This document shows, piece by piece, positions 1 through 64,000 of a stretch of DNA of 64,000 nucleotides. The notes below the pieces were generated by a model. The model was not told the origin of the DNA, did no database searches, and saw nothing but the letters and a program-made list of their open reading frames with translations. This stretch comes from Rothia nasimurium. Its GTDB lineage: Bacteria; Actinomycetota; Actinomycetes; Actinomycetales; Micrococcaceae. Location of the stretch: positions 1 to 64,000 of the forward strand of contig NZ_CAKMSR010000001.1 of the NCBI RefSeq assembly GCF_928381705.1, in the 5' to 3' direction. Both the position numbers and the translations under genes were made by a program. How positions within the stretch are numbered: the first letter of the stretch is position 1; every line of letters starts with the position of its first letter.

Positions 1-139
1 CCAGCTTGTATTCCTCTAAATTATTTTGGGTGGACGAAATTGAAGTTTGAGCCACGGCGGGCGCAAAGCTAAGTCCACCAACTAACACTGCGCCAACTAG
101 GCAGATACTAAAAATGGAACGGGGGGGGTGAAAGGCCAT
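1..139 (-). CDS. Secreted protein, N-terminal part only (runs off the left edge)
   Basis: Reading leftwards from an ATG at 139, the first 46 codons encode a clear Sec signal peptide: a short basic start, a hydrophobic core (ICLVGAVLVGGLSFAPA) and a likely signal-peptidase cut after AVA, followed by a Ser/Thr/Asn-rich mature start. A purine-rich stretch (AAGAGAAAAG) lies upstream as a possible ribosome site. The rest of the gene is outside the window, so no function can be given. Codons 4-7 contain a run of eight C on the coding strand (plus-strand G at 121-128), which could slip and change frame; here it is in frame with the signal peptide. Confidence 0.6.
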   Translation of the reverse strand, partial: MAFHPPRSIFSICLVGAVLVGGLSFAPAVAQTSISSTQNNLEEYKL

Positions 140-267
140 CTTGTTGTCTTTTCTCTTATTTACCAAACCTCTGAGTGAGGTTGGTTACATGGAAGCTTAC
201 AGTAAGATTTAGATCAATACTAGAGCTCACTCACACTAAAGCCAAGAAAAAAATTTGTGAACCTTAA

Positions 268-307
268 AAGGCAGGCTCCCCGCACCTATGCGCGGGGAGC
301 CTGCCTT
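268..307 (-). terminator. Rho-independent terminator of the rplK-rplA operon
   Basis: A perfect 16-bp inverted repeat (268-283 with 292-307, loop 8 nt) lies 26 nt past the rplA stop. On the minus strand it is followed by a T-rich stretch (TTTTAAGG continuing to a run of T), the classic layout of an intrinsic terminator. Confidence 0.85.
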
Positions 308-332
308 GTTTAACCGTTAGGGTCTAAGAAAC

Positions 333-1025
333 TTAGGCTACGGTTGAGGGGTCAACGGGAACGCCAGGACCGAAGGTGGTGGCGATGGTTGCCTTTGAGA
401 TGTAACGGCCCTTAGCTGATGAGGGCTTGAGGCGGTTAACCTCTTCGAGAGCTGCTTCGAAGTTCTCGGTCAGCTGCTCAGCGGTGAAGGAAGCCTTACC
501 GATGATGAAGTGCAGGTTTGAGTTGCGGTCAACGCGGAAGTCGATCTTACCGCCCTTGATGTCTGCAACTGCCTTAGCAACGTCCATGGTGACGGTGCCG
601 GTCTTGGGGTTGGGCATGAGGTTACGGGGACCCAGAACCTTACCCAGACGGCCAACCTTGCCCATCATGTCGGGGGTTGCAACTGCTGCGTCGAAGTCGG
701 TCCAGCCGCCAGCGATCTTTGCGATCAGGTCGTCTGAGCCAACGAAGTCAGCGCCAGCTGCTTCTGCTGCTTCAGCCTTTTCACCGGCTGCAATAACTAC
801 AACGCGGGCGGTCTTACCGGTGCCGTTGGGCAGGTTGACGGTACCGCGTACCATCTGGTCTGCCTTGCGGGGGTCAACGCCGAGTCGCAGTGCGACCTCA
901 ACGGTTGAGTTGGGCTTGTCTGCCGCGATGTCCTTTGCTACTGCAATAGCCTCGGCGGGTGCGTAGAGCTTGTCCGCTTCGATCTTGGCTACAGCTGCCT
1001 GGTACGCCTTGCTGCGCTTTGCCAT
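333..1025 (-). CDS. rplA: 50S ribosomal protein L1
   Basis: A 230-residue protein with the full L1 layout: a basic N-terminus (MAKRSKAYQ), the [14 protein letters not shown] segment, the [14 protein letters not shown] segment typical of L1 and the C-terminal [15 protein letters not shown] stretch. L1 binds 23S rRNA at the L1 stalk and, in studied bacteria, represses its own operon by binding the leader. The start at 1025 is chosen because AAAGGAG sits just upstream; an in-frame extension to 1082 has no support. It is the last gene of the rplK-rplA pair, 141 nt after rplK, and ends in a strong terminator. Confidence 0.97.
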
Positions 1026-1166
1026 CTGCTTTTCTCCTTTGCAGGTGTGGTCTTTGGTGAGCCGCGCTCGGCTCTGCCACATGCCTCCCGGGTGGGAGAC
1101 TCTAACAATTGTCTTTGGGTGAGGTGTGAACCTCGGTTCCCCTGTTGTTTCAGGGGTGGAAGGGTT
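1026..1166 (-). promoter_or_regulatory. Structured rplK-rplA intercistronic spacer
   Basis: The 141-nt spacer can fold into successive short hairpins: CCCCTG/CAGGGG at 1139-1156, a CTCCC/GGGAG stem near 1086-1100 and GAGCCG/CGGCTC near 1056-1071. L1 autoregulation in bacteria acts on a 23S-like leader structure, usually ahead of rplK; whether this spacer takes part is a guess. The stems are seen, the role is inferred. Confidence 0.3.
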
Positions 1167-1598
1167 TTAGCCTTCGACTGTGATGCCCATGGAGCGGGCG
1201 GTGCCGGCGATGATCTTCGCTGCGGCGTCGATGTCGTTAGCGTTGAGGTCTTCCATCTTGGTCTGGGCGATTTCCTTGACCTGATCCAGGGTCAGTGAGC
1301 CGACCTTCTGGGTGTGGGGAACGCCGGAGCCCTTAGCAACGCCAGCTGCCTTCTTGATGAGCTGTGCTGCGGGAGGGGTCTTGGTGATGAAGGTGAAGGA
1401 GCGGTCCTCGTAGACGGTGATTTCTACGGGGATGATGTTGCCGCGCTGGGATTCGGTGGCTGCGTTGTAGGCCTTGCAGAATTCCATGATGTTGACGCCG
1501 TGTGCACCGAGTGCGGGGCCAACGGGGGGCGCGGGGTTAGCGGCGCCTGCCTGAATCTGCAGCTTGATGAGGCCTGCGACCTTCTTCTTGGGAGCCAT
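1167..1598 (-). CDS. rplK: 50S ribosomal protein L11
   Basis: A 143-residue protein of normal length with the L11 N-terminal domain ([20 protein letters not shown], the thiostrepton-binding proline region) and the C-terminal rRNA-binding domain ([14 protein letters not shown] and the GTARSMGI end). L11 forms the GTPase-associated centre with 23S rRNA. Upstream neighbours are not nusG, as is usual in actinobacteria, but the 3' end of an ABC exporter operon 189 nt away, so rplK probably needs its own promoter or read-through. The ATG at 1598 has AAGAAAAGGACC upstream. Confidence 0.97.
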
Positions 1599-1725
1599 TT
1601 GTGTTTGGTCCTTTTCTTAGCTGGTGGACCGGCGCACAGGAGTATGCACCGGGCGGTGGTGCTGCCATGGCGGCGGCGGCACCGTGTAGGGGCGCACCGG
1701 CGTGGGTGCGCACATACAGTTTTCT

Positions 1726-1776
1726 ATCTTAGTACGGTCTGGGCTTTAAAGCTATTGCGGGGCGGACGCCCGCCCC
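1726..1776 (-). promoter_or_regulatory. Possible rplK promoter preceded by a GC-rich hairpin
   Basis: A -10-like TAAGAT (1726-1731) lies about 130 nt upstream of rplK; no good -35 is visible at the right distance. Just upstream, immediately after the ABC exporter stop, a perfect hairpin GGGGCGG-ACGC-CCGCCCC occupies 1759-1776 without a T tract, so it may only weaken read-through. A second 7-bp hairpin (1692-1711) lies in the leader. Both are seen; function is inferred. Confidence 0.35.
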
Positions 1777-1787
1777 TGGGTGCTTGC

Positions 1788-3788
1788 TCACAGGCGGGTA
1801 AGGGATTCGATAGGGTCGATTCGGGCGGCTTTGCGGGCCGGGTAGATTCCGGCCAGAAGGCCTAGGACTAGGCCAACTCCCACCCCCAGGCCGATTACTG
1901 CCGGGCTGATGATGGGGGTCCAGGAGTTGAAGAGGCTGATGAGGGCAATGGCGTTGATGGAGAAAAGCACGCCGGCAAAGGAACCCAAAAGGCTGGTAAT
2001 GATAGTTTCAACCGCCAGTTGCAGGGTAATACCCGCCGGTTTGGTACCAATGGCTAGGCGCAAACCTATTTCTTGGCGGCGTTCCATAACCCCTACCAGG
2101 AAGGTATTCATGGTACCCACCGCACCGATGACCAGGGTAATGAGCGACATGGCGATCAGCAGAGTTTTCTGTTGCTCGTCTACAGCATTTTTAAGGGTTT
2201 CGGGTGCAGGCGGGATAGTGGCGCTGTAGGCAGAAGGCTTATTGGGCGACACCGCATAAGGGGCTTCTTGGCCCACCTGCTGGGCGGCACCCGGTTGAAC
2301 GCTCAGCACGATGTCGAGGGATTTACTGTCGGGATAGGAGTCAGTGTTGAAGGGAAGGTAGATGGCTCCGTAGTAGGAACCTGAGGCGCTGTTCTCGGTG
2401 ACTACCCCGATTACCGTCACTGGGTTTCCGTCCAGGTAAATCACTAGGCCCTCTTGCCAGTTCACGCCGAGCTTTTTGAGCAGGCTCTCGCCCACCACGG
2501 CTACAGTCTCACCGCGTTCGTTGTGCCCACTATCAAAGAGACGGCCCTGGACCAGGTTTTGTTCCTGCACAGCAAAGACTGTTTCTTGGGCGGCAATGAC
2601 CGGGGCAGATATATTTTCTTCGCTGTGAAGGGTGGAGCGAACGCCCATGACCTCGTTAATGACGCGGTAGGCAGATTGCCCGGTCACACCGTTAATATCG
2701 GCTAGTTTCTGGTAGCCGGGGCTATCCACTAGGCTCTGAGCTTGCTGGGCGGTCAGGGCTTCTTGCCCGCTGTAGTGCAGGGTGACTTTCTTAGCCTGGT
2801 AGATGTCAAAGGCATCGGAAATCTGCCCGGCGATGGTGTTGGAGAGCCCCACTGTCAGGGTCAGCGCCGCAACACCCAGAGCCACACCCAGCATGGTGAA
2901 GAGGTTACGGCGCAGGCGAGAAAAGGTAGCCTGCCAGGCCTCAACCAGCGCGGGTTTGACCCAGGGGAAACGGGGTATGCCCTCTACCGCCGCATCCCGA
3001 AAAATATCGGGTTCCTGCTCGGCCTCTGGGCTAGGGTCAGCAACCGCAGGTAACCTGCTCTGTTCCGTAGCTTGTTCTCGGACTGTAGGAGGTTGTTCCA
3101 TCGAGCGGGTTTCTTCAATAATCAGACCGTCTTCTATGTAGAAGCTTCGGTCACAGCGGGCGGCAATGGCAGGGTCATGGGTGACGACCAGGGTAGCTTG
3201 GTCTTCGCCAGTGACCTCGCGCAATAGGTCCATGACCTCTTGTGAGCGTTTCTGGTCCAGGGCACCTGTTGGTTCATCGCATAGGAGAACGGTGGGTCGG
3301 GTCACTACGGCGCGGGCAATAGCTACCCGCTGTTTCTCACCGCCGGAGAGGGTTTCTATACGGGCAGTTGCCCTGTGCGTTAGCCCCAGCCTGTCAATAA
3401 CTTCGCTAGCCCTGCGGCGACGCTCTGCTTTGGGTACGCCCTGGTAGAGCAGGGGTAGTTCTACGTTTTCCGTGACGTTCTTGTGGGCAATCAGGTGGAA
3501 GGACTGAAAGACGAACCCTACCTGGGAGAGCCGGACATCGGCCAGCCGTTTGGCCTCCATCTCGGAGATATCGGTTCCACCCAGAGTGTAGCTACCGGAA
3601 CTGGCCCGGGCCAGGAGCCCTAGGATATTGAGCAGGGTACTTTTACCCGAGCCGGAGGTGCCTAGCAGGGCAGCCATTTCTCCGGCCTGAATGGTCAGGT
3701 TAATCCCGTGCAGAATCTCCAGTGGGTTCTCGGCGGTGCCAAATTGCTGGCGAATCTCGCGAGTTTCGATCAGGGGCTGGGGGCTCAT
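1788..3788 (-). CDS. MacB-like ABC exporter, ATPase fused to FtsX-type permease
   Basis: A 666-residue single-chain half-transporter. Residues 1-230 form an ABC ATPase of the LolD/MacB class: Walker A GTSGSGKST (43-51), Q-loop FVFQSF, signature LSGGEKQR, Walker B VLLCDEP. After a linker come a first membrane helix (~300), a MacB-type extracytoplasmic domain (~320-530) and three C-terminal helices of the FtsX domain (~545-665). Family members export peptides or lipids with a MacA-like adaptor, and the upstream gene encodes one (4-nt overlap, ATGA). In Gram-positives such exporters often give resistance to, or secrete, antimicrobial peptides; that role is inferred here. Confidence 0.88.
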   Translation of the reverse strand: MSPQPLIETREIRQQFGTAENPLEILHGINLTIQAGEMAALLGTSGSGKSTLLNILGLLARASSGSYTLGGTDISEMEAKRLADVRLSQVGFVFQSFHLIAHKNVTENVELPLLYQGVPKAERRRRASEVIDRLGLTHRATARIETLSGGEKQRVAIARAVVTRPTVLLCDEPTGALDQKRSQEVMDLLREVTGEDQATLVVTHDPAIAARCDRSFYIEDGLIIEETRSMEQPPTVREQATEQSRLPAVADPSPEAEQEPDIFRDAAVEGIPRFPWVKPALVEAWQATFSRLRRNLFTMLGVALGVAALTLTVGLSNTIAGQISDAFDIYQAKKVTLHYSGQEALTAQQAQSLVDSPGYQKLADINGVTGQSAYRVINEVMGVRSTLHSEENISAPVIAAQETVFAVQEQNLVQGRLFDSGHNERGETVAVVGESLLKKLGVNWQEGLVIYLDGNPVTVIGVVTENSASGSYYGAIYLPFNTDSYPDSKSLDIVLSVQPGAAQQVGQEAPYAVSPNKPSAYSATIPPAPETLKNAVDEQQKTLLIAMSLITLVIGAVGTMNTFLVGVMERRQEIGLRLAIGTKPAGITLQLAVETIITSLLGSFAGVLFSINAIALISLFNSWTPIISPAVIGLGVGVGLVLGLLAGIYPARKAARIDPIESLTRL

Positions 3789-4921
3789 GATGTACCGGTG
3801 GAGATCACAACCTGGCTACCTTCGGTCAGCCCGGTGCTGGGGTCTGCTTCAATCATGCTGTAGCCGTTAGCACTAAAAGTGACGCGCACGGTGATATCCC
3901 GTGTTTCAGTGCCCTCTTGGAGTTTGACGATGCTCCCCTGCCCCGTGGTGAAGAGAGCGCTGGAAGGAACAACCAGCCCGGCCTGGGGCGATGAGTCCAG
4001 AATCAGCTCAGCGTTGAAACGATTCAGCCCGCCCAAATCGCTCTCGGGCACCTGAACGGCAACGTACTTAGTACCGGTATCAGTTCCAGTCTGTGTGTTA
4101 GGGACGGCCGGTGCCTCTGAACCTGAACCTGCATTGGCTCCGGTGCTTGTCTTTTCGCTCTTGACTTCTACGAGATAGGTTACTGTGGCACCGGTATTGA
4201 GGCGGAGCCTCTGACCTGTGGCAGCGTCTGGGCTCAGAGTGCCGGTCGCTGGTTTGCAGGCGAGTTCTTTCTGCCCGGAACTCAACAGGGCAAGCGCCTC
4301 AAAGCTGACGTCCCCGGTTGAGCGGGGCTTAGATATAACGGTTGCGTGGTTGTTAAGCACAATAAAGGAACTTGCCGGGATTGCCTCCTCTTTGCTCAGG
4401 GGCTTGTAGCCGAAGCTGGTGTAGAGAACTCCCAGCGCCCGGTAAGTTTCCTCGGTGACGGTATCTATGTCAGCGCCAACCCGTGGGAGCTGGTAGCCCA
4501 GGGCTACCAGTGCATCGTTGAGGAGCTTGGCGTCGGGCCCTTGGGCGTCCAGGGTGAGGTCGCGGTAGAGGGAGAAGCCACCCAGGAGGGTAAAGACCGG
4601 TGCGCCGTTAACCTCGGCGACCAAGCTCCCGTTGCCCAACTCTTCGCCCTGGACGATGTCCACGCTGGTGTACTGGGCACCGGGAGCAGCGTTAGTGACA
4701 GTGAGCTCGCGCTGGTCGGTGTAGTCAACCGAGCAGACTAGTGGAAGAATGTTCTCGAGGGTTCGGTTTTCTACACTAGCGGTAATCACGCTAGCTTCTG
4801 GCGTTTGTGCTTCAGCGGCTTTCTGCTCGCTAGTTTTAAAGGAAGAGGCTATATATACCGTCGCTCCGGTAACTACCATACAGAGTAAGGTCAGTAAAAC
4901 CCAAATTTTTTTGTTCACCAT
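3785..4921 (-). CDS. Membrane-fusion/adaptor-like protein with peptidoglycan-binding-like segment
   Basis: A 378-residue protein anchored by one N-terminal helix (WVLLTLLCMVVTGATVYIA). Residues ~110-160 (LLNDALVALGYQL...TYRALGVLY) resemble the PG_binding_1 fold, and the C-terminal half has the beta-rich layout of HlyD/MacA-type adaptors, with a Ser/Thr/Gly-rich linker at ~265-285. Actinobacterial MacB-type exporters commonly carry an adaptor like this. It overlaps the exporter gene by 4 nt and follows the lipoprotein gene by 3 nt, so the three genes form one operon. The substrate is unknown. Confidence 0.75.
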   Translation of the reverse strand: MVNKKIWVLLTLLCMVVTGATVYIASSFKTSEQKAAEAQTPEASVITASVENRTLENILPLVCSVDYTDQRELTVTNAAPGAQYTSVDIVQGEELGNGSLVAEVNGAPVFTLLGGFSLYRDLTLDAQGPDAKLLNDALVALGYQLPRVGADIDTVTEETYRALGVLYTSFGYKPLSKEEAIPASSFIVLNNHATVISKPRSTGDVSFEALALLSSGQKELACKPATGTLSPDAATGQRLRLNTGATVTYLVEVKSEKTSTGANAGSGSEAPAVPNTQTGTDTGTKYVAVQVPESDLGGLNRFNAELILDSSPQAGLVVPSSALFTTGQGSIVKLQEGTETRDITVRVTFSANGYSMIEADPSTGLTEGSQVVISTGTS

Positions 4922-4924
4922 ATC

Positions 4925-5785
4925 TTATGATTTGCTCAGAATCTCGGGAGCATTTTTCTCCGCTATCCGTTTAGCTTGGGTGAGCTGGTCAATAACGCCC
5001 TCATTATCAGTTAAGAAGGTAGTCAAGTAAGCATTGAGAATATCTTCAGTGATTTCCTCATAGTTTACTTTCTGCCGGCATTTAGCATCGTAAATAGCTA
5101 ATTGATGTGAATCCATGCTAGTGTCCACCGAGGCTAGGTCTGGTGTTTGTATTTCGATACTATAGTTGTCTTTCATACAGGCCGACCACCGCTGATTTAA
5201 TTCCTCCTGTTTCGAATCCATCTGAGCTGCGCCTATATAAGGCAGCGGAAGGTTTTGGATACCGCTTTCAAAAAGAACTCCAGCCTCAGCGCTCCCAAAG
5301 ACAGCCTCATAAGACTGAGCCAGACACCCGTCGGCAGCAATCGCCCCTGGAACTCCGTCAACGCTGATGCCTCCGTTTTCAGGGTTGCCCATATAGGCAG
5401 CCCAGGTTGCATCATCTATATCGGGGTTGTTCTGTTCTAAGGTAGTAGAAGCTTTTTGGTAGCCGTGCTCTTGAGCATCTTCCACGCTCAGGGGTCGTGG
5501 TGAGAGGTCTAATCTGATGTCGTAACGTTCAGAGGTAGATCGCAGACTCCAGCTATACCCCTGAGCTTGTAGGCACTGAGCTACCGTTACTTCTTTAGCT
5601 TGCTGGGCGGCAGGACTCATGCTGAATAGAGTATTTATTTTCTCTATCGCTTGTGAATCAACCTGAGTAGCAGGAGCAATTCCACTCTCATACTGTTCCG
5701 CTTCGGTACTTGTAGCTTCGTTAGCGGAACAACCAGAGAGTACCAGCATAGCCACACCCATGAAATAGCTGATACGAGGCCTCAT
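4925..5785 (-). CDS. Putative lipoprotein, first gene of the exporter operon
   Basis: A 286-residue protein starting with a lipoprotein signal peptide (MRPRISYFMGVAMLVLSGC; lipobox LSGC, lipidated Cys19). The mature part is acidic and contains four further cysteines (in VAQCLQ, DGCLAQ, SACMKD and AKCRQK), plausibly two disulfides. I do not recognise the family. It is strongly AT-rich relative to neighbouring housekeeping genes, suggesting transfer. Good ribosome site AAAGGAAGACAAG. Position ahead of the adaptor and exporter genes suggests an accessory, immunity or substrate-capture role, which is inference. Confidence 0.7.
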   Translation of the reverse strand: MRPRISYFMGVAMLVLSGCSANEATSTEAEQYESGIAPATQVDSQAIEKINTLFSMSPAAQQAKEVTVAQCLQAQGYSWSLRSTSERYDIRLDLSPRPLSVEDAQEHGYQKASTTLEQNNPDIDDATWAAYMGNPENGGISVDGVPGAIAADGCLAQSYEAVFGSAEAGVLFESGIQNLPLPYIGAAQMDSKQEELNQRWSACMKDNYSIEIQTPDLASVDTSMDSHQLAIYDAKCRQKVNYEEITEDILNAYLTTFLTDNEGVIDQLTQAKRIAEKNAPEILSKS

Positions 5786-5842
5786 CTTGTCTTCCTTTTG
5801 ACATGCAGAGTCGCCAAACCTATTAAACCTATTAAAATTGTC

Positions 5843-5872
5843 ATTCTAGAATAAATATTTTATTTACGACAA
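5843..5872 (-). promoter_or_regulatory. Promoter of the lipoprotein-adaptor-exporter operon
   Basis: On the minus strand TTGTCG (5867-5872), an 18-nt AT-rich spacer and TAGAAT (5843-5848) form a good sigma-70-type promoter about 58 nt upstream of the lipoprotein start. Confidence 0.55.
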
Positions 5873-5911
5873 GGGCAGGAGTGTTAAAATTTATGTTCAT
5901 CCTCCTGCCCT
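5872..5911 (-). terminator. Inverted repeat after the I36-type gene, possible terminator
   Basis: A perfect 10-bp stem (AGGGCAGGAG at 5872-5881, CTCCTGCCCT at 5902-5911) with a 20-nt AT-rich loop starts 10 nt after the stop of the secreted peptide gene. The following minus-strand bases are AT-rich but lack a clean T run, so termination is likely but not certain. Confidence 0.45.
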
Positions 5912-5920
5912 CGCTAAGCT

Positions 5921-6314
5921 TTAGACCATCACAATGAAATCCGCCATATTATTAAATGAGGGTTTGACACCATATCTAAGGTCTGACTCATACCAGCCAG
6001 GAGGGAGTTTCTGAGCAATAAAACGCGACCCATTACGCCATTCGCCAATTCCCATCGTTGCCCATCGGTTGGCATTAATCCAAGAGGTAGTATTATCATG
6101 CTGAGCTGAGTTCACATTTGCATATTGCGAGTAGCCGCTAATATCTTGCCGCTCACCAGTAAACCAGTTACCAGTGAATAAACATACCGTTGAAGTAGGG
6201 CAACCATAGACACCTGCATTGGCAGAATCAGCCCCCCGGCCCTAAAAGTAAACCAATACCAAGAGCAGTAGTAGCAGCTAGAGCTGCTCCCTTGCTAACT
6301 GTAGCTAAAGACAT
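5921..6314 (-). pseudogene. Secreted peptidase inhibitor I36 / crystallin-like protein, frameshifted in a G6 tract
   Basis: From ATG 6314 the reading frame gives a signal peptide (MSLATVSKGAALAATTALGI...) but stops after a run of six G (plus-strand C 6232-6237). Removing one G joins it to the downstream frame: ...DSANA (likely cleavage) then GVYGCPTSTVCLF, a TTSWINANRW block and a C-terminus FIVMV ending at 5921. CPxxxVCLFxGxxF plus the NxxSWxN-like block is typical of the Streptomyces metalloproteinase inhibitor family I36. The result is either a decayed gene, a phase-variable one, or a sequencing error in the homopolymer. Its own promoter is at 6366-6395. Confidence 0.7.
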
Positions 6315-6365
6315 TTGTCTTCTCTCTTTCAAATCATAGTTAGGCACCTTTACCCAACGAAAGAA

Positions 6366-6395
6366 GCATAACACAGCACATTTTTTGCAATCAAT
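6366..6395 (-). promoter_or_regulatory. Promoter of the I36-type secreted peptide
   Basis: TTGATT (6390-6395), 18-nt A-rich spacer and TATGCT (6366-6371) on the minus strand, about 50 nt upstream of the ATG at 6314; AGAGAGAAG serves as ribosome site. I see no convincing terminator between the nusG stop (6463) and this promoter. Confidence 0.5.
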
Positions 6396-6462
6396 CCCCT
6401 TACCCAAAAAATCGCCCCCTACCCAAAGGTAAGGAGCAATTCCTTGTATAGTCCACAGAGGG

Positions 6463-7209
6463 CTACATCTTGGTGACCTGTGAGAAGTTCAGGGTCACGG
6501 GGGTCTCGCGTTCGAAGACGGAAATCAGCACAACCATTGATGAGGCTGCGGCGTTGATCTCTGAGATGGTTGCGGGCATGCCCTCGAAGGGGCCTTCCTT
6601 AACGGTGACGGCCTCGCCGATCTCAAAGCCGGTTTCAACAGCGGGAGCAGCCTTGGGGGCGGCGCCTGCTTCTGCCTGCTCAGCTTCAAAGACGGGAGCC
6701 AGCATGTCGACAACCTCATCGAGGCGCAGGGGAACCGGGTTGTAGGCGTCCTGCCCAACGAAGCCGGTCACACCGGGGGTGTGACGTACAACGCCCCAGC
6801 TCTCGTCGGTCAGGTTCATACGCACCAGAGCGTAGCCGGGGACGCGCACACGGCGAACCAGCTTCTTGGTGGTGTTCTTGACTTCCATGACCTCTTCCAT
6901 GGGGACCTGAACCTCGAAGATGTCATCTTCAGCGTTCATGGTCTGGGCACGGGATTCGAGGTTAGCCTTGACCTTGTTCTCGTAGCCGGCGTAGGTGTGA
7001 ATGACGAACCATTCACCTTCCTGGCGGCGCAGCTTAGCCTTGAACTCTTCGAGCGGGTCAACGGCGGGCTCGCCAGCTTCTTCAGCTTCAGTGACTTCTT
7101 CGACGACCTCAGCGGCTGCTACTTCAACAGCCTCATGGCCCTCTTCGGTTGCCTGCTCTGCAGGTTCTACGACCTCTTCGGTTTCAGGTGCAACTTCCTG
7201 CTCGGACAC
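6463..7209 (-). CDS. nusG: Transcription termination/antitermination factor NusG
   Basis: A 248-residue NusG with the long acidic N-terminal extension (~residues 1-60, rich in E/A/V) common in actinobacteria. The NGN domain follows (GEWFVIHTYAGYENKVKANL, then VPGYALVRM and GVTGFVG), and the C-terminal KOW domain (IGEAVTVKEGPFEGMPATIS) ends the chain. NusG binds RNA polymerase and couples it to Rho or the ribosome. It is co-oriented with secE 101 nt upstream; the usual downstream partner rplK is displaced by a 4.6-kb cassette. Confidence 0.96.
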   Translation of the reverse strand: MSEQEVAPETEEVVEPAEQATEEGHEAVEVAAAEVVEEVTEAEEAGEPAVDPLEEFKAKLRRQEGEWFVIHTYAGYENKVKANLESRAQTMNAEDDIFEVQVPMEEVMEVKNTTKKLVRRVRVPGYALVRMNLTDESWGVVRHTPGVTGFVGQDAYNPVPLRLDEVVDMLAPVFEAEQAEAGAAPKAAPAVETGFEIGEAVTVKEGPFEGMPATISEINAAASSMVVLISVFERETPVTLNFSQVTKM

Positions 7210-7310
7210 GCTTTCCTGCTTTCGTCATTGGGGTTTACTTGAAGGCGCGCACGCCCTACATACACAAAAGATTCTACGGGTTAGGCCGCCGTCGGCCTAG
7301 CTTCGTACTT

Positions 7311-7574
7311 CTAGTTGATGCCGTTACCAAAAATCCAGAAGGCTCCCTGACCGAAAACGTAATCTAGGCCCGAGATCAAGAGCATCATAAAAGCAACGAA
7401 GAAAAGAACAATAATCACGTACTGCACCAGTTCTTTACCGGTGGGAGTGGTGACTTTTTTGAGTTCCGCGATGACTTCGCGCAAGAACTGGAAAATGCGA
7501 CCGAAGAAGCCCAGCTTCTTCTCTGCGCCTGGTTCTTCAGAATCGGCGGTCCTGGCGGCGATTGATTTAGCCAT
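7311..7574 (-). CDS. secE: Preprotein translocase subunit SecE
   Basis: An 87-residue protein with the single-helix SecE architecture: cytoplasmic amphipathic segment (FLREVIAELKKVTTPTGKEL) followed by one transmembrane helix (YVIIVLFFVAFMMLLIS). It stabilises SecY in the translocon. I start it at ATG 7574, preceded by AAAGGGG; longer in-frame starts run into the tRNA-Trp gene and are unlikely. It lies between tRNA-Trp and nusG, the standard actinobacterial order. Confidence 0.94.
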   Translation of the reverse strand: MAKSIAARTADSEEPGAEKKLGFFGRIFQFLREVIAELKKVTTPTGKELVQYVIIVLFFVAFMMLLISGLDYVFGQGAFWIFGNGIN

Positions 7575-7649
7575 GGTAGGCCCGCCCCTTTCTAGACTCA
7601 TCATGAACATAAACTGTTCGATTGACAAATAAACCTGTGAGGCTTGAAG

Positions 7650-7722
7650 CAGGGCGGACAGGACTCGAACCTGCAACCTGCGGTTTTGGAGACCGCTGCT
7701 CTACCAATTGAGCCACCGCCCT
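7650..7722 (-). tRNA. trnW: tRNA-Trp (CCA)
   Basis: A 73-nt cloverleaf: acceptor AGGGCGG pairs with CCGCCCT, T-loop GGTTCGAGTCC, anticodon loop CTCCAAA with anticodon CCA, discriminator G. CCA is not encoded. It is the first gene of the tRNA-Trp, secE, nusG transcript. A small TTGAAGG/CCTTCAA hairpin lies just upstream (7723-7741). Confidence 0.96.
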
Positions 7723-7802
7723 TTGAAGGTTACCCCTTCAAGGAGGCTTGAAACCCTTGCGGGCACAAACCTAAAGCTGTTCGGTTGCGAACAACGTTAT
7801 CT

Positions 7803-7831
7803 ACTGTAGAACATATTTTTTGCTTTGGCAA
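7803..7831 (-). promoter_or_regulatory. Promoter of the tRNA-Trp-secE-nusG transcript
   Basis: TTGCCA (7826-7831), exactly 17 nt of A-rich spacer and TACAGT (7803-7808) on the minus strand, about 80 nt upstream of the tRNA. Confidence 0.65.
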
Positions 7832-7973
7832 TTTGGTGCGCGCCAGCCCCTCTCCCAGTTGCCGTCCGACCTATGATTTAAGGGGCAGGTGCCAGCTGCC
7901 GCGCTGGCGTCCGCGCCCTTCATTTGCCCCACCCCGACGGTCCTGCCCGCAGGACGGAAGCGAGAACCTCACC

Positions 7974-9176
7974 ATGACTGCCCGCGTATCACGCCGCATC
8001 GGCGCTATCGCCCCCTCGGCCACCCTGGTCGTTGACGCTAAAGCTAAGGCCCTGAAGGCACAAGGACGCCCGGTGATTGGCTTCGGTGCGGGCGAGCCCG
8101 ACTTCCCCACCCCCGACTACATCGTGGACGCCGCCCGCAAGGCCCTCGATGACCCCGCTAACTTCCGCTACACCCAGGCTGCTGGTCTACCCGCCCTCAA
8201 GCAGGCAATCGTTGAGAAGACCAAGCGCGATTCCGGTATCGATATCGATGCCTCCCAGGTGATCGTGACCAACGGTGGCAAGCAGGCCGTCTACCAGGCC
8301 TTTGCCACCGTCATTGACGAAGGCGACGACGTGCTGCTACCCGCCCCCTATTGGACCACCTACCCCGAGGCTATCCGCCTGGCTGGCGGCAACCCCATCG
8401 AGGTCTTCGCGGGAGCCGACAAGGAATACAAGGTCACCCCCGACATGCTGGAGGCAGCCTACACCCCCGCCACCAAGGCTCTGATTTTTGTGTCCCCCTC
8501 TAACCCCACCGGTGCGGTCTACACCCCCGAAGAAACCAAGGCTATTGGCGAGTGGGCACTGGAGAAGGGCATCATCGTGCTCACCGACGAAATCTACGAG
8601 CACCTCACCTACGACGGTGTGCCCTTCACTTCCATCGTCAAGGCCGTGCCCGCCCTGGCTGAGAACACCGTCATTCTCAACGGTGTTGCCAAGACCTATG
8701 CCATGACCGGCTGGCGCGTGGGCTGGATGATTGCCCCCGCCGACATCACCAAGGCGGCAACCAACCTGCAGTCACATATGACCTCTAACGTCAACAACAT
8801 CGCCCAGCTGGCGGCACTTGAAGCTGTCTCGGGTTCCCTCGACGCCGTCAACGAGATGCATAAGGCCTTCGACCGCCGCCGCAAGACCATCGTTGAGGGG
8901 CTTAACGCTATCGAGGGCGTCCACTGCCCCACCCCCAAGGGTGCCTTCTACGCCTACGCCGACGTCACCGGCCTGCTGGGCAAGACCATTGCGGGTAAGA
9001 CCCCGCAGACCTCCGCTGAGCTTGCCGAAATCATTCTGGAAGAAGCCGAAGTAGCGGTTGTTCCCGGTGAGGCCTTCGGCCCCTCCGGCTACCTGCGCCT
9101 CTCCTACGCTCTGGGCGATGAAGACCTCGCCGAAGGCCTTGCCCGCATGCAGAAGCTGCTGGCAACCGCGCAGTAA
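7974..9176 (+). CDS. Class I pyridoxal-phosphate aminotransferase (aspartate aminotransferase-like)
   Basis: A 400-residue fold-type I aminotransferase: [10 protein letters not shown] near residue 40, [33 protein letters not shown], the PLP-lysine region [16 protein letters not shown] and the C-terminal GYLRLSYAL arginine that binds the substrate carboxylate. This set fits the bacterial AspAT Ib subgroup, which transfers the amino group of aspartate to 2-oxoglutarate; broader substrates are possible. Start ATG 7974 ([10 protein letters not shown]) matches family starts; an in-frame extension upstream has no support. Divergent from secE-nusG; followed by a palindromic element. Confidence 0.9.
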
Positions 9177-9579
9177 TTTGCCTGACGCGGGTATACAGGC
9201 GCGTGCGCCTCAGTGGTACGCAGGACGCCAAGTAAGCGCGGCATATGAACCGAAAGCAAGCTGGCTCGGCGGCTGGCGTGAATCGCACCTGAGCGAAGCG
9301 AAGCTGCGAGAGGGTCGCTTGCGAAGGTTCATATGCCGCGCTATCTGTAATATCCGGAGTACCAGAAACTAGAATCCCTCCCGCCCCTAAAGTCGCATTT
9401 GACTCTTACTCAGCGACCCAAAACATACAGCGCAACCTACCCCACAGCTACCCAACGCAACCCCTCTTTACTACAATAGAAACCAACAAAGACCCACACT
9501 TTGGATTGCCTAAACGGGCAGAAACCCAACAGGGTCACCACCATCATTCCCCACCAGGAATAACACAAGGAGTTTCTCC
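9177..9579 (+). other. 403-nt gene-free region before pfkA
   Basis: Apart from palindromic element copy 1 (9235-9342) it holds an AC-rich stretch with a possible pfkA -10 TACAAT at 9472-9477, lacking a clear -35, and the pfkA ribosome site AAGGAG at 9567-9572. No open frame with coding character was seen. Confidence 0.5.
9235..9342 (+). repeat. Dispersed palindromic element, copy 1
   Basis: A 108-nt imperfect palindrome between the aminotransferase and pfkA. Outer arms of 17 bp pair perfectly (9235-9251 with 9326-9342, containing GGCATATGAACC/GGTTCATATGCC). The interior holds the core GGCTGGCGTGAATCGC (9271-9286), then TGAGCGAAGCGAA and GCGAGAGGGTCG, nearly identical to the interior at 29.05 kb, whereas the arms are unrelated. 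It lies about 60 nt past the aminotransferase stop, so it may end that transcript. Confidence 0.75.
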
Positions 9580-10611
9580 ATGAAGATCGGTCTGCTCACC
9601 TCCGGCGGCGACTGCCCCGGCCTGAACGCTGTTATCCGTGGCGCTGTGCTCAATGGCGTCAAGACCTATGGCGACGAGTTCGTTGGCTTCCGCGACGGTT
9701 GGCGCGGTGTTGTTGAAGGCGACTTCATGGATCTGCCCCGCACCAAGGTTCGCGGTCTGGCTCGTACCGGTGGCACCATTCTGGGTACGTCCCGCACTAA
9801 CCCCTTCGATGGCCCTAAGGGTGGCCCCGAGAACATCGAGATCATGATGGAGCGCAACGGTATCGACGCTATTGTCGCTATCGGCGGCGAGGGCACTCTG
9901 GCGGGTGCTAAGCGCCTGGCTGACGCGGGTCTGCCCGTGGTTGGTGTTCCCAAGACTATTGATAACGACCTGCAGGCAACCGACTACACTTTCGGTTTCG
10001 ACACCGCGGTTTCTATCGCAACCGATGCTCTGGACCGCCTGCGCACCACCGGCGAGTCCCACCACCGTGCCATGGTCGCTGAGGTTATGGGCCGTCACGT
10101 TGGTTGGATTGCCCTGCACTCCGGTATGTCCGGTGGCGCTCACGCTATTCTGATTCCCGAGGTTAAGGTCTCGATGGAAGAGGTTTCTGGCTGGGTCAAG
10201 GAAGTTCACGACCGCGGCCGCTCCCCCCTGATTGTTGTTGCTGAGGGCTTCATCCCCGAGGGCTTCGACGATGTGATGGCTGGTAAGGGCCAGGAGAAGG
10301 ACGGCCGCCCCCGCCTGGGCGGTATCGGCGACTGGGTTGCGCAGGAGATTGAGCGCATCACCGGCATTGAAACCCGTAACACCACCCTGGGTCATATCCA
10401 GCGCGGTGGCGCCCCCACCGGCTTTGACCGTGTGCTCTCCACCCGCCTGGGCATTCAGGTTGTCGACATGATTCACGACAAGGAGTGGGGCAAGATGGTT
10501 GCCCTGCAGGGCACCGAAATTAAGCGCGTTGACTTTGCTGAGGCCCTTAACGGCCTGAAGACCGTTCCGGTCCACCGCTACGAAGAGGCTAAGGTTCTCT
10601 TCGGCCGCTAG
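9580..10611 (+). CDS. pfkA: 6-phosphofructokinase, ATP type
   Basis: A 343-residue group III phosphofructokinase. GLLTSGGDCPGLNA opens the nucleotide site; GGEGTL carries glycine at the position that favours ATP over pyrophosphate (Asp there marks PPi enzymes), while PKTIDNDL has the lysine typical of this actinobacterial group. The substrate loop MGRHVGWIAL and the catalytic TIDND aspartate are intact. It phosphorylates fructose-6-phosphate in glycolysis. Strong ribosome site AAGGAG 8 nt upstream. Single-gene unit with its own terminator at 10633-10674. Confidence 0.95.
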   Translation: MKIGLLTSGGDCPGLNAVIRGAVLNGVKTYGDEFVGFRDGWRGVVEGDFMDLPRTKVRGLARTGGTILGTSRTNPFDGPKGGPENIEIMMERNGIDAIVAIGGEGTLAGAKRLADAGLPVVGVPKTIDNDLQATDYTFGFDTAVSIATDALDRLRTTGESHHRAMVAEVMGRHVGWIALHSGMSGGAHAILIPEVKVSMEEVSGWVKEVHDRGRSPLIVVAEGFIPEGFDDVMAGKGQEKDGRPRLGGIGDWVAQEIERITGIETRNTTLGHIQRGGAPTGFDRVLSTRLGIQVVDMIHDKEWGKMVALQGTEIKRVDFAEALNGLKTVPVHRYEEAKVLFGR

Positions 10612-10632
10612 GCCACACGCCTCATACTAGAA

Positions 10633-10674
10633 ATGACTGCCTCCCCAAGGATTCTTGGGGAGGCAGTCATTTTT
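10633..10674 (+). terminator. Terminator of pfkA
   Basis: A perfect 17-bp stem (10633-10649 with 10654-10670), 4-nt loop GATT, followed by TTTT. It sits 22 nt after the pfkA stop. Confidence 0.9.
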
Positions 10675-10733
10675 ATGGGCACTTGTTTTACCGTGTCTGT
10701 GCCGTATCTACCGTGGTGTGGGCTCAGAGAACT

Positions 10734-11876
10734 CTAGCGCAGAAAGTCCCCCATGTTCCGGCGTCCTGCCACCTGGCCGGCGTCCGGAGCAACAATCACG
10801 GTCTGGGTGGCGGCGTACTGGCTGGTTGCGGGGTTGCCGTCGGCGTCCGTATCTCCCCCGTCCACCACGCGCAGGGTGGCGGCGGGGTCAACCGAGCGTT
10901 TCAGGACGGCCAGGGCGATAGGCCCAGCCTCGTGGTGCAGGGCCACCGAGGTCACGGTGCCCACCTTCTTCTCGCCGTTCATCACGGCAGAACCGGCAGC
11001 GGGCAGGGTGTGCTCGGAGCCGTCCAGGTCGAGGAAGGTCAGGCGGCGGGGCGGGTGCCCCAGGTTGTGCACGCGGGCCACGGTCTCCTGGCCCTTGTAG
11101 CAGCCCTTCTCCAGGTGCACGGCGGTACGGAGCAGGTCGAGCTCGTGGGGGATGGTCTTCTCGTCGGAGTCCACGCCCACGCGCGGGCGCCAGGCCTCAA
11201 TGCGCAGAGCTTCAGCGGCCCAGACCCCAGCCAGCTGGGCTCCTTCGACCGCATCGAGTAGGCGGTGGGCGGGCACGATGGTCAGGTAGCGGCGGTAGGC
11301 GGACGCCGGGTGCTCGCCTTCCCCAGCGGACGCGTAGGTGTAGCCCCCGGGGGCAATACCGGCGCTCCAGGGGTCAGTCCAGACGATACCGCCTGCCAGC
11401 ACGGCGTCCGCGCCCTCAGCCTCGCGCGGGTCAAGGGTGGAACCCAGCACCGCGTGGGTTTCAGTACGGTCGGTAATCTCAACGCGCAGCATGAACTTCA
11501 TGCGGTTCAAATACTCGACCAGGGGCGCAGCCTGGTCCCGTTCGGTGATCAGCCAGACCGCGCCGTCCTTCTCAACAGCAAAAGCAGAGAACTCGATGCG
11601 GCCCTGCGGGGTCAGCAGAAGAAGCTCGGTGGAGTCCCCCTCCCCCAGCCCGGCTAGGACCTGGCTTGAGAGGGTGGTCAGCCAGCTCAGGCGGTCCTCG
11701 CCCGCAACCGTTACCACGCCCAGGTTGGAGTGGTCAACCAGGGCAAGCCGGGTACGGCGGGCCAGGGCCCGCTGCTCAGCAACCGGGTCGCCGTAGTGGG
11801 CAGCGACCCCGGCGTCCGCCCCGGACGCCGCAAAAGCACCCGGGCGAGACAGCAGGGGACTACGGTAGGCAGTCAC
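10734..11876 (-). CDS. ygfZ: YgfZ/GcvT-like folate-binding protein
   Basis: A 380-residue GcvT-fold protein bearing the YgfZ signature KGCYKGQE (around residue 255) in the context HLEKGCYKGQETVAR. YgfZ proteins bind tetrahydrofolate and help mature or repair iron-sulfur enzymes. The start is a GTG at 11876 that overlaps the stop of the upstream nitrobindin-like gene by one base (TAGTG), indicating translational coupling. This two-gene arrangement is common in actinobacteria. Confidence 0.88.
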   Translation of the reverse strand: MTAYRSPLLSRPGAFAASGADAGVAAHYGDPVAEQRALARRTRLALVDHSNLGVVTVAGEDRLSWLTTLSSQVLAGLGEGDSTELLLLTPQGRIEFSAFAVEKDGAVWLITERDQAAPLVEYLNRMKFMLRVEITDRTETHAVLGSTLDPREAEGADAVLAGGIVWTDPWSAGIAPGGYTYASAGEGEHPASAYRRYLTIVPAHRLLDAVEGAQLAGVWAAEALRIEAWRPRVGVDSDEKTIPHELDLLRTAVHLEKGCYKGQETVARVHNLGHPPRRLTFLDLDGSEHTLPAAGSAVMNGEKKVGTVTSVALHHEAGPIALAVLKRSVDPAATLRVVDGGDTDADGNPATSQYAATQTVIVAPDAGQVAGRRNMGDFLR

Positions 11877-12541
11877 TACTGGTCACCTGCAAGGTTTTCG
11901 CCGCCGAACATGGTAGTGCCCAGGTCTTCACCGGTCATGGACGAGGTCTTACGCAGCTCAGCCGAAGCGTGCTTCTCAAGCTTGCGGGTTTCGGGGTTAG
12001 CGGTTTCCCAGTCCCACATGAGGTTGCCGTTGACCAGGCCCCAAAGGCGTACAGAACCGGCGTAGTCCTTAGTGATGTCATCCTTAAGCATGTTGCCGGT
12101 CTGCATACGCACCACCGGGCCCTTAATCATGCCCACGTAGTTTTCGGTCAGACCGCCGGGGTGGGCGATGGTCGCCAGCAGGTTGAAGCCGCCGTCCTCG
12201 TTGCGCAGGGACTCAACGGACTCGGCGTCCTGGTGCACGGGAACCACATCAGCAGGCACCAGACCGGGGCCGACGTCGCCGTCCACCTGAGGGCGGTCAA
12301 TCTGCCAGAAGCCGGTCTCAACAGTGATGGTGCGCAGCTTCTGCCCCTGGTCATCGAGCAGGAAGCTCTCGGCGCGGTATTCGATGAAGGGCAGACCGTC
12401 CTGGCTGAAGGTAATAATCTGCCCGAAGGGAGTTGATTCTGCCCCCTCGTACCAGAGGGAGCCGGTACCCTCCCAGGTGCCCAGCAGCCAGGAGAAGGGC
12501 ACGAGTTCGGGGGTAAGGTTGGTGGGAATTTCAATAGCCAT
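11876..12541 (-). CDS. Nitrobindin-like heme-binding protein (FABP-like, DUF1794/THAP4 type)
   Basis: A 221-residue protein whose N-terminal part has the GxWxGxG barrel signature (FSWLLGTWEGTGSLW, ~residues 20-35) followed by FGQIITFSQDGLPFIEYRAE, typical of nitrobindin-like beta-barrels that bind heme and react with nitric oxide or peroxynitrite. The C-terminal half continues the barrel with an HxGG loop (AHPGGLTENYVG). No ribosome site precedes ATG 12541; a -10 hexamer 7 nt upstream suggests a leaderless mRNA. Coupled to ygfZ by a one-base overlap. Confidence 0.8.
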   Translation of the reverse strand: MAIEIPTNLTPELVPFSWLLGTWEGTGSLWYEGAESTPFGQIITFSQDGLPFIEYRAESFLLDDQGQKLRTITVETGFWQIDRPQVDGDVGPGLVPADVVPVHQDAESVESLRNEDGGFNLLATIAHPGGLTENYVGMIKGPVVRMQTGNMLKDDITKDYAGSVRLWGLVNGNLMWDWETANPETRKLEKHASAELRKTSSMTGEDLGTTMFGGENLAGDQ

Positions 12542-12548
12542 ACACACC

Positions 12549-12563
12549 AGTGTAACCAGTGTA
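12549..12563 (-). promoter_or_regulatory. Tandem -10 elements of the nitrobindin-like gene (leaderless)
   Basis: TACACT occurs twice in tandem on the minus strand (12549-12554 and 12558-12563, inside a repeated TTACACTGGT). The proximal copy ends 7 nt before ATG 12541, which would place the transcript start at or near the start codon. Confidence 0.4.
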
Positions 12564-12606
12564 ATCGGCAAACCAGTCCGAGGAGAGGGGCAGGTATAAG
12601 CAGCGA

Positions 12607-12763
12607 GGGGCGCCCCTCTGACGACTAACCTTCTCGCAGGCTCACTCTGGCTCGCAAGCTCGCCAGATTCGCGCCGAGATTATTTTCCTCGCGCGCTCGG
12701 AATCTCGACGCTCATCGCCTGCGATTCATGCCAGCCCCAGCCAGTCGTCTGCCGGGGCGCCCC
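12607..12763 (-). repeat. Dispersed palindromic element, copy 3 (divergent, inverted)
   Basis: A 157-nt nested palindrome: GGGGCGCCCC at both ends (12607-12616, 12754-12763), GACGACT/AGTCGTC (12620-12626, 12743-12749), TCGCAGGC/GCCTGCGA (12634-12641, 12717-12724) and an inner CGAGATT/AATCTCG hairpin. On the minus strand it carries GGCTGGCATGAATCGC (12721-12736), 15 of 16 bases shared with the core at 9.27 and 29.09 kb. The arms differ from both other copies. It lies between the terminator of the 12.9-kb genes and the nitrobindin-like gene. Confidence 0.6.
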
Positions 12764-12803
12764 CGCTGCTCCCTTCACCTTAGGTGCCCGAAATATAAAG
12801 AAA

Positions 12804-12836
12804 ACCGGCCCGCGCGCTACAGTGCGCGGGGCCGGT
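12804..12836 (-). terminator. Terminator of the small membrane gene pair
   Basis: A GC-rich stem (ACCGGCCC plus CGCGC paired with GCGCGGGGCCGGT, one bulged base) followed on the minus strand by TTTTCTTTATATTT. It lies 20 nt past the stop of the 37-residue gene. Confidence 0.8.
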
Positions 12837-12855
12837 GTCTAAGCCTGTGGGTTAC

Positions 12856-12969
12856 TTACTTCTGGCCACGGAAGAGGCCGGTGAGTACGAAACCGATGCA
12901 GGTGAAGATAGCCAGACCTGCCAGGCCCAGAAGGACGAGGAAGAAAATTTCAAGTGCAAGAATACTCAT
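12856..12969 (-). CDS. Small single-pass membrane protein, 37 residues
   Basis: A 114-nt frame encoding MSILALEIFFLVLLGLAG, a hydrophobic continuation and the basic end GLFRGQK. It is one transmembrane helix with a positive C-terminus. It starts 4 nt after the stop of the upstream membrane gene, with GGTAGGG before the ATG, and a strong terminator follows, so it is a real cistron of a two-gene operon. Function unknown; codon use matches neighbouring genes. Confidence 0.65.
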   Translation of the reverse strand: MSILALEIFFLVLLGLAGLAIFTCIGFVLTGLFRGQK

Positions 12970-12973
12970 ACCG

Positions 12974-13726
12974 CTACCCTACCACGCGAGTGAGGAAAGT
13001 CGCACACACATAGGCGATGACGCCGATAAATGCTACGGGTGTTACGCCCAGGGTGACAGCGCCACGGCGGGGCCCTTCCTTGGGGCCTGCCGAGACAACC
13101 CGGATGCCGATAAGTCCCAGCAGCAGACCGACGGCCAGGCCGATGGTGATGACGGGGTAGGCGGTTTCAACGTCCCTGGCCAGGATGGCTAGACCCACCC
13201 AGCCTGCCACAGAGACTGAGGCCAGCACACCCGAGACGCAGCTGATGACCGACTCCAGGCGCCCCACAGCGCCTTCGCCGCGGGCAAGTTCTGCCATGAA
13301 GCTTGCGACCACGCCCACCGCTGCGATAGCGGGCAGGAAGGCCAGGGGGGAATTGCCGGGATTGAGCCAGGAGTAGAGCAGGGAGGCTACGCCCGATATC
13401 AGCACGATGACGGAGTGGGAGGTGATGCGGCGGCGTCCACGCAGTTCGGCGATGCCGGTTGCTGCGGGCCAGCCGCCGGCGATGAGAAGGACGGCGCCCA
13501 ACCCGGCGAGTGCTGCGAGGTCGGGTGAGGTAGCTGCGGTGATGACCAAGGCTATGAGGGTGATGAGGGCTGAGAGTGCCACCAGTGTGTAGCGGGAGCG
13601 GCGGGTTGCCCCGATGCGCCCGATGGGGCCTTCGTAGACAGTTTTTTGGCGGGCTCGCCGTAGCTTGGTGAGTTCAGGTACGAAGGTGCGAATGGCACGG
13701 GTGTGGGTAGGCTCTTTGGTAGTCAC
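12974..13726 (-). CDS. Multi-pass membrane protein of unknown function
   Basis: A 250-residue integral membrane protein. After a basic cytoplasmic N-terminus (~residues 1-45, including KLRRARQKTVYEGPIGRIG) there are about seven hydrophobic helices in two-helix hairpins. I recognise no catalytic motif or transporter signature. GTG start at 13726. It is followed after 4 nt by the 37-residue membrane gene and is divergent from glnR. A housekeeping membrane protein of this family is plausible, no more. Confidence 0.65.
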   Translation of the reverse strand: MTTKEPTHTRAIRTFVPELTKLRRARQKTVYEGPIGRIGATRRSRYTLVALSALITLIALVITAATSPDLAALAGLGAVLLIAGGWPAATGIAELRGRRRITSHSVIVLISGVASLLYSWLNPGNSPLAFLPAIAAVGVVASFMAELARGEGAVGRLESVISCVSGVLASVSVAGWVGLAILARDVETAYPVITIGLAVGLLLGLIGIRVVSAGPKEGPRRGAVTLGVTPVAFIGVIAYVCATFLTRVVG

Positions 13727-13875
13727 GGGGGCGTTTCATCTTACTGTGTGGTGTACCGGGTGTGTGGGCGCCGGCGTCCTTCTTATCTTCCCGTATTACG
13801 AACCTGTTTATCAACGTCTGTACCCTGCGTTTTATACTGATGGTTGAGTTGACCTGTTCTAGGGAGTGGTTGAGC

Positions 13876-14562
13876 GTGCTGCATATTGTCGTATTGAGTG
13901 ATTCTGCGGCTGATGGCGCCGATGTCACTCAGTCGCTGGGGTTGTTGGCTCATCAGATATCGGTTCTTCCTCTGGGCGCTGCGCCGTCGATGGTGCAGGC
14001 TGCTGGGCCCGATGTGGTCTTGGTTGATGCCCGTGAGCAGTTGGTTGCGGCCCGTAACTGTGCCCAGTTGTTGAAGGGGTCTGGTTTTACTACGCCGCTG
14101 TTGATGGTGCTTACCGAGGGCGGTATGGCTGCGGTGGCGCCGCACTGGATGGTGGACGATATCGTGCTTGAGTCGGTGGGCCCGGCTGAGCTTGAGGCCC
14201 GTTTGAGGTTGCTGACGGCGCATGTGGCTGAGGAGGCTGAGCTTGAGAGCACGGTGATTCGGGCCGGTGGTATCACGGTCGATGAGGCCTCGTATTCGGC
14301 GCGTTTGCAGGGGTCGCCCCTGAACCTGACCTATAAAGAGTTTGAGTTGCTGAAGTTTTTGGTGCAGCACCCCGGGCGGGTTTTTACGCGTGCCCAGCTC
14401 CTCTCTGAGGTGTGGGGTTATGACTACTACGGTGGTACGCGCACGGTTGATGTGCATATTCGTCGTCTGCGGTCGAAGCTGGGCCCTGACCATGAGCAGT
14501 TGATTACGACGGTTCGCAATGTGGGATATAGCTTTAACTCGGCGCGGTCGGATTCTAGGTAG
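13876..14562 (+). CDS. glnR: GlnR-type nitrogen response regulator (OmpR/PhoB fold)
   Basis: A 228-residue response regulator. The receiver domain is atypical and GlnR-like: GLLAHQISVLPLGAAP, PDVVLVDAREQL and LTEGGMAAVAPHWMVDD. The C-terminal winged helix is canonical (LTYKEFELLKFLVQHPGRVF, TRAQLLSEVWGYDYYGGTRT, VDVHIRRLRSKLGP). GlnR controls nitrogen assimilation genes in actinobacteria and acts without a normal phosphorylation pocket. The GTG at 13876 is chosen (AGGGAG upstream), because residues before it do not match the family. Next to mshD, as in other actinobacteria. Confidence 0.88.
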   Translation: MLHIVVLSDSAADGADVTQSLGLLAHQISVLPLGAAPSMVQAAGPDVVLVDAREQLVAARNCAQLLKGSGFTTPLLMVLTEGGMAAVAPHWMVDDIVLESVGPAELEARLRLLTAHVAEEAELESTVIRAGGITVDEASYSARLQGSPLNLTYKEFELLKFLVQHPGRVFTRAQLLSEVWGYDYYGGTRTVDVHIRRLRSKLGPDHEQLITTVRNVGYSFNSARSDSR

Positions 14563-14597
14563 GCTTAGAGGAGCTGCGATGTGTGTAGGAGGCGCGT

Positions 14598-15569
14598 GTG
14601 GTCTATGAAATTGTTTCACCCAAGGTTTCGGGTGTTGTGCTAGCTGATTTTGAGCGGTTGGCTGAGCTGGCCCGGCGGCAGGACGGCACCTCCCCCTTCT
14701 CTGAGCAGACCTTTGTTGAGCTGCGCAAGGCAGCTGCGGGGGCGGACGCCGGTGTGCGGCTTTTTGAGGCCCGGCAGGCTGGTGCACCCCTAGGTTTCGC
14801 CGCCCTGGTGAGGGAGGGCGAGCTCTGGGTGCTGGAGGCCGCTGTCGCCCCCGAGGCCCGTGGCCAGGGCCTTGGCTCGGCCCTGATAGGCGCGGCGGTT
14901 GAGGCTGCCGGTGACGAGCCGCTTCGGGCCTGGGTACACGGTGGTTCTGATACATCTAGCCCTGCCCTGCAGGCGGCAACCCACCTGGCCGATAAGCTGG
15001 GCTGGCGCCCTACCCGCGAACTCTACAAGCTGGGTCTGGCCCTGACCGACGAGGCGCGGGCGAGCGTCCGCGCCGCTGCCCAGGCCCGCCCCCTCCCCGC
15101 TGGCCTAACGCTGACCACCTACACCCCCGACCTGGCTGAGGCCTGGGTGCAGGTCAACGCCCAGGCCTTTGCCCACCACCCCGAGCAGGGGCGGCTAACC
15201 CTCGATGACCTTGCGGCCCGCACCGACTCTGACTGGTTCCGCCCAGAAGGGTTCTTCCTGGCGGTAGAAAAGGACGGGCAGCTGGCAGGCTTCCACTGGA
15301 CCAAGATTCCTACCGGCCAGGGCGAGCGCCCCGAAGGGGAAGTCTACGCGGTAGGCATCGCGCCCACCTGGCAGGGTAAGGGGCTGGGTAAGGCCCTGAC
15401 CCTAGCCGGTATGGCCTACCTAGACGATGCTACCGACGAGTCCGGCACCCCCCTTGACCGCATCGTCCTCTATGTCGATGCCGACAACACCGCCGCTGTA
15501 GCCCTCTACCGCTCCCTCGGCTTTACACCCCTCACCATCGACCGACAGTACGCACCTGCCCACCCCTAA
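14598..15569 (+). CDS. mshD: Mycothiol synthase
   Basis: A 323-residue protein of two tandem GNAT domains. The first has [15 protein letters not shown] (~residues 85-100) and the second [17 protein letters not shown] plus [19 protein letters not shown], the acetyl-CoA-binding pattern of MshD. The enzyme acetylates Cys-GlcN-Ins, the last step of mycothiol synthesis, the low-molecular-weight thiol of actinobacteria. GTG start at 14598 with TAGGAGG upstream. It follows glnR by 35 nt and precedes ppk by 35 nt, probably one operon. Confidence 0.93.
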
Positions 15570-15604
15570 TCTTTACCACCGCCCCTCGCATTGAAAGGCA
15601 CACC

Positions 15605-17833
15605 ATGACCACCACACCGGCAGAAACCCCGGCCCACCCCCATATCAACGGCGATATTAACAAGCTCGAACGCGCCGAAACCCGCGTAGACCGTATCGAC
15701 GTGGGCGAAAAAATCAAGCAGCCCAACCTCGAAGGCGATTTCGGCAGCGACCGCTTCCTTGACCGCGAAATCAGCTGGCTTGAGTTCAACACCCGCGTGC
15801 TCGAACTGGCCGAAGACCCCAACCTTTACCTGCTAGAGCGCCTGAACTTCCTCTCCATCGTTACCAGCAATCTGGACGAGTTCTTCATGGTGCGCGTGGC
15901 CGGCCTCAAGCGCCGTATCGCCACCGGCATCGCTGTGCCCTCAGCAGCCGGGCTCTCCCCCGAAGAGCAGATGGAAGAAATCTCCGAGGCCGCCCACGCC
16001 CTGCAGGAGCGCCAGTACCGCGTCTTCCACGAGCAGGTCTACCCCGAACTGGAAAAGGAAAACATCCGTATCGTCGGTTGGGCAGACCTCTCCTCCAGTG
16101 AGCAGGAGCGCCTCTCCCGTTTCTTCCGCGCCGAGCTCTTCCCCGTACTCACTCCCTTGGCTGTTGACCCGGCCCACCCCTTCCCCTACATTTCTGGCCT
16201 GTCACTCAACCTGGCCGTCATCGTCCGCAACCCCCAGACCGGCAAGGAGCTCTTCGCCCGCCTCAAGGTGCCCGAAGCCATCGAGCGCATGGTGGCCGTT
16301 GACGGCGCCCGCGCGGTCAAGTCCTCCTCGGGCGAGGTCCGCTTCATCCCCCTTGAGGTCATTATCGCCGAGCATCTCGACATGCTCTTCCCCGGCATGG
16401 AGGTCGTGGAGCACCACGCCTTCCGCGTGACCCGCAACGAGGATCTTGAAGTTGAAGAAGACGACGCCGAGAACCTGCTCAAGGCCCTAGAAACCGAGCT
16501 GCTGCGCCGCCGCTTTGGCCCCCCGGTGCGTCTGGAGGTTGAAGACACCATCAACCCCACCATCCTTGACCTGCTCGTTTCAGAGCTGCGCATCGACGAG
16601 CACGAGGTCTACAAGCTCCCCGCTCCCCTCGATTTGCGCGGCCTGTCCGATATCGCCAAGACCAACCGCCCTGCCCTGCACTACCCCAAGCACATCGCCC
16701 ACACCTCCCGCTGGCTCAACGCCAACGAAACCTCCAAGGCAGCCGACGTCTTTACCGCAACCCGCGACCACGACGTCCTGCTGCACCACCCCTACGACTC
16801 CTTTGCCACCAGCGTGCAGGCCTTCCTAGAGCAGGCAGCGGCCGACCCGGCCGTCCTCGCCATTAAGCAGACCCTCTACCGTACCTCCGGCGACTCCCCC
16901 ATCGTGGACGCCCTCATTGAGGCAGCCGAAGCCGGCAAGCAGGTGCTGGCCCTGGTTGAGATTAAGGCCCGCTTCGACGAAGAGGCCAACATCAACTGGG
17001 CCCGCAAGCTCGAACGCGCGGGCGTGCACGTGGTCTACGGCATCGTGGGCCTCAAGACCCACTGCAAGCTCTCCCTGGTTGTGCGTAAAGAGGCGGACGG
17101 GCTGCGCCGCTACTGCCACATCGGCACCGGCAACTACCACCCCTCCACCGCCCGCTTCTACGAGGATCTCGGTCTCATCACCTGCGACCCGCAAATCGGT
17201 GAGGACGTCTCCCGCCTCTTCAACCAGCTCTCCGGCTACGCCCCGAAGACCACCTACAAGCAGCTACTGGTTGCCCCCCGCTCCCTGCGTTCGGGCCTGA
17301 TTGACAACATCAACAAGGAAATCGAGCACAAGCGCGCGGGCCACGCCGCCAAGATTCAGATTAAGTGCAACTCCATGGTCGATGAGGCCATCATCGACTC
17401 CCTCTACCGCGCCTCCCAGGCAGGGGTTGAGGTCAACGTGGTCGTTCGCGGTATCTGTGCCCTGCGCCCCGGCGTCCCCGGTCTCTCCGAGAACATCAAG
17501 GTGCGCTCAGTCCTGGGCCGCTTCCTTGAGCACTCCCGCGTCTTCACCTTCGAGAACGCCGGCAACCCCAAGGTCTACATCGGTTCAGCAGACATGATGC
17601 ACCGCAACCTCGACCGCCGTGTTGAAGCCCTGGTGCATGTGAAGGCAGAAGCCCATATCAAGTACCTGCTCGATATGTTCGACAACTACCTCTCAGAGAA
17701 AACCAGCAACTGGCACCTGGCAGCCGACGGCACCTGGGAACGCCACCACCTGGCAGCCGACGGCTCACCCCTGCGCGATGTGCAGGCCTACTACCTGGCT
17801 AGCCGCGACCAGAAACGCAACAAGCGAGCCTAA
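15605..17833 (+). CDS. ppk: Polyphosphate kinase 1
   Basis: A 742-residue PPK1 with all domains: the N-terminal [19 protein letters not shown] helix bundle, [17 protein letters not shown], the head domain, and the two phospholipase D-like C-terminal domains containing [19 protein letters not shown] with the catalytic histidine and a second conserved region [20 protein letters not shown]-like around residue 615. It polymerises the gamma-phosphate of ATP into polyphosphate reversibly. Ribosome site GAAAGG. Followed by mutT1, a conserved actinobacterial pair. Confidence 0.96.
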
Positions 17834-17884
17834 GCCGGGCGCAGACGTCCGCGCCTTGTCCACCGCTCACAGCTAAGAGGCTTA

Positions 17885-17925
17885 GAATGTCCTTGGGTTA
17901 ACATTCGGTTAACTCAAGGACATTC
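17885..17925. promoter_or_regulatory. Long hairpin between ppk and mutT1
   Basis: GAATGTCCTTG-g-GTTAAC (17885-17902), loop ATTCG, GTTAAC-t-CAAGGACATTC (17908-17925): 17 paired bases with one mismatch. There is no T tract on either side, so it may be an attenuator, an RNA-processing site or a protein-binding palindrome rather than a simple terminator. Confidence 0.5.
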
Positions 17926-17959
17926 TCAATGCCCGCCCCACCCCCACGGAGCTTTCCAC

Positions 17960-18961
17960 ATGCCGCACACCGAGACCTTCTACGCCGCCCACACCCACGA
18001 CGGAGCGCTCTCGCTCAGCCGGGGCCCCCACAACCGGGCAGCTGTCAACGCAGCAGGCGCCATCATCTGGCGCTGGTACCACGACCAGGTGCAGGTCCTC
18101 ATCATCCACCGCCCCCGCTACGATGACTGGTCCTGGCCCAAGGGCAAGCAGGACCCCGGCGAAACCCTGCCCGAAACCGCCATCCGGGAAATCCGCGAAG
18201 AGGTCGGGCTCAACGTCACCCTCGGCGCCCCTCTAGCGGTGACCGCCTACGAGGTCAAGGGCAAGCCCAAGGAGGTCTACTACTGGGCAGCCGAAGCACC
18301 CGCCGGGCAAAAAGCCGTTGCCGATGAGGGCGAAGTGGACGAGCTGCGCTGGGTCACTCCCAAGCAGGCCCGCACCATGCTCACCAACGCCACCGACAAA
18401 GAGCCCCTCGACGCCCTACTGGCCCTGGCCCGTGCGCAGAACCTGCGCACCCGCCCGGTGATTATCGTCCGCCACGCCAAGGCCAAGCCGCGCGCCAGCT
18501 GGGCCGGGGCCGAAGGCGAGCGCTCACTTGCGGCTACCGGCAAGCGCCAGGCCCTGGCGGTAGGACGCCTGCTGGAGGCCTGGCAGCCCGAACGCATCGT
18601 TTCCTCTCCCTGGGTGCGCTGTATGCAGACGGTCTACCCCTATTCGAAGGCCTCTGGCATTTCCATCAAGGAGAAGCGGGCCCTGACCGAAGCCCACCAT
18701 GCCCGGGCGCCCAAGCCCGCCCGCAAGGTGGTCGAGTCCCTCTTTGAGAAGCGGGATAAGTCGGTCATGCTCTGCACCCACCGCCCGGTGCTGCCCACTG
18801 TCCTTGAGGTTCTGGGCGAGCACCTGAATAAGCAGCTACGCTCCCATCTGCCCGTGCATGACCCCTACCTCAAGCCCGGGGAAATGTGGGTCTTGCAGGT
18901 GTCTGTTGCCCACCCCAAGACCGTGGTGTCGCTGGAACAAATTAAGCCTTTTGACGATTAA
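17960..18961 (+). CDS. mutT1: MutT1-like Nudix hydrolase fused to histidine phosphatase
   Basis: A 333-residue two-domain enzyme. Residues ~25-165 are Nudix, with the box [20 protein letters not shown] followed by VGL. Residues ~175-330 form a SixA-like histidine phosphatase domain starting [10 protein letters not shown] with the RHG-like arginine and histidine, [10 protein letters not shown] and a late CTHRPVLP. Mycobacterial MutT1 hydrolyses 8-oxo-GTP and diadenosine polyphosphates; the same is likely here. ATG 17960 follows GGAGC. Its 3' end is 7 nt from thyA. Confidence 0.9.
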
Positions 18962-18968
18962 AGAAGAT

Positions 18969-19790
18969 ATGACTGTTATTCCTACCCCCTACGAAGACCT
19001 GCTGCGCGAGATTATGGCAACCGGCGACGAGAAAGCCGACCGTACCGGCACCGGCACCAGAAGCGTCTTCGGCCGTCAGATGCGCTTTGACCTATCTGAG
19101 AGTTTTCCGCTGATTACCACCAAGAAGGTGCACTTCAAGTCGGTGGTTATTGAGCTGCTCTGGTTCCTGCGCGGGGAGTCCAACGTACGCTGGTTGCAGG
19201 AGCGCGGCGTGACTATCTGGGATGAGTGGGCGGACGAGGACGGCGAACTGGGCCCGGTCTACGGGGTGCAGTGGCGCTCCTGGCCGGCCGGTGACGGGCA
19301 GACCATCGACCAGATTGCCAAGGTGCTTGACTCGCTCAAGAACAACCCCGATTCTCGCCGCCATATTGTCTCTGCCTGGAACCCGGCTGAGGTTGACGAT
19401 ATGGCGCTACCGCCCTGCCATGCCCTCTTCCAGTTCTACGTGAAGACCCGGGAGGACGGCCAGAAGGAGCTCTCCTGCCAGCTTTACCAGCGGTCTGCCG
19501 ATATGTTCCTGGGCGTGCCCTTCAACATTGCCTCCTATGCCCTGCTGACCCAGCTGATTGCTGAAGAGGTGGGTATGGTGCCCGGTGAGTTTGTCTGGAC
19601 CGGCGGGGATTGCCACATCTACTCCAACCACTACGAGCAGGTCACCGAGCAGCTGTCGCGCGAGCCCTACCCCTACCCGCGCCTGCGCATTAAGAATAAG
19701 AAGCCCTCAATTTTTGACTACGAGTTTGAGGACTTTGAGCTGGTAGATTACCGCCATCACCCCCTCATTAAAGCCCCGATTGCGGTCTAG
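18969..19790 (+). CDS. thyA: Thymidylate synthase
   Basis: A 273-residue Thy[20 protein letters not shown] (folate/phosphate loop arginine), the active-site region [14 protein letters not shown] with the nucleophilic cysteine, [20 protein letters not shown] and the C-terminal [10 protein letters not shown]. It makes dTMP from dUMP with methylene-tetrahydrofolate. ATG 18969 follows AAAGAAG; it begins 7 nt after mutT1. folA follows after 16 nt, the standard pair that regenerates tetrahydrofolate. Confidence 0.96.
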
Positions 19791-19806
19791 GGCCAAGGAG
19801 TTGAGC

Positions 19807-20433
19807 GTGAATGGTGAGCAGGTAAGCGGCTCGGGTACCCTGCCCGAGCTAGCGGCTATCTGGGCGCAGGCAGGCAACGGGGTGATTGGCCGTAACGGCG
19901 ATATGCCCTGGTATGCTCCCGAGGACCTAGCCCATTTCAAGGCCTTGACCCTGGGCGCCCCGGTGATTATGGGCCGGGTGACCTGGGAGTCCTTCCCGCC
20001 CCGCTTCCGCCCCTTGCCGGGACGGCTCAATCTTGTGATTACGCGTTCTGTCTCGCAGGTTGAAGAGAAGGACGGCGCCGTCTGGGCGCCTTCTCTCGAT
20101 GCGGCTTTGGGGGCGGCGCAGAGTTTAGCTCCGGACGCCCCCACCTACTGGGTCCTTGGCGGCGGCTCTCTCTACACCGAGGCCCTACACCGCACCGACC
20201 TGCCCGGAGTAGCGGGTTGGCAGGTAACCCGGGTGGAGCGCACCCTCTTTGAGGCTGAGATTCCCGGTGATACCTACGCCCCCAAGCTGGGCGCCGACTG
20301 GGCGCTAGTTGCTGAGGACGCACCCGTCCGCTCTGAAAAAGGCTATGCGCTGACCGCCACCGGCGAGAAGCTCCCTCTCACCATGCGGTTCCAGACCCTG
20401 CGCAAGACAAAGGTAGCAGGTCAGCGCCAATAG
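19807..20433 (+). CDS. folA: Dihydrofolate reductase with an altered C-terminal end
   Basis: A 208-residue DHFR: IWAQAGNGVIGRNGDMPWYA, HFKALTLGAPVIMGRVTWES, LPGRLNLVITR and the NADPH glycines YWVLGGGSLYTEAL. GTG start at 19807 behind AAGGAG. The last 29 bases of its conserved region (20375-20403, encoding LTMRFQTLR) recur downstream of hipBA at 22026-22054, where the same frame continues to another stop just before asd. The present tail KTKVAGQRQ may therefore have been supplied by the hipBA insertion. Its 3' end overlaps the hipA stop by 13 nt in antisense. Confidence 0.92.
   Translation: MNGEQVSGSGTLPELAAIWAQAGNGVIGRNGDMPWYAPEDLAHFKALTLGAPVIMGRVTWESFPPRFRPLPGRLNLVITRSVSQVEEKDGAVWAPSLDAALGAAQSLAPDAPTYWVLGGGSLYTEALHRTDLPGVAGWQVTRVERTLFEAEIPGDTYAPKLGADWALVAEDAPVRSEKGYALTATGEKLPLTMRFQTLRKTKVAGQRQ
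20375..20403 (+). repeat. 29-bp direct repeat, left copy (inside folA)
   Basis: CTCTCACCATGCGG followed by TTCCAGACCCTGCGC: identical over 29 bases to 22026-22054. The two copies bound the hipBA module; divergence begins immediately on both sides. Confidence 0.9.
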
Positions 20434-21707
20434 TTTGAAACAAAACGGGCAGGGGAAAGCCGCCCCAGACCGTCCACAATTTTGGCGGCTGCATCTTCCA
20501 AACCGTGCTCTTTACCTGTTTCCTCAAAAGCCTCTGGCAGGTAGCTAAGAATCTCTTCTACGAGCTCTTGGGCCCGTTGCCTCGGCAAGCCTAAACGCTG
20601 TCCCTCAAACACTAAACCTTCGTCAGAAATCTGAGTAAATCTATAGTTTTTCTTAATTCCCATTGGAAAATAAGCCAAGCTTTCATCCCCGATATGTGCA
20701 GCAGCAGAAATCAAATCGTACAACGGGGCAAGCTCACTCCCGCTCTCCCGATGCACCAAAGAATAGTTCTTGGCATGAGCATCTGTACCAACTACGCCTA
20801 CGTTGAACACCAAGCCTTTAAAGAAGTCCTCTTGAAGACGTAAGCGATCCCCCGGCTTAGTTTTTTGGCGGAACAGTTGGCCTATCTCCCCAGCTCCAGG
20901 GCCACCATCACGATGCTGATACTTCTTCTCAGGCGGTATACCCAGTGCTTGCAACAGGTCTTCCTGGTGTACCCGGCGAACAGTATCGTCAAGGATATAA
21001 CGGTCGTAGCGGGGAACAATAACCGCTGTTAAGCTACTTGTTCTACTCCGCCACAGTTCAGGATCAACAGCATTAAGCCCGCATTTAACGGCTACCTTCA
21101 TTGTCAAGAACTCAGCAATATCGATATTCTCAACAAAATAATTATCTTCTGTTTTAACAGGCTTAATGATGTGGGTAGTGGCGATACCTGTTCCCGGCTG
21201 GACCCATTTACCCTCATGATTTCTGGTCAGTGATAGCTTTGGCTGGGCTCCTGCCACGCTAAATCGAAAAGCTTCAGAAGCAATCAGCGTTTTCCCGCGA
21301 TAAAGCTCTCTACTTTCTTCTAGTAGTTCTTCAAAATCTGTTTCATTCAGCACGGGTTGCTGAGAAAGGTTAGCTCTCTGTGCATCGCTGCTGCCCTTGC
21401 CCGGCGGTAAAAGCTGAAGAGCGCCTGCAACGTCTTGCCCGTAGCGCTCAAGTAAACCAAAAATGGATCCTGCTGATACCCCTGCCGCACGCGCCATATT
21501 TTCTAAAGCCTGAGCATTATCGGGTAAAAGGCCTTTAAGGAACGGTAGCGCTACTTTATTTTTATGGGTCCGATTTCGTTCAGGCATAGACAGAGAAAGG
21601 GACACCGCACTTTCATAGCCTGGGGAATAGGTAAAAGTGATTTGCCCATTTTTCTCCATGAATGTGCCACACAGTTCACCATCTAGGTAGGCATTGAGTT
21701 CGCTCAT
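20421..21707 (-). CDS. hipA: HipA-type serine/threonine kinase toxin
   Basis: A 428-residue HipA. The N-terminal couple_hipA region (AYLDGELCGTF..., LPFLKGLLPDNAQAL) is followed by the kinase-like domain: SVAGAQPKLSLTR (phosphate loop), the hinge near HIIKPVK, the catalytic segment VVGTDAHAKNYSLV (Asp, His, Asn) and APLYDLISAAAH (metal-binding Asp). HipA kinases phosphorylate glutamyl-tRNA synthetase or other targets, causing growth arrest and persistence; the target here is unknown. ATG 21707 overlaps the hipB stop (ATGA). Lower GC than neighbours, and bounded by direct repeats, so probably acquired. Confidence 0.93.
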   Translation of the reverse strand: MSELNAYLDGELCGTFMEKNGQITFTYSPGYESAVSLSLSMPERNRTHKNKVALPFLKGLLPDNAQALENMARAAGVSAGSIFGLLERYGQDVAGALQLLPPGKGSSDAQRANLSQQPVLNETDFEELLEESRELYRGKTLIASEAFRFSVAGAQPKLSLTRNHEGKWVQPGTGIATTHIIKPVKTEDNYFVENIDIAEFLTMKVAVKCGLNAVDPELWRSRTSSLTAVIVPRYDRYILDDTVRRVHQEDLLQALGIPPEKKYQHRDGGPGAGEIGQLFRQKTKPGDRLRLQEDFFKGLVFNVGVVGTDAHAKNYSLVHRESGSELAPLYDLISAAAHIGDESLAYFPMGIKKNYRFTQISDEGLVFEGQRLGLPRQRAQELVEEILSYLPEAFEETGKEHGLEDAAAKIVDGLGRLSPARFVSNYWR

Positions 21708-21943
21708 GATGCGGCCTTTACTTGAAGCTCTAGGTTTAAAGCCCAAAAAGCATCTAGTACCTTATAGAGCTCAACCGTTGGCTTACCTTGTTCAAGGTCA
21801 ATGTACCATTTGCGGGATACGCCAATCTTGGCGGCCACTTCTTTTTGAGTAAGACCGAGCTCTTCTCGGCGGAGACGGACGACTTCCCCCACTTCTCCAG
21901 TGATGTGCAGGGTTCGTATACCGGTGGCATCTTGCTGTGTCAT
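21704..21943 (-). CDS. hipB: HipB-type antitoxin, Xre-family HTH
   Basis: A 79-residue DNA-binding protein with one Xre helix-turn-helix (VVRLRREELGLTQKEVAAKI and GVSRKWYIDLEQGKPTVEL, ~residues 21-59). It neutralises HipA and represses its own operon in characterised systems. Short, without a C-terminal extension. It overlaps hipA by 4 nt. Inverted repeats overlapping the promoter just upstream (21976-22025) are the likely operators. Confidence 0.88.
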   Translation of the reverse strand: MTQQDATGIRTLHITGEVGEVVRLRREELGLTQKEVAAKIGVSRKWYIDLEQGKPTVELYKVLDAFWALNLELQVKAAS

Positions 21944-21975
21944 ACCGCAAGTGTAACCGAACGACCACTTTTCCT

Positions 21976-22025
21976 AAAGTAATCATACGGTTACTTTAAG
22001 TAAAGTCACCGTACGATTACACTTT
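21976..22025 (-). promoter_or_regulatory. hipBA promoter with two HipB-type operators
   Basis: On the minus strand GTGACT (22004-22009), 16-nt spacer, TATGAT (21982-21987). Two similar inverted repeats overlap it: AAAGTAA-8 nt-TTACTTT-like at 21976-21997 and AAAGT...ACTTT around a CGTACG centre at 22002-22025. This is the expected layout for an autoregulated toxin-antitoxin operon. Confidence 0.6.
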
Positions 22026-22054
22026 CTCTCACCATGCGGTTCCAGACCCTGCGC
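22026..22054 (+). repeat. 29-bp direct repeat, right copy (folA remnant)
   Basis: Identical to 20375-20403. In the folA frame it reads LTMRFQTLR and continues [10 protein letters not shown] to a TGA that overlaps the asd start codon (ATGA), which looks like the original end of folA. Confidence 0.85.
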
Positions 22055-22071
22055 CGGGAGCTCGTAAAAGC

Positions 22072-22077
22072 TAGACT
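22072..22077 (+). promoter_or_regulatory. -10 element of asd (leaderless arrangement)
   Basis: TAGACT ends 6 nt before the ATG at 22084, with no ribosome site between; consistent with a leaderless transcript. It lies in the folA remnant right of the hipBA module. Confidence 0.45.
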
Positions 22078-22083
22078 GAAACC

Positions 22084-23223
22084 ATGACTTTTACATCTGG
22101 TGATTCCGTAGGCTTTGTTGGTTACCGTGGCATGGTCGGCTCCGTGCTCATGAAGCGCATGCTCGAAGAAGGTGACTTTGAGGGCATCAACCCGGTCTTC
22201 TTCTCCACTTCCCAGGCCGGTTCAGCAGCCCCCACCTTCGGCGGCGCCCTCGAAGAGTCCACTCTCAAGGACGCCCACGATATCGACGAGCTCGCCAAGC
22301 TGCCCGTCATCGTGACCGCCCAGGGTGGCGACTACACCAAGGCAGTACACACCCAGCTGCGCGAGCGCGGCTGGAGCGGTCTCTGGATTGACGCCGCCTC
22401 AACCCTGCGCATGAACGATGACGCCGTCATCGTGCTTGATCCCATCAACCGCGACGTCATCGACCGCGGCCTGGAATCCGGCGTTAAGGACTTCATCGGC
22501 GGCAACTGCACCGTCTCCTGCCTGCTCATGGGCCTGGGCGGCCTGTGGAAGCAGGGCCTGGTTGAGTGGGGCACCTCCATGACCTACCAGGCAGCCTCCG
22601 GTGGCGGCGCCCGCCACATGCGTGAGGTACTCAAGCAGTTCGGCGATATCAACGGCTATGTAGCAACCGAGCTGGACGACCCCGCGTCCGCCATCCTTGA
22701 GATCGACCGCAAGGTGCTGGAACTCCAGCGCTCCGGCGACCTCGACACCACCCAGTTCGGCGTACCCCTGGCCGGTTCACTGATTCCCTGGATTGACTCT
22801 GACCTGGGTAATGGCCAGTCCCGCGAAGAGTGGAAGGCCGAGGCTGAGTCCAACAAGATTCTGGGCCTTGAGGGTGATGACCGCGTGGTTCTTGACGGCC
22901 TGTGCGTGCGTATCGCAACCATGCGCTCCCACTCCCAGGCTCTGACCCTGAAGCTCAAGGAAGACCTGACCGTTGAAGAAATCGAGAAGATCATCGATGA
23001 GGACAACGAGTGGTCAAAGGTTATCCCCAACACCAAGGACGCCACCGTCGAGGGTCTGACCCCCGTTGCGGCGTCCGGCACCCTGGATATCCCTGTGGGC
23101 CGTATCCGCAAGCTCAACATGGGCCCCCAGTACATCTCTGCTTTCACCGTGGGTGACCAGCTGCTGTGGGGCGCCGCAGAACCCGTGCGCCGCATGCTGA
23201 AGATTGCGACCGGCACCCTTTAG
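22084..23223 (+). CDS. asd: Aspartate-semialdehyde dehydrogenase, E. coli-type
   Basis: A 379-residue enzyme that resembles the proteobacterial subfamily ([37 protein letters not shown]) rather than the shorter actinobacterial type. The catalytic cysteine lies in [13 protein letters not shown], and the substrate region [13 protein letters not shown] is intact. It converts aspartyl phosphate to the semialdehyde for lysine/diaminopimelate, threonine and methionine synthesis. No lysC is adjacent, unlike most actinobacteria. No ribosome site; a TAGACT hexamer 6 nt upstream suggests leaderless expression. Confidence 0.95.
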
Positions 23224-23226
23224 ACT
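23221..23226 (+). promoter_or_regulatory. -10 element of the GntR gene overlapping the asd stop
   Basis: TAGACT starts with the TAG stop codon of asd and ends 6 nt before ATG 23233 of the regulator gene (TAGACTGGTGCCATG), another leaderless-type arrangement. Confidence 0.45.
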
Positions 23227-23232
23227 GGTGCC

Positions 23233-23658
23233 ATGACAAAGAACGAGATGCCCCCGATTCACGACTCCCACGAGGAGCTGTGCGGGGGCATCCGTGCTTT
23301 AAATTTTAGGGTTGATAAGGGGTCGGACGTCCCGCCCTACTCCCAGCTGCGGCGGGCTATTATTGCGGCACGGGCTTCCGGCGCTCTGGCTGCCGGTGAC
23401 CGGCTACCGCCCATGCGGGCGCTAGCTGCCGAAACAGGTCTTGCAGTAAACACGGTGGCGAAGGCCTACAAGGAGCTGGAAGCCGCCGGCGCCATTGAAA
23501 CGCACGGCCGGGCAGGGTCCTTTATTACGGCCCTCGACTCAACCGCGCACAAGGCGCAGACCCTGACCGAAAAGTACATTACAGCCATGCGCAAACTGGG
23601 CTTTGAAGACCAGCAGATCCACGAGACTCTGGATCATATGCTGGGGTTCGAAAGCTAG
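23233..23658 (+). CDS. GntR-family regulator, YtrA-like
   Basis: A 141-residue protein with an N-terminal GntR winged helix (PPYSQLRRAIIAARASGAL, GDRLPPMRALAAETGLAVNT, VAKAYKELEAAGAIETHGRA) and a short C-terminal helical arm (EKYITAMRKLGFEDQQIHET) without a ligand domain. This short form is the YtrA type, which usually represses adjacent ABC transporter genes; no such genes are adjacent here. The 3' end overlaps the convergent PIN-domain gene by 4 nt. Confidence 0.88.
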   Translation: MTKNEMPPIHDSHEELCGGIRALNFRVDKGSDVPPYSQLRRAIIAARASGALAAGDRLPPMRALAAETGLAVNTVAKAYKELEAAGAIETHGRAGSFITALDSTAHKAQTLTEKYITAMRKLGFEDQQIHETLDHMLGFES

Positions 23659-24212
23659 AACCCATTAGACTCAAGAGTCTCTGCAAACCTCACCAGCCCA
23701 ATTTTTCTCAACCCCACCAGATACTCCGTGTGAGTTACCTCTGGGTTCTTCATGTCTCGCACAATGTCTTCAGCAATTTGTTTGATTCTCTGCGGGTTCA
23801 GTGCAAACCGGTCGCAGAGAAAATCATCTGGATGAACGGCCCTCACATCAAATGGAGCTAAAGTCTCTTCAGGGAAGTCTTTCAGATTAAAAGTAACGAT
23901 AAAGTCAGCACGAGCTCGAACTGCTGCTGCTAAAACATGGCGATCTTTAGGGTCGTTACCCATCTGATGTATCAGCGATTCATACTCACAAACTTCTGCA
24001 TCTGGGAAGTATTTCTGCATATTTCTCACGCGCTTCTCAGCCTGCCCAGGCGTTCGCATGAACGCTGTCTGCAAGTTGCGTTCTACTTCCTCTAGAATCC
24101 CATGCGACCAGAGGGGCCTGTACTCTTTTGCATCTGCTAGGCGCAAAAGTAAGTCGCACGTTGGCATCGGTAGCAGTACACATGCATCGAGAACAGCAGA
24201 TAGCCCAGACAT
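23655..24212 (-). CDS. PIN-domain protein, probable toxin ribonuclease
   Basis: A 185-residue protein with the PIN acidic residues: VLDACVLLP near the N-terminus, EEVERN, DPKDRHVLAAAVRA and FIVTFNLKDFPEE. The PIN fold cleaves RNA with Mg2+, and in toxin-antitoxin modules targets tRNA or rRNA. The C-terminal ~60 residues extend beyond the minimal domain. It is coupled by one overlapping base (TAATG) to an upstream HTH gene, the typical antitoxin-first order. Lower GC than flanking housekeeping genes. Target unknown. Confidence 0.82.
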   Translation of the reverse strand: MSGLSAVLDACVLLPMPTCDLLLRLADAKEYRPLWSHGILEEVERNLQTAFMRTPGQAEKRVRNMQKYFPDAEVCEYESLIHQMGNDPKDRHVLAAAVRARADFIVTFNLKDFPEETLAPFDVRAVHPDDFLCDRFALNPQRIKQIAEDIVRDMKNPEVTHTEYLVGLRKIGLVRFAETLESNGF

Positions 24213-24721
24213 TAAGATTTTCCTGACGACCTGCGAGTCTGCGCAAAGCTTGCAGGTAGGTCAAAGTAGCTACCGTCTGCCGATGATTCTTGCGTTTGTT
24301 CTTGGAGGAAAGCTTTACGCTCTCTTCGCTCTTTCTCTTCATACTGAATCAAGTCTGCGAGAAGCACACGGCGATGGCGGCCAACAGTAGTAAAGGGAAT
24401 ATCACCAGATTCGAGAATTTTTACGAGTGTTGGACGAGATATTTGGAGATAATCAGCAGCTTGCTGAGTGGTGAGCTTGGTATCGGTAGGCGTAATCGAA
24501 ACAGCCTTGTTATGGGCTAAGGCATCAACGATGGTTGTTAGTGTGTCATATAAGAGGAAGGGAATGACCTGTTTTTTACCGTCTGGCGATAGCAGCGCAG
24601 GCTGAGCCCCCTCATCCTCACTAGAAGCGCTATGCAAGAAAGAAAAAAGTAGTTCTAAGTCTGCTTCATGGAAGGTGGAGGGTTCAAGAATAGAACGCTG
24701 ATTATGCTGAGTGACGGTCAT
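24212..24721 (-). CDS. Excisionase/MerR-type HTH protein, probable antitoxin
   Basis: A 169-residue protein with an excisionase-like winged helix (TTQQAADYLQISRPTLVKIL, ESGDIPFTTVGRHRRVLLAD, ~residues 85-125) and an acidic, lower-complexity N-terminal half. Such HTH proteins pair with PIN toxins as antitoxin and autorepressor; this is inferred from the overlap. No ribosome site: TATAGT ends 6 nt before ATG 24721, so a leaderless mRNA is likely. A long palindrome covers the promoter. Confidence 0.78.
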   Translation of the reverse strand: MTVTQHNQRSILEPSTFHEADLELLFSFLHSASSEDEGAQPALLSPDGKKQVIPFLLYDTLTTIVDALAHNKAVSITPTDTKLTTQQAADYLQISRPTLVKILESGDIPFTTVGRHRRVLLADLIQYEEKERRERKAFLQEQTQESSADGSYFDLPASFAQTRRSSGKS

Positions 24722-24726
24722 GCCAC

Positions 24727-24765
24727 CACTATAGCACTATTCGAAATATTCGAAATGTTATAGTG
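24727..24765 (-). promoter_or_regulatory. Promoter/operator of the PIN-HTH pair
   Basis: CACTATA (24727-24733) pairs with TATAGTG (24759-24765), enclosing two direct ATTCGAA motifs (24739-24745, 24748-24754). The -10 TATAGT lies inside the left arm, so a repressor bound here would block transcription. The right end overlaps the last codons of the neighbouring membrane gene. Confidence 0.6.
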
Positions 24766-25159
24766 TTTTCCTGTAGTGGCAGCCCGTTGGGCAGTAGTGG
24801 CTGCGGTTGCTGCGGCTGGCCCAGCGGGCGGCGGTACGACGACGGTGGGCTCGATGCCGCTTAGCCTCTATCTGCCGCCAGATATTCAGCACCTTAGCTT
24901 TCGCCCACACGTTCAGGCGGTGGGCCCAGTGGAATTCGGTACCCCACAGGCTCATGCCCATGAAAATGAAAAGCCAGCCGGGGCCGGGCGTCACCAGCAT
25001 GATAATACCGGCGACGATGCACAAAAAACCTAGCCCAATAATGAGCAGGCGGTAGATCAGGAGCAGGGCGGCGTGCCGCCCCATAAAGGCGCGGAATCGC
25101 TCCATACGCCGGTGTAGGCGTCCGCCCTGCCCGCTCTCGATTTCTTTCTCTAGGCTCAT
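24758..25159 (-). CDS. PGPGW-type transmembrane protein (TIGR02611-like)
   Basis: A 133-residue membrane protein: basic N-terminus, a helix pair (LLLIYRLLIIGLGFLCIVAG and the following IIMLVTPGPGWLFIFMGMSL) around the diagnostic PGPGW loop, then an amphipathic basic tail. The function of the family is not known. The last ~25 residues, rich in Arg, Ser, Cys and His, are unlike the rest and end inside the operator of the PIN-HTH module, so the original 3' end may have been replaced. It follows murB by 12 nt. Confidence 0.8.
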   Translation of the reverse strand: MSLEKEIESGQGGRLHRRMERFRAFMGRHAALLLIYRLLIIGLGFLCIVAGIIMLVTPGPGWLFIFMGMSLWGTEFHWAHRLNVWAKAKVLNIWRQIEAKRHRAHRRRTAARWASRSNRSHYCPTGCHYRKTL

Positions 25160-25171
25160 GGCGCCCCTGCG

Positions 25172-26272
25172 TTAGAGAGTAAACCCAACGACCACAGGCT
25201 CAGGAACCAGGCGTACCCCGAAGCTTTCCTCAACCCCGGCTCGCACAGCGCGGGCGATGGCCGCGATATCGGCGGTCGAGGCACCACCGCGGTTGGTGAT
25301 AGCCAGGGTGTGCTTGGTGGAGAGCGACGCCCTTCCGCCGGCAAGCTCCGCTGCCTCGCCCTCAAGGCCGAAGCCCTTATCGAACCCGGCGTGCTGAATC
25401 AGCCAGGCAGCAGAAAGCTTGACCATGCCATCCAAGGGTTCACCGGCGGGGGTGGTTGCCGGGTAGCGGGGGGCGTCCTCGGGGAGCTGAGCTGCGACGT
25501 CCTGCCCCACGATGGGGTTGGTGAAGAAGGAGCCGGTGGAGTAGGTGTCGCGGTCGGCGGCGTCCAGCACCATGCCCTTACCTGCGCGCAGGCGCAGCAC
25601 GGTTTCACGCACCAGGCGGGAGTCGGCGCGTTCCCCCACCTCAACGCCCAGCTGGCGGGCCAGCTCAGCGTAGCGGACGGGGGCAGACTGGGAGCCGTGC
25701 GGCAGCTGGAAATCTACGGTCAGCACCACATAGCGGGGAGACCCATTGACGGTGGACTGCTTGAGAATCGAGTCCCGGTAAGCGAACTTGAGGTCGGCGT
25801 TAGCGAAGGTCTTGTAGCCGCCGGTTTGGCGGTCCCAGGTGCGCACCGAGGCGATGGTGTGGGCAACTTCAGAGCCGTAGGCCCCCACGTTCTGCACGGG
25901 GGTGGCGCCCACGGTGCCGGGAATACCGGAGAGGGCCTCAATACCGGAGAGCTCGTTCTCTACGGCGTAGGCGACCAGGTCGTCCCAGGTGTGGCCTGCC
26001 TGCACACGCAGGGTGGTGCCGCCGCAGGCGTAGTCGCTCACGGTTTCAATACCGGTTGAAGCTATATGCACCACTGCCCCGTCAAAGCCCTCATCGGCTA
26101 CCAGCAGGTTAGAGCCCCCGCCCACCACCAGCAGGTCTTCTCCTGCACGGTCGGCAGCGGTTACGGCATCAATAATCTCCTGCTCGCTGGTGGCCTCAAC
26201 GAAGAGACGGGCGGGGCCACCCACAGCGGCAGTGGTCAGTTCACTTAAAAGCTTGTCAGTCACGGTGCCCAT
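25172..26272 (-). CDS. murB: UDP-N-acetylenolpyruvoylglucosamine reductase
   Basis: A 366-residue MurB. The FAD domain shows TTAAVGGPA, VVGGGSNLLVADEGF and SGIPGTVGATPVQNVGAYG; the substrate domain shows FAYRDSIL, the catalytic region STGSFFTNPIVG and AAWLIQHAGFDKGFG. It reduces enolpyruvyl-UDP-GlcNAc to UDP-MurNAc in cell-wall synthesis. In actinobacteria murB often lies near HadA/HadB-like genes, as here, separated by an MFS gene. Confidence 0.95.
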   Translation of the reverse strand: MGTVTDKLLSELTTAAVGGPARLFVEATSEQEIIDAVTAADRAGEDLLVVGGGSNLLVADEGFDGAVVHIASTGIETVSDYACGGTTLRVQAGHTWDDLVAYAVENELSGIEALSGIPGTVGATPVQNVGAYGSEVAHTIASVRTWDRQTGGYKTFANADLKFAYRDSILKQSTVNGSPRYVVLTVDFQLPHGSQSAPVRYAELARQLGVEVGERADSRLVRETVLRLRAGKGMVLDAADRDTYSTGSFFTNPIVGQDVAAQLPEDAPRYPATTPAGEPLDGMVKLSAAWLIQHAGFDKGFGLEGEAAELAGGRASLSTKHTLAITNRGGASTADIAAIARAVRAGVEESFGVRLVPEPVVVGFTL

Positions 26273-26357
26273 TCTACCGGCTTAGCCCGGGTGCCGCCTG
26301 CCTACCCCCTTAGCTGTCGCTGGGAGCCGGGCAGGGGCGTCCTGACCGCTGCCCTAC

Positions 26358-27587
26358 TTAGATCTTTTCGGTATGGACGGTGCGGCTGGGCTTCTTAGGT
26401 TCTAGCTGGCTGGTGAGCAGTAGGGACACAACCACAAAAACCAGCACGGCGAGCAGGCCGTTGCGGATTCCAAAGTGCTCCCCCAGCAGACCCAGCAGGG
26501 GCGGGCCGCCCAGGAAGGCCGCATAGCCGATGGTTGAGACAACGGAGACGCGGATGGCGGCCTTGAGCGGGTCGTCCGAGGCAGCTGACATGCCGGTCGG
26601 GAATCCGAGGGAGGCGCCCAGACCCCAGACCAGCAGGCCAACAAAGCCCAGGGGCACGGTAGGGGCGAAGATAAAGAGGGCCAGGCCGATAATGGCGAGC
26701 GAGCAGGTGGTGCGGAGCACCGGCACCCGGCCAAAGCGGTTGAGCAGGGCGGTGCCGCCAAAACGCCCCACCATCATGGCTACCACAAAGGTGAAGTAGC
26801 CCAGCGACCCGATGGTGTTGCTGGTGCCGTAGTCGTGGGTGAGGGCGAGCGCGACCCAGTCGTTGGCTGAACCTTCGGCCAGTGCCATGCCCAGTACGAA
26901 GAGACCGATGAGGATGGTGTGTTTGTCGCGCCAGGCGTCGCGCACCCGGTAGGAGCCGACGGCGGCGATGGCCTGGGTGTCGTCCTGGCCGTAGTTTTCG
27001 CTGTGGCAGAACTTGAGGGAGATGAGGACGAGGGCAGCAACCGCTAGCGCGAAGTAGGCCATGTGAACGGCGAAGGGAACGCCCAGGCGGGTGTCGAGTG
27101 TGCCGATGGCGGCACCTGCTACGGTGCCGATCGAGAAGAAGCCGTGCATGATGGGGGTAACGTAGCGACCCAGTGCCCGCTCGTTGGCTACGCCCTGCAC
27201 GTTGGAGGCCACGTTGGAGACAGCGCTACCCAAGCCCTGAAGCATGAGGCCGAGCAGGGTTACGGGAACACTGGCGAGGTGCACGCCCAGGCCGATTAGG
27301 AGCATGCCGGTGACGGTGGTGGTGTAGGCTGCCGCGATACAGCGGATAGCGCCGAAGCGGGCAACGAAGGCACCTGAGAAGCTCACGGCGCAGAAGGAAC
27401 CGATGGTCATACCCAGCAGCAGCAAGCCCATGGGACCGGAGCTCAGCCCCAGCCCGTTAGCCACATCGGGCAGGCGGGTCAGCAGGGCAGAAACCACTAA
27501 ACCGCTGGCAAAGAAAAGACCCAGCACAGCCCTGTACCAGGTCTTAATCTGCCGATCGGAAAGCTGGGGGCGGGGGTTATGTGCCAT
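26358..27587 (-). CDS. MFS transporter, YbjJ-like
   Basis: A 409-residue permease with 12 predicted helices in two halves; the inter-helix loop of the first half has RFGAIRCIAA and the second MVGRFGGTALLNRFGRVP, the MFS loop signature. The chain order (ALLTRLPDVANGLGLSSGPM, NVQGVANERALGR) recalls the E. coli YbjJ group, whose substrate is not established. ATG 27587 chosen because the upstream in-frame extension is not protein-like. Transcribed with murB direction; expression unit unclear. Confidence 0.82.
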   Translation of the reverse strand: MAHNPRPQLSDRQIKTWYRAVLGLFFASGLVVSALLTRLPDVANGLGLSSGPMGLLLLGMTIGSFCAVSFSGAFVARFGAIRCIAAAYTTTVTGMLLIGLGVHLASVPVTLLGLMLQGLGSAVSNVASNVQGVANERALGRYVTPIMHGFFSIGTVAGAAIGTLDTRLGVPFAVHMAYFALAVAALVLISLKFCHSENYGQDDTQAIAAVGSYRVRDAWRDKHTILIGLFVLGMALAEGSANDWVALALTHDYGTSNTIGSLGYFTFVVAMMVGRFGGTALLNRFGRVPVLRTTCSLAIIGLALFIFAPTVPLGFVGLLVWGLGASLGFPTGMSAASDDPLKAAIRVSVVSTIGYAAFLGGPPLLGLLGEHFGIRNGLLAVLVFVVVSLLLTSQLEPKKPSRTVHTEKI

Positions 27588-27675
27588 GGTGGGTAAGGTC
27601 GATTCTCTCGTAGTAAAGCTAAGAGGGCGCGAGTGTGTTTGTGTCCTGCTGTCTATTCTAGTGGTCGTGCATAAC

Positions 27676-27708
27676 AAGGCGCCCGCTCAATATCTGAACG
27701 GGCGCCTT
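27676..27708 (-). terminator. Terminator after the hadAB-like pair
   Basis: AAGGCGCCCG (27676-27685) and CGGGCGCCTT (27699-27708), 13-nt loop, about 30 nt past the HadB-like stop; minus-strand continuation TTGTTATG. It separates this pair from the MFS gene. Confidence 0.7.
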
Positions 27709-27739
27709 TAGTGCGCAAGGTGGGGGCTACACTGCTACA

Positions 27740-28201
27740 CTAGGCAAGCTTCACGAGTGCCTGGGCCTTCATCAGCACCTTCTGCTCCTTGCCCTCGCTG
27801 TCAGGGGCGGTGACGGTCAGATCAATGCGGGCGGTGCGGGCGTCCGTATCCAGGGCCCCGACCTTACCGGCAACCGAGATGACGTTGCCGCCGGTAGCCG
27901 GGGAGGCCGCGTCATCAGCATCGGGTACCGGAACCGGCTTGGAGAAGCGGGTCTGGTAGTCCACAATCGCACCGGCGTCGCCTACCCAGTCGGTCACCAG
28001 CTGCACGGCAGCACCCATGGTGAACATGCCGTGGGCGATGACGCCGGGCAGGCCCACAGCGGTTGCGAAGCGCTCATTCCAGTGGATGGGGTTAAAGTCG
28101 CCGGACGCGCCCGCGTAGGCCACCAGGTCAGCGCGGGTGACGGGAATCTGACGGGCACCGATCTCGGTACCCTTTTCAAGGGAGTCAAAAGAGATAGCCA
28201 T
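27740..28201 (-). CDS. MaoC/HadB-like dehydratase
   Basis: A 153-residue hot-dog protein with the hydratase motif YAGASGDFNPIHWNERFA (catalytic Asp and His, ~residues 29-46) and GVIAHGMFTMG. In mycolate-less actinobacteria such HadB-like subunits pair with an N-terminal HadA-like subunit to dehydrate 3-hydroxyacyl-ACP. The partner gene ends 3 nt upstream. Whether it serves type II fatty-acid synthesis or another acyl-CoA path is not decided by sequence. Confidence 0.85.
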   Translation of the reverse strand: MAISFDSLEKGTEIGARQIPVTRADLVAYAGASGDFNPIHWNERFATAVGLPGVIAHGMFTMGAAVQLVTDWVGDAGAIVDYQTRFSKPVPVPDADDAASPATGGNVISVAGKVGALDTDARTARIDLTVTAPDSEGKEQKVLMKAQALVKLA

Positions 28202-28204
28202 GGG

Positions 28205-28651
28205 TTAGTCCTCCGCCCGAACCAGCAGTGATGAGATGCAGGTGGCGACCTTTTCGCCCTCTACAGTGGTGATTTCTTCGCGGGTGGTCAGCATAGCGCC
28301 GGCTCCCATGACGCGCACGCTATCGACATGCACCTCGGTGAGCAGCTCGTCCCCTGCCACGATTGGGCGGTGGTGGGTGAAGCGCTGGTCAGCGTGGACC
28401 ACGCGGGAGAAGTCGATACCGGCTTCGGGGTCGCTAATCAGGGCGGCGTCTGCCTTCTGGGCCAGAATAATGGCGAAGGTGGGAGGGGCAATCAGGTCGC
28501 TGTAGCCCGCGTCCTGGGCTGCCTGCACGTCAAAGTGCAGGGGGCTGGTGGCCTTCACGGCAGCAGCGAATTCACGGATTTTCTCTCGCCCCACCGAATA
28601 GGGCTCAGTGGCCGGGTAAACGCGGCCCACGATCTCTTGGTTAATAGCCAT
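28205..28651 (-). CDS. HadA-like N-terminal MaoC dehydratase subunit
   Basis: A 148-residue protein of the FAS1-type dehydratase N-terminal family: VYPATEPYSVGREKIREFA, LIAPPTFAIILAQKA, then HADQRFTHHRPIVAGDELLT, matching the non-catalytic structural HadA/HadC subunit. It forms a heterodimer with the HadB-like product. No ribosome site; TAGAGT ends 7 nt before ATG 28651 and a tRNA terminator lies only ~20 nt upstream, so a leaderless transcript is likely. Confidence 0.85.
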   Translation of the reverse strand: MAINQEIVGRVYPATEPYSVGREKIREFAAAVKATSPLHFDVQAAQDAGYSDLIAPPTFAIILAQKADAALISDPEAGIDFSRVVHADQRFTHHRPIVAGDELLTEVHVDSVRVMGAGAMLTTREEITTVEGEKVATCISSLLVRAED

Positions 28652-28658
28652 AGGACCC

Positions 28659-28664
28659 ACTCTA
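28659..28664 (-). promoter_or_regulatory. -10 element of the hadA-like gene (leaderless)
   Basis: TAGAGT on the minus strand, 7 nt from the ATG, squeezed between the start codon and the T tract of the tRNA terminator, leaving no room for a normal leader. Confidence 0.45.
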
Positions 28665-28670
28665 CAAACA

Positions 28671-28701
28671 AAAAACCTGCCAAGCTAATGCTTGACAGGT
28701 T
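28671..28701 (-). terminator. Terminator of the Thr-Met-Thr tRNA cluster
   Basis: AACCTG-C-CAAGC (28674-28685) pairs with GCTTG-A-CAGGTT (28690-28701), followed on the minus strand by TTTTTGTTTG. It begins 6 nt past the last tRNA. Confidence 0.85.
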
Positions 28702-28706
28702 ATCTG

Positions 28707-28778
28707 AGCCCCGACCGGGAATCGATCCCGGGACCTCCATCTTACCAAGATGGCGCTCTACCACTGAGCTATCGGGGC
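28707..28778 (-). tRNA. trnT: tRNA-Thr (GGT), copy 2
   Basis: A 72-nt cloverleaf: acceptor GCCCCGA/TCGGGGC, anticodon stem CCATC/GATGG with loop TTGGTAA and anticodon GGT, discriminator T, CCA not encoded. Identical in sequence to the copy at 28880-28951. Confidence 0.95.
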
Positions 28779-28779
28779 G

Positions 28780-28853
28780 TAGCGGTGGACGGGCTCGATC
28801 CGTCGACCTCACGATTATGAGTCGTGCGCTCTAACCAGCTGAGCTACACCGCC
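28780..28853 (-). tRNA. trnM: tRNA-Met (CAT), elongator type
   Basis: A 74-nt cloverleaf: acceptor GGCGGTG/CACCGCT with a G-U at the end pair, anticodon stem CACGA/TCGTG, loop CTCATAA with anticodon CAT, T-arm GATCGAGCCC. The paired first acceptor position argues for the elongator, not the initiator. Only one base separates it from the downstream tRNA-Thr. Confidence 0.93.
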
Positions 28854-28879
28854 ACGTATGAACTTTTGGGCTCATACAG

Positions 28880-28951
28880 AGCCCCGACCGGGAATCGATC
28901 CCGGGACCTCCATCTTACCAAGATGGCGCTCTACCACTGAGCTATCGGGGC
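28880..28951 (-). tRNA. trnT: tRNA-Thr (GGT), copy 1
   Basis: Identical to 28707-28778. A -10 TAGTAT at 28957-28962 lies directly upstream on the minus strand, so this is the first tRNA of the cluster. Confidence 0.95.
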
Positions 28952-28993
28952 AACAGATACTAGCTTACGGTACAACCTTTGGAAGACGCAAAT

Positions 28994-29021
28994 CTAGAAC
29001 CTGTTTTTTTAGGTGTTCTAG
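28994..29021. promoter_or_regulatory. Hairpin with T-rich loop upstream of the tRNA cluster
   Basis: CTAGAAC (28994-29000) and GTTCTAG (29015-29021), with an inner ACCT/AGGT and a loop carrying a T tract. It lies between the tRNA promoter and palindromic element copy 2. Role unknown; it could help insulate the deaD and tRNA units. Confidence 0.35.
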
Positions 29022-29048
29022 GGCACAAGTTGAAATGGTGCCCTATGG

Positions 29049-29164
29049 GTAAGGTGGCGCAGGCTCGCAGCGAAGCTGCTGGCTCGGCGGCTGGCGTGAA
29101 TCGCTTGTGAGCGAAGCGAACCAGCGAGAGGGTCGGCAGCGAGCGCGAGCCTGCAAAACCTTAC
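29049..29164 (+). repeat. Dispersed palindromic element, copy 2
   Basis: A 116-nt nested palindrome just past the deaD stop. Arms GTAAGGT/ACCTTAC (29049-29055, 29158-29164) and GCAGGCTCGC/GCGAGCCTGC (29059-29068, 29145-29154). Interior core GGCTGGCGTGAATCGC (29089-29104), then TGAGCGAAGCGAA and GCGAGAGGGTCG, as in copy 1; the arms are unrelated to copy 1. Located at the 3' end of deaD. Confidence 0.75.
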
Positions 29165-29179
29165 TCCGGGGCACAGCCC

Positions 29180-31183
29180 TTAGAACTTCTTGCGGCCCTT
29201 CTTCTTGCCGCCGAAGTCCTTCTTGCCGAAACGGTCGTCGCGGTCGAACTTTTTCTTGCCGCCGAAGTCCTTCTTGCCGAAACGGTCGTCGCGGTCGAAC
29301 TTTTTCTTGCCGCCGAAGCCGCGGTCGTCACGGTCAAATTTCTTGCCGCCGAAGTCCTTCTTACCGAAGCCGCGGTCGTCGCGGTCGAACTTGCGTCCGC
29401 CTCCGCCGCCCTTGGGGCCGCGGTCGCGCTTGATGTTGATGAATTCGCCGGCTACCTGGGTGTCGCGCAGGCGGTCAAAGAAGTCACCGGGCAGTTCTGC
29501 TTCGGGCAGGGAGACGATGGTGAAGTGCTGGCGGATATCGATTGCGCCGACCTGCTTACCCTTGATGCCGCCTTCGTTGGTGAGGGCACCGACGATAGCT
29601 GCGGGTGAGACGTGGGATGAGCGTCCTACGTTGAGCTTGAAGTCGACCATGCCTTCTTCGGAGTGGCGGCGGCCGCCGCGGGGCTTGTCGTCGCGGTCGA
29701 AGTCGCGGTCACGGTCGCGCTTCTTGCTCTTGGGTTCGGGCATTTCTTCGGCCAGGAAGGGGCGGCCCTGCTGGGCGATGACGGCCAGGGCTGCTGCGAT
29801 TTCTTCGCCTTCGACGTCGTGTTCGTTGGCGTAGGCGTCGATGAGTTCGCGGAAGAAGCTGAGGTCTTCGGTTTCGATGGTGTCGGTGATCTGCTGGGCA
29901 AACTTCTGCTTGCGGTTGGCGTTGACATCTTCAACGGTGGGCATGTGCATCTGTTCGACCTGCTGGCGGGTTGCCTTTTCGATCTGACGCAGCATGTACT
30001 TTTCACGCGGGGTCATGAAGAGGATGGCTTCGCCTGCGCGGCCTGCGCGGCCGGTTCGGCCGATGCGGTGCACGTAGGATTCGGTGTCGTGGGGGATGTC
30101 GAAGTTGACGACCAGGGAGATGCGCTCGACGTCGAGGCCGCGGGCGGCAACGTCGGTGGCGACCAGGATGTCGATGCGGCCATCGCGCAGGGCTTCGACG
30201 GTGCGTTCGCGCTGGTTCTGGGGGATGTCGCCGTTGATGGCGGCAGCCTGGTAGCCGCGGGCCTTGAGCTTGTCGGCGACTTCTTCGGTTTCTTTCTTGG
30301 TGCGGACGAAGGCGATGATGCCGTCGTAGTCTTCGACCTCAAGCACGCGGGTCATGGCTTCGAGCTTGTGGGAGTGCATGACCTGCATGTAGCGCTGGCG
30401 GATGTTGGCGCTGGTGGTGGTCTTTGACTTGACGCGGACCTCTGCGGGGTCGTTGAGGTACTGATCAGCGATCTTGCGGATGGTCTTGGGCATGGTTGCT
30501 GAGAAGAGGGCAACCTGCTTGGAGTCGGGGGTGTCTGCCAGGATCTGTTCTACGTCTTCGGCGAAGCCCATGCGGAGCATTTCGTCGGCTTCGTCCAGTA
30601 CCAGGTACTGCAGGTTGGAGAGGTCCAGGGAGCCCTTTTTCAGGTGGTCGATGACGCGGCCGGGGGTACCGACAACGACCTGGGCGCCGCGCTTGAGGCC
30701 TGCCAGCTGGGGGCCGTAGGGTGAGCCGCCGTAGACGGGCAGCACGGTGAAGTCGGGCATTTCGGTTGCGTAGGACGAGAAGGCTTCGGCAACCTGCAGG
30801 GCCAGTTCGCGGGTGGGGGCTAGGACGAGTACCTGGGTGTCTTTGGAGACACCGTTGATGTCGGCCAGTTCTGCCAGGGTTGAGAGGGCAGGTAGGGCGA
30901 AAGCTGCGGTCTTGCCGGTGCCGGTCTGGGCTAGGCCGACGACATCGCGGCCTTCAAGCAGCAGGGGGATGGTTTCAGCCTGGATAGGTGAGGGCTTTTC
31001 GTAGCCGACTTTTTCGAGGGCTGCCAGGACGCGGGCGTCCAGGCCCAGGTCGGTGAAGCGGGTGCCGCCGCCCTCGTCCTTTTCTACCTGCTGGGTGGGG
31101 GTGTCTACAACCGGTTCCTGGAAGATGGCGTCGGTTGCGGTTTCTGCGTTAACGGCAGTATTTTCAGTCAATGTTGTCCTCAT
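29180..31183 (-). CDS. deaD: DEAD-box RNA helicase, CsdA/DeaD-like, with FDRDDR repeats
   Basis: A 667-residue helicase. Core motifs: Q motif (GYEKPSPIQAETI), AQTGTGKT (Walker A), PTRELA, VLDEADEML (DEAD), SAT in FSATMPKTI, and HRIGRTGRAGR (motif VI). A DbpA/CsdA-like RNA-binding domain follows (~residues 545-620), and the basic tail repeats FGGKKKFDRDDRFGKKD. It unwinds structured RNA in ribosome assembly and cold adaptation. The start is uncertain: ATG 31183, or a TTG at 31171 that has a better ribosome site (GATGAGGA). Confidence 0.92.
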   Translation of the reverse strand: MRTTLTENTAVNAETATDAIFQEPVVDTPTQQVEKDEGGGTRFTDLGLDARVLAALEKVGYEKPSPIQAETIPLLLEGRDVVGLAQTGTGKTAAFALPALSTLAELADINGVSKDTQVLVLAPTRELALQVAEAFSSYATEMPDFTVLPVYGGSPYGPQLAGLKRGAQVVVGTPGRVIDHLKKGSLDLSNLQYLVLDEADEMLRMGFAEDVEQILADTPDSKQVALFSATMPKTIRKIADQYLNDPAEVRVKSKTTTSANIRQRYMQVMHSHKLEAMTRVLEVEDYDGIIAFVRTKKETEEVADKLKARGYQAAAINGDIPQNQRERTVEALRDGRIDILVATDVAARGLDVERISLVVNFDIPHDTESYVHRIGRTGRAGRAGEAILFMTPREKYMLRQIEKATRQQVEQMHMPTVEDVNANRKQKFAQQITDTIETEDLSFFRELIDAYANEHDVEGEEIAAALAVIAQQGRPFLAEEMPEPKSKKRDRDRDFDRDDKPRGGRRHSEEGMVDFKLNVGRSSHVSPAAIVGALTNEGGIKGKQVGAIDIRQHFTIVSLPEAELPGDFFDRLRDTQVAGEFINIKRDRGPKGGGGGRKFDRDDRGFGKKDFGGKKFDRDDRGFGGKKKFDRDDRFGKKDFGGKKKFDRDDRFGKKDFGGKKKGRKKF
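29204..29356 (-). repeat. 51-bp tandem repeats in the deaD 3' end
   Basis: The unit starting CTTGCCGCCGAAG recurs with a 51-bp period at 29204, 29255 and 29306; the first two units are identical, the third diverges part way. Each encodes 17 residues of the FDRDDR/KKDFGG tail. Copy number could vary between strains. Confidence 0.8.
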
Positions 31184-31522
31184 CGAGTGGGGTTTCAGCA
31201 CTCTCACTGAGGTGGAGGTGCTGTACGGGGTGTCCCCGTGGAATGCTCGCGAGGGGCCTCAAAGATCAGAGGTCTTCGGTTCGTGGGCGCTGGCTATCAG
31301 GGGTGCGCGCTTGGGCGAGCTGATTACACATCAGGTTCTCTAGTCGAAGGTTCAACGGTCTGCTTAGCCTAAGTATGTTCGTTGAACGCGCGTGGCCCTG
31401 TGGTTGTGTGCCAGTAGCGGGCGTGGGCGCTGAAGAGAAATGGTCGGGGGTTCCCGAGTCTTACGTTTTCAACTCTACCCTAGTTTTAGCCTTTTGGGCC
31501 CGAGTGGTGATAGAAGGTACAG
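31184..31522 (-). other. Gene-free region between deaD and the DUF2079 gene, with a nested hairpin
   Basis: No open frame with coding character. A nested hairpin occupies 31350-31387 (GTTCAACG/CGTTGAAC around CTTAG-C-CTAAG). Cold-induced deaD genes often have long leaders, so this may be part of the deaD 5' untranslated region; no terminator for the DUF2079 gene is obvious. Confidence 0.4.
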
Positions 31523-33127
31523 CTAATTGGTGCGGACGGCGATATCGATGCTGCCGATGGTGCGGTAGTGCACGTAGGTGGCGGTACCGTAGCGGCCGGT
31601 GGCGTAGGCGACGGCGCTGGTGGGCGAGTTGCCGCCCCAGGCGCTGCCGAGTTTATCGATGAGCACGTAGTCGGGGCCGGGTTCCCCGGAGTGGCTGATC
31701 CAGTAGGCGGTGTGGTTGGGCACCAGGTAGGTGAGGACGGAGAGGTCGGCAGCTACGGTGGCACCTTCTGGGATAGCGGCGACGGCTTCGGCCTTCATCT
31801 GGTCAGTGGTGGAGAGCTCGGTGGTGGCAAAGTCCGGGTCAGCCAGCTGAGCCAGGGGCTGGTTGGGCAGGAATCCTAGACTGACGACGAGGGCGAGCGC
31901 GGGCAGGGCTACCGGGGCGCGGTGGCGCAGGGTTGCAAAGATGGTGCGGACGGTGCGCCCGGCGGGTGTTGCCCCGAGCTGATAGGCGGGGAGGTGCGTA
32001 CGGGCGACGGCTCGGGCGAGCACGTCGAGCAGGGCGGTGAAGACGATGGGCATGAGCACCAGGTTGTAGTGCCAGGTGGGTTCCCAGTAGCCCTCTTGGG
32101 GTGAGAGGAAGCGCCAGATGAGGGTGGGGGCTGCGATCAGGGCGAGGGGGCTGGTGGTCCAGGCCAGGACGCCGGTCAGCAGCAGTAGGCCAAGGGTGGC
32201 GGTTTTTTGCCAGGGGTAGAAGAGCTGGGCGAAGGCGCCGAGGGGGTCGCCGATCGCCGCTGCGATGTCGAGTTTGTCGGAGTAGTCGAAGACTCCGCCG
32301 GTGTTGAAGAAGGGCAGGATAAGGCCGATGGCGAGCAGGGGCCAGACTATGCCCCAGAGAGCCAGCAGGCTAGCTTCGGCCACGGCAGGGGTGTTGACCC
32401 AGGAGCGCAGCAGGGTGCGGTAGCGTTCGCGGCGGGGGCGTACCGGGGCGGACGCCGATGGGAAGGCTATGCTGCTGGCTGTTGAGAGCCAGCCGGTGCG
32501 GGCCAGGGCGACGAGCCCGATGAGGAGAACCGTAATACCGACGTCCTCTTTGACGAAGACCAGGGGGGCTGCCCAGTAGATGGAGCGGCGCAGCAGGGGG
32601 GCGGGGGCGTCCGTCATGCGGGTCATGGCCAGGTAGCCCAGGCTCATGACGAGCAGGGGCAGGGCGAAGGCAACCTCGTGGAATTGAACGGCTACAGCCT
32701 GTTGGATGCCGAAGCTCAGGGCGTAGGCAGCGCCCAGGGCCAGGGATGCCCAGGGGGCCAGAATCCGCTGGGCGAAGCGCACCAGCAGGTAGACAGACAG
32801 GGCGACCAGCCCGTTTTGCACATAGAGCAGGGTGGCGGGCGTAGGCCAGAGCCAGTAGAAGGGAGTCAGCAGCACGGTGACGGGGTGGAAGTGATCCCCC
32901 AGCAGGTTGAACCCCTCCCCCTTAATCGGCACAATCGGGGCCTGCCCTGAGGCATATGCCTTAGCCAGCTGCGAGAAGATACCGAGATCCCAGGAGGGCA
33001 CCACGTAGTGCCGCCACTGCAGCCAGGAGTAGACGCTGTAGAGGGCAAAGACAGCTAGGGCCAGGGCTGCAGCGCTCATGCGCGCCCTGATGGGGTGGGC
33101 TTCTGCTGGCAGTAGGGGGGAGCTCAT
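31523..33127 (-). CDS. DUF2079 multi-pass membrane protein
   Basis: A 534-residue membrane protein with about ten helices. The N-terminal segment VVPSWDLGIFSQLAKAYASG and GFNLLGDHFHPVTVLLTPFYW, with its acidic and His residues on the external side, is characteristic of DUF2079, a relative of GT-C glycosyltransferases. Lipid-linked sugar transfer is possible but unproven. ATG 33127 (GAAGAAGG upstream) is chosen over a longer arginine-rich extension. Divergent from the glycosylase gene. Confidence 0.82.
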   Translation of the reverse strand: MSSPLLPAEAHPIRARMSAAALALAVFALYSVYSWLQWRHYVVPSWDLGIFSQLAKAYASGQAPIVPIKGEGFNLLGDHFHPVTVLLTPFYWLWPTPATLLYVQNGLVALSVYLLVRFAQRILAPWASLALGAAYALSFGIQQAVAVQFHEVAFALPLLVMSLGYLAMTRMTDAPAPLLRRSIYWAAPLVFVKEDVGITVLLIGLVALARTGWLSTASSIAFPSASAPVRPRRERYRTLLRSWVNTPAVAEASLLALWGIVWPLLAIGLILPFFNTGGVFDYSDKLDIAAAIGDPLGAFAQLFYPWQKTATLGLLLLTGVLAWTTSPLALIAAPTLIWRFLSPQEGYWEPTWHYNLVLMPIVFTALLDVLARAVARTHLPAYQLGATPAGRTVRTIFATLRHRAPVALPALALVVSLGFLPNQPLAQLADPDFATTELSTTDQMKAEAVAAIPEGATVAADLSVLTYLVPNHTAYWISHSGEPGPDYVLIDKLGSAWGGNSPTSAVAYATGRYGTATYVHYRTIGSIDIAVRTN

Positions 33128-33232
33128 GCGCCTTCTTCGTCTGAGGTTGGGGTGGGCGCCACGGGTGCGGCGTCTTGTACGAGTATAGACAGCAAAGTGG
33201 TTCTGTGGGTCGGGTAGAGCGGGTGTGAGACG

Positions 33233-34240
33233 ATGGTGAGCATGTTGCGCGCGCATTTTGTTCTGGAACCAACCCACCGGGTCCACCTGGGCCAGACCTT
33301 TGCTCCCCTACAGCGCGGAGCCTTCGACCCCCTCTTCCGTCAGGTAGCCGGGCCTGCTGGCCCTGTTTTTTGGGCGACGGCCCGCGAAGCTGGGGTGGGT
33401 CTGGTTGTTCGTTTTGCCAGGACGCACCCCGCCGACCTGCGCGCCCCGATTGAGGTAACGATTTGGGCAGGTGACAACTCCCCTAGCGGTACATCATCTG
33501 CGTCCGCCTTGGAAGCTTTTGCGGCTCGCGTGCCGGGCTGGCTGGGCGAGTGGGACAGCTGGACTAGCTTCTATAAGTCACCGGCCTGGGCGCAGCTCCC
33601 GCCCCGACTGATCAAGGCCCGAGCTGAAGCTCCGGGCTTACGGTTGCCGTCCATCGGCCTGCTCTCGCAGAATCTGCTCCTGGCCATTACTGAGCAGAGG
33701 GTAACCGGTATCGAAGCTATGGGCGGCATGAGGGCCCTGCTCCGCCAGTATGGGGACCCGGCCCCTGCCACCGGTCACCCCGATCAGCCGCCGGGGCTGA
33801 TTATCTTTCCCCAGGCGTCCGTCTTTGCCCACATTCCCGATTGGGCCTACCACCGCGCCGGCTTTAACCGCTCCCGCTCATCTGCCATGGTGCACTATGC
33901 GAACCGGGCTGAGTCCTTCGAACGGTTTGCCTCCCAGCACAGCGTGAGCGAACTCGCCCGGGCACTGAACTCGGTTCCCGGTATTGGCCCCTGGACCATC
34001 GCAGAAACCCTGCAACGCTACTGCGGCCACCCCGACGCCGTCAGCGTGGGTGACTATCACCTTGCCCACCACGTCACCTATGCCTTCGATGGTACCCGTG
34101 GCGATGACGCCCGCATGGTAGAGCTACTTGCTCCCTATGCCGGGCACCGCCAGCGGGTTGTGGCCCTCATCAAGGCCGCCGGAATCAGCGAACCGCGCCG
34201 CGGCCCCCGGTATGCCCCGCAGGATATGCGCTCCTTCTAA
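33233..34240 (+). CDS. DNA-3-methyladenine glycosylase II-like (HhH-GPD)
   Basis: A 335-residue protein whose C-terminal half has the helix-hairpin-helix motif ALNSVPGIGPWTIAETLQRY followed by GHPDAVSVGDYHLAHH, with the catalytic aspartate in the SVGDYHL context of AlkA-type enzymes. It removes alkylated bases in base-excision repair. The N-terminal ~110 residues match the domain of larger actinobacterial AlkA-like proteins. ATG 33233 or 33242 could be used. A terminator follows 4 nt after the stop. Confidence 0.85.
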   Translation: MVSMLRAHFVLEPTHRVHLGQTFAPLQRGAFDPLFRQVAGPAGPVFWATAREAGVGLVVRFARTHPADLRAPIEVTIWAGDNSPSGTSSASALEAFAARVPGWLGEWDSWTSFYKSPAWAQLPPRLIKARAEAPGLRLPSIGLLSQNLLLAITEQRVTGIEAMGGMRALLRQYGDPAPATGHPDQPPGLIIFPQASVFAHIPDWAYHRAGFNRSRSSAMVHYANRAESFERFASQHSVSELARALNSVPGIGPWTIAETLQRYCGHPDAVSVGDYHLAHHVTYAFDGTRGDDARMVELLAPYAGHRQRVVALIKAAGISEPRRGPRYAPQDMRSF

Positions 34241-34244
34241 AAAC

Positions 34245-34279
34245 AAGGTCGCCCTCCCCCAGTTAGGGGAGGGCGACTT
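34245..34279. terminator. Bidirectional terminator between the glycosylase and trxA
   Basis: GTCGCCCTCCCC (34248-34259) pairs with GGGGAGGGCGAC (34266-34277), flanked by A/T-rich ends. It serves both converging genes. Confidence 0.85.
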
Positions 34280-34300
34280 ATATAAAGAAAGTTAGTGGCT

Positions 34301-34681
34301 TTAGGCCTGCTCAGCCTGGGCTGCTTCAGCCTCGGCAACCTGCTTGTGCACCTCGGCCATATCCAGACCCTTGACAGCGTCGATAATCTGGTCGAGCTGC
34401 TGGGCATTCAGAGCACCGGGCTGGGAGAAGACGAGAACGCCCTCGCGGAAGCCCATGATGGTGGGGATAGAGGTGATACCTGCTGCGGCGGCCAGCTGCT
34501 GCTGGTCTTCGGTGTCGACCTTGCCGAAGGTGATATCGGCATGCTTTTCAGAAGCAGCTTCGAAGATGGGGCCGAACTGCTTGCAGGGGCCGCACCAGTC
34601 TGCCCAGAAGTCGAGGAAGAGAATGTCTGAGTTTTCGACGTTCTGGGTCAGGTTTTCCTGGGTAATTTCAATGGTTGCCAT
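34301..34681 (-). CDS. trxA: Thioredoxin
   Basis: A 126-residue thioredoxin: FLDFWADWCGPCKQFGPIF with the redox-active WCGPC, the cis-proline TSIPTIMGFREG, and an Ala/Glu-rich C-terminal tail. It reduces protein disulfides in the cytoplasm. ATG 34681 is chosen to fit the family; a GTG at 34690 is in frame, and neither has a strong ribosome site. Confidence 0.92.
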   Translation of the reverse strand: MATIEITQENLTQNVENSDILFLDFWADWCGPCKQFGPIFEAASEKHADITFGKVDTEDQQQLAAAAGITSIPTIMGFREGVLVFSQPGALNAQQLDQIIDAVKGLDMAEVHKQVAEAEAAQAEQA

Positions 34682-34766
34682 GAGAAACACGCTACCGGTT
34701 TTATCGGGGCTTGTCTAAAGACTGTGGCCGGTTTCTCTGATAATGAAGCTAGCTCACCAAGGGAAT

Positions 34767-34799
34767 AAAAAATCCCGCCTCGTGTGAGGCGGGATTTTT
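34767..34799 (-). terminator. Terminator of tRNA-Tyr
   Basis: AAAAATCCCGCCTC, loop GTGT, GAGGCGGGATTTTT: 14 perfectly paired bases, starting 4 nt past the tRNA on the minus strand. Confidence 0.9.
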
Positions 34800-34803
34800 G
34801 CTG

Positions 34804-34885
34804 TGGCAGATGAGGGATTTGAACCCCCGTAGGCAATGCCAGCTGATTTACAGTCAGCCCCCTTTGGCCGCTCGGGTAATCTGCC
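34804..34885 (-). tRNA. trnY: tRNA-Tyr (GTA)
   Basis: An 82-nt class II tRNA: acceptor GGCAGAT/ATCTGCC, anticodon loop CTGTAAA with anticodon GTA, a long variable arm, T-loop GGTTCAAATCC, discriminator A. Confidence 0.95.
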
Positions 34886-34997
34886 GTATTCAATTTCTTG
34901 AATCTGTTCGTTTGAGCGAACAGTAGAATACTTTACACACTTTTAGGCAGCTTGCCAAACCAAAAGTAGCTTTTGTTGCAAAGACCACTTAAGCGGG

Positions 34998-35032
34998 CCG
35001 ACCGGCGCGCTATGAGAGCGGACGCCGGTCGG
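34998..35032 (-). terminator. Inverted repeat after the 143-codon hypothetical gene
   Basis: CCGACCGGCG (34998-35007) and CGCCGGTCGG (35023-35032), 15-nt loop, 8 nt past the stop. No clear T tract, so termination is probable but not certain. Confidence 0.5.
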
Positions 35033-35039
35033 GGCCATG

Positions 35040-35450
35040 TTAGTTAGACGCAGAGCTTGCCGCCAGGGCTTCTTGCTCTAGCAGGAGCGATATTTCAAGG
35101 TTTTCTAGGTAGGCATAAGCCTGCTCGGGGGTGCACATGCCGCCACGAATTTCGCGGGAGAGATTTTCTTTCACGCCCTCGAATCTGGCGACTAAATCAG
35201 CATCGTGCAGGGTTTGCCCCAGCCCGCGGGCAAAATCTGGGACCCGTTCGACTTCAGGCGAGCCGCTGCCCGCCGGGGCAGTTGCATCGGCGGCAGTAAA
35301 GCCGTCTGCCACTAAATCTGCAAGGAGAGCCTCGTAGGCTCGCTGCATGGTCTCGTCAGTTACAGCTAGTACCTGGTGCGCTGCCGGAGTGGTTCCTGAG
35401 CCGGGCCGTACGCCGGCTGCAGCGTGGGCAGCTGTTTTCTTTTCAGCCAT
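35040..35450 (-). CDS. Hypothetical protein, 136 residues
   Basis: A small soluble, alanine-rich acidic protein. The N-terminal ~35 residues (MAEKKTAAHAAAGVRPGSGT) look disordered; the remainder is helical (ETMQRAYEALLADLVADGF, LENLEISLLLEQEALAA). I do not recognise a family. ATG 35450 follows GGATGAAGC. It stands alone between tRNA-Tyr and yajQ and is divergent from the latter. Codon use fits the genome. Confidence 0.6.
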   Translation of the reverse strand: MAEKKTAAHAAAGVRPGSGTTPAAHQVLAVTDETMQRAYEALLADLVADGFTAADATAPAGSGSPEVERVPDFARGLGQTLHDADLVARFEGVKENLSREIRGGMCTPEQAYAYLENLEISLLLEQEALAASSASN

Positions 35451-35550
35451 AGCTTCATCCTCCCAAACCAAGATGAACTTTAGCTGAGAATGGTGTCACA
35501 GTTTCATAACGATTGCGATAACCTGCATAGCCCCCGCAAAACAGGGTACC

Positions 35551-35612
35551 TTTGTAGGTAAGCGCCCCTCACCCGCTAGCGGTCTACAGGGGCACGGTCA
35601 CCTATCTACAAG
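35551..35612 (+). promoter_or_regulatory. Structured 5' leader of yajQ
   Basis: Three stacked stems close on one axis: TTGTAG with CTACAA (35552-35557, 35606-35611), AGGT with ACCT, and GCCCCT with AGGGGC (35564-35569, 35588-35593), ending just before the ribosome site AAAGAGG. The stacking so close to the start codon suggests RNA-level control; no known riboswitch class is recognised. Confidence 0.5.
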
Positions 35613-35629
35613 CAAAGAGGTAAGCACCC

Positions 35630-36121
35630 GTGGCAAGCGATTCATCATTCGACGTTGTTTCAAAGGTCGACAAGCAGGAAGTTTCTAACGCCCTCAACCA
35701 GGCCCAGAAGGAAGTAGCCCAGCGCTACGACTTCCGCGGTGTCGGCGCTGAAATTGATTTCTCCGGCGAAAAGATCCTGATTAAGGCCAACTCCGAGGAG
35801 CGCGCCCTGGCCGTGCTCGATGTCTTCCAGTCCAAGCTGGTCAAGCGCGGCATCTCGCTCAAGTCCCTGGATTCCGGCGACCCCTACGCTTCTGGCAAGG
35901 AATACCGCATTGAGTCCTCTATCAAGGAGGGTATCGCCCAGGACCAGGCCAAGAAAATCTCTAAGCTCATTCGCGAAGAGGGCCCCAAGTCGGTCAAGGC
36001 TACCATTCAGGGCGATGAGCTGCGCGTAACCTCCAAGTCCCGCGATGACCTGCAGGACGTCATTGCCCTACTCAAGGGCGCCGACCTTGAGGTTGACCTG
36101 CAGTTCGTCAACTACCGCTAG
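35630..36121 (+). CDS. yajQ: YajQ-family nucleotide-binding protein
   Basis: A 163-residue protein of normal family length: [20 protein letters not shown], the [12 protein letters not shown] segment, [19 protein letters not shown], and the C-terminal [19 protein letters not shown]. It consists of two ferredoxin-like folds; some homologues bind c-di-GMP and interact with a transcription factor. GTG start behind AAAGAGG and a hairpin-rich leader. A terminator follows. Confidence 0.92.
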
Positions 36122-36159
36122 GCACCTGCCCCATAGGGGCGTCCGCACCTAGATATAAG

Positions 36160-36195
36160 GCTCCCCACCTGCCCGGGCAGGTGGGGAGCTCTTCT
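36160..36195 (+). terminator. Terminator of yajQ
   Basis: A perfect palindrome from 36160 to 36189 (GCTCCCCACCTGCC...), 13-14 bp stem with a CCGG loop, followed by CTTCTTT; also faces the htpX 3' end. Confidence 0.8.
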
Positions 36196-36246
36196 TTAAC
36201 CTGTTCAGATTTGTACGGTCAACTTTCAGTCAGCGTGACCTGAAGT

Positions 36247-37140
36247 CTAGAGCTGCCCGTTCTGACGAGCCATATTTTCGAGTCGGGCGATACGGTCAGC
36301 CATGGGCGGGTGGGTAGCCATCAGGTTCTTAATCGAACCACCGCCTCGGAAGGGGTTAGCAATCATCATGGAGGCAGCGCCTGCGGTCTGGCGGTTCTCG
36401 GGGTTCATGGGGTAGCGTGACACCCCGTTTTCCAGCTTGTGCAGGGCGGACGCCAGCGCCAGCGGGTCGCCGGTGAGGCGGGCGCCGTCCTCGTCGGCAT
36501 CGTATTCACGGGTGCGGCTAATAGCCATCTGCATGACGGCTGAGGCCAGGGGCGCCAGGAAGGCGATGAGCAGGGTGAAGATGAGGCCACCGCCGCGGTT
36601 TTCTTCGCGGTTACCGCCAAACATGGCGCCGAAGGTAGCGAACTGGGCGATAGTACCGATGACGGAGGCGATAGCGGCAGCAATGGAGCCGGTCAGAATA
36701 TCGCGGTTGTAGACGTGCATGAGCTCATGGCCAATCACACCGCGCATCTCGCGCTCGTCGAGCAGCTGCAGAATACCCTCGGTGCAGCAGACCGCGGCGT
36801 TCTGGGGGTTACGGCCGGTAGCGAAGGCGTTAGGGGTCATGGTCGGGGCAACGTAGAGTTTGGGCATGGGCTGGTTGGCCTTAGCTGAGAGCTCTTCAAC
36901 GATGGCGTAGAGGCCGGGAATCTGCTCACGGGTAACCGGGTAGGCGTTCATGGAGCGGATAGCGAGCTTGTCTGAGTTCCAGTAGGTGTAGGCGACCGTA
37001 CCTACACCGATCAGGCCGAAGAGCACAATAAAGATTGAGCTTCGGGTGAAGTAGGCCAGGCCTGCACCAATGAGGAGCAGGAAACCTACCATCGACCCCA
37101 AGAGCAGGGCTGTTTTGAGGCCGTTGTTATGGCTGTGCAT
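36247..37140 (-). CDS. htpX: Membrane zinc metalloprotease HtpX
   Basis: A 297-residue M48 protease with four membrane segments: two N-terminal (GSMVGFLLLIGAGLAYF and the following pair) and two after the active site. GVIGHELMHVYNRD holds the HEXXH zinc site, and REYDADEDGARLTG supplies the third zinc ligand. It degrades misfolded membrane proteins. ATG 37140 follows AAAGGACTTTC. Stands alone between two inverted-repeat terminators. Confidence 0.94.
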   Translation of the reverse strand: MHSHNNGLKTALLLGSMVGFLLLIGAGLAYFTRSSIFIVLFGLIGVGTVAYTYWNSDKLAIRSMNAYPVTREQIPGLYAIVEELSAKANQPMPKLYVAPTMTPNAFATGRNPQNAAVCCTEGILQLLDEREMRGVIGHELMHVYNRDILTGSIAAAIASVIGTIAQFATFGAMFGGNREENRGGGLIFTLLIAFLAPLASAVMQMAISRTREYDADEDGARLTGDPLALASALHKLENGVSRYPMNPENRQTAGAASMMIANPFRGGGSIKNLMATHPPMADRIARLENMARQNGQL

Positions 37141-37224
37141 GAAAGTCCTTTCGTCGGGGTCTTGATTTCTAGGTTAGATGCCCAAGCTGAGATAGTGCCC
37201 GGTGTTCCGCTAGAGGCTTTAGAA

Positions 37225-37266
37225 AAACGCCCACCGAGTCCCCTTGTGCGGGGCCGGTAGGCGTTT
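37225..37266 (-). terminator. Terminator of the fused sigma factor gene
   Basis: AAACGCC-c-ACCG...CGGT-AGGCGTTT stem (37225-37231 with 37260-37266) enclosing a second CCCC/GGGG stem, 6 nt past the stop; minus-strand T run follows. Confidence 0.75.
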
Positions 37267-37271
37267 CTTAC

Positions 37272-39476
37272 CTAGTAGCAGGTGATGTCTTGAATTCGGC
37301 TGATGCCAAAGTAGCTCTCAAGCACGTAGGTGGCATAGGGCGATTCGATAATGATGGGGGGCAGGTAGGTTCCAAATCCTGAGGGGAATTCAGCACCTTC
37401 AGAGTCAGTTACCAGGAAGGTGATGATGCACATACGGTTGTCACCAACGGGGTGCCCAATGGTATCCCAGGGAGTATTAGCGATGAACTCGTAGTACTCC
37501 GGAGTACCCACCCAGTCCAGGGGCCCCAGAATCTCAGGGATTCCAGTATCGGGGTCCACCGGATCGACAGGCACAACCGGCTCAACCGGGTCTATGGGAA
37601 CTTCCGGATCGATAGGCTCAACGGGAACCTCAGGGTCAACGGGCTCGACCGGAACTTCCGGATCGACAGGCTCAACGGGAACCTCCGGATCGACAGGTTC
37701 AACGGGAACCTCAGGATCCACAGGTTCAACGGGGACCTCAGGGTCAACGGGAACTTCCGGATCGACAGGCTCAACAGGAACCTCAGGGTCAACGGGCTCG
37801 ACCGGAACTTCCGGGTCAACCGGGTCAACGGGAACTTCCGGATCGACAGGCTCAACAGGAACCTCGGGGTCAACTGGCTCGACCGGAACTTCCGGGTCCA
37901 CGGGCTCAACAGGAACCTCAGGGTCCACAGGCTGCTCGGGAGCAATCGGGGTCTCAGGTTCTGCCGGAGGGGCTGGCTCAGAGGGAGTGACCGGCTCGGC
38001 AGGAGCTTCCGGCTGCGAGGGAACAGCAGGGGCTTCGGGAGCAGCAGGTAGCTCAGGGGTGACCGGGGCAGCCGAAGACTCAGGGGCAGGAGCCGGAGGA
38101 ACCTGTACAGAAACAGGCTCAGTCAGAGACGCTGTAGCATTTTCTGAAGCGGCAGGAGCACTCGCACTAGATGTAGCAGACTCAGCGGTCTTGTTCGTTG
38201 AAGCAGAGCTACCGTCGGACGAGGCAGCAGCAAGCGGCTGCGCAGCAGGAGCTTCCGGCGCCACCGCATTGGCTAGAGAACTTGAAGAGGCAGCACTGCT
38301 AGAGCTGTTGCTGCCCTGGCCAGCTGAGGGCCCGTTAACGGCTACGGACGAGCGCAAGGTTTCGGCGGTCATGCCGCTAGAGACGCTCTGGGGCTCATTC
38401 ACCAGGCTATCGGTAACGCCTGAAGTATCGTCGCTCGGCTGGGCTTTAGGGGTCTGCAGCTGGGAGTCTGCGCTGATAACCGCTGAACCGGCCGAAGAAT
38501 TATTGACCAGGGCCATACCACCGGCCACAGCACCGATAGCGGTCACGACCGCAGCGGCACCTGCCAGGGCCTGGCTGCCGGGCGTCCAGCGTCCGCCCCC
38601 AAAACCTGAGAAAAGGCCACCCTGGGCGCCGGCACCAGCGGCGGCGCTACCAGCCACACCACCGGCCAGGAAGGGCAGAAGCACCTTGGAACCGTCGGTG
38701 ATAACGGGCACCAGGCCCGCCAGCACGGGGAAAACCCAAACACGCATGGACTTGTTGATACCGGCCAGGGTCAGGTATTCCGAGGTGCAGTAGGAGCACA
38801 CCGACAGGTGCAGGCGCAGAACTTCACTACGCTTCTTGGTCAGGGAGCCACGCACCATAGAGCTCAGGTGGGGTGAGTACTGGGCACACTCGTCGGTCTT
38901 CGGCGCGTTCTGGTGGGCCCGCAGGAAGCCTTCGCGCAGGCTCTCACGGGCACGGGTAGCCAGGGCCGAGACGGCGTTGGCAGAAAGATTCATGGTCTGG
39001 GCGACTTCGCGGGGCTTCTTATCTTCAACCTCGGTCATCCAGAGCACGGTCTGCCAGCGTTCCGGCAGGCCGGTGAAGGCGCTGATGAGCTCGTCTGATT
39101 CGTGTAATTTCAAGACGGTTTCGTCCAGCGAGCCCATGGATTCCAGGTGCTCTTCTTCGCTGGGCACTTCTTTTTGGGCAATCAGGCCATTTTCTGCCGC
39201 CAGGTGGGCAATGGTAGTAGCAAGGTAGCCCCCCATAAAGGTTCGGGGGCCCTTACCGTTCTTGAGGGCCTGAAGCACACGCACAAAGGCTTCGGAGACG
39301 ATGTCTTCTGAGAGGGTGTTGTTAGAGGTGTGCTTATAAGCGATGGCGCGAGCCATCGACACGTAACGTTCATACAGAACGCCGAACGAATCAAGCTTGC
39401 CTTCGCGGACGTCCGAGAGCAGCAGCTCGTCGGTGGGGCCGCCACTAGCTGGTTGCGCGGTGTTGTGTGATTGCAT
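37272..39476 (-). CDS. ECF sigma factor fused to zinc-finger, membrane anchor and extracellular Pro-rich repeats
   Basis: A 734-residue multidomain protein. Residues ~20-90 are sigma region 2 (FGVLYERYVSMARAIAYKH, SEDIVSEAFVRVLQAL) and ~130-190 region 4 (LPERWQTVLWMTEVEDKKPR, EVAQTMNLSANAVSALATRA). A zinc-binding anti-sigma-like segment follows (LHLSVCSYCTSEYL, ~residue 225), then hydrophobic stretches (VWVFPVLAGLVPVI and an Ala/Gly-rich helix, ~295-320), a Ser/Ala-rich region and 13 DPEVP units (~500-640). The C-terminal ~70 residues contain two cysteines. Probably a self-regulated, membrane-tethered sigma factor; which signal it senses is unknown. Confidence 0.8.
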   Translation of the reverse strand: MQSHNTAQPASGGPTDELLLSDVREGKLDSFGVLYERYVSMARAIAYKHTSNNTLSEDIVSEAFVRVLQALKNGKGPRTFMGGYLATTIAHLAAENGLIAQKEVPSEEEHLESMGSLDETVLKLHESDELISAFTGLPERWQTVLWMTEVEDKKPREVAQTMNLSANAVSALATRARESLREGFLRAHQNAPKTDECAQYSPHLSSMVRGSLTKKRSEVLRLHLSVCSYCTSEYLTLAGINKSMRVWVFPVLAGLVPVITDGSKVLLPFLAGGVAGSAAAGAGAQGGLFSGFGGGRWTPGSQALAGAAAVVTAIGAVAGGMALVNNSSAGSAVISADSQLQTPKAQPSDDTSGVTDSLVNEPQSVSSGMTAETLRSSVAVNGPSAGQGSNSSSSAASSSSLANAVAPEAPAAQPLAAASSDGSSASTNKTAESATSSASAPAASENATASLTEPVSVQVPPAPAPESSAAPVTPELPAAPEAPAVPSQPEAPAEPVTPSEPAPPAEPETPIAPEQPVDPEVPVEPVDPEVPVEPVDPEVPVEPVDPEVPVDPVDPEVPVEPVDPEVPVEPVDPEVPVDPEVPVEPVDPEVPVEPVDPEVPVEPVDPEVPVEPVDPEVPVEPIDPEVPIDPVEPVVPVDPVDPDTGIPEILGPLDWVGTPEYYEFIANTPWDTIGHPVGDNRMCIITFLVTDSEGAEFPSGFGTYLPPIIIESPYATYVLESYFGISRIQDITCY
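37577..37935 (-). repeat. 27-bp tandem repeats coding for DPEVPVEPV units
   Basis: Thirteen DPEVP units, mostly 9 residues (27 bp) long with one short 6-residue unit; third-position changes show that the copies have drifted but sub-blocks are identical. Copy-number variation by slippage or recombination is likely. Confidence 0.85.
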
Positions 39477-39576
39477 GAAAATCCCTGGGTTTATGCGAGT
39501 TACCCCTAGTTAGAGTGGTGGGGCATTCTATTAGTCTATCGGGATTATGCCCTGTGTGCAGTAGTTTGTGGAAAGA

Positions 39577-39626
39577 ACAACAACGGCCCGACCCCTATGC
39601 GGTGACAGGGGCCGGGCCGTTGTTGT
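39577..39626. terminator. Strong inverted repeat with no gene obviously ending at it
   Basis: ACAACAACGGCCCG-a-CCCCT (39577-39596) pairs with AGGGG-c-CGGGCCGTTGTTGT (39607-39626). It lies 100 nt upstream of the sigma gene start. On the minus strand it could end a transcript coming from the 39.65-40.3 kb region. Confidence 0.65.
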
Positions 39627-40100
39627 CCCTAGCGGTAAAGCGGTGCGAGCCTCTCTACCCTCTGTTGGTGGCAGCAGCTCCCCCTTCCCTGGAGGTGCCG
39701 CCTGCCGGTGGTGAGTGTGTAGCTTGTGTGCCACCACCCACGAACAGCGTTGGCACTTTGCGTTTCAGTGCCTGCGAAAGCATCTGAAGTGTATTGGGTT
39801 GTATGTATTTGCCCTGGCACAGAACCCGCGAACGGCCCTGTGCGGTGGCTATTTTCTGTGTGTGATGGGCAGAGCCGCTCGATAAGTTCCAGCAGCGGCG
39901 GCTCTGCACCTTAACACATCACAGTGTTGGCTCCTTGGGCGCCGGGGTGTTTTCCCCTAGTCCCGGCGAGGTGCCATTGTGCTCGTCGAATCCCCACGAT
40001 TGACGGGCACGGTTTATTCCCTTGTTCCCTGCCCTGCTTCCCATGGCAGTTTGGGGTGGTGCGCTACCAAGCCGATCATGAAAATCGGTAGACACACCCG
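39627..40100 (-). ncRNA. Candidate structured RNA region of unknown class
   Basis: No protein-like frame. Read on the minus strand it forms stable stems: TGTGATG...GCAGAGCCGC paired with GCGGCTCTGC...CATCACA (~39867-39930), GGCACT/AGTGCC near 39750-39770, CGCCGGG/CCCGGCG near 39945-39975, and ends at the 39577-39626 hairpin. I could not match RNase P, tmRNA, SRP or 6S signatures. The structure is seen; the existence of a transcript is inferred. Confidence 0.3.
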
Positions 40101-40381
40101 ACAGTTTTGCGCTGTCATAGATAAAGAGGCGGATAGACCTGTTTTATGACGCGAAAACGGGAAGTTTTTTAAAAAACTTTCCACCCACCCTCAAATATGG
40201 CCTTGACTAGGGAGTTTTCTCGGAAAAGTTTTTTAAAATTTATCACGATTCTCCGGTTTTGAAGGGCCCCAGCCCTCCTCACAGAGCAAAAGAGGGGAAG
40301 CAAGCATCCACTCCCCCAGGCGGGCCACCCTTCTACCTTCAGGTTTCCGTTTAGTCAGCCCTGACTCACAACCCAACCCCA
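40101..40381. other. AT-rich non-coding stretch upstream of fur
   Basis: It contains a perfect 18-nt palindrome AAGTTTTTTAAAAAACTT (40162-40179) and, 45 nt on, a related AAAAGTTTTTTAAAATTT (~40224-40241). The shared AAGTTTTTTAAAA suggests paired binding sites for an unidentified protein. No open frame is seen. Confidence 0.4.
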
Positions 40382-40415
40382 CCTTATTGTGAAAGACTCA
40401 GAATAAGGATATTAT
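40382..40415 (+). promoter_or_regulatory. Promoter and Fur-type operator of fur-katA
   Basis: TTGTGA (40387-40392), 17-nt spacer and TATTAT (40410-40415). The inverted repeat CCTTATT-13 nt-AATAAGG (40382-40408) covers the -35 and spacer, as expected for an autorepressor of the CatR/FurA type. The -10 ends 6 nt before ATG 40422, giving a leaderless mRNA, as described for mycobacterial furA. Confidence 0.7.
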
Positions 40416-40421
40416 GGTGAC

Positions 40422-40973
40422 ATGATGTCAACAACGAGCAACCTCGGAGCAAGCGGGTGCAGCCACATCCCCGGCAGTACCAACACTCCCGCCAGTGCCC
40501 ACCAAAAAGCCTGGTCAGCTCAGCTTCGATCTAAAGGTCGTCGCGTCACAAAACAGCGCCTATCTGTGCTTGCAGCTGTACACGAGAACCCGCACTCCAC
40601 AGCAGACGCTGTTGTTACAGCCGTCCGCCAGGAGCTACCGGGAATCACCGTACAGTCGGTGTACGTCGTCCTCGCAGATCTCACCGACATCAACATGCTC
40701 CGCAAATTTGAACCACCGGGATCAGCAGGGCTCTACGAGACCCGCACCGGCGACAACCACCACCACGCCTACTGCATCCGCTGCGGCAAGGTCGAAGACG
40801 TGGACTGCGCCATCGGGGCCGCCCCCTGCCTGACCCCCAGCGATTTTCACGGCATGGCTCTTCTCAGCGCCGATGTGCTCTACCGAGGCATCTGCGCCGA
40901 CTGCCAAAACGCCGACGAAAAAGAAGTGGCCCTCGCCCAGCAGGCAGCCGCCAACCAGGCACTAGCCAGCTAG
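40422..40973 (+). CDS. Fur-family peroxide-type regulator (FurA/CatR-like)
   Basis: A 183-residue Fur-family protein. After a ~30-residue Ser/Ala-rich leader come the winged helix ([39 protein letters not shown]) and the dimerisation domain with metal ligands [20 protein letters not shown] and a later ICADC. Two CxxC pairs form the structural zinc site. It lies 86 nt upstream of catalase, so it is most likely its peroxide-responsive repressor, like CatR of Streptomyces. Confidence 0.88.
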
Positions 40974-41059
40974 GGCAGAGCGTCATCACCCTCTGCCTGC
41001 CTACTAGAACCGCCCCTAGAGACAGACAGAAAACAACCCCACACAGGAAAGTAGGAAAA

Positions 41060-42562
41060 ATGAACAACCCGATTAAGCCCGGTTCATTTACCACCACCAC
41101 CCAGGGTGCCCCCGTTGCCTCAGACAACGACTCCCTGACCGTAGGCGCCGACGGCCCCATCGTCCTGCACGACGCCTACACCGTCGAGAAGCTCGCCCAG
41201 TTCAACCGCGAGCGCGTCCCCGAGCGCGTCGTGCACGCCAAGGGCACCGGTGCCTTCGGTGTCTTTGAGACCACCGAAGATGTCTCCAAGTACACCCGCG
41301 CAGCCCTCTTCCAGCCCGGTGTATCCACCGAGATGCTGATTCGCTTCTCCACCGTTGCCGGTGAGCAGGGTTCACCCGACACCTGGCGCGACCCCCGCGG
41401 TTTTGCGGTCAAGTTCTACACCACCGAGGGCAACTACGACCTGGTCGGTAACAACACCCCCATCTTCTTCATCCGCGACGCCATCAAGTTCCCCGACTTC
41501 ATCCACTCCCAGAAGCGTCTGCCCGGCAACGGCCTGCGCAACAACGACATGCAGTGGGACTTCTGGAGCCTGCGCACCGAGTCAGCCCACCAGGTAACCT
41601 GGCTCATGGGTGACCGCGGCATCCCCGCTACTCTGCGCCACATGGACGGCTTCGGTTCACACACCTACCAGTGGATTAACGCCGAAGGTGAGCGTTTCTG
41701 GGTCAAGTACCACTTCAAGACCGACCAGGGCAACGACTTCCTGACCGGTGCTGACGCTGAGCGTATCGCTGGCGAGAACGCCGACTACCACCGTCAGGAT
41801 CTCTACGAAGCTATCGAACGCGGCGAGTTCCCCTCATGGACTCTCTACGTTCAGGTCATGCCCTACGAGGACGCCAAGACCTACCGCTTCAACCCCTTCG
41901 ACCTGACCAAGGTCTGGCCCCACGCCGACTACCCCCTGATCAAGGTGGGTAAGATGACCCTGAACAAGAACCCCGAGAACTTCTTCGCTCAGATCGAGCA
42001 GGCTACCTTCTCACCCTCCAACTTCGTTCCGGGTATCGCAGCCTCCCCCGACAAGATGCTGCTGGGCCGCATCTTCTCCTACCCCGATGCACACCGCTAC
42101 CGTGTAGGCACCAACTTCGCTGACCTGCCCGTCAACTACGCGAAGAACGCTGAAGTGAACAACTACAGCCAGGACGGCGCTATGCGCTACACCTTCAACA
42201 GCCCCGATACCCCCGTCTATGCCCCCAACACCTTCGGTGGCCCCCACGCTGACGCTGCCCGCGCCGGTGAGGGTTCTTGGGAAGCTGACGGCGCTCTGGT
42301 TCGCGCTGCTGCTACCCTGCACGCTGAGGACGACGACTTCGGCCAGGCTCGCACCCTCTACGCCGATGTCATGGATGATGCTGCTAAGGCTCGTCTGGTC
42401 GAGAACATCGCCGGCCACGTTGGTGCTGTTGTCTCTGACGAGATTCGTGAGCGTGCCTTCAAGTACTGGGATTCAGTCCACGAAGAGCTCGGTGCCCGCG
42501 TGCGTGAAGCCTACAAGCACAACAACGAGAAGAGCAACGAGCCCACTCCCCAGACCACCTAA
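41060..42562 (+). CDS. katA: Heme catalase, small-subunit clade
   Basis: A 500-residue monofunctional catalase: [20 protein letters not shown]-type region (residues ~50-70, catalytic His in VVHAKG), [17 protein letters not shown], the distal Asn region and the heme-ligand segment [18 protein letters not shown] with the proximal tyrosine. Length fits clade 3. It removes hydrogen peroxide. AGGAAAGTAGG ribosome site. Co-transcribed with the Fur-type gene; terminator at 42594-42641. Confidence 0.96.
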
Positions 42563-42593
42563 GGTCTGCGGTCGAGCCTAGCTTGTCGTGAAG

Positions 42594-42641
42594 AAGCCGC
42601 CCCCGGCGTCCTGATAGTCAAGGACGCCGGGGGCGGCTTTA
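42594..42641 (+). terminator. Terminator of katA
   Basis: AAGCCGCCCCCGGCGTCCT (42594-42612) and its exact complement (42621-42639) with an 8-nt loop, then TTTA. Note the GGCGTCC word in the stem. Confidence 0.9.
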
Positions 42642-42698
42642 TGTGCTGTCGGCAGATGGAGCGAAGCCCCGGCGCTGTGCCGTATTAGGCAGCGCACT

Positions 42699-45155
42699 TT
42701 ATTCGGCGATGTGCTTGGGGGCGTCTTCTTCGTCGCGTTCCTTCTTCTCAAAGGGCCACCACCAGGCGGCTTCGCCCAGCAGGTACATGGTGGCCGGGAT
42801 GAAGGTGGTGCGGATCAGGAAGGCGTCCATAGCAACGCCCAGGGCCAGGGCGAAGCCGATGGGGCGCACCGCGGTGAGGTGGGAGAAGATGAAGCCGGCG
42901 AAAACGGCAACCATGATGATGCCGCAGGCGGTCACAACGGCCCCGCCCTGCTTGTAGCCCAGCACAACGGCGTCGCCTGCCGAGTGGCCCTGACGGTGGG
43001 CATCTCGCATGCCCGAGACGATGAAGATTTGGTAGTCCACCGAGAGGCCGAAGAGGATACCGATCAGCAGGATAGGTAGGAAGGCCAGGATGGGGCCGGG
43101 CTGGGTGACGCCGAAGATGTCGGCGAGCCAGCCCCACTGGTAGACGGCAACGACGGCGCCGAAGGAGGCCAGGGTGGAGAGCAGGAAGCCGATGGTGGCC
43201 ATGACCGGCACGATGATGGAGCGGAAGACAAAGGCCATGAGCACCAGGCAGAGGGCAATCACCACCCCGAGGTAGAGCGGGATAGAGCTTGAGATACGCT
43301 CTGAAATCTCGATGTTAGCCACGGTAGAGCCGGTCAGGCCGATGGTGGTTGCGGTGGCTTTTTCGGTGGCTTCGAGCTTGTCGTTCATGGAGTGAACGGT
43401 GGCGAGGGTGCTGTCTGCCGAGGGCCCTTCGGTGGGGAAGAAGGCCAGGATGGCGGTGGCGTTGTCGTCACTGGTAGCGACGATGGCGACACTTTCGATT
43501 TTGTTGTTTTTGAGGCGGTCGGCCACGTCGAGGGCTACGTCGCGCAGGCGGGCTTCGTCGCCGGGGACGGTGAGGGTCAGGCCCGCGATGATGGGCCCGT
43601 TGACGCCTTCACCGAACTTTTCGGAGATGGTCTGGTAGGCCTGGTAGGAGGTTGAATCGGTGGCCTGGTAGGAACCGTCGGGCAGGCCCAGGCGGAGGGA
43701 GGTGGTGGGAATGATGGCCAGTACCAGCACGGCTACCGCTACGAAGGTCATAGCGAAGGGGTGGCGGGTGACGAAGCCGCCCCAGCCCTTGTAGGCTGCT
43801 TCGATTTCGGCGAAGGCTTCGCGGCGGTTGCGGGGTACCTGGATTTCCTGGGTGCGGGCCAGGTTGAGCTGGGTGAGTTCTTCTCGCTGGGCGCGGGTCA
43901 GCAGGCGGGTGCCCAGCAGGCTCAGGACGGCCGGTACCAGGGTCAGGGAGGAAGCCACGACCAGGGCTACGGCGAAGGCCCCGGCAAAGCCCATGATGGC
44001 AAGGAAGGGCAGGCCGGTGAGGCAGAGGGCTGAGAGCGCGATGATGTTGGTCATGCCGGCAAAGAGCACGGAGTGGCCCGCAGTCGAGTTGGCGGTGCCT
44101 ACCGCATCGAGCACGTCGGCGCCGTCGCGCAGTTCTTCGCGGAAGCGGTAGAGAATCAGCAGGGCATAATCGATGCCAACGCCCAGGCCCAGCATGAGGG
44201 CGAGGACGGGGTCGGTGGCGGTCATGCCAATAAAGGCGGTGCTGGTGTAGACCAGGGCAACGGCGGTACCGGCTCCGATCAGGGCAAGCACCAGAGGTAG
44301 GCCTGCGGCTACGACCGCTCCCAGGGTAATCAGCAGGACGATAAAGGCCACGACCAGGCCAATAATTTCTGAGATGCCAAAGACGTCGCTGACGTCCTGG
44401 TCGAGTTCGTAGCTGTAGTTGACGGTCAGGCCGGTGTCTTTGAGCGTATCAAAGGTGCTAAAGACTTCTTCCCGCACCGAGGTGGGTAGGGAGTTAGTGT
44501 CCTGGTTGAAAGCAATATTGACGATGGCTGCGGTGCCGTCTTCGCTCACCATGTTGGCGTCGGCTGCCGCGTCAAGCTCACGCTGGGCGGCATCGACCTT
44601 ATCCTGGTTTGACCGCAGGGTGGTGCGGGCGTCAGCTAGGGTAGCTTCCTGGGCTGCCAGATCGGGGGCAAGAGCAGCAATTTCTTCCTGGCTAAGCCCC
44701 TGGGGTAGGGCGGCTTTCGCAGCGTCCAGCTGGGCCTGGCCTTCATCGATCTGTGCCTTGGCTTGGGCTAGCTGGGCTTTAGCGTCCTCAAGCTGCACGG
44801 ACGCCTGGGTCACGGCGTCCGCCGCTACAAAGGGATCGAGGGAGCCAGCGACTTCGGGCAGCTGGTCAATTGTGGTGACGGCCTGGGCGATAGCCTGCTT
44901 CTGGGTGTCGGTAAATCCCCCGTCGGCCTCAAGCACTACATAGCCGCTGGAAATACCGTTCTCGGGTATCTTGGCCTGCAAGTCTTCCCGAACCGCCTCG
45001 AAGGAGGCCCCCGGCATGGTGTAGCTGGCTGTCGCACCTCGTGCTAGGGTCAGCGCCCCCACCCCGGCTAGGGTCAATAGCACCAGCCACAGAACGATGG
45101 TGGTACGGGCATGACGAGCCGCAGTAAGGCCGAGCGTGCGCAGGGCACCGGTCAT
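42699..45155 (-). CDS. MMPL/RND-family transporter
   Basis: An 818-residue protein with the MMPL duplication: each half has one helix, a large outer domain and five more helices. LMLGLGVGIDYALLILYRFR and GILFGLSVDYQIFIVSGMRD are the paired TM4 motifs with the proton-relay Asp-Tyr. The first outer domain contains a coiled-coil (~residues 115-205, QLAQAKAQIDEGQAQLDAAK). Homologues export lipids, siderophores or drugs; the substrate is unknown here. It follows the SseB-like gene by 29 nt. Confidence 0.88.
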   Translation of the reverse strand: MTGALRTLGLTAARHARTTIVLWLVLLTLAGVGALTLARGATASYTMPGASFEAVREDLQAKIPENGISSGYVVLEADGGFTDTQKQAIAQAVTTIDQLPEVAGSLDPFVAADAVTQASVQLEDAKAQLAQAKAQIDEGQAQLDAAKAALPQGLSQEEIAALAPDLAAQEATLADARTTLRSNQDKVDAAQRELDAAADANMVSEDGTAAIVNIAFNQDTNSLPTSVREEVFSTFDTLKDTGLTVNYSYELDQDVSDVFGISEIIGLVVAFIVLLITLGAVVAAGLPLVLALIGAGTAVALVYTSTAFIGMTATDPVLALMLGLGVGIDYALLILYRFREELRDGADVLDAVGTANSTAGHSVLFAGMTNIIALSALCLTGLPFLAIMGFAGAFAVALVVASSLTLVPAVLSLLGTRLLTRAQREELTQLNLARTQEIQVPRNRREAFAEIEAAYKGWGGFVTRHPFAMTFVAVAVLVLAIIPTTSLRLGLPDGSYQATDSTSYQAYQTISEKFGEGVNGPIIAGLTLTVPGDEARLRDVALDVADRLKNNKIESVAIVATSDDNATAILAFFPTEGPSADSTLATVHSMNDKLEATEKATATTIGLTGSTVANIEISERISSSIPLYLGVVIALCLVLMAFVFRSIIVPVMATIGFLLSTLASFGAVVAVYQWGWLADIFGVTQPGPILAFLPILLIGILFGLSVDYQIFIVSGMRDAHRQGHSAGDAVVLGYKQGGAVVTACGIIMVAVFAGFIFSHLTAVRPIGFALALGVAMDAFLIRTTFIPATMYLLGEAAWWWPFEKKERDEEDAPKHIAE

Positions 45156-45184
45156 GGGGGAACTCCTGGGTAAGAGGCGGGGGT

Positions 45185-46492
45185 TTACTGTGATTCTACT
45201 ACTGAAATGAGCTGGCGTACCTGTTCCATGGGTAGAGTGGCGTGGGGCGCCAGGGCGTTGATGCGTATAGCGCTACTATCACCTGTGGCAAAGAGTTTGA
45301 GGGCCTCAAGGGCCGGGGCACTACGAACCACCAGGGTTGGGTCTAGAGCTGCTACCTCGGCAGCCGTTGTGAAGACCAGGGCCACGTTTTCTTCGCTCTC
45401 GTCATCCTTCTTGAGAATAACGGGGCGGCCTGCCGGGTCATCCGCCCGAACCCCCAGAAGAAGCACCGAGGCTGGTGCAGTAAGGGACATGAGCAAATCA
45501 TGCATGTTTTCCTCAATGAGGGCACGCTGGGCAGGCATGTTGTGCGGGGATCCAAGAACCCACTGGATTTGAGCCTTTTCGATGAAGCACTCGTGGTCGC
45601 TACCGGGGTCAAGGACCAGCACGTCTATACTCTGGTCATGCGCCACCTGTAAGAAGACTTTCATGGCATGCTCTACCACTAAACGGGGGTTGGGCTGGTT
45701 CTGGGCCTGCGCCGAGTAGGTCTGAGCCGGTTCGGTTGCCGTGTAGGCCGTCAAGGCCCGCATGCCGTTGGCCAGGCGAAGCACCTGGTAGTTGAGCTGG
45801 GGGGTGCCATCGGGGGTGACGGTACTCTGCGTGATGTCCATCAGGAGGTTGCCCCCCAGGGCGGTACGGACGACATTCGCCAAGGACTGCTCGCTCCTGG
45901 CGGCTGCAAAGCCCGCCAGGGCCTCGGTCAGGTAGCGGTTAACGGGGCCTACCGGCAGGCCCCCTTCCCCGCCGGGCTCAGCAAAACCTGCGCCCCGGCG
46001 TCCTGCCAAACGCACAGCGGCCCAGTCAGGCACATGCTCGGGGTCGCGGGGGAAAAGTTCAAAGTGGGCGCGGATATCGCGGGCGCTCAGACGGCCCTCG
46101 CCCTTCCAGTCCACCGGCTCGTGGGCACGGTCGTAGGAGGCCCCAATCTGGTACTGGGGCTCAGGCCAGTTGCTGGCGGTAATCACCACAGAAGCGGTGA
46201 ACCAGGTGCCCTCCCCCTCAACAAAAGAGGCGTGCTGCAGCTGTTCGATAGCGGGCAGCACCGGGCTATCTGACTTCACCGGGCCCACGGTACCCACATA
46301 GTCCTGCTCATCGCGTGATTCGGTAATACGCACAAAAACGGTCTCAGACAGGGGCTTGATATCGAGCACCAGCTCATTCCAGCCAGGTTCAACCTTGACC
46401 GTACCCAGCATCCAGCTACCGATAGCGTTCAGGGCATCTTGCACCATAGCGGGGCGTTCAATCTCGGTGTAACGGGGCGAAGAGGGCGACAT
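45185..46492 (-). CDS. SseB-domain-like cytoplasmic protein
   Basis: A 435-residue protein with no signal peptide or membrane segment. The C-terminal third (ENMHDLLMSLTAPASVLLLG to SAIRINALAPHATLPMEQVR) resembles the SseB family; the N-terminal part (GTVKVEPGWNELVLDIKPLS, VRITESRDEQDYVGTVG) recalls small domains found in actinobacterial hypothetical proteins. Function not established. ATG 46492 follows CAGGAATAG. Same strand as the MMPL gene and divergent from the DUF6882-like gene. Confidence 0.6.
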   Translation of the reverse strand: MSPSSPRYTEIERPAMVQDALNAIGSWMLGTVKVEPGWNELVLDIKPLSETVFVRITESRDEQDYVGTVGPVKSDSPVLPAIEQLQHASFVEGEGTWFTASVVITASNWPEPQYQIGASYDRAHEPVDWKGEGRLSARDIRAHFELFPRDPEHVPDWAAVRLAGRRGAGFAEPGGEGGLPVGPVNRYLTEALAGFAAARSEQSLANVVRTALGGNLLMDITQSTVTPDGTPQLNYQVLRLANGMRALTAYTATEPAQTYSAQAQNQPNPRLVVEHAMKVFLQVAHDQSIDVLVLDPGSDHECFIEKAQIQWVLGSPHNMPAQRALIEENMHDLLMSLTAPASVLLLGVRADDPAGRPVILKKDDESEENVALVFTTAAEVAALDPTLVVRSAPALEALKLFATGDSSAIRINALAPHATLPMEQVRQLISVVESQ

Positions 46493-46734
46493 ACTATTCC
46501 TGTAGGTTTGGGCGAAGCGAAACCCTGTAGGGCCCTGTCCGAAGAAGGGCCGAGGGTGCGAGTTATCTACCCTATTAAACCAAGAAACTACCCATCTCAG
46601 AGAAGAGCACACCCACCTTCTCACGGAGTGATTCTCCCCTAGTTTCAGGGAAGGGCCTGAATATGTCAGAAATTCAAGCTCTTACCGCGGCAAAAAGGTG
46701 CGGGAGCACGGCAAGAGTTGCTAGCCTTGACCGT

Positions 46735-48126
46735 ATGACTACTACACTGCAGGATCTGATTGACGATTCAATCTTTATCTCCACCGAGTACCAGGCCCGC
46801 CTCGCTGAAATCAGCGGCGGCGCAGAATGGACGGTGGACTTCTCTGCACCGTCATTCACCCTCCAGTCTGATGCTTCCGTAAGCCTCACCCCCTACCTGC
46901 TGGGTACCGAATCTGAGAACCGCGGTTCCTGGATCTGGTCCTGGCAGGAGCTCGGTCACTTCCCCGACCGCGTCGTTTCGGCAGCAATCCAGGCGCGTGA
47001 AGGCGGAGCGAAGCACAGCATCTCTGAGCTCACCACCGACGAGCTCCCCCTCGATTCCGGGCTAGCCCGCAAGCTGACACTAGCGTCCAAGGCCCTCAGC
47101 GGCATCTACGCCCACTACCCCGTAACCGCCGGGGCGGGCGTCCGCGCCTGGATTCTGCTCGATGGCAGCCAGCTTGAACTTGAGGCTCCCACCGTTAACC
47201 GCATGGGCCAGGTCATGGCGCAGGCTCTGCAAACCGGTACCGCCGTCAACCACCTGCGGGCGGTCGATTCCTACGCCAAGCTGCGCGGTGCCCACATTGC
47301 CTGGGACACCGAAGCCACCGCGGTCATTACCGCTTCGGACGGCGCCCTGCGCCTCTGGTTCGACAACGGCAAGATTTCGGGTATTGAAGCTGCTGAGCCC
47401 CAGGTTGGTGCCGACGAGCTGGCCCGCCTGGCTCAGGCTGCCCGTGACCTGCGCGAGCAGCTTGCTGCTGAGCGTCAGGGCATCGAAGCTGTGGCAGCCC
47501 AGGAGGCCGCTGCCCAGGTCGCAGCCCGCGAAGAGGCTAACCGCCTGGCCGCTGAAGAAGCTGCCCGCGAAGACGAAGCCCGCGCCGAAGCTGCCCGCGC
47601 AGCCGAGGCTGAAGCCCTGGCCGCTGAACAGGCCGCCATCGAAGCTCGCGAGGCTGACATCGCTGCCGCTGAAGAGCGTGCCGCAGCTGAAGCCGCTGAA
47701 GCTGAGCGCCGCGAGAAGGAACGCGCCGAAGAGGCAGCCCGCGAGGAAGAGGTCGAAGGTACCATCACCACCGACCGCGTCTACCCCAACGCCGAGCAGC
47801 CCTACGACCGCGAACCTGCCGAGGACGCCCGCCCCGGCCGCGTCACCACCAGCGCTATCGCCGACGAGGACATCGTGCGCGATGAGCCTGCTCAGGTAGA
47901 AGAGCCCGCCGCTGCTTCTATCGCCGCCGAGCAGGTTATCGAAGAAGCTGAGACCGAGCAGGCTCCTGCCGGTTACGAGCAGGTTGAAGAGCCTGCCCGC
48001 CCCGCCTCAGAGATTCGCCTGGCTGGCCAGGCCCCCGACCTTGAGGCTGAGCGCGCAGAAGCTGCGACCAAGCCTAAGCCCAAGGAAGAAAAGAAGGGCT
48101 TCTTCAGCCGCTTCTTCGGCCTCTAG
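46735..48126 (+). CDS. DUF6882-like protein with Ala/Glu-rich coiled coil
   Basis: A 463-residue protein. The N-terminal ~200 residues (LIDDSIFISTEYQARLAEIS, YLLGTESENRGSWIWSWQEL) fit the DUF6882 pattern of a small globular domain with a WxW core. Residues ~235-335 are a long charged coiled coil (AAREEANRLAAEEAAREDEA), then a disordered acidic region and a basic C-terminus KKGFFSRFFGL that could bind membranes. The start is set at ATG 46735, because the preceding 24 codons look unlike family members; ATG 46663 has a better ribosome site. Confidence 0.55.
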   Translation: MTTTLQDLIDDSIFISTEYQARLAEISGGAEWTVDFSAPSFTLQSDASVSLTPYLLGTESENRGSWIWSWQELGHFPDRVVSAAIQAREGGAKHSISELTTDELPLDSGLARKLTLASKALSGIYAHYPVTAGAGVRAWILLDGSQLELEAPTVNRMGQVMAQALQTGTAVNHLRAVDSYAKLRGAHIAWDTEATAVITASDGALRLWFDNGKISGIEAAEPQVGADELARLAQAARDLREQLAAERQGIEAVAAQEAAAQVAAREEANRLAAEEAAREDEARAEAARAAEAEALAAEQAAIEAREADIAAAEERAAAEAAEAERREKERAEEAAREEEVEGTITTDRVYPNAEQPYDREPAEDARPGRVTTSAIADEDIVRDEPAQVEEPAAASIAAEQVIEEAETEQAPAGYEQVEEPARPASEIRLAGQAPDLEAERAEAATKPKPKEEKKGFFSRFFGL

Positions 48127-48148
48127 GCCCTCGCATAGAGCACCTGTC

Positions 48149-48181
48149 AGTGGCTACCCGGTCTACCGGGTAGCCACTTTC
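48149..48181 (+). terminator. Terminator after the DUF6882-like gene
   Basis: AGTGGCTACCCGG, loop TCTA, CCGGGTAGCCACT, followed by TTCT; 22 nt past the stop. Confidence 0.85.
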
Positions 48182-48270
48182 TCGTAGCGCCACCGGCCCG
48201 CCTCTCTGCGGGCCGCAGGCGCCCACCACTCCAAGCCCCCACCACCGAGAGAAGCACGAGGAAGACAGCG

Positions 48271-49239
48271 GTGAGCACAGTCAAAAACGAGCAGGTAGTA
48301 GGCGGCCTCTACGCCTTTTTCTGCTACCTGATCTGGGGGCTCTTCCCCCTCTACTTCATGCTGACAGCACCAGCCACTCCCCTAGAGATTGTGGCGGGCC
48401 GGGTGCTCTTTTCGCTGGTCTTCTGTTTAGCCCTGCTGCCGCTCACCCGGCAGGTCAAAAACCTGCTGACGGTGCTAGGCAACCTGCGCCAGGTCGGACT
48501 TCTACTGGTCGCTAGCCTGCTCATCTTCGGCAACTGGCTGCTCTACGTCATTGCCACCACCAGCAACAACGTCATGGAAGCCTCCCTGGGCTACTACATC
48601 AACCCCATTGTCTCGGTCGCTCTGGGTGTAGTTTTCTTGGGTGAGCGCCTGCGCCCCCTCCAGTGGGCCGGTATCGGTGTTGCTGCGCTCGCGGTGCTGG
48701 TGATGGTGGTCTTTTACGGCTCAGTCCCTTGGCTGGGCCTGGGGTTGGCTTTCACTTTCGGCTTCTACGGGCTGGTCAAGAAACGGATTGGGGCGGTGCC
48801 GGCCCTGGTATCTCTGACCATGGAGACCCTGCTCCTAACCCCGCTGGCAGCTGTGCTGATGTGGTACTTTGCGCACAGCGGTCAGCTTACCCTGCTGACA
48901 GAAGGCCCAGCCCATTTCTGGATTCTGGTAGCCAGCGGTGTGCTCACGGCGGTGCCCCTGCTTCTCTTTGCGGGAGCCGCTACCCGAGTCCCGCTCTCTG
49001 TGCTGGGCATGGTGCAGTACGTTGGCCCCACCCTTCAGTTCCTCGTTGCCCTGTTCGTGACCCAGGAACACCTCTCAGCAGGCCGCTGGGCAGGCTTCGT
49101 GCTGGTGTGGGTCGCCGCGGCCTTCTTCATCACCGACTCCCTGCTCACCCAGCGCAGGGCACGAACCCGCATGCCGTCCGCCGAGGTTCCCTCCCCCGAC
49201 ACCAACACAGGTATGCTGCCCCAGATCAAGAACGACTAG
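48271..49239 (+). CDS. rarD: RarD-type EamA permease
   Basis: A 322-residue, ten-helix transporter with the RarD opening GGLYAFFCYLIWGLFPLYF, EIVAGRVLFSLVFC and the conserved NWLLYVIATTSNNVMEASLG and GYYINPIVSVALGVVFLGER. RarD proteins belong to the drug/metabolite superfamily; chloramphenicol sensitivity named the family but the substrate is unclear. GTG start at 48271 behind AGGAAGACAGC. Convergent with the glutamine-type ABC operon. Confidence 0.88.
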   Translation: MSTVKNEQVVGGLYAFFCYLIWGLFPLYFMLTAPATPLEIVAGRVLFSLVFCLALLPLTRQVKNLLTVLGNLRQVGLLLVASLLIFGNWLLYVIATTSNNVMEASLGYYINPIVSVALGVVFLGERLRPLQWAGIGVAALAVLVMVVFYGSVPWLGLGLAFTFGFYGLVKKRIGAVPALVSLTMETLLLTPLAAVLMWYFAHSGQLTLLTEGPAHFWILVASGVLTAVPLLLFAGAATRVPLSVLGMVQYVGPTLQFLVALFVTQEHLSAGRWAGFVLVWVAAAFFITDSLLTQRRARTRMPSAEVPSPDTNTGMLPQIKND

Positions 49240-49286
49240 GCAAGATCAAAGCCGTCTGAGACAGCCCCACAGAAAAACAAGCACAT

Positions 49287-49329
49287 AAAAGCAGCCCAGG
49301 CCCGCAATCAAGGGGTCTGGGCTGCTTTT
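49287..49329. terminator. Bidirectional terminator between rarD and the ABC importer operon
   Basis: AAAAGCAGCCCAG (49287-49299) pairs with CTGGGCTGCTTTT (49317-49329); A and T tracts flank both sides. Confidence 0.9.
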
Positions 49330-49363
49330 ATGCTCTGGCGGTGCTGAACCTACCGGGCTGAAT

Positions 49364-50125
<762 letters not shown>

Positions 50126-50155
50126 GGCTGGTTCTTCCTGGGGTAGGTGGATGCT

Positions 50156-50950
50156 TTACTTGCGGGAGCGGGCCTTGGCGCGCTTTTCGAAGTGGCGGGC
50201 AAGGAAGCCTAGCGGGACGGTGATAATCAGGTAACAAGCACCTGCCAGGACGAGCGGGGTGAGGCCCGCACCGGAACCCGAGATGCCTTCACGGCCGAAC
50301 TTGGTCAGCTCGTACTGGGCCACCGACATACCGAGTAGGTAGACCAGGGAGGAGTCCTTGGTGAGCAGGATAATCTCGTTGGTGAGCGGGGGCAGGACGA
50401 TGCGGAAGGCCTGGGGGATGATGACGGTGACCATGGCGCGGGTGTGGCTCATGCCCAGGGAGCGGGCTGCCTCGTACTGGCCCTTGGGTACAGCTTCCAG
50501 GCCGGCGCGCAGTACCTCACCGATGTAGGCGGCCGACACCATACCCAGAGCCAGCATGACGGTGACGTAGTTGTTCAGGCGCAGGCCGAAGGCCAGGGGG
50601 ATGCCGTAACCGAAGGCAATAAAGACCAGCAGCGCGGGCAGACCGCGGAAGAGCTCGATGTAGAGCGAGGCTAGCCAGCGGTAGGGGGCAACCGATGAAA
50701 TCTTCATCAGGGCCAGCAGAACACCGCCAGCCAGGCCCACTACGAAGCCTAGGGCCGTGTAAATCAGGGTGTTCTTGAGGGCAACGGTGATGATGTTGGG
50801 GAACTGCTGGGCAATAATCTCGGGGTTAAAGGCCTTATCGCGCAGGGTTCCCCAGTCAGCGACAAGAATAACGACGAGTGCGATGATAGCCAGCAGGGCG
50901 TACTGGGCGTAGCGGGCGTAGGTTTGTTTCTGCCGGGTCGACAGTGCCAT
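50156..50950 (-). CDS. Polar amino-acid ABC importer, permease
   Basis: A 264-residue membrane subunit with five helices and the HisMQ-type EAA loop YEAARSLGMSHTRAMVTVII followed by PQAFRIVLPP. IELFRGLPALLVFIAFGYG is the family segment between the second and third helices. ATG 50950 is behind AAAAGGAAGACC. A single permease implies a homodimer. Lies between the binding protein and the ATPase genes. Confidence 0.9.
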   Translation of the reverse strand: MALSTRQKQTYARYAQYALLAIIALVVILVADWGTLRDKAFNPEIIAQQFPNIITVALKNTLIYTALGFVVGLAGGVLLALMKISSVAPYRWLASLYIELFRGLPALLVFIAFGYGIPLAFGLRLNNYVTVMLALGMVSAAYIGEVLRAGLEAVPKGQYEAARSLGMSHTRAMVTVIIPQAFRIVLPPLTNEIILLTKDSSLVYLLGMSVAQYELTKFGREGISGSGAGLTPLVLAGACYLIITVPLGFLARHFEKRAKARSRK

Positions 50951-51019
50951 GGGTGGTCTTCCTTTTGTTCCCCGGTTGCCCGGGATCATATCGGCGAAGG
51001 ACGAGAGATAAACGGGTGA

Positions 51020-51050
51020 GGGGTAGGCTGCGCCTGCGCTAGCCTACCCC
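51020..51050 (-). promoter_or_regulatory. Intercistronic hairpin of the importer operon
   Basis: GGGGTAGGCT (51020-51029) and AGCCTACCCC (51041-51050), perfect 10-bp stem without a T tract, between the binding-protein gene and the permease gene. Such hairpins usually protect the upstream message and raise binding protein over permease. Confidence 0.6.
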
Positions 51051-51092
51051 CGTTGGTGAGCTTGGGTTTATGCTACTACCCGTTATCCGTGA

Positions 51093-51863
51093 TTACTGGG
51101 ATACGCCCAGGTATTTTTCACGCAGGTCTGCCAGGCGGCCGTCCTCTTCCATCTTCTTGAGGGTGGCGTTGGCGGAGTCAAGCAGAGCGGTATTCTCGGT
51201 CGCTACGGCACCGGCAATCTGCTCGCCAGTCTCGATTTCCTGGACTACAGAGAGGGATGAGTCAGAGGTCAGCATCTCAGACAGCACGGTGATGTTACCG
51301 ACGATGGCATCGACCTGGCCGGTCTGTACTGCCTGCAGGAGCAGGCCGTTATCTTCGTACTGAACAGTGTTAGCACCGGCATCCTGGGCGTACTTTTCGC
51401 CACTGGTAGCCTGCTGCACGCCGATGTTGCGGCCGGAGAGGTCAGCGTCGCTCTTGATGTCGGAACCAGCGGGAACCAGGATCGCCAGGTTGTCGTCGAC
51501 GTAGGAGTCGGTGAAGTTCATGACGGTCTTGCGCTCATCGGTGATGGTGATGCCAGACAGGGCAATGTCGCACTGCTTGGAGGAAAGGGCTACACCGGAC
51601 TGGATACCCTCGAAGCTGGTGGTGAACATTTCGGCTTCGACACCCAGGTCTGAGGCGATAGCTGCTGCGATGTCGGCGTCCAGGCCAACAATCTTGCCGT
51701 TTTCTTCGTATTCGAAAGGAGCGTAGGGAGGGTTGGTGCAGACAGTCAGCTTGCCCTCTGAAACCAGGGAAACCCCTGACTCGGTGGTAGCGCCGGTTCC
51801 GGAAGAACCGCAAGCGGTGAGCATCAGAGCGGCGGCTGCAAGTGCGAAGGGGGCCTTCTTCAT
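51093..51863 (-). CDS. Polar amino-acid ABC importer, lipoprotein binding protein
   Basis: A 256-residue family 3 solute-binding protein. The lipoprotein signal ends LTAC (lipidated Cys18); the mature part starts SEGKLTVCTNPPYAPFEYEE and continues with IVGLDADIAAAIASDLGV, the family 3 signature, QCDIALSGITITDERK and a late YEDNGLLLQAVQTGQVDAIV. Ligand probably a polar or acidic amino acid. First gene of the importer operon. Confidence 0.92.
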   Translation of the reverse strand: MKKAPFALAAAALMLTACGSSGTGATTESGVSLVSEGKLTVCTNPPYAPFEYEENGKIVGLDADIAAAIASDLGVEAEMFTTSFEGIQSGVALSSKQCDIALSGITITDERKTVMNFTDSYVDDNLAILVPAGSDIKSDADLSGRNIGVQQATSGEKYAQDAGANTVQYEDNGLLLQAVQTGQVDAIVGNITVLSEMLTSDSSLSVVQEIETGEQIAGAVATENTALLDSANATLKKMEEDGRLADLREKYLGVSQ

Positions 51864-52022
51864 GGTGTACCTCGTATCTAAAACTGTGTAGGTGCGATGT
51901 GCTTTGAGCTTTATTCTGCCCCGCTATGCGTAAAAATGCAAACCTATGCATGAATATTCATTATGAATTTTTTACACACCCCCAAGGTGAGCTTTAGACA
52001 CAAACATGACAAAATAGGCAGG

Positions 52023-52721
52023 GTGAACCGAGCAGACCTTAACAAAAAGACCACCGACATCTCCTCCATGTTCGATCAGGTAGCCGAGCGCTACGACCTG
52101 ATGAACGGCATCATGTCACTGGGCCAACACATCTACTGGCGTAAGCAGACCGTTGCTGCGGTCGACGCCCACCCCGGCCAGAAGGTGCTTGACGTCGCCG
52201 CCGGAACCGGCACCTCGTCCGAACCCTTCGCCGACGCCGGTGTTAAGGTCATCGCCGCCGACCTTTCCGAGGGCATGCTAGCGGTAGGACGCCGCCGCCG
52301 CCCCGACATCGAATTTGTGCAGGCAGACGTCACTGCCCTCCCCTTTGCCGACGAAGAGTTTGATGCCGTCACTATGAGCTACGGCCTGCGCAATGTCGCC
52401 GACTACCCCCAGGCCCTACGCGAGCTCTACCGAGTGACTAAGCCCGGCGGGCGAATCGTCATCAACGAATTCTCCACCCCCACCTTCGCCCCCTTCCGCG
52501 CCATCTATCGCAACTACATCATGAAGCTAATTCCGCCGGTTGCTCGCAAGGTCTCATCTAACCCCGAAAGCTACGAGTACCTGGCCGAGTCTATCCTGGC
52601 CTGGCCTGCCCAGGACGAGCTGGCCCGCCACTTCACCGAAGCCGGCTGGCAGGGGGTGCAGTACAAGAACCTCACCGGCGGCATCGTGGCCCTGCACCGT
52701 GCTTATAAGCCAGCGAAGTAA
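52023..52721 (+). CDS. menG: Demethylmenaquinone methyltransferase
   Basis: A 232-residue UbiE/MenG methyltransferase: MFDQVAERYDLMNGIMSLGQ, SAM motif I VLDVAAGTGTSSEPFA, the MenG-specific MSYGLRNVADYPQALRELYR and GGRIVINEFSTPTF. It makes the final methylation of menaquinone. GTG 52023 chosen (AGGCAGG directly upstream, or a leaderless start); residues encoded upstream are not family-like. Followed by polyprenyl synthase 60 nt downstream. Confidence 0.93.
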   Translation: MNRADLNKKTTDISSMFDQVAERYDLMNGIMSLGQHIYWRKQTVAAVDAHPGQKVLDVAAGTGTSSEPFADAGVKVIAADLSEGMLAVGRRRRPDIEFVQADVTALPFADEEFDAVTMSYGLRNVADYPQALRELYRVTKPGGRIVINEFSTPTFAPFRAIYRNYIMKLIPPVARKVSSNPESYEYLAESILAWPAQDELARHFTEAGWQGVQYKNLTGGIVALHRAYKPAK

Positions 52722-52727
52722 AACCGG

Positions 52728-52763
52728 TAGACTAGTGAGCAGCTTGCTGCGGCCCAGGGCCGC
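52728..52763 (+). promoter_or_regulatory. Promoter-like element and leader hairpin before polyprenyl synthase
   Basis: TAGACT (52728-52733) could act as a -10 just past the menG stop, and CTGCGGCCC/GGGCCGCAG (about 52746-52763) forms a leader hairpin ahead of the GAGGAAAT ribosome site. No clear -35. Confidence 0.35.
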
Positions 52764-52781
52764 AGACCCCACCGAGGAAAT

Positions 52782-53858
52782 GTGAAAGACACCGTGACTG
52801 AATCCACCAGCTCCCCTATGAGCGTTGAAGCGCTCATGCCCGAAGCTGACTTCAACCTGCCTAGGGGCTTTGAGCTCATTGCGCAGGACGCTGAACTCGG
52901 CCCCAAGATTCTTGAGGCCCTTTCTGAGGTTGAGCAGCGCCTAGAACGCGCCGTTGCCCAGACCAACCACCTGGCCGACGTAGCCTCCCGTCATCTGCTC
53001 TCCGCCGGTGGTAAGCGGGTACGCCCCCTGCTCACCCTACTGGCGGCAGAAGCCGGTGGCGGCATTAACGACCGCGTCATCGACGCTGCTGTTGTAGTTG
53101 AGCTGACCCACTTGGCCACCCTCTACCACGATGATGTTATGGACGATGCGCCCAAGCGCCGCGGAGTCGACACCGCCCAGAACATCTGGGGCAATTCAGT
53201 GGCCATTCTGACCGGTGACCTCATCTTCTCCCGAGCCTCCCTCATCGTTTCGGAGCTGGGTGGTCGTGCCCTGGCTGTTCAGGCGCAGACCTTTGAACGC
53301 CTGGTTTTAGGCCAGCTCTTTGAAACCACCGGCCCCGAGAAGAACGAAGATATTCTCAGCCACTACATCAAGGTCATCGAGGGTAAGACCGGCTCCCTGA
53401 TCGCAGCAGCTGGCTCCTACGGCACCATTTTGTCTAACTCGCCCGAAGCAACCGTGCAGATGCTAGCCCGCTACGGCGAGCTGGTAGGAGTTGCCTTCCA
53501 GCTGGCCGACGATGTCATCGATGTGACGAGTTCGGGAGCAGCGTCCGGCAAGACCCCCGGTACCGACCTGCGCGAAGGCGTGCCCACCCTGCCCACTATC
53601 CTGCTGGACCGGGCAGCTGCCACCGGCGACCTTGAGGCCCAGCACGTCCAGCAGCTCATTCGGGGCGACCTCACCAGCGACGAGGCCCTGGCAGAGGCCG
53701 TCGCAGCTCTCTCAGCTCACCCGGTCACCGCTGAGGCCTGGGAGATCGCCTACCAGTGGGCGGACGATGCCATCGCAGCAATCGAGCCCCTCCCCGATTC
53801 AGTGGTCAAGGAAGCCCTCAAATCCTTCGCTCACGCCGTCGTCCACCGCGACGCCTAG
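52782..53858 (+). CDS. Polyprenyl diphosphate synthase (heptaprenyl/octaprenyl type)
   Basis: A 358-residue all-helical trans-prenyltransferase: SAGGKRVRPLL, the first Asp-rich motif LYHDDVMDDAPKRRG, GKTGSLIAAA and the second Asp-rich motif FQLADDVIDVTSS with the GTDLREGVPTLP loop. It builds the side chain of menaquinone, consistent with menG upstream. Product length cannot be read safely; small residues before the first Asp motif favour a long chain. GTG 52782 behind GAGGAAAT. Confidence 0.92.
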   Translation: MKDTVTESTSSPMSVEALMPEADFNLPRGFELIAQDAELGPKILEALSEVEQRLERAVAQTNHLADVASRHLLSAGGKRVRPLLTLLAAEAGGGINDRVIDAAVVVELTHLATLYHDDVMDDAPKRRGVDTAQNIWGNSVAILTGDLIFSRASLIVSELGGRALAVQAQTFERLVLGQLFETTGPEKNEDILSHYIKVIEGKTGSLIAAAGSYGTILSNSPEATVQMLARYGELVGVAFQLADDVIDVTSSGAASGKTPGTDLREGVPTLPTILLDRAAATGDLEAQHVQQLIRGDLTSDEALAEAVAALSAHPVTAEAWEIAYQWADDAIAAIEPLPDSVVKEALKSFAHAVVHRDA

Positions 53859-53864
53859 CACCCT

Positions 53865-53896
53865 ATCCCGGCGGGACACCGCCGGGATATTTTTTG
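53865..53896 (+). terminator. Terminator of menG-polyprenyl synthase
   Basis: ATCCCGGCGG, loop GACA, CCGCCGGGAT, then ATTTTTT; 6 nt past the stop. Confidence 0.9.
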
Positions 53897-54000
53897 CCCA
53901 TTTTCCCATCCACTATTTGAGATTTATTTATCACTTGCTAGTCTGAACCCACATACTACAAAAGATTCATTCACACTTAGCCCTGCGGAGGACTACTCAC

Positions 54001-55617
54001 ATGAGTTCACAACCCACCTCAGCGCCCAAGAAACGAGAAGGCTTCTCAAGCCGCAAGGTCTTCATCTTTGCAGCAATCGGCTCAGCCGTTGGCCTCGGTA
54101 ACATCTGGCGCTTCCCCTACGTCGCCTACGATAACGGCGGCGGCGCCTTCATGATCCCTTACCTGGTCGCCCTGCTGACCGCGGGTCTGCCCTTCCTCTT
54201 CTTTGACTACGTCATCGGTCACCGCGCCCGCGCGTCCTCTCCCCTGGCCTTCCGCCGCCTGAACCGCAAAACCGAGTTTATCGGCTGGTGGCATATGGGC
54301 ATCAACTTCATCATCGCTATCTACTACGCAGCGATCCTCGCCTGGGCCGCCCGCTACTTCATCTACTCCTTCACCCATGCCTGGGGTGACGACCCGCAGA
54401 CCTTCTTCTTCGCGGACGTCCTGCAGCTGGCTGACCCGGTCGCTCTCACCTTCGACTTCGTGCCCGGCATCCTCTACCCCCTGATCGGTATCTGGGTACT
54501 GCTGGCCCTCATCATGTCCCTGGGCGTACAGAAGGGCGTGGGCCTGGCTAACGTCTTCTTCATCCCCGTGCTGGTCATCATGTTCCTGGTTATGGTCGGC
54601 TACTCCCTGACCCTGGACGGCGCAATGACCGGCCTCGATGCCCTCTTCACCCCCGACTGGGCCGCTCTAACCGAGCCCGGCGTCTGGGTTGCAGCCTACG
54701 GCCAGATTTTCTTCTCCCTGTCCATCGGCTTCGGCATCATGATTACCTATGCCTCCTACCTGAAGAACAAGACCAATCTGACCGGCTCCGGCGCGGTTGT
54801 GGGCTTCGCTAACTCCTCCTTCGAGCTGTTGGCCGGTATCGGCGTCTTCGCAGCCCTGGGCTTCATGGCAACCGCCGCTGGCACCCAGGTCTCCGAGGTC
54901 GCAACCTCAGGTATTGGCCTGGCCTTCATCGCCTTCCCCACCATCATCTCCCAGGCCCCCGGCGGCACCCTGATCGGTGTACTCTTCTTCGGCTCCCTGC
55001 TCTTTGCAGGCTTCACCTCCATGATCTCCATCGTTGAGGTAATCGTTGCCGGTGTTGAAGACAAGTTCAACCTGGGGCGCGTGCGCTCCACCCTGCTGGT
55101 GATTGCCCCCATCGCGGTGATCTCCACCCTGCTCATGGCCACCACCTCCGGCCTCTACGTGCTCGATATCCTCGACAACTTTGTCAACCAGTTCGGTATC
55201 CTGGCCGCAGGCCTGGTCTCCATCTTCGTGGTTGCCTACCTGCTGCGCGCCCTGCCGATCTTCCGCGACCACCTCAACGAGCGTTCGTCCTGGAAGATGG
55301 GCAAGCTCTGGATGATCCTGCTGGCAGGCGTCACCCCCCTCATCCTGGGCTACTCCCTGATCAACACCTTCATCGGCCTGATCAACGAACCCTACGAGGG
55401 CTACCCCGACCAGATGCTCAACATCTTCGGCTGGGGCATGGTCATCGCCCTGCTGATCGTAGCCATCATCATCTCCATGCTGCCCTGGTCTAAGACCTCC
55501 CGCGCAGCGCTGACTCCCCCGGCTCCCCCGATTGCCGGCGGCAAGGTCGTCCACGGCCACGTAGACACCACCGCCCAGTCGGCAGCCCAGTCAGCCACCG
55601 AAAAGGAAGGTGCCTAG
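54001..55617 (+). CDS. metP: Sodium-dependent amino-acid symporter, MetP-like (NSS family)
   Basis: A 538-residue, 12-helix NSS/SNF transporter with LeuT-fold motifs: IGSAVGLGNIWRFPYVAYDN (sodium and substrate sites in TM1) and GGGAFMIPYLVALLTAGLPF, then SIGFGIMITYASYLKNKTNL in TM6. MetP of Corynebacterium pairs with a small subunit to take up methionine and alanine; the same small gene follows here. Ribosome site GGAGG. Terminator after the small subunit. Confidence 0.9.
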   Translation: MSSQPTSAPKKREGFSSRKVFIFAAIGSAVGLGNIWRFPYVAYDNGGGAFMIPYLVALLTAGLPFLFFDYVIGHRARASSPLAFRRLNRKTEFIGWWHMGINFIIAIYYAAILAWAARYFIYSFTHAWGDDPQTFFFADVLQLADPVALTFDFVPGILYPLIGIWVLLALIMSLGVQKGVGLANVFFIPVLVIMFLVMVGYSLTLDGAMTGLDALFTPDWAALTEPGVWVAAYGQIFFSLSIGFGIMITYASYLKNKTNLTGSGAVVGFANSSFELLAGIGVFAALGFMATAAGTQVSEVATSGIGLAFIAFPTIISQAPGGTLIGVLFFGSLLFAGFTSMISIVEVIVAGVEDKFNLGRVRSTLLVIAPIAVISTLLMATTSGLYVLDILDNFVNQFGILAAGLVSIFVVAYLLRALPIFRDHLNERSSWKMGKLWMILLAGVTPLILGYSLINTFIGLINEPYEGYPDQMLNIFGWGMVIALLIVAIIISMLPWSKTSRAALTPPAPPIAGGKVVHGHVDTTAQSAAQSATEKEGA

Positions 55618-55618
55618 C

Positions 55619-55783
55619 ATGAGCTCCATCGCCATCGTTATGCTGATTGTCTCCATCGCCCTCATCTGGGGCGGCCTGGGCCTGGCCCTGGTTCACCTCT
55701 CCCGCAACCCCGACGAGTCGGGTAGCGAGGTAGAGACCGACGAGACCGCAGTTCCCTGGGCCACCGAAACCACCCAGAAGTAA
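55619..55783 (+). CDS. metS: MetS-type small subunit of the NSS transporter
   Basis: A 54-residue protein: one transmembrane helix (SIAIVMLIVSIALIWGGLGL) followed by a short acidic tail (DESGSEVETDE). It starts 2 nt after metP with GAAGGTGC as ribosome site and matches the size and layout of MetS, required for MetP function in Corynebacterium. Confidence 0.85.
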   Translation: MSSIAIVMLIVSIALIWGGLGLALVHLSRNPDESGSEVETDETAVPWATETTQK

Positions 55784-55800
55784 CCGGCCCTCCACAGAGA

Positions 55801-55836
55801 AAAGCCCCTCCACACGCAGGTGTGGAGGGGCTTTTT
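55801..55836. terminator. Bidirectional terminator between metPS and menD
   Basis: AAAGCCCCTCCACAC, loop GCAG, GTGTGGAGGGGCTTT followed by TT; converging genes on both sides. Confidence 0.9.
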
Positions 55837-55855
55837 CGTAACTAGTAAGAAGACC

Positions 55856-57583
55856 CTACGGCCGCACCACCCTGACGCTGATTCCGTTCTCGCCCCAGGC
55901 TGCTGCGAGTTCTTCGAGCTGGGCGGTGTGCGGGGTGGTGAAGAAGCGGCGGACGGCTGGGGCGAATTTCTCGTGTTGGGCTAGTTGGCCGTGTTCCAGG
56001 GTTGAGAAGATTCCGCCGCCCCGGTCGTCGTAGACCAGCACGTCGAGGTTGGGTTTGCGTTCGAGGGGGCCGATGTTGAGGGAGCCGGTGTCGTGTAGGA
56101 AGGTGAGGTCCCCGACGAGCACGCGTACCGGGCGGTTGAGGGCTAGGGAGATTCCGGACGCGGTGGCGATGGTGCCGTCGATGCCGGCTAGGCCGCGGTT
56201 GGCAAAGACCAGGGGTGAGGTTGCCAGGGAGGGGGCGATAAGGTCAAGGTCGCGGATGAGGTTGGATGAGCCCACCATCAGCACTGAGTCGTCCTCCAGG
56301 CAATGACGCCAGGTGGCTTCTGCCAGAGTGTAGCCTGCGGTGCGGTCGGCTGAGCTTGCCCCGGGTTGGGCGTTCGGGGTGTAGGTGCCTGCCCGGTAGT
56401 CAGCGACCTGTTGGTTCAGTTCCCGGGCTAGTTCTTGGCCGGCTTCGCTCCAGCTAGTCATCCAGTCATGGCCGTCCTCGGTGGTAGCTCCCTGGCCGGT
56501 GCCCGCAAAGTCAGCTAGCTCGGTCAGGGTTCCCACCTCGTGTAGGTCAAGGGCCCCGGGCTTATACCAGGGGGCAGATGAGGGAGCATAGAGGGCACGT
56601 TCTACCGCGGAGTTGGCCAGCAGGGTGGCAACGGGACGGGAGAGGGTGGGGTGACCGAAGATGACGGTTCGCTCAATCTGCCGCCCCAGGTCACCTGCTA
56701 GCACCTGCCGGTAGGCGGGCACGGCCAGAGGTGAGAAGCGGGCGTTCGATGAGGGTTCGGCAAGCAGGGGCAGTCCCTGCTGCTGGGCAAAGGCCTGGGC
56801 GATAGGCCCTGCCCCGTCACCGGCCACCACGACGGTACGGCGGGCGGTACCGGCGCCGTCCGTCCGCCAAGCCCCCTCGGTGGTGCCTGCGCGTAGCCAG
56901 CTAGCTGCGCTGGGGTCAGCCGGGGGTAGTGGGGTGGCAGGTGCCGGTGGGTTTTCGGCCAGCGAGCGCGCCCAGCGCTCTAGAATCTGCTGGTCTAGAG
57001 GGTTGGGGATAAACGGGGTGTCAAGGGCCAGGTTGATCTGGACGGGGCCCCGCGGGGTGCTTGCGGGGGCGTCCCAGTTGTCTGTTGAACGCCCGGTCAG
57101 AGCTGCGAGCGCTGCGTTGAGCTGGGCGCTCTGGGGGTCGGCTGGGTCGGCCGTGTAGTTTTCGAGGGTGCAGGACGCTCGGGTGTGGGCGGGAGCAATC
57201 ACTTGCTGGTCGGTGGTTTGGTTGGCCCCGGTACCCTGGAGCCGGGCAGGGCGGTCGGCTGAGAGCAGGGCCAGGGGGACGCCAGCGTGGTAGGCCTCCA
57301 TGAGGGCCGGGAGGCATTCGCCCACAGCGGTACCGCTGGTGGTGACCATGCCAACCGGCTGGCCACTGGCCTTGGCCAATCCCAAGGCGGTGAAGGCGGC
57401 ACTGCGCTCGTCGATACGCACGTGGGCCTCTAGTACCCCGGCCTGGTCCAGGGCTGCGAGGGCGTAGGCTAGGGGGGCTGAGCGTGAGCCCGGAGCGATG
57501 AGAACATGCCGCATTCCTGCCCGCACGAGGGTGTCGAGCACAGAAATTGCGGTCATAAAGGAGGTTGAGGGTGCATCAGTCAC
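55856..57583 (-). CDS. menD: SEPHCHC synthase (menaquinone)
   Basis: A 575-residue ThDP enzyme: APGSRSAPLAYALA and RIDERSAAFTALGLAKASGQ with the activating glutamate, VTTSGTAVGECLPALMEA, then ThDP-binding NRGLAGIDGTIATASGISLA and the metal site LVGDLTFLHDTGSLNI. It joins isochorismate and 2-oxoglutarate. It is probably followed in the pathway by MenC encoded upstream on the same strand; 57 nt separate the two genes. Confidence 0.95.
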   Translation of the reverse strand: MTDAPSTSFMTAISVLDTLVRAGMRHVLIAPGSRSAPLAYALAALDQAGVLEAHVRIDERSAAFTALGLAKASGQPVGMVTTSGTAVGECLPALMEAYHAGVPLALLSADRPARLQGTGANQTTDQQVIAPAHTRASCTLENYTADPADPQSAQLNAALAALTGRSTDNWDAPASTPRGPVQINLALDTPFIPNPLDQQILERWARSLAENPPAPATPLPPADPSAASWLRAGTTEGAWRTDGAGTARRTVVVAGDGAGPIAQAFAQQQGLPLLAEPSSNARFSPLAVPAYRQVLAGDLGRQIERTVIFGHPTLSRPVATLLANSAVERALYAPSSAPWYKPGALDLHEVGTLTELADFAGTGQGATTEDGHDWMTSWSEAGQELARELNQQVADYRAGTYTPNAQPGASSADRTAGYTLAEATWRHCLEDDSVLMVGSSNLIRDLDLIAPSLATSPLVFANRGLAGIDGTIATASGISLALNRPVRVLVGDLTFLHDTGSLNIGPLERKPNLDVLVYDDRGGGIFSTLEHGQLAQHEKFAPAVRRFFTTPHTAQLEELAAAWGENGISVRVVRP

Positions 57584-57640
57584 CCCACCAGTTTACTCGC
57601 TGCCCTCTTCGAGACTCGGCCGGGTTCTGCCGCTGCCCAG

Positions 57641-58672
57641 CTACCCCTGTTCAAGTAGGCGGTAGCAGGCTTCGATTCGGCGGTGCCACCAGGCGGTGCG
57701 TTCGGGGCTGGCAGCTACCTCTTTTAGCAGCCGAGGCTCGGGAGTGACATCCCGCAGGGGCAGCTCCCCGTCCCGGGCCACAAGGGGGTAGGCGGTGACG
57801 TCCTTGGCCATCAGTGATACCGTGCCCAGGCCGCACCCGTAGGGCAGCTGCGGCAGGGCGGCGGCCAGCGCTGCCCCGGTACGGATACCGACCGAACTTT
57901 CAAGGGCAGATGAAACAACCGCAGGCAGACCCGCCTGCTCTACGATGTGCAGGGCCCGCCTTACCCCGCCCAGGGGGGCGGCCTTAATAATGAGCACATC
58001 GGCAGCGCCCAGGCGGGCAACCCGCAGGGGGTCGTCAGCCTTACGGACGGCCTCATCGGCGGCAATCAGCAGGGGGTTACCGTGTGCCCGCAGCTCATCG
58101 CGCACCCGCGCCAGCCCCTCAATACCCGGGACCGGTTGCTCAGCATAGAGCAGGTCGTAGTCAGCTAGCTCGTTGAGGGCGCGGACGGCCTGGGCCTCGG
58201 TCCAGCCGCCGTTGGCATCAATCTTCAGGCGGGCGTCCGGGCAGGCGTCGCGCACCGCGGCTACCCGGGCTAGGTCTTGGGTTAGAGATTCTTCAAAAGG
58301 TAGCCCGGTTTCAGCCACCTTGATTTTGACTTCCCGCACCTGCCCCTCGTAGCGGCCCAGCACCGCCTCAACCTCGCTAGCGGCCACCGCAGGAACCGTA
58401 GCATTGAGGGAAATACTGGTGCGCAGCGGCTGCGGGTAGGGCAGCCAGGCCGCCTCGATGGCGCAGGCCAGCCAGGCGGACGCCTCTGCCGGCTCGTACT
58501 CGGTAAAAGCAGCAAATTCTCCCCAGCCAGCCGGGCCTTGAATCAGGGCGGTTTCGCGCAGGGTGACGCCGCGGAACTTCACCCGCATAGGCAGGGCTAC
58601 GATGCGGGTAGCGGCCAGGATTTCTTCGAGCGGGGGCAGGGCAAAGCCCAGGGGCAGGGAGCTAGCTGTCAT
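57641..58672 (-). CDS. menC: o-Succinylbenzoate synthase
   Basis: A 343-residue enolase-superfamily enzyme: REVKIKVAETG (KxK catalytic lysine), RLKIDANGGWTEAQA (metal Asp), YAEQPVPGIEGL (Glu), IAADEAVRK (Asp) and VLIIKAAPLGGVRRAL (second Lys). It dehydrates SHCHC to o-succinylbenzoate. ATG 58672 follows GAAGG; a longer in-frame start is unsupported. Forms an operon with menD. Confidence 0.94.
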   Translation of the reverse strand: MTASSLPLGFALPPLEEILAATRIVALPMRVKFRGVTLRETALIQGPAGWGEFAAFTEYEPAEASAWLACAIEAAWLPYPQPLRTSISLNATVPAVAASEVEAVLGRYEGQVREVKIKVAETGLPFEESLTQDLARVAAVRDACPDARLKIDANGGWTEAQAVRALNELADYDLLYAEQPVPGIEGLARVRDELRAHGNPLLIAADEAVRKADDPLRVARLGAADVLIIKAAPLGGVRRALHIVEQAGLPAVVSSALESSVGIRTGAALAAALPQLPYGCGLGTVSLMAKDVTAYPLVARDGELPLRDVTPEPRLLKEVAASPERTAWWHRRIEACYRLLEQG

Positions 58673-58890
58673 ACCTTCTAATCTACTCTTTCGCCGCTTC
58701 TGCGGGGCTGTGTGCAGGTGCTCGCGCAACATTAGGGGTTCTCTCAGGAAAGTCCCATGTGAGTTTGTCACAATAGCAGTGCAGGCTGAGCCTGTTAGCT
58801 CTTAGCAGGGTCTAGGGCTGAAATAGCAGGTACAGCTTGGTAGGCTCGTTGAGGTGTCTACACGCAGCAGAAAGGTCTTTGGCGATAACT

Positions 58891-60363
58891 GTGAGTTTTG
58901 AGAAGCGCGATTCTAACGCTGTTTCTGGCACACCCGACGATGCCACCGAGGTGCTAACGCCCCAGACCTATACCGACCGCACGGTTGCCCTGCCGACCAG
59001 CCCCGGTGACGACGCCACCGAGGTGCTTCCCGCTTCACGGGCACGGGCTACTTTTACAGATGATGACGCCACCGTGGTACTCCCTGCCGCGCCTTCTGCT
59101 CCCCAGGGCGAGGCCATCAAAGCTAAGCTCCAGGCCGGTACCGCCAGTGGCCTGGCGGCAGCTAAAACCGGTTTTGCCGCCGCGCAAGCAGCGGCCCAGG
59201 AGGCAGCGCACCGGGTCAAAAAGGAACGTGCCGCACGCGCAGCGAGCAAGGCCCGCGCCCAGGCGGCAGCCCCGCGTCCGGACGCCGTCAGCGCCCACCG
59301 GGCGCCGCAGGCTAGCTACAGGGCCCCTGCCACTGCTCCACAAGGACGGCCAGCCCCCGGCTACCCCGCCCAGAATTATCGAGCCCCGGGGCAGCAGGCT
59401 CCGGGCTACGGCCGAGCTCCCTACGGTAGCCAGGCCCACTCGGGTGAAGATTCCCCCTCGGGCCGGCTGCATATGCTCACTCCCTCGCATATTCGGCAGA
59501 CTCGCCCCTCGCTCTGGACGCTGATCCAGCACTTCTTTGCGGCAGGAACCCTCTTCTGCCTTCTGGTGGCAGCCTTTGTTTTCTTTATTACAACGCCAAC
59601 CGGCCAGGAGCTCGACGAGATTTCCTTCCAGGAGTTCTCCTACCAGTTCATGACCTACACCGAGCAGACCTCTACCCTGCTCGACTTCATCCCCACCGCC
59701 GCCGGTATTACCGCGGCTATCGGCATTCTCTTTGTGCTGCTGTGGAAGCACCGCTTTGTGCCTGCCCTGGTCGGCATCGCGATTGCTGCCGGGGCTAATC
59801 TGACGACCCAGCTACTGAAGAACTACATCATCGTCAAGCCCAATCTGGGTATTCAAGAAGCGCTGGGTAACTCGGCGCCCTCCGGCCATACCACCTTTGC
59901 TGCGGCTGCAGGTCTGGCCCTCTTCCTGGCCTCGCCCAAGCGCTTCCGCCCCACCGTGGCCCTGATCAGCATGGTCTTTACGGTAGCGGCCGGCTATTCC
60001 ACCGTGGTCAATGGCTGGCACCGCCCAGCCGATGTGGTCACAGCTATTCTGGTCACCGGCCTCTGGGGTGTGCTGGGGCTCGTGATTCTGCGTTTCATGC
60101 GCTCAGAAGAGCTTGATATGAGCGATACCCAGCGGTCGGGGCTGATTCTGGTTCCCCTGCTTTCTATCTCGGGGTTCTTCTCGGGTTTCTGCGCTCTGGC
60201 CCTCTACTGGGTCACCTACACTAACCCGATTCCCGGCTCTGCCTTTATGGCAGCAATCTGCATGATTGGGGCGGTAGCGGCCCTGACCACCAGCACCCAG
60301 GTCGCCCTGCTACGCCCCCAGAACAAGAAGCGCAGTGCCTACCGAAAGGTTTGGGCTTACTAA
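58891..60363 (+). CDS. PAP2-family phosphatase with disordered N-terminus and DDAT repeats
   Basis: A 490-residue protein. Residues 1-200 are disordered and rich in Ala, Gln, Pro and Tyr, with three similar motifs (DDATEVLTP, DDATEVLPA, DDATVVLPA). About six helices follow, with PAP2 motifs KNYIIVKPN, NSAPSGHTTFAAAAG and VVNGWHRPADVV. PAP2 enzymes dephosphorylate undecaprenyl diphosphate or phosphatidate outside the cell. The repeated Thr motifs look like kinase/FHA sites (inference). GTG 58891 is likely; TTG 58879 is an alternative. Confidence 0.85.
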   Translation: MSFEKRDSNAVSGTPDDATEVLTPQTYTDRTVALPTSPGDDATEVLPASRARATFTDDDATVVLPAAPSAPQGEAIKAKLQAGTASGLAAAKTGFAAAQAAAQEAAHRVKKERAARAASKARAQAAAPRPDAVSAHRAPQASYRAPATAPQGRPAPGYPAQNYRAPGQQAPGYGRAPYGSQAHSGEDSPSGRLHMLTPSHIRQTRPSLWTLIQHFFAAGTLFCLLVAAFVFFITTPTGQELDEISFQEFSYQFMTYTEQTSTLLDFIPTAAGITAAIGILFVLLWKHRFVPALVGIAIAAGANLTTQLLKNYIIVKPNLGIQEALGNSAPSGHTTFAAAAGLALFLASPKRFRPTVALISMVFTVAAGYSTVVNGWHRPADVVTAILVTGLWGVLGLVILRFMRSEELDMSDTQRSGLILVPLLSISGFFSGFCALALYWVTYTNPIPGSAFMAAICMIGAVAALTTSTQVALLRPQNKKRSAYRKVWAY

Positions 60364-60388
60364 TACAGACTGGATTCACTTTAAAGGC

Positions 60389-60427
60389 AAGAGCTACCCG
60401 GCATTTAGCTGGGTAGCTCTTTCTTTC
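60389..60427 (+). terminator. Terminator of the PAP2 gene
   Basis: AAGAGCTACCC (60389-60399) and GGGTAGCTCTT (60411-60421), loop 11 nt, followed by TCTTTC. Confidence 0.85.
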
Positions 60428-60465
60428 TATCGCCTAAGCTTCTGAGCAAAATGTGCGAGGGACTT

Positions 60466-61380
60466 CTAGCCCTGCCCAAGGGTAATGGGGCCGGTCAGGC
60501 CGGAGGCAGCATCCCCCTCGAAGGTGACGGTCGAGAGCCCCTGCCCCTCAGCCTCACGGGCTTCAAGCTTCGTAAGGCGGTCAAGCAGTATGCGGGTGGA
60601 ACCGCCCGAGTAGGGCAGCTGGTACATAGATGCTGTGGTGGCTCCCTTAACCTCTTTCAGGGCGGAGTCGGCAATTTTCTGGACGGCGTCTTCCATGGTG
60701 TCTGCCATGCGCTCAATAAAGGAGCTTTCCACCGGGGTGCCGTGGCCGGGAACGAAGATACGGTAGCGGTCCAGCCCTGCCAGGGTTCGTAGGGTGCTGA
60801 CCCACAGTTCGGGGTAGGAGTCGTCGAAGGCGGGGTCTGAGCCCTGCTCGATGATGTCACCGGCGAACAGGACGTCGTCTACGCCTACCAGCACGTCACC
60901 GTCGGTGTGGGCCAGGCCCAGGTACATGAGGGTAACGGCCCGCTGGCCCAGTTCTACCCGGGTAAAGGCCGGACGGGTACCGTCGCCGGGCAAGAACCGG
61001 GTGGGTACAACAAGCTGGGTGTTGGGGCCAGCCTGGTGGGCCATCTCGGGTTCTAGCACCTCAACGTAAAGACGCTGGCGGTCGCCGTAGCTTTCGATAG
61101 CGCGGGCGGCGCGGGGGTGGGCCCAGATGTCGGTGACTCCGTCAGCTGCGAACACGGCGTTGCCCATGAAGCGGTCGAAGTGCGCGTGGGTATTGACCGC
61201 AACCAGAGGAAGCTCGGTGACCCGTCGCACAGCTCTCAGGATCTCGGCTCCCTGACGGGGCCCGGCGCCGGTATCAATCACCATAGCCTTCTCTGCGCCC
61301 ACGATCAGGCCGGAGTTAAGACGGTAGTTATCCGTTGAGATCTGATAGATACCATCGGCAATTTCAAGAGTTCTAGCCAT
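60466..61380 (-). CDS. MBL-fold hydrolase
   Basis: A 304-residue metallo-beta-lactamase-fold protein: AMVIDTGAGPRQ, the metal motif NTHAHFDRFMGN (HxHxD but Arg instead of the usual second His), LGLAHTDGDVLVGVDDVLFAGD and VPGHGTPVE. The replaced residue may leave one metal site; other ligands are present. The substrate is unknown; glyoxalase-II-like or general hydrolase is possible. Convergent with the PAP2 gene, divergent from gluQ. Confidence 0.8.
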   Translation of the reverse strand: MARTLEIADGIYQISTDNYRLNSGLIVGAEKAMVIDTGAGPRQGAEILRAVRRVTELPLVAVNTHAHFDRFMGNAVFAADGVTDIWAHPRAARAIESYGDRQRLYVEVLEPEMAHQAGPNTQLVVPTRFLPGDGTRPAFTRVELGQRAVTLMYLGLAHTDGDVLVGVDDVLFAGDIIEQGSDPAFDDSYPELWVSTLRTLAGLDRYRIFVPGHGTPVESSFIERMADTMEDAVQKIADSALKEVKGATTASMYQLPYSGGSTRILLDRLTKLEAREAEGQGLSTVTFEGDAASGLTGPITLGQG

Positions 61381-61587
61381 ACTCTCTAAGGTACTTGAAA
61401 TAAAAGGTGCCTACCGTGTTTACGAGTGGCTGGGCAGTTATTTCTCACCACACTGCCCTTCTTTAACGGTGTTACGCGGGTTGAGCGCAATCTTATGTCA
61501 TAAAAAGATGTATCACCTTAGCTAACCAGCTCATCAGGGCTAGCTGCCCTCAGCCCGCTTGCTTCCCCTGGGCACTAGACTAGTGGG

Positions 61588-62562
61588 GTGATGTCTATCA
61601 AAACCGCTCCTGTTCCCGTTCCCTGCGGCCGTTACGCGCCTTCCCCTTCCGGTGACCTGCACCTGGGCAACCTGCGCACCGCCCTACTGGCCTGGATGAT
61701 GGCCCGTACCGCGGGAGGCCGTTTTGTGATGCGGGTGGAGGATTTAGACCGGGTCAAGAAGGGGGCAGCAGAGCGGCAGCTGGCTGACCTGGCCGCCCTG
61801 GGCATCGACTGGGACGGGAAGGTGCTCTACCAATCCACCCGCCTAGATGCCTACGCGGACGCCCTGACCCGCCTGCGCGAAGCCGGGCTAGTTTACGAGT
61901 GCTACTGCACCCGCAAAGAAATTCAGGAGGCCTCCAGCGCCCCGCACGGCGCCCCCGGCGCCTACCCCGGCACCTGCCGCAACCTCACCGAGGCAGAACG
62001 TGCCGAGCGCAGGCAGCTGCGGCCGGCGTCCTTGCGCCTCAAAGCCCAGGTGAGCGAATGGACTGTCACCGACCGTTTCGCCGGGGAATACACCGACGCG
62101 GTCGACGACTTTGTACTGGTGCGGGCCGACGGGGTCTACGCCTACAACCTGGTGTGTGTGGTTGATGACGATTACCAGGGGGTCACTGAGGTGGTGCGCG
62201 GCGATGACCTGCTGCCCTCTGCTCCCCGCCAGGCCTATCTAGCTCACCTATTGGGGTTGCAGGTACCTGCCTATGCCCATGTCCCCCTGGCCCTCAACAC
62301 CGAGGGCAAGCGCCTGGCTAAACGGGACGGGTCCGTGACCCTCGCCGAGCTCACCGCCGCCGGGGTCAGCACCGACCACATCATGCGCATGATTGCTGCC
62401 TCTATTCCGCTGCCCCCGCTCACCGGGGCGAGCGCTGGCGAAAGCGGCCCCCACCTGCCCGAAACCGCCGCTGAGATGCTCTCTGTCTTTAGCCCAGACC
62501 GTATCAAGCAGGCCCCCTGGACGGTGGTAGACCCGCTGCTCGAAAGCACCTGCGGGCTTTAG
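61588..62562 (+). CDS. gluQ: Glutamyl-Q tRNA(Asp) synthetase
   Basis: A 324-residue truncated GluRS paralogue lacking the anticodon-binding domain: GRYAPSPSGDLHLGNLRTAL (HIGH-like), YECYCTRKEIQEA and CRNLTEAER at a degenerate zinc site, ADGVYAYNLVCVVDDDYQGV and TEGKRLAKRDGSV (KMSKS-like). It charges Q34 of tRNA-Asp with glutamate. GTG 61588 / ATG 61591; TAGACT ends 6 nt before the GTG, suggesting a leaderless mRNA. The EamA gene starts 8 nt after the stop. Confidence 0.9.
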   Translation: MMSIKTAPVPVPCGRYAPSPSGDLHLGNLRTALLAWMMARTAGGRFVMRVEDLDRVKKGAAERQLADLAALGIDWDGKVLYQSTRLDAYADALTRLREAGLVYECYCTRKEIQEASSAPHGAPGAYPGTCRNLTEAERAERRQLRPASLRLKAQVSEWTVTDRFAGEYTDAVDDFVLVRADGVYAYNLVCVVDDDYQGVTEVVRGDDLLPSAPRQAYLAHLLGLQVPAYAHVPLALNTEGKRLAKRDGSVTLAELTAAGVSTDHIMRMIAASIPLPPLTGASAGESGPHLPETAAEMLSVFSPDRIKQAPWTVVDPLLESTCGL

Positions 62563-62570
62563 GAGGCGCT

Positions 62571-63509
62571 GTGAACCTCTCTGACCGCATACCGGCCGAA
62601 CGCCGGGGCACCGCTGCCCTGCTTCTAATCCTCACTGGTTCCTTGGGTATTCAGATTTCAGCTGCGATTGTCTCGGTGCTCTTTGCTAGCGTTGGCCCCA
62701 CTCAGGTCGCCGCCCTGCGTGCCCTGATTGCCGCTGTGGTCCTGTGGGCGCTGGTGCGACCTAACCCCCTTGCCCTGCGGCGGCGGGACCTTCCCCAGGT
62801 GCTGGTCTACGGGCTGGTGCTGACCCTGATGAGCGTCTGTTTCTACAACGCGGTGCACCATATTCCTTTGGGTGTAGCGGTGACCTTTGAATACCTGGGT
62901 GCCTTTGTGGTGGCCCTGCTCGGTGTGCGGCGCCTGCGCGACGGGCTCATTGCCTTTTTCGCTCTGGCCGGGGTTGTGATGATTGCCGGGCCTACACTCG
63001 CGGGGGACGCCCACCCTATCGGCTTTATCTGGGCCCTCGGGTCAGCCGCCTCGATGGCCGGCTACACCATCTTCTCGGCCCGCATGGGTTCAGCGTCCGC
63101 CGCAACCAGCGGCCTGCGCGGCACCACCATGTCGTTGGCTTTTTCGGCGCTCATCCAGCTTCCCCTGTCAGTGCCCGCTATGGCGGGGCTGGACGCGGAC
63201 GCCTGGTTCAAGCTGGCGCTCTCCGCCATCGTGGGCGTAGCCCTGGCCTATTCTGCCGATAACATCGCCGGGCAGCTGACCAGCGCCGCCGTCATCGGGG
63301 TGCTCTTCTCCATCGACCCCGTAGTAGGGGCTATCGTGGGTACCTTCATGCTGGGTGAGGTGCTCTCGGCCTGGTCTTACCTGGGCATTGTGCTCATCGC
63401 CGCCTCCGGCGCCTACATCGTCTGGCGCACCAACAGGTCAGCCATCGCGGTAACGCTGCATACATCGGCCCTACCCGTGATAGATCCACGCTCGCAGAAG
63501 CACTCTTAA
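62571..63509 (+). CDS. EamA-family exporter, RhtA-like
   Basis: A 312-residue, ten-helix permease of the drug/metabolite superfamily with two EamA repeats: SVGPTQVAALRALIAAVVLW and HIPLGVAVTFEYLGAFVVAL, then VIGVLFSIDPVVGAIVGTFM and LGEVLSAWSYLGIVLIAASG. RhtA-like members export threonine and homoserine; the substrate is not certain. GTG start behind AGGAGG, 8 nt after gluQ, so likely co-transcribed. Confidence 0.85.
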   Translation: MNLSDRIPAERRGTAALLLILTGSLGIQISAAIVSVLFASVGPTQVAALRALIAAVVLWALVRPNPLALRRRDLPQVLVYGLVLTLMSVCFYNAVHHIPLGVAVTFEYLGAFVVALLGVRRLRDGLIAFFALAGVVMIAGPTLAGDAHPIGFIWALGSAASMAGYTIFSARMGSASAATSGLRGTTMSLAFSALIQLPLSVPAMAGLDADAWFKLALSAIVGVALAYSADNIAGQLTSAAVIGVLFSIDPVVGAIVGTFMLGEVLSAWSYLGIVLIAASGAYIVWRTNRSAIAVTLHTSALPVIDPRSQKHS

Positions 63510-63734
63510 GAAAAGCTCACCGTTTTTATACGAAGATTCTAAATAGCTTCAGGCGGCGAGATAGTGTCACCCAGACCCTCAGGGTGTAAGCTAACGCACA
63601 GACCAAAACGTGTGCCTCAGCAAATACCTCAAGTAATCTAAACAAGATACTTTAGAGAAACTGCATATAAGGGAAGGTGCGCCGACGCACCCACCCCAGC
63701 CCGCACGCCCTCGCCTACAACCCAAGGGGAGCTC

Positions 63735-64000
63735 ATGAGCAACACCACCTACCAGCTGATAGCCCTGGCTATCTACTTCGCCGCCATGGTCGGCATCGGC
63801 ATCTGGGCCAAGTCCAAGAACAACAACCTCGACGACTATGTGCTCGGCGGGCGCTCCCTCTCCCCCACTGCGGCGGCCCTGTCAGCGGGTGCCTCGGACA
63901 TGTCGGGCTGGCTCCTCATGGGCCTACCCGGCGCCCTCTACATCACCGGCCTGGCTGAAGCCTGGATTGCTATCGGCCTAACTGTCGGCGCCTGGCTCAA
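63735..64000 (+). CDS. putP: Sodium/proline symporter, N-terminal part (runs off the right edge)
   Basis: The first 88 codons of a SSS-family transporter: YQLIALAIYFAAMVGIGIWA (TM1), NNLDDYVLGGRSLSPTAAAL and SAGASDMSGWLLMGLPGALY (TM2 with the sodium-site serine region). The match to PutP is clear. ATG 63735 has AAGGGGAGC upstream. A different-frame ORF covering this stretch is a shadow. Confidence 0.88.
   Translation, partial: MSNTTYQLIALAIYFAAMVGIGIWAKSKNNNLDDYVLGGRSLSPTAAALSAGASDMSGWLLMGLPGALYITGLAEAWIAIGLTVGAWL

Follow-up and report, generated by a model that had tools for sequence, protein, structure and literature searches.

A genus-specific family of MITE-like palindromic repeats in Rothia combines a conserved core with covarying arms

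Three palindromic copies in the window

The DNA analysed here (the window) is a 64,000-nucleotide stretch of the Rothia nasimurium genome that holds three copies of a palindromic element, each consisting of a conserved core enclosed by long complementary arms. Copy 1 lies in the intergenic region before pfkA (9177-9579), copy 2 next to a gene for a DEAD-box helicase, and copy 3, on the opposite strand to the others, between two genes. Their parts are as follows.

9235-9342, + strand: copy 1, whole element (covariance model 93.2 bits, E 2.8e-19), with the layout distal arm AGCGCGGCATATGAACC, proximal arm GCAAGC, core, then the mirrored arms
9235-9251 (left) and 9326-9342 (right), + strand: distal arms of copy 1, 17 bp, AGCGCGGCATATGAACC on the left
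9271-9286, + strand: conserved core of copy 1, GGCTGGCGTGAATCGC, exact
29049-29164, + strand: copy 2 (A-type), whole element (covariance model 126.9 bits, E 1.3e-27)
29049-29055 and 29059-29068, + strand: left arms of copy 2, GTAAGGT and GCAGGCTCGC, with mirrors at 29145-29154 and 29158-29164
29089-29104, + strand: conserved core of copy 2, exact
12599-12770, - strand: copy 3 (B-type), whole element (covariance model 57.5 bits, E 2e-10), with an outer arm that contains GGGGCGCCCC
12749-12743, - strand: inner arm of copy 3, GACGACT, with its mirror at 12626-12620
12721-12736, - strand: core of copy 3, GGCTGGCATGAATCGC, one mismatch
12645-12716 (approximate extent), - strand: extra apical module of copy 3, nested in the loop and containing GATTCCGAGCGCGCGAGGAAAATAATCTCGG

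The original prediction of a core shared at three places, exact in copies 1 and 2 and with one mismatch in the inverted copy 3, was confirmed, as were the complementary arms of 17 bp in copy 1, GTAAGGT plus GCAGGCTCGC in copy 2 and GACGACT in copy 3. The second pair claimed for copy 3, TCGCAGGC, proved to be its inner helix, and a further outer arm (GGGGCGCCCC) exists. The arms were also said to be unlike between copies; this is so among the three, but the arms of copy 2 (GCAGGCTCGC and its neighbors) are common to many paralogues. Conservation of arms between copies, proposed as the mark of a simple duplication, therefore applies in part, in that arms are common within one subfamily. The statement that all copies are found 3' of a gene is only loosely true. 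Copy 2 follows directly after a stop codon, in antisense orientation, and copy 3 is 3' of one gene, separated from it by what is apparently the terminator of that gene, and shortly precedes the start of the next.

Compared with dinucleotide shuffles, the folding of copies 1, 2 and 3 gave z-scores of -7.9, -8.0 and -3.6, respectively. With up to three mismatches the core has three matches in the window against 1.17 expected, which is unremarkable from the window alone, and at E 0.01 the covariance model detected in the window no copy beyond these three. At orthologous positions, the site of copy 2 is occupied in genome G012 by an allele without the element and with a GGGCACA repeat at the joint, and the site of copy 3 in other Rothia is empty, inverted or without the extra loop module.

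Two of these neighborhoods have features of their own. The region before pfkA (orthologues L074-L084) is a hotspot for elements: L080 and L082 each have two adjoining elements, oppositely oriented and from different subfamilies, and L075 has just a simple hairpin whose arms are those of one of the two. The helicase adjoining copy 2 has a C-terminus (29180-29330) that is a run of GGKKFDRDDRFGKKDF-type repeats, and in alignments its orthologues differ in length by repeat-sized steps.

A dispersed family in the genus Rothia

Genome-wide (2.6 Mb), the core GGCTGGCGTGAATCGC with at most one mismatch occurs 45 times, 20 times in forward and 25 times in reverse orientation, while the reversed core pattern, used as a control at the same tolerance, has 0 matches; it is this comparison, and not the three matches in the window, that proves the observation real. 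A covariance model built on 37 aligned copies, those of the 45 without a long loop insert, detected 75 copies in the genome at E 0.01. The searches of the genome and of relatives with core and model yielded many further copies, in this genome and in other Rothia, and bear out the original view of a dispersed family.

Under stricter filters, the covariance model detected the element in 20 of 35 Rothia genomes and in 0 of 24 genomes of other genera. Named hosts among the matches listed include R. nasimurium, R. endophytica, R. nasisuis, R. aerolata and R. amarae, and a Micrococcaceae metagenome-assembled genome (L351) has a true match. Three non-Rothia matches, L301 (E 0.79) and L310 and L342 (none at E 1), were taken as chance. 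A plasmid search with the element gave no match, and a phage origin was rejected, the best model match being E 0.16 among the 80 listed of at least 120 viral stretches.

That no described family matches, as originally stated, agrees with our searches. On the window and 14 loci only tRNA and SRP RNA scored over the Rfam 15 gathering thresholds, with no model fitting the elements, and searches of open-access literature on palindromic, repetitive or MITE sequences in Rothia gave no description of the family. As far as the literature searched shows, the family is undescribed.

The elements are about 105-260 bp in size and consist, from the outside in, of a variable distal arm (median own-arm match, 17 bp), a small purine-rich internal loop, a variable proximal arm of ~6 bp and the core. 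The core, with the consensus YTGGCT..GGGKCTGGCRTGAAT..AGARGGT, comprises a helix of 4 bp and an apical hairpin; it occupies the loop of the long inverted repeat and is better conserved between paralogues than the arms are. In eight of the 45 copies a long stretch separates the core from the right half; by eye, seven of these carry an additional apical hairpin module (~65 nt), and the other (L035) is a partial tandem copy.

The arms covary but behave more like DNA palindromes than RNA stems

The original prediction offered two readings of the arms, one of which was that they covary as RNA stems around a fixed core. The covariation itself is strong. A structure on 37 copies had 91.6% of its cells paired, with 157 double-change cells compared with 38.8 in shuffles, and its covariation score was 0.415 compared with 0.155 in column shuffles, 0 of 500 of which scored as high. 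In a strand-neutral alignment with one copy per site (102 of 109 sites), 1538 of 1622 arm positions formed Watson-Crick pairs. Arms match their own partners, with a score of at least 10 at 93 of 109 sites and at 3 of 109 when arms were swapped between sites.

Such covariation would be expected if the elements were a structured RNA family, for example a small RNA or a 3'-UTR element, in which the arms are stems under selection for pairing and the core is the functional motif. This possibility also gains from the conserved G-U pairs and the asymmetric purine-rich internal loop of the core, from the proximity of the elements to stop codons, and from the excess of G-T (55) over A-C (11) arm pairs in the covariance-model alignment. 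However, that alignment favors G-U, and in the strand-neutral alignment the positions other than Watson-Crick were 27 G-T or T-G, 15 A-C or C-A, and 42 others. The 5:1 ratio was accordingly dropped as proof of selection on a single strand. In the strand-neutral data the excess of G-T over A-C is weak (27 vs 15, p 0.09, one copy per site); over all copies it is 64 vs 28 (p 2e-4), a count in which relatives enter repeatedly. G-T accounts for 27 of the 1565 standard pairs in the arms (1.7%), and RNA stems usually contain several times more G-U than this. Because the G-T share is low and its excess over A-C weak, RNA pairing is unlikely to be the main keeper of the arms, and the sequences suggest that the arms behave more like DNA palindromes. 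Further points against the RNA explanation are that at 24 of 34 tandem sites the neighboring genes run antisense to the core strand, that interiors invert between orthologues (both below), and that the elements match no Rfam model. Altogether, we consider it unlikely that the family is a structured RNA.

The core differs from the arms. Its helix P2 contains 239 G-U among 850 standard pairs in a 90-copy alignment, and these G-U pairs, together with the higher conservation of the core than of the arms, hint at a folded and selected sense strand.

Arms usually come and go with the core

To follow the elements between genomes, we compared orthologous stretches. These covered ~820 kb in G020 and G027, 360 kb in G000 together with the remaining copy loci of that genome, 120 kb in G012, the neighborhood of pfkA (12-20 kb in 20 genomes, 11 of which entered the later counts) and 77 named loci of 4-8 kb. 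The motif search gave 207 hits, of which 17 failed a stricter motif, look like chance hits in coding sequence and were removed. The resulting 190 copies occupy 109 sites, 37 of them found with both flanks matched in at least two genomes.

Alleles with and without the element are common at orthologous sites. The clearest insertion among the alleles listed is L352 versus G027, where the empty site reads GAGAACTAGAATG and a CTAGA repeat lies at the stop codon. Together with the insertion sequence (IS) termini and 3-bp duplications of a subset (below), presence and absence at orthologous sites support that the element is mobile, as had been proposed.

The second reading in the original prediction was that the core is itself the mobile unit and inserts into the center of existing hairpins or terminators, so that the arms belong to the target. 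Core-less alleles, scored only from genomes without a copy at the site in question, are available for 36 sites; 21 of these include an armless allele, 3 a one-arm allele, 4 a two-arm allele and 23 a different element or a remnant. The bare hairpin that this reading calls for at empty sites was, therefore, found at 4 of 36 sites, and it finds further support in two 18-bp arms of G000 that meet as a 24-bp palindrome in G020 and in core-less short versions in L465, L470 and L475. The armless alleles at 21 of 36 sites, on the other hand, indicate that arms usually enter and leave a site along with the core, and some arm-only or one-arm alleles have deletion-like direct repeats at the joint (AAGCGCA, AGGGTCGCAGC). 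Moreover, in the copies inspected the arms directly adjoin the core without leftover loop bases, and arms are not followed by T-tracts: at least six T in the 9 nt after the arm occurred in 1 of 95 cases on each strand, compared with 1 and 5 in a control 60 bp farther out. We conclude that insertion of the core into the loops of existing terminator hairpins is very improbable indeed. Lacking a T-tract after the stem, the elements were also rejected as intrinsic terminators. Creation of an arm from a single flank, considered for the joints G000_L014 and L373, was set aside, as deletion explains them equally.

Interiors invert and one arm is overwritten by the other

At 11 of the 37 multi-genome sites, the interior of the element is inverted between similar arms. 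Because inversion was scored on 30-base windows, which include the proximal arm common within a subfamily, we also applied a stricter arm criterion, by which the count is 9; copies with a neighbor within 400 bp were left out. In one example (G000 C1:215 kb), G000 and G020 differ in this way from G027 and both flanks keep their orientation. The inverted interiors are ~70 bp or more. At some inverted sites the distal arms differ, and these could be independent insertions. At 8 sites with the same arms, the loop module is present in some copies and absent from others.

The A-type elements also provide information on how arms change. The stretch outside their arm is normally asymmetric, with AGGTGRAG on the left and CGGAACC on the right, and this canonical asymmetry is found at 20 of 49 sites, a count that includes one mislabelled copy (G027 no. 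55) with fully complementary arms. In L024 and L029, the stretch outside the right arm is, over 8 of 8 bases, the exact reverse complement of that outside the left arm, which is itself still near the usual left side of the subfamily; L316 has the same change at 7 of 8 bases. G020 copy 25 has the opposite change, its left side being the exact reverse complement of the usual right side (8 of 8 bases). In nine further A-type copies the two sides are complementary, neither having the usual sequence.

When it occurs between inverted repeats, template switching is reported to homogenize arms and invert the spacer, in parts of PMC8604942, and to yield compensatory changes, in parts of PMC8794818. Judged by sequence comparison, L024, L029, L316 and G020 copy 25 appear to have undergone arm homogenization in multi-base blocks, and the 11 of 37 sites appear to have undergone spacer inversion between unchanged arms. 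Inverted interiors and overwriting of one arm thus fit template switching during replication as presented in those portions of PMC8604942 and PMC8794818, and replication would be the probable cause of arm copying in this family.

A subset of the elements carries the termini of a resident IS5-like element

A search with a recurring outer arm, GGCTTATTCA, found it to be the terminal repeat of insertion sequences of ~0.9 kb. The IS is about 903 bp long, has the terminal inverted repeat (TIR) GAGGCTTATTCA and encodes a protein of 271 aa that matches Pfam DDE_Tnp_4 (E 3.2e-21) and HTH_Tnp_4 (E 5e-11), both over cut-off; its best NCBIfam model is transpos_IS5_4 (IS5 family), at 58 bits below the cut-off of 140. 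At E 1e-10 the transposase is present in 20 of 35 Rothia genomes, in G010, G012 and G027 as fragments only. Among these 35 genomes, 19 have both IS and element, one the element only (G004, 87% complete), one the IS only (G010) and 14 neither, an association with a Fisher p of 9e-8 that takes genomes as independent and is confounded by clade.

With up to two mismatches, the TIR GAGGCTTATTCA is present on one or both sides of 26 of the 189 core copies. Over all 206 motif hits the count is likewise 26, compared with a mean of 0.8 and a maximum of 3 for 40 shuffled patterns, and with up to three mismatches the TIR is found on both sides of 21 of the 206 hits, compared with at most 1 for 40 shuffled patterns. 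Target duplications of 3 bp flank 14 of 27 IS and 13 of 38 short TIR-bounded elements (with and without core); with flanks shifted by 3 bp, the numbers are 0 of 27 and 1 of 38. The 27 IS rows include L470, which is a span of two short elements and no IS, and the 38 short elements include some that overlap (L371, L487, L504) and some that are orthologous (L469/L473, G000/G027). No core lies between the IS ends in any of the 27 IS rows; L478 has a core copy elsewhere in the locus. A 4-bp YTAR target was also considered and dropped, IS and MITE copies having 3-bp duplications. By their sequences, then, we identify the TIR-bearing elements as MITEs of the resident IS5-like element. Because 163 of 189 core copies have no TIR within the searched flank, and so the majority do not qualify as MITEs by their termini, mobility by the IS5-like element is supported for a minority only.

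By length, the short TIR-bounded elements group at about 145, 160, 195, 225 and 255 bp, and 13 of 36 do not match the core motif. In longer TIR-bounded versions (L469, L470, L471, L473, L171 and L467), a hairpin module, GGATGAAGTGAGCGGGTGCG...CCGCCGCAAGGCGG, replaces part of the core, and because of this exchange we regard the family as modular.

Two of the ~0.9-kb IS5-like elements lie 2 kb apart in G020 (C1:543988-544892, L501, and 546795-547696, L477); the first, which has a TTT duplication at its flanks, sits inside a reading frame with an apparent Walker A (ATP-binding) motif. Draft contigs end at or near IS or TIR fragments in G012 (C8, C18), G000 (C15) and G002 (C9). Because the IS seems to break draft assemblies, its copy number is probably under-counted.

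Gene context and strand

With genes called by a simple codon-score method, the 71 element sites in G000 comprise 28 between convergent genes, 24 between tandem genes in antisense and 10 in sense orientation, 3 between divergent genes and 6 at the edge of the fetched stretch. Elements are, therefore, antisense at 24 and sense at 10 of the 34 tandem sites. The median distance from the model end to the stop codon is 12 bp for antisense genes (57 cases) and 50.5 bp for sense genes (38 cases), and at the 28 convergent sites the antisense stop is nearer in 14 only. Stop-codon proximity and antisense bias could reflect target choice, selection or short intergenic gaps.

Orientation shows no bias with respect to replication among the copies listed, with ratios of 19:25 in G020 (44 of 51 copies listed) and 21:21 in G027 (42 of 49 listed). 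This bears on the possibility that the elements are moved as single-stranded hairpins by an HUH or tyrosine recombinase, comparable to REPIN/RAYT or attC, so that the core would be the recognized fold and the arms would need only to pair. Strand-specific G-U pairs in the core, the lack of an IS5-like TIR in most copies and a fold that is kept while arm sequence varies speak for such a route. Against it, together with the lack of replication-strand bias, stands the finding that a Y1 transposase was not detected in G000 and was found in 3 of 35 Rothia, and we hold it to be very unlikely. REPIN/RAYT specifically was rejected, PF01797 occurring in 3 of 35 Rothia and not in G000; each of the three genomes has a single Y1 (IS200/RAYT-like) transposase (L154, L155, L156).

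Discussion

We conclude that the family consists of MITE-like palindromic repeats with an unusual evolutionary signature and is genus-specific. The explanation that we favor, and consider somewhat better than even, is that these are Rothia-specific, small, non-autonomous palindromic mobile elements, with at least one subfamily being MITEs, whose arms are kept matched by template switching. Specifically, TIR-bearing copies would presumably be moved in trans by the resident IS5-like transposase. During replication the arms would form hairpins, and polymerase template switching would repeatedly replace one arm by a reverse-complementary copy of its partner and occasionally flip the interior of the element. 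Arm sequence could thereby drift while complementarity stayed near perfect, giving RNA-like covariation at the level of DNA, and the core, lying in the loop, would have no partner to be converted by. Copies without IS termini may be older, decayed or internally rearranged relatives, or may move by another route, and the core may be kept by constraint, as a hairpin or through recognition by a protein, or by conversion among copies. This template-switch/MITE model leaves the antisense bias at tandem sites unexplained.

As an extension that we regard as quite improbable, the core could be a hairpin, recognized by the replication machinery or by a protein, that stimulates template switching or makes its own interior flip site-specifically. 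If so, the element would remake its arms from any flank and be an invertible, self-repairing palindrome, which would represent a new way to stay palindromic without conserved arm sequence and a false positive for covariation-based RNA discovery.

The family resembles several known systems. Bacterial MITEs such as QMITE2, as portrayed in excerpts of PMC10969869, are likewise small, non-autonomous and intergenic, with a transcript that would be expected to fold stably, and, like a subset of the Rothia copies, they have short target duplications and TIRs that match a resident IS. Compared with the MITEs of those excerpts, most Rothia copies have no TIR, the conserved core lies inside arms of unrelated sequence, loop modules are nested and exchangeable, and interiors invert between species. 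BOX, RUP and SPRITE of Streptococcus pneumoniae, in the sections of PMC3049150 that describe them, are also modular small repeats with predicted stem-loops, variable modules and, for some, IS-like TIRs; by description, their modules vary in number, whereas in Rothia the stem arms vary yet stay complementary. REP/REPIN sequences with RAYT, according to parts of PMC2817692, are similarly dispersed extragenic palindromes, but in the Rothia family the arms are not conserved and no Y1 transposase was found in the genome. Similar in behavior are template-switch hairpins in rRNA stems and yeast inverted repeats, for which passages in PMC8794818 and PMC8604942, respectively, describe arm homogenization, compensatory changes and spacer inversion; in comparison with those passages, Rothia has a mobile bacterial family of long palindromes with inverted interiors of ~70 bp or more instead of a few bases.

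The conserved part of the Rothia elements lies in the loop and not at the ends, which sets them apart from integron attC sites. In attC sites, as in the Rothia family, the fold is kept while arm sequence varies.

Arm homogenization and spacer inversion have been inferred from yeast genes and rRNA stems in the portions of PMC8604942 and PMC8794818 concerned. The Rothia elements, with 190 copies at 109 sites, 37 of them multi-genome, provide a natural bacterial series for both processes. They also suggest that strong covariation, at a level that 0 of 500 shuffles reached, need not mean a functional RNA, the tell-tales against one being a low G-T share and inverted interiors. Rothia is a genus of animal and human commensals and opportunists, and it gains from these elements a marker family and a tractable IS/MITE pair.
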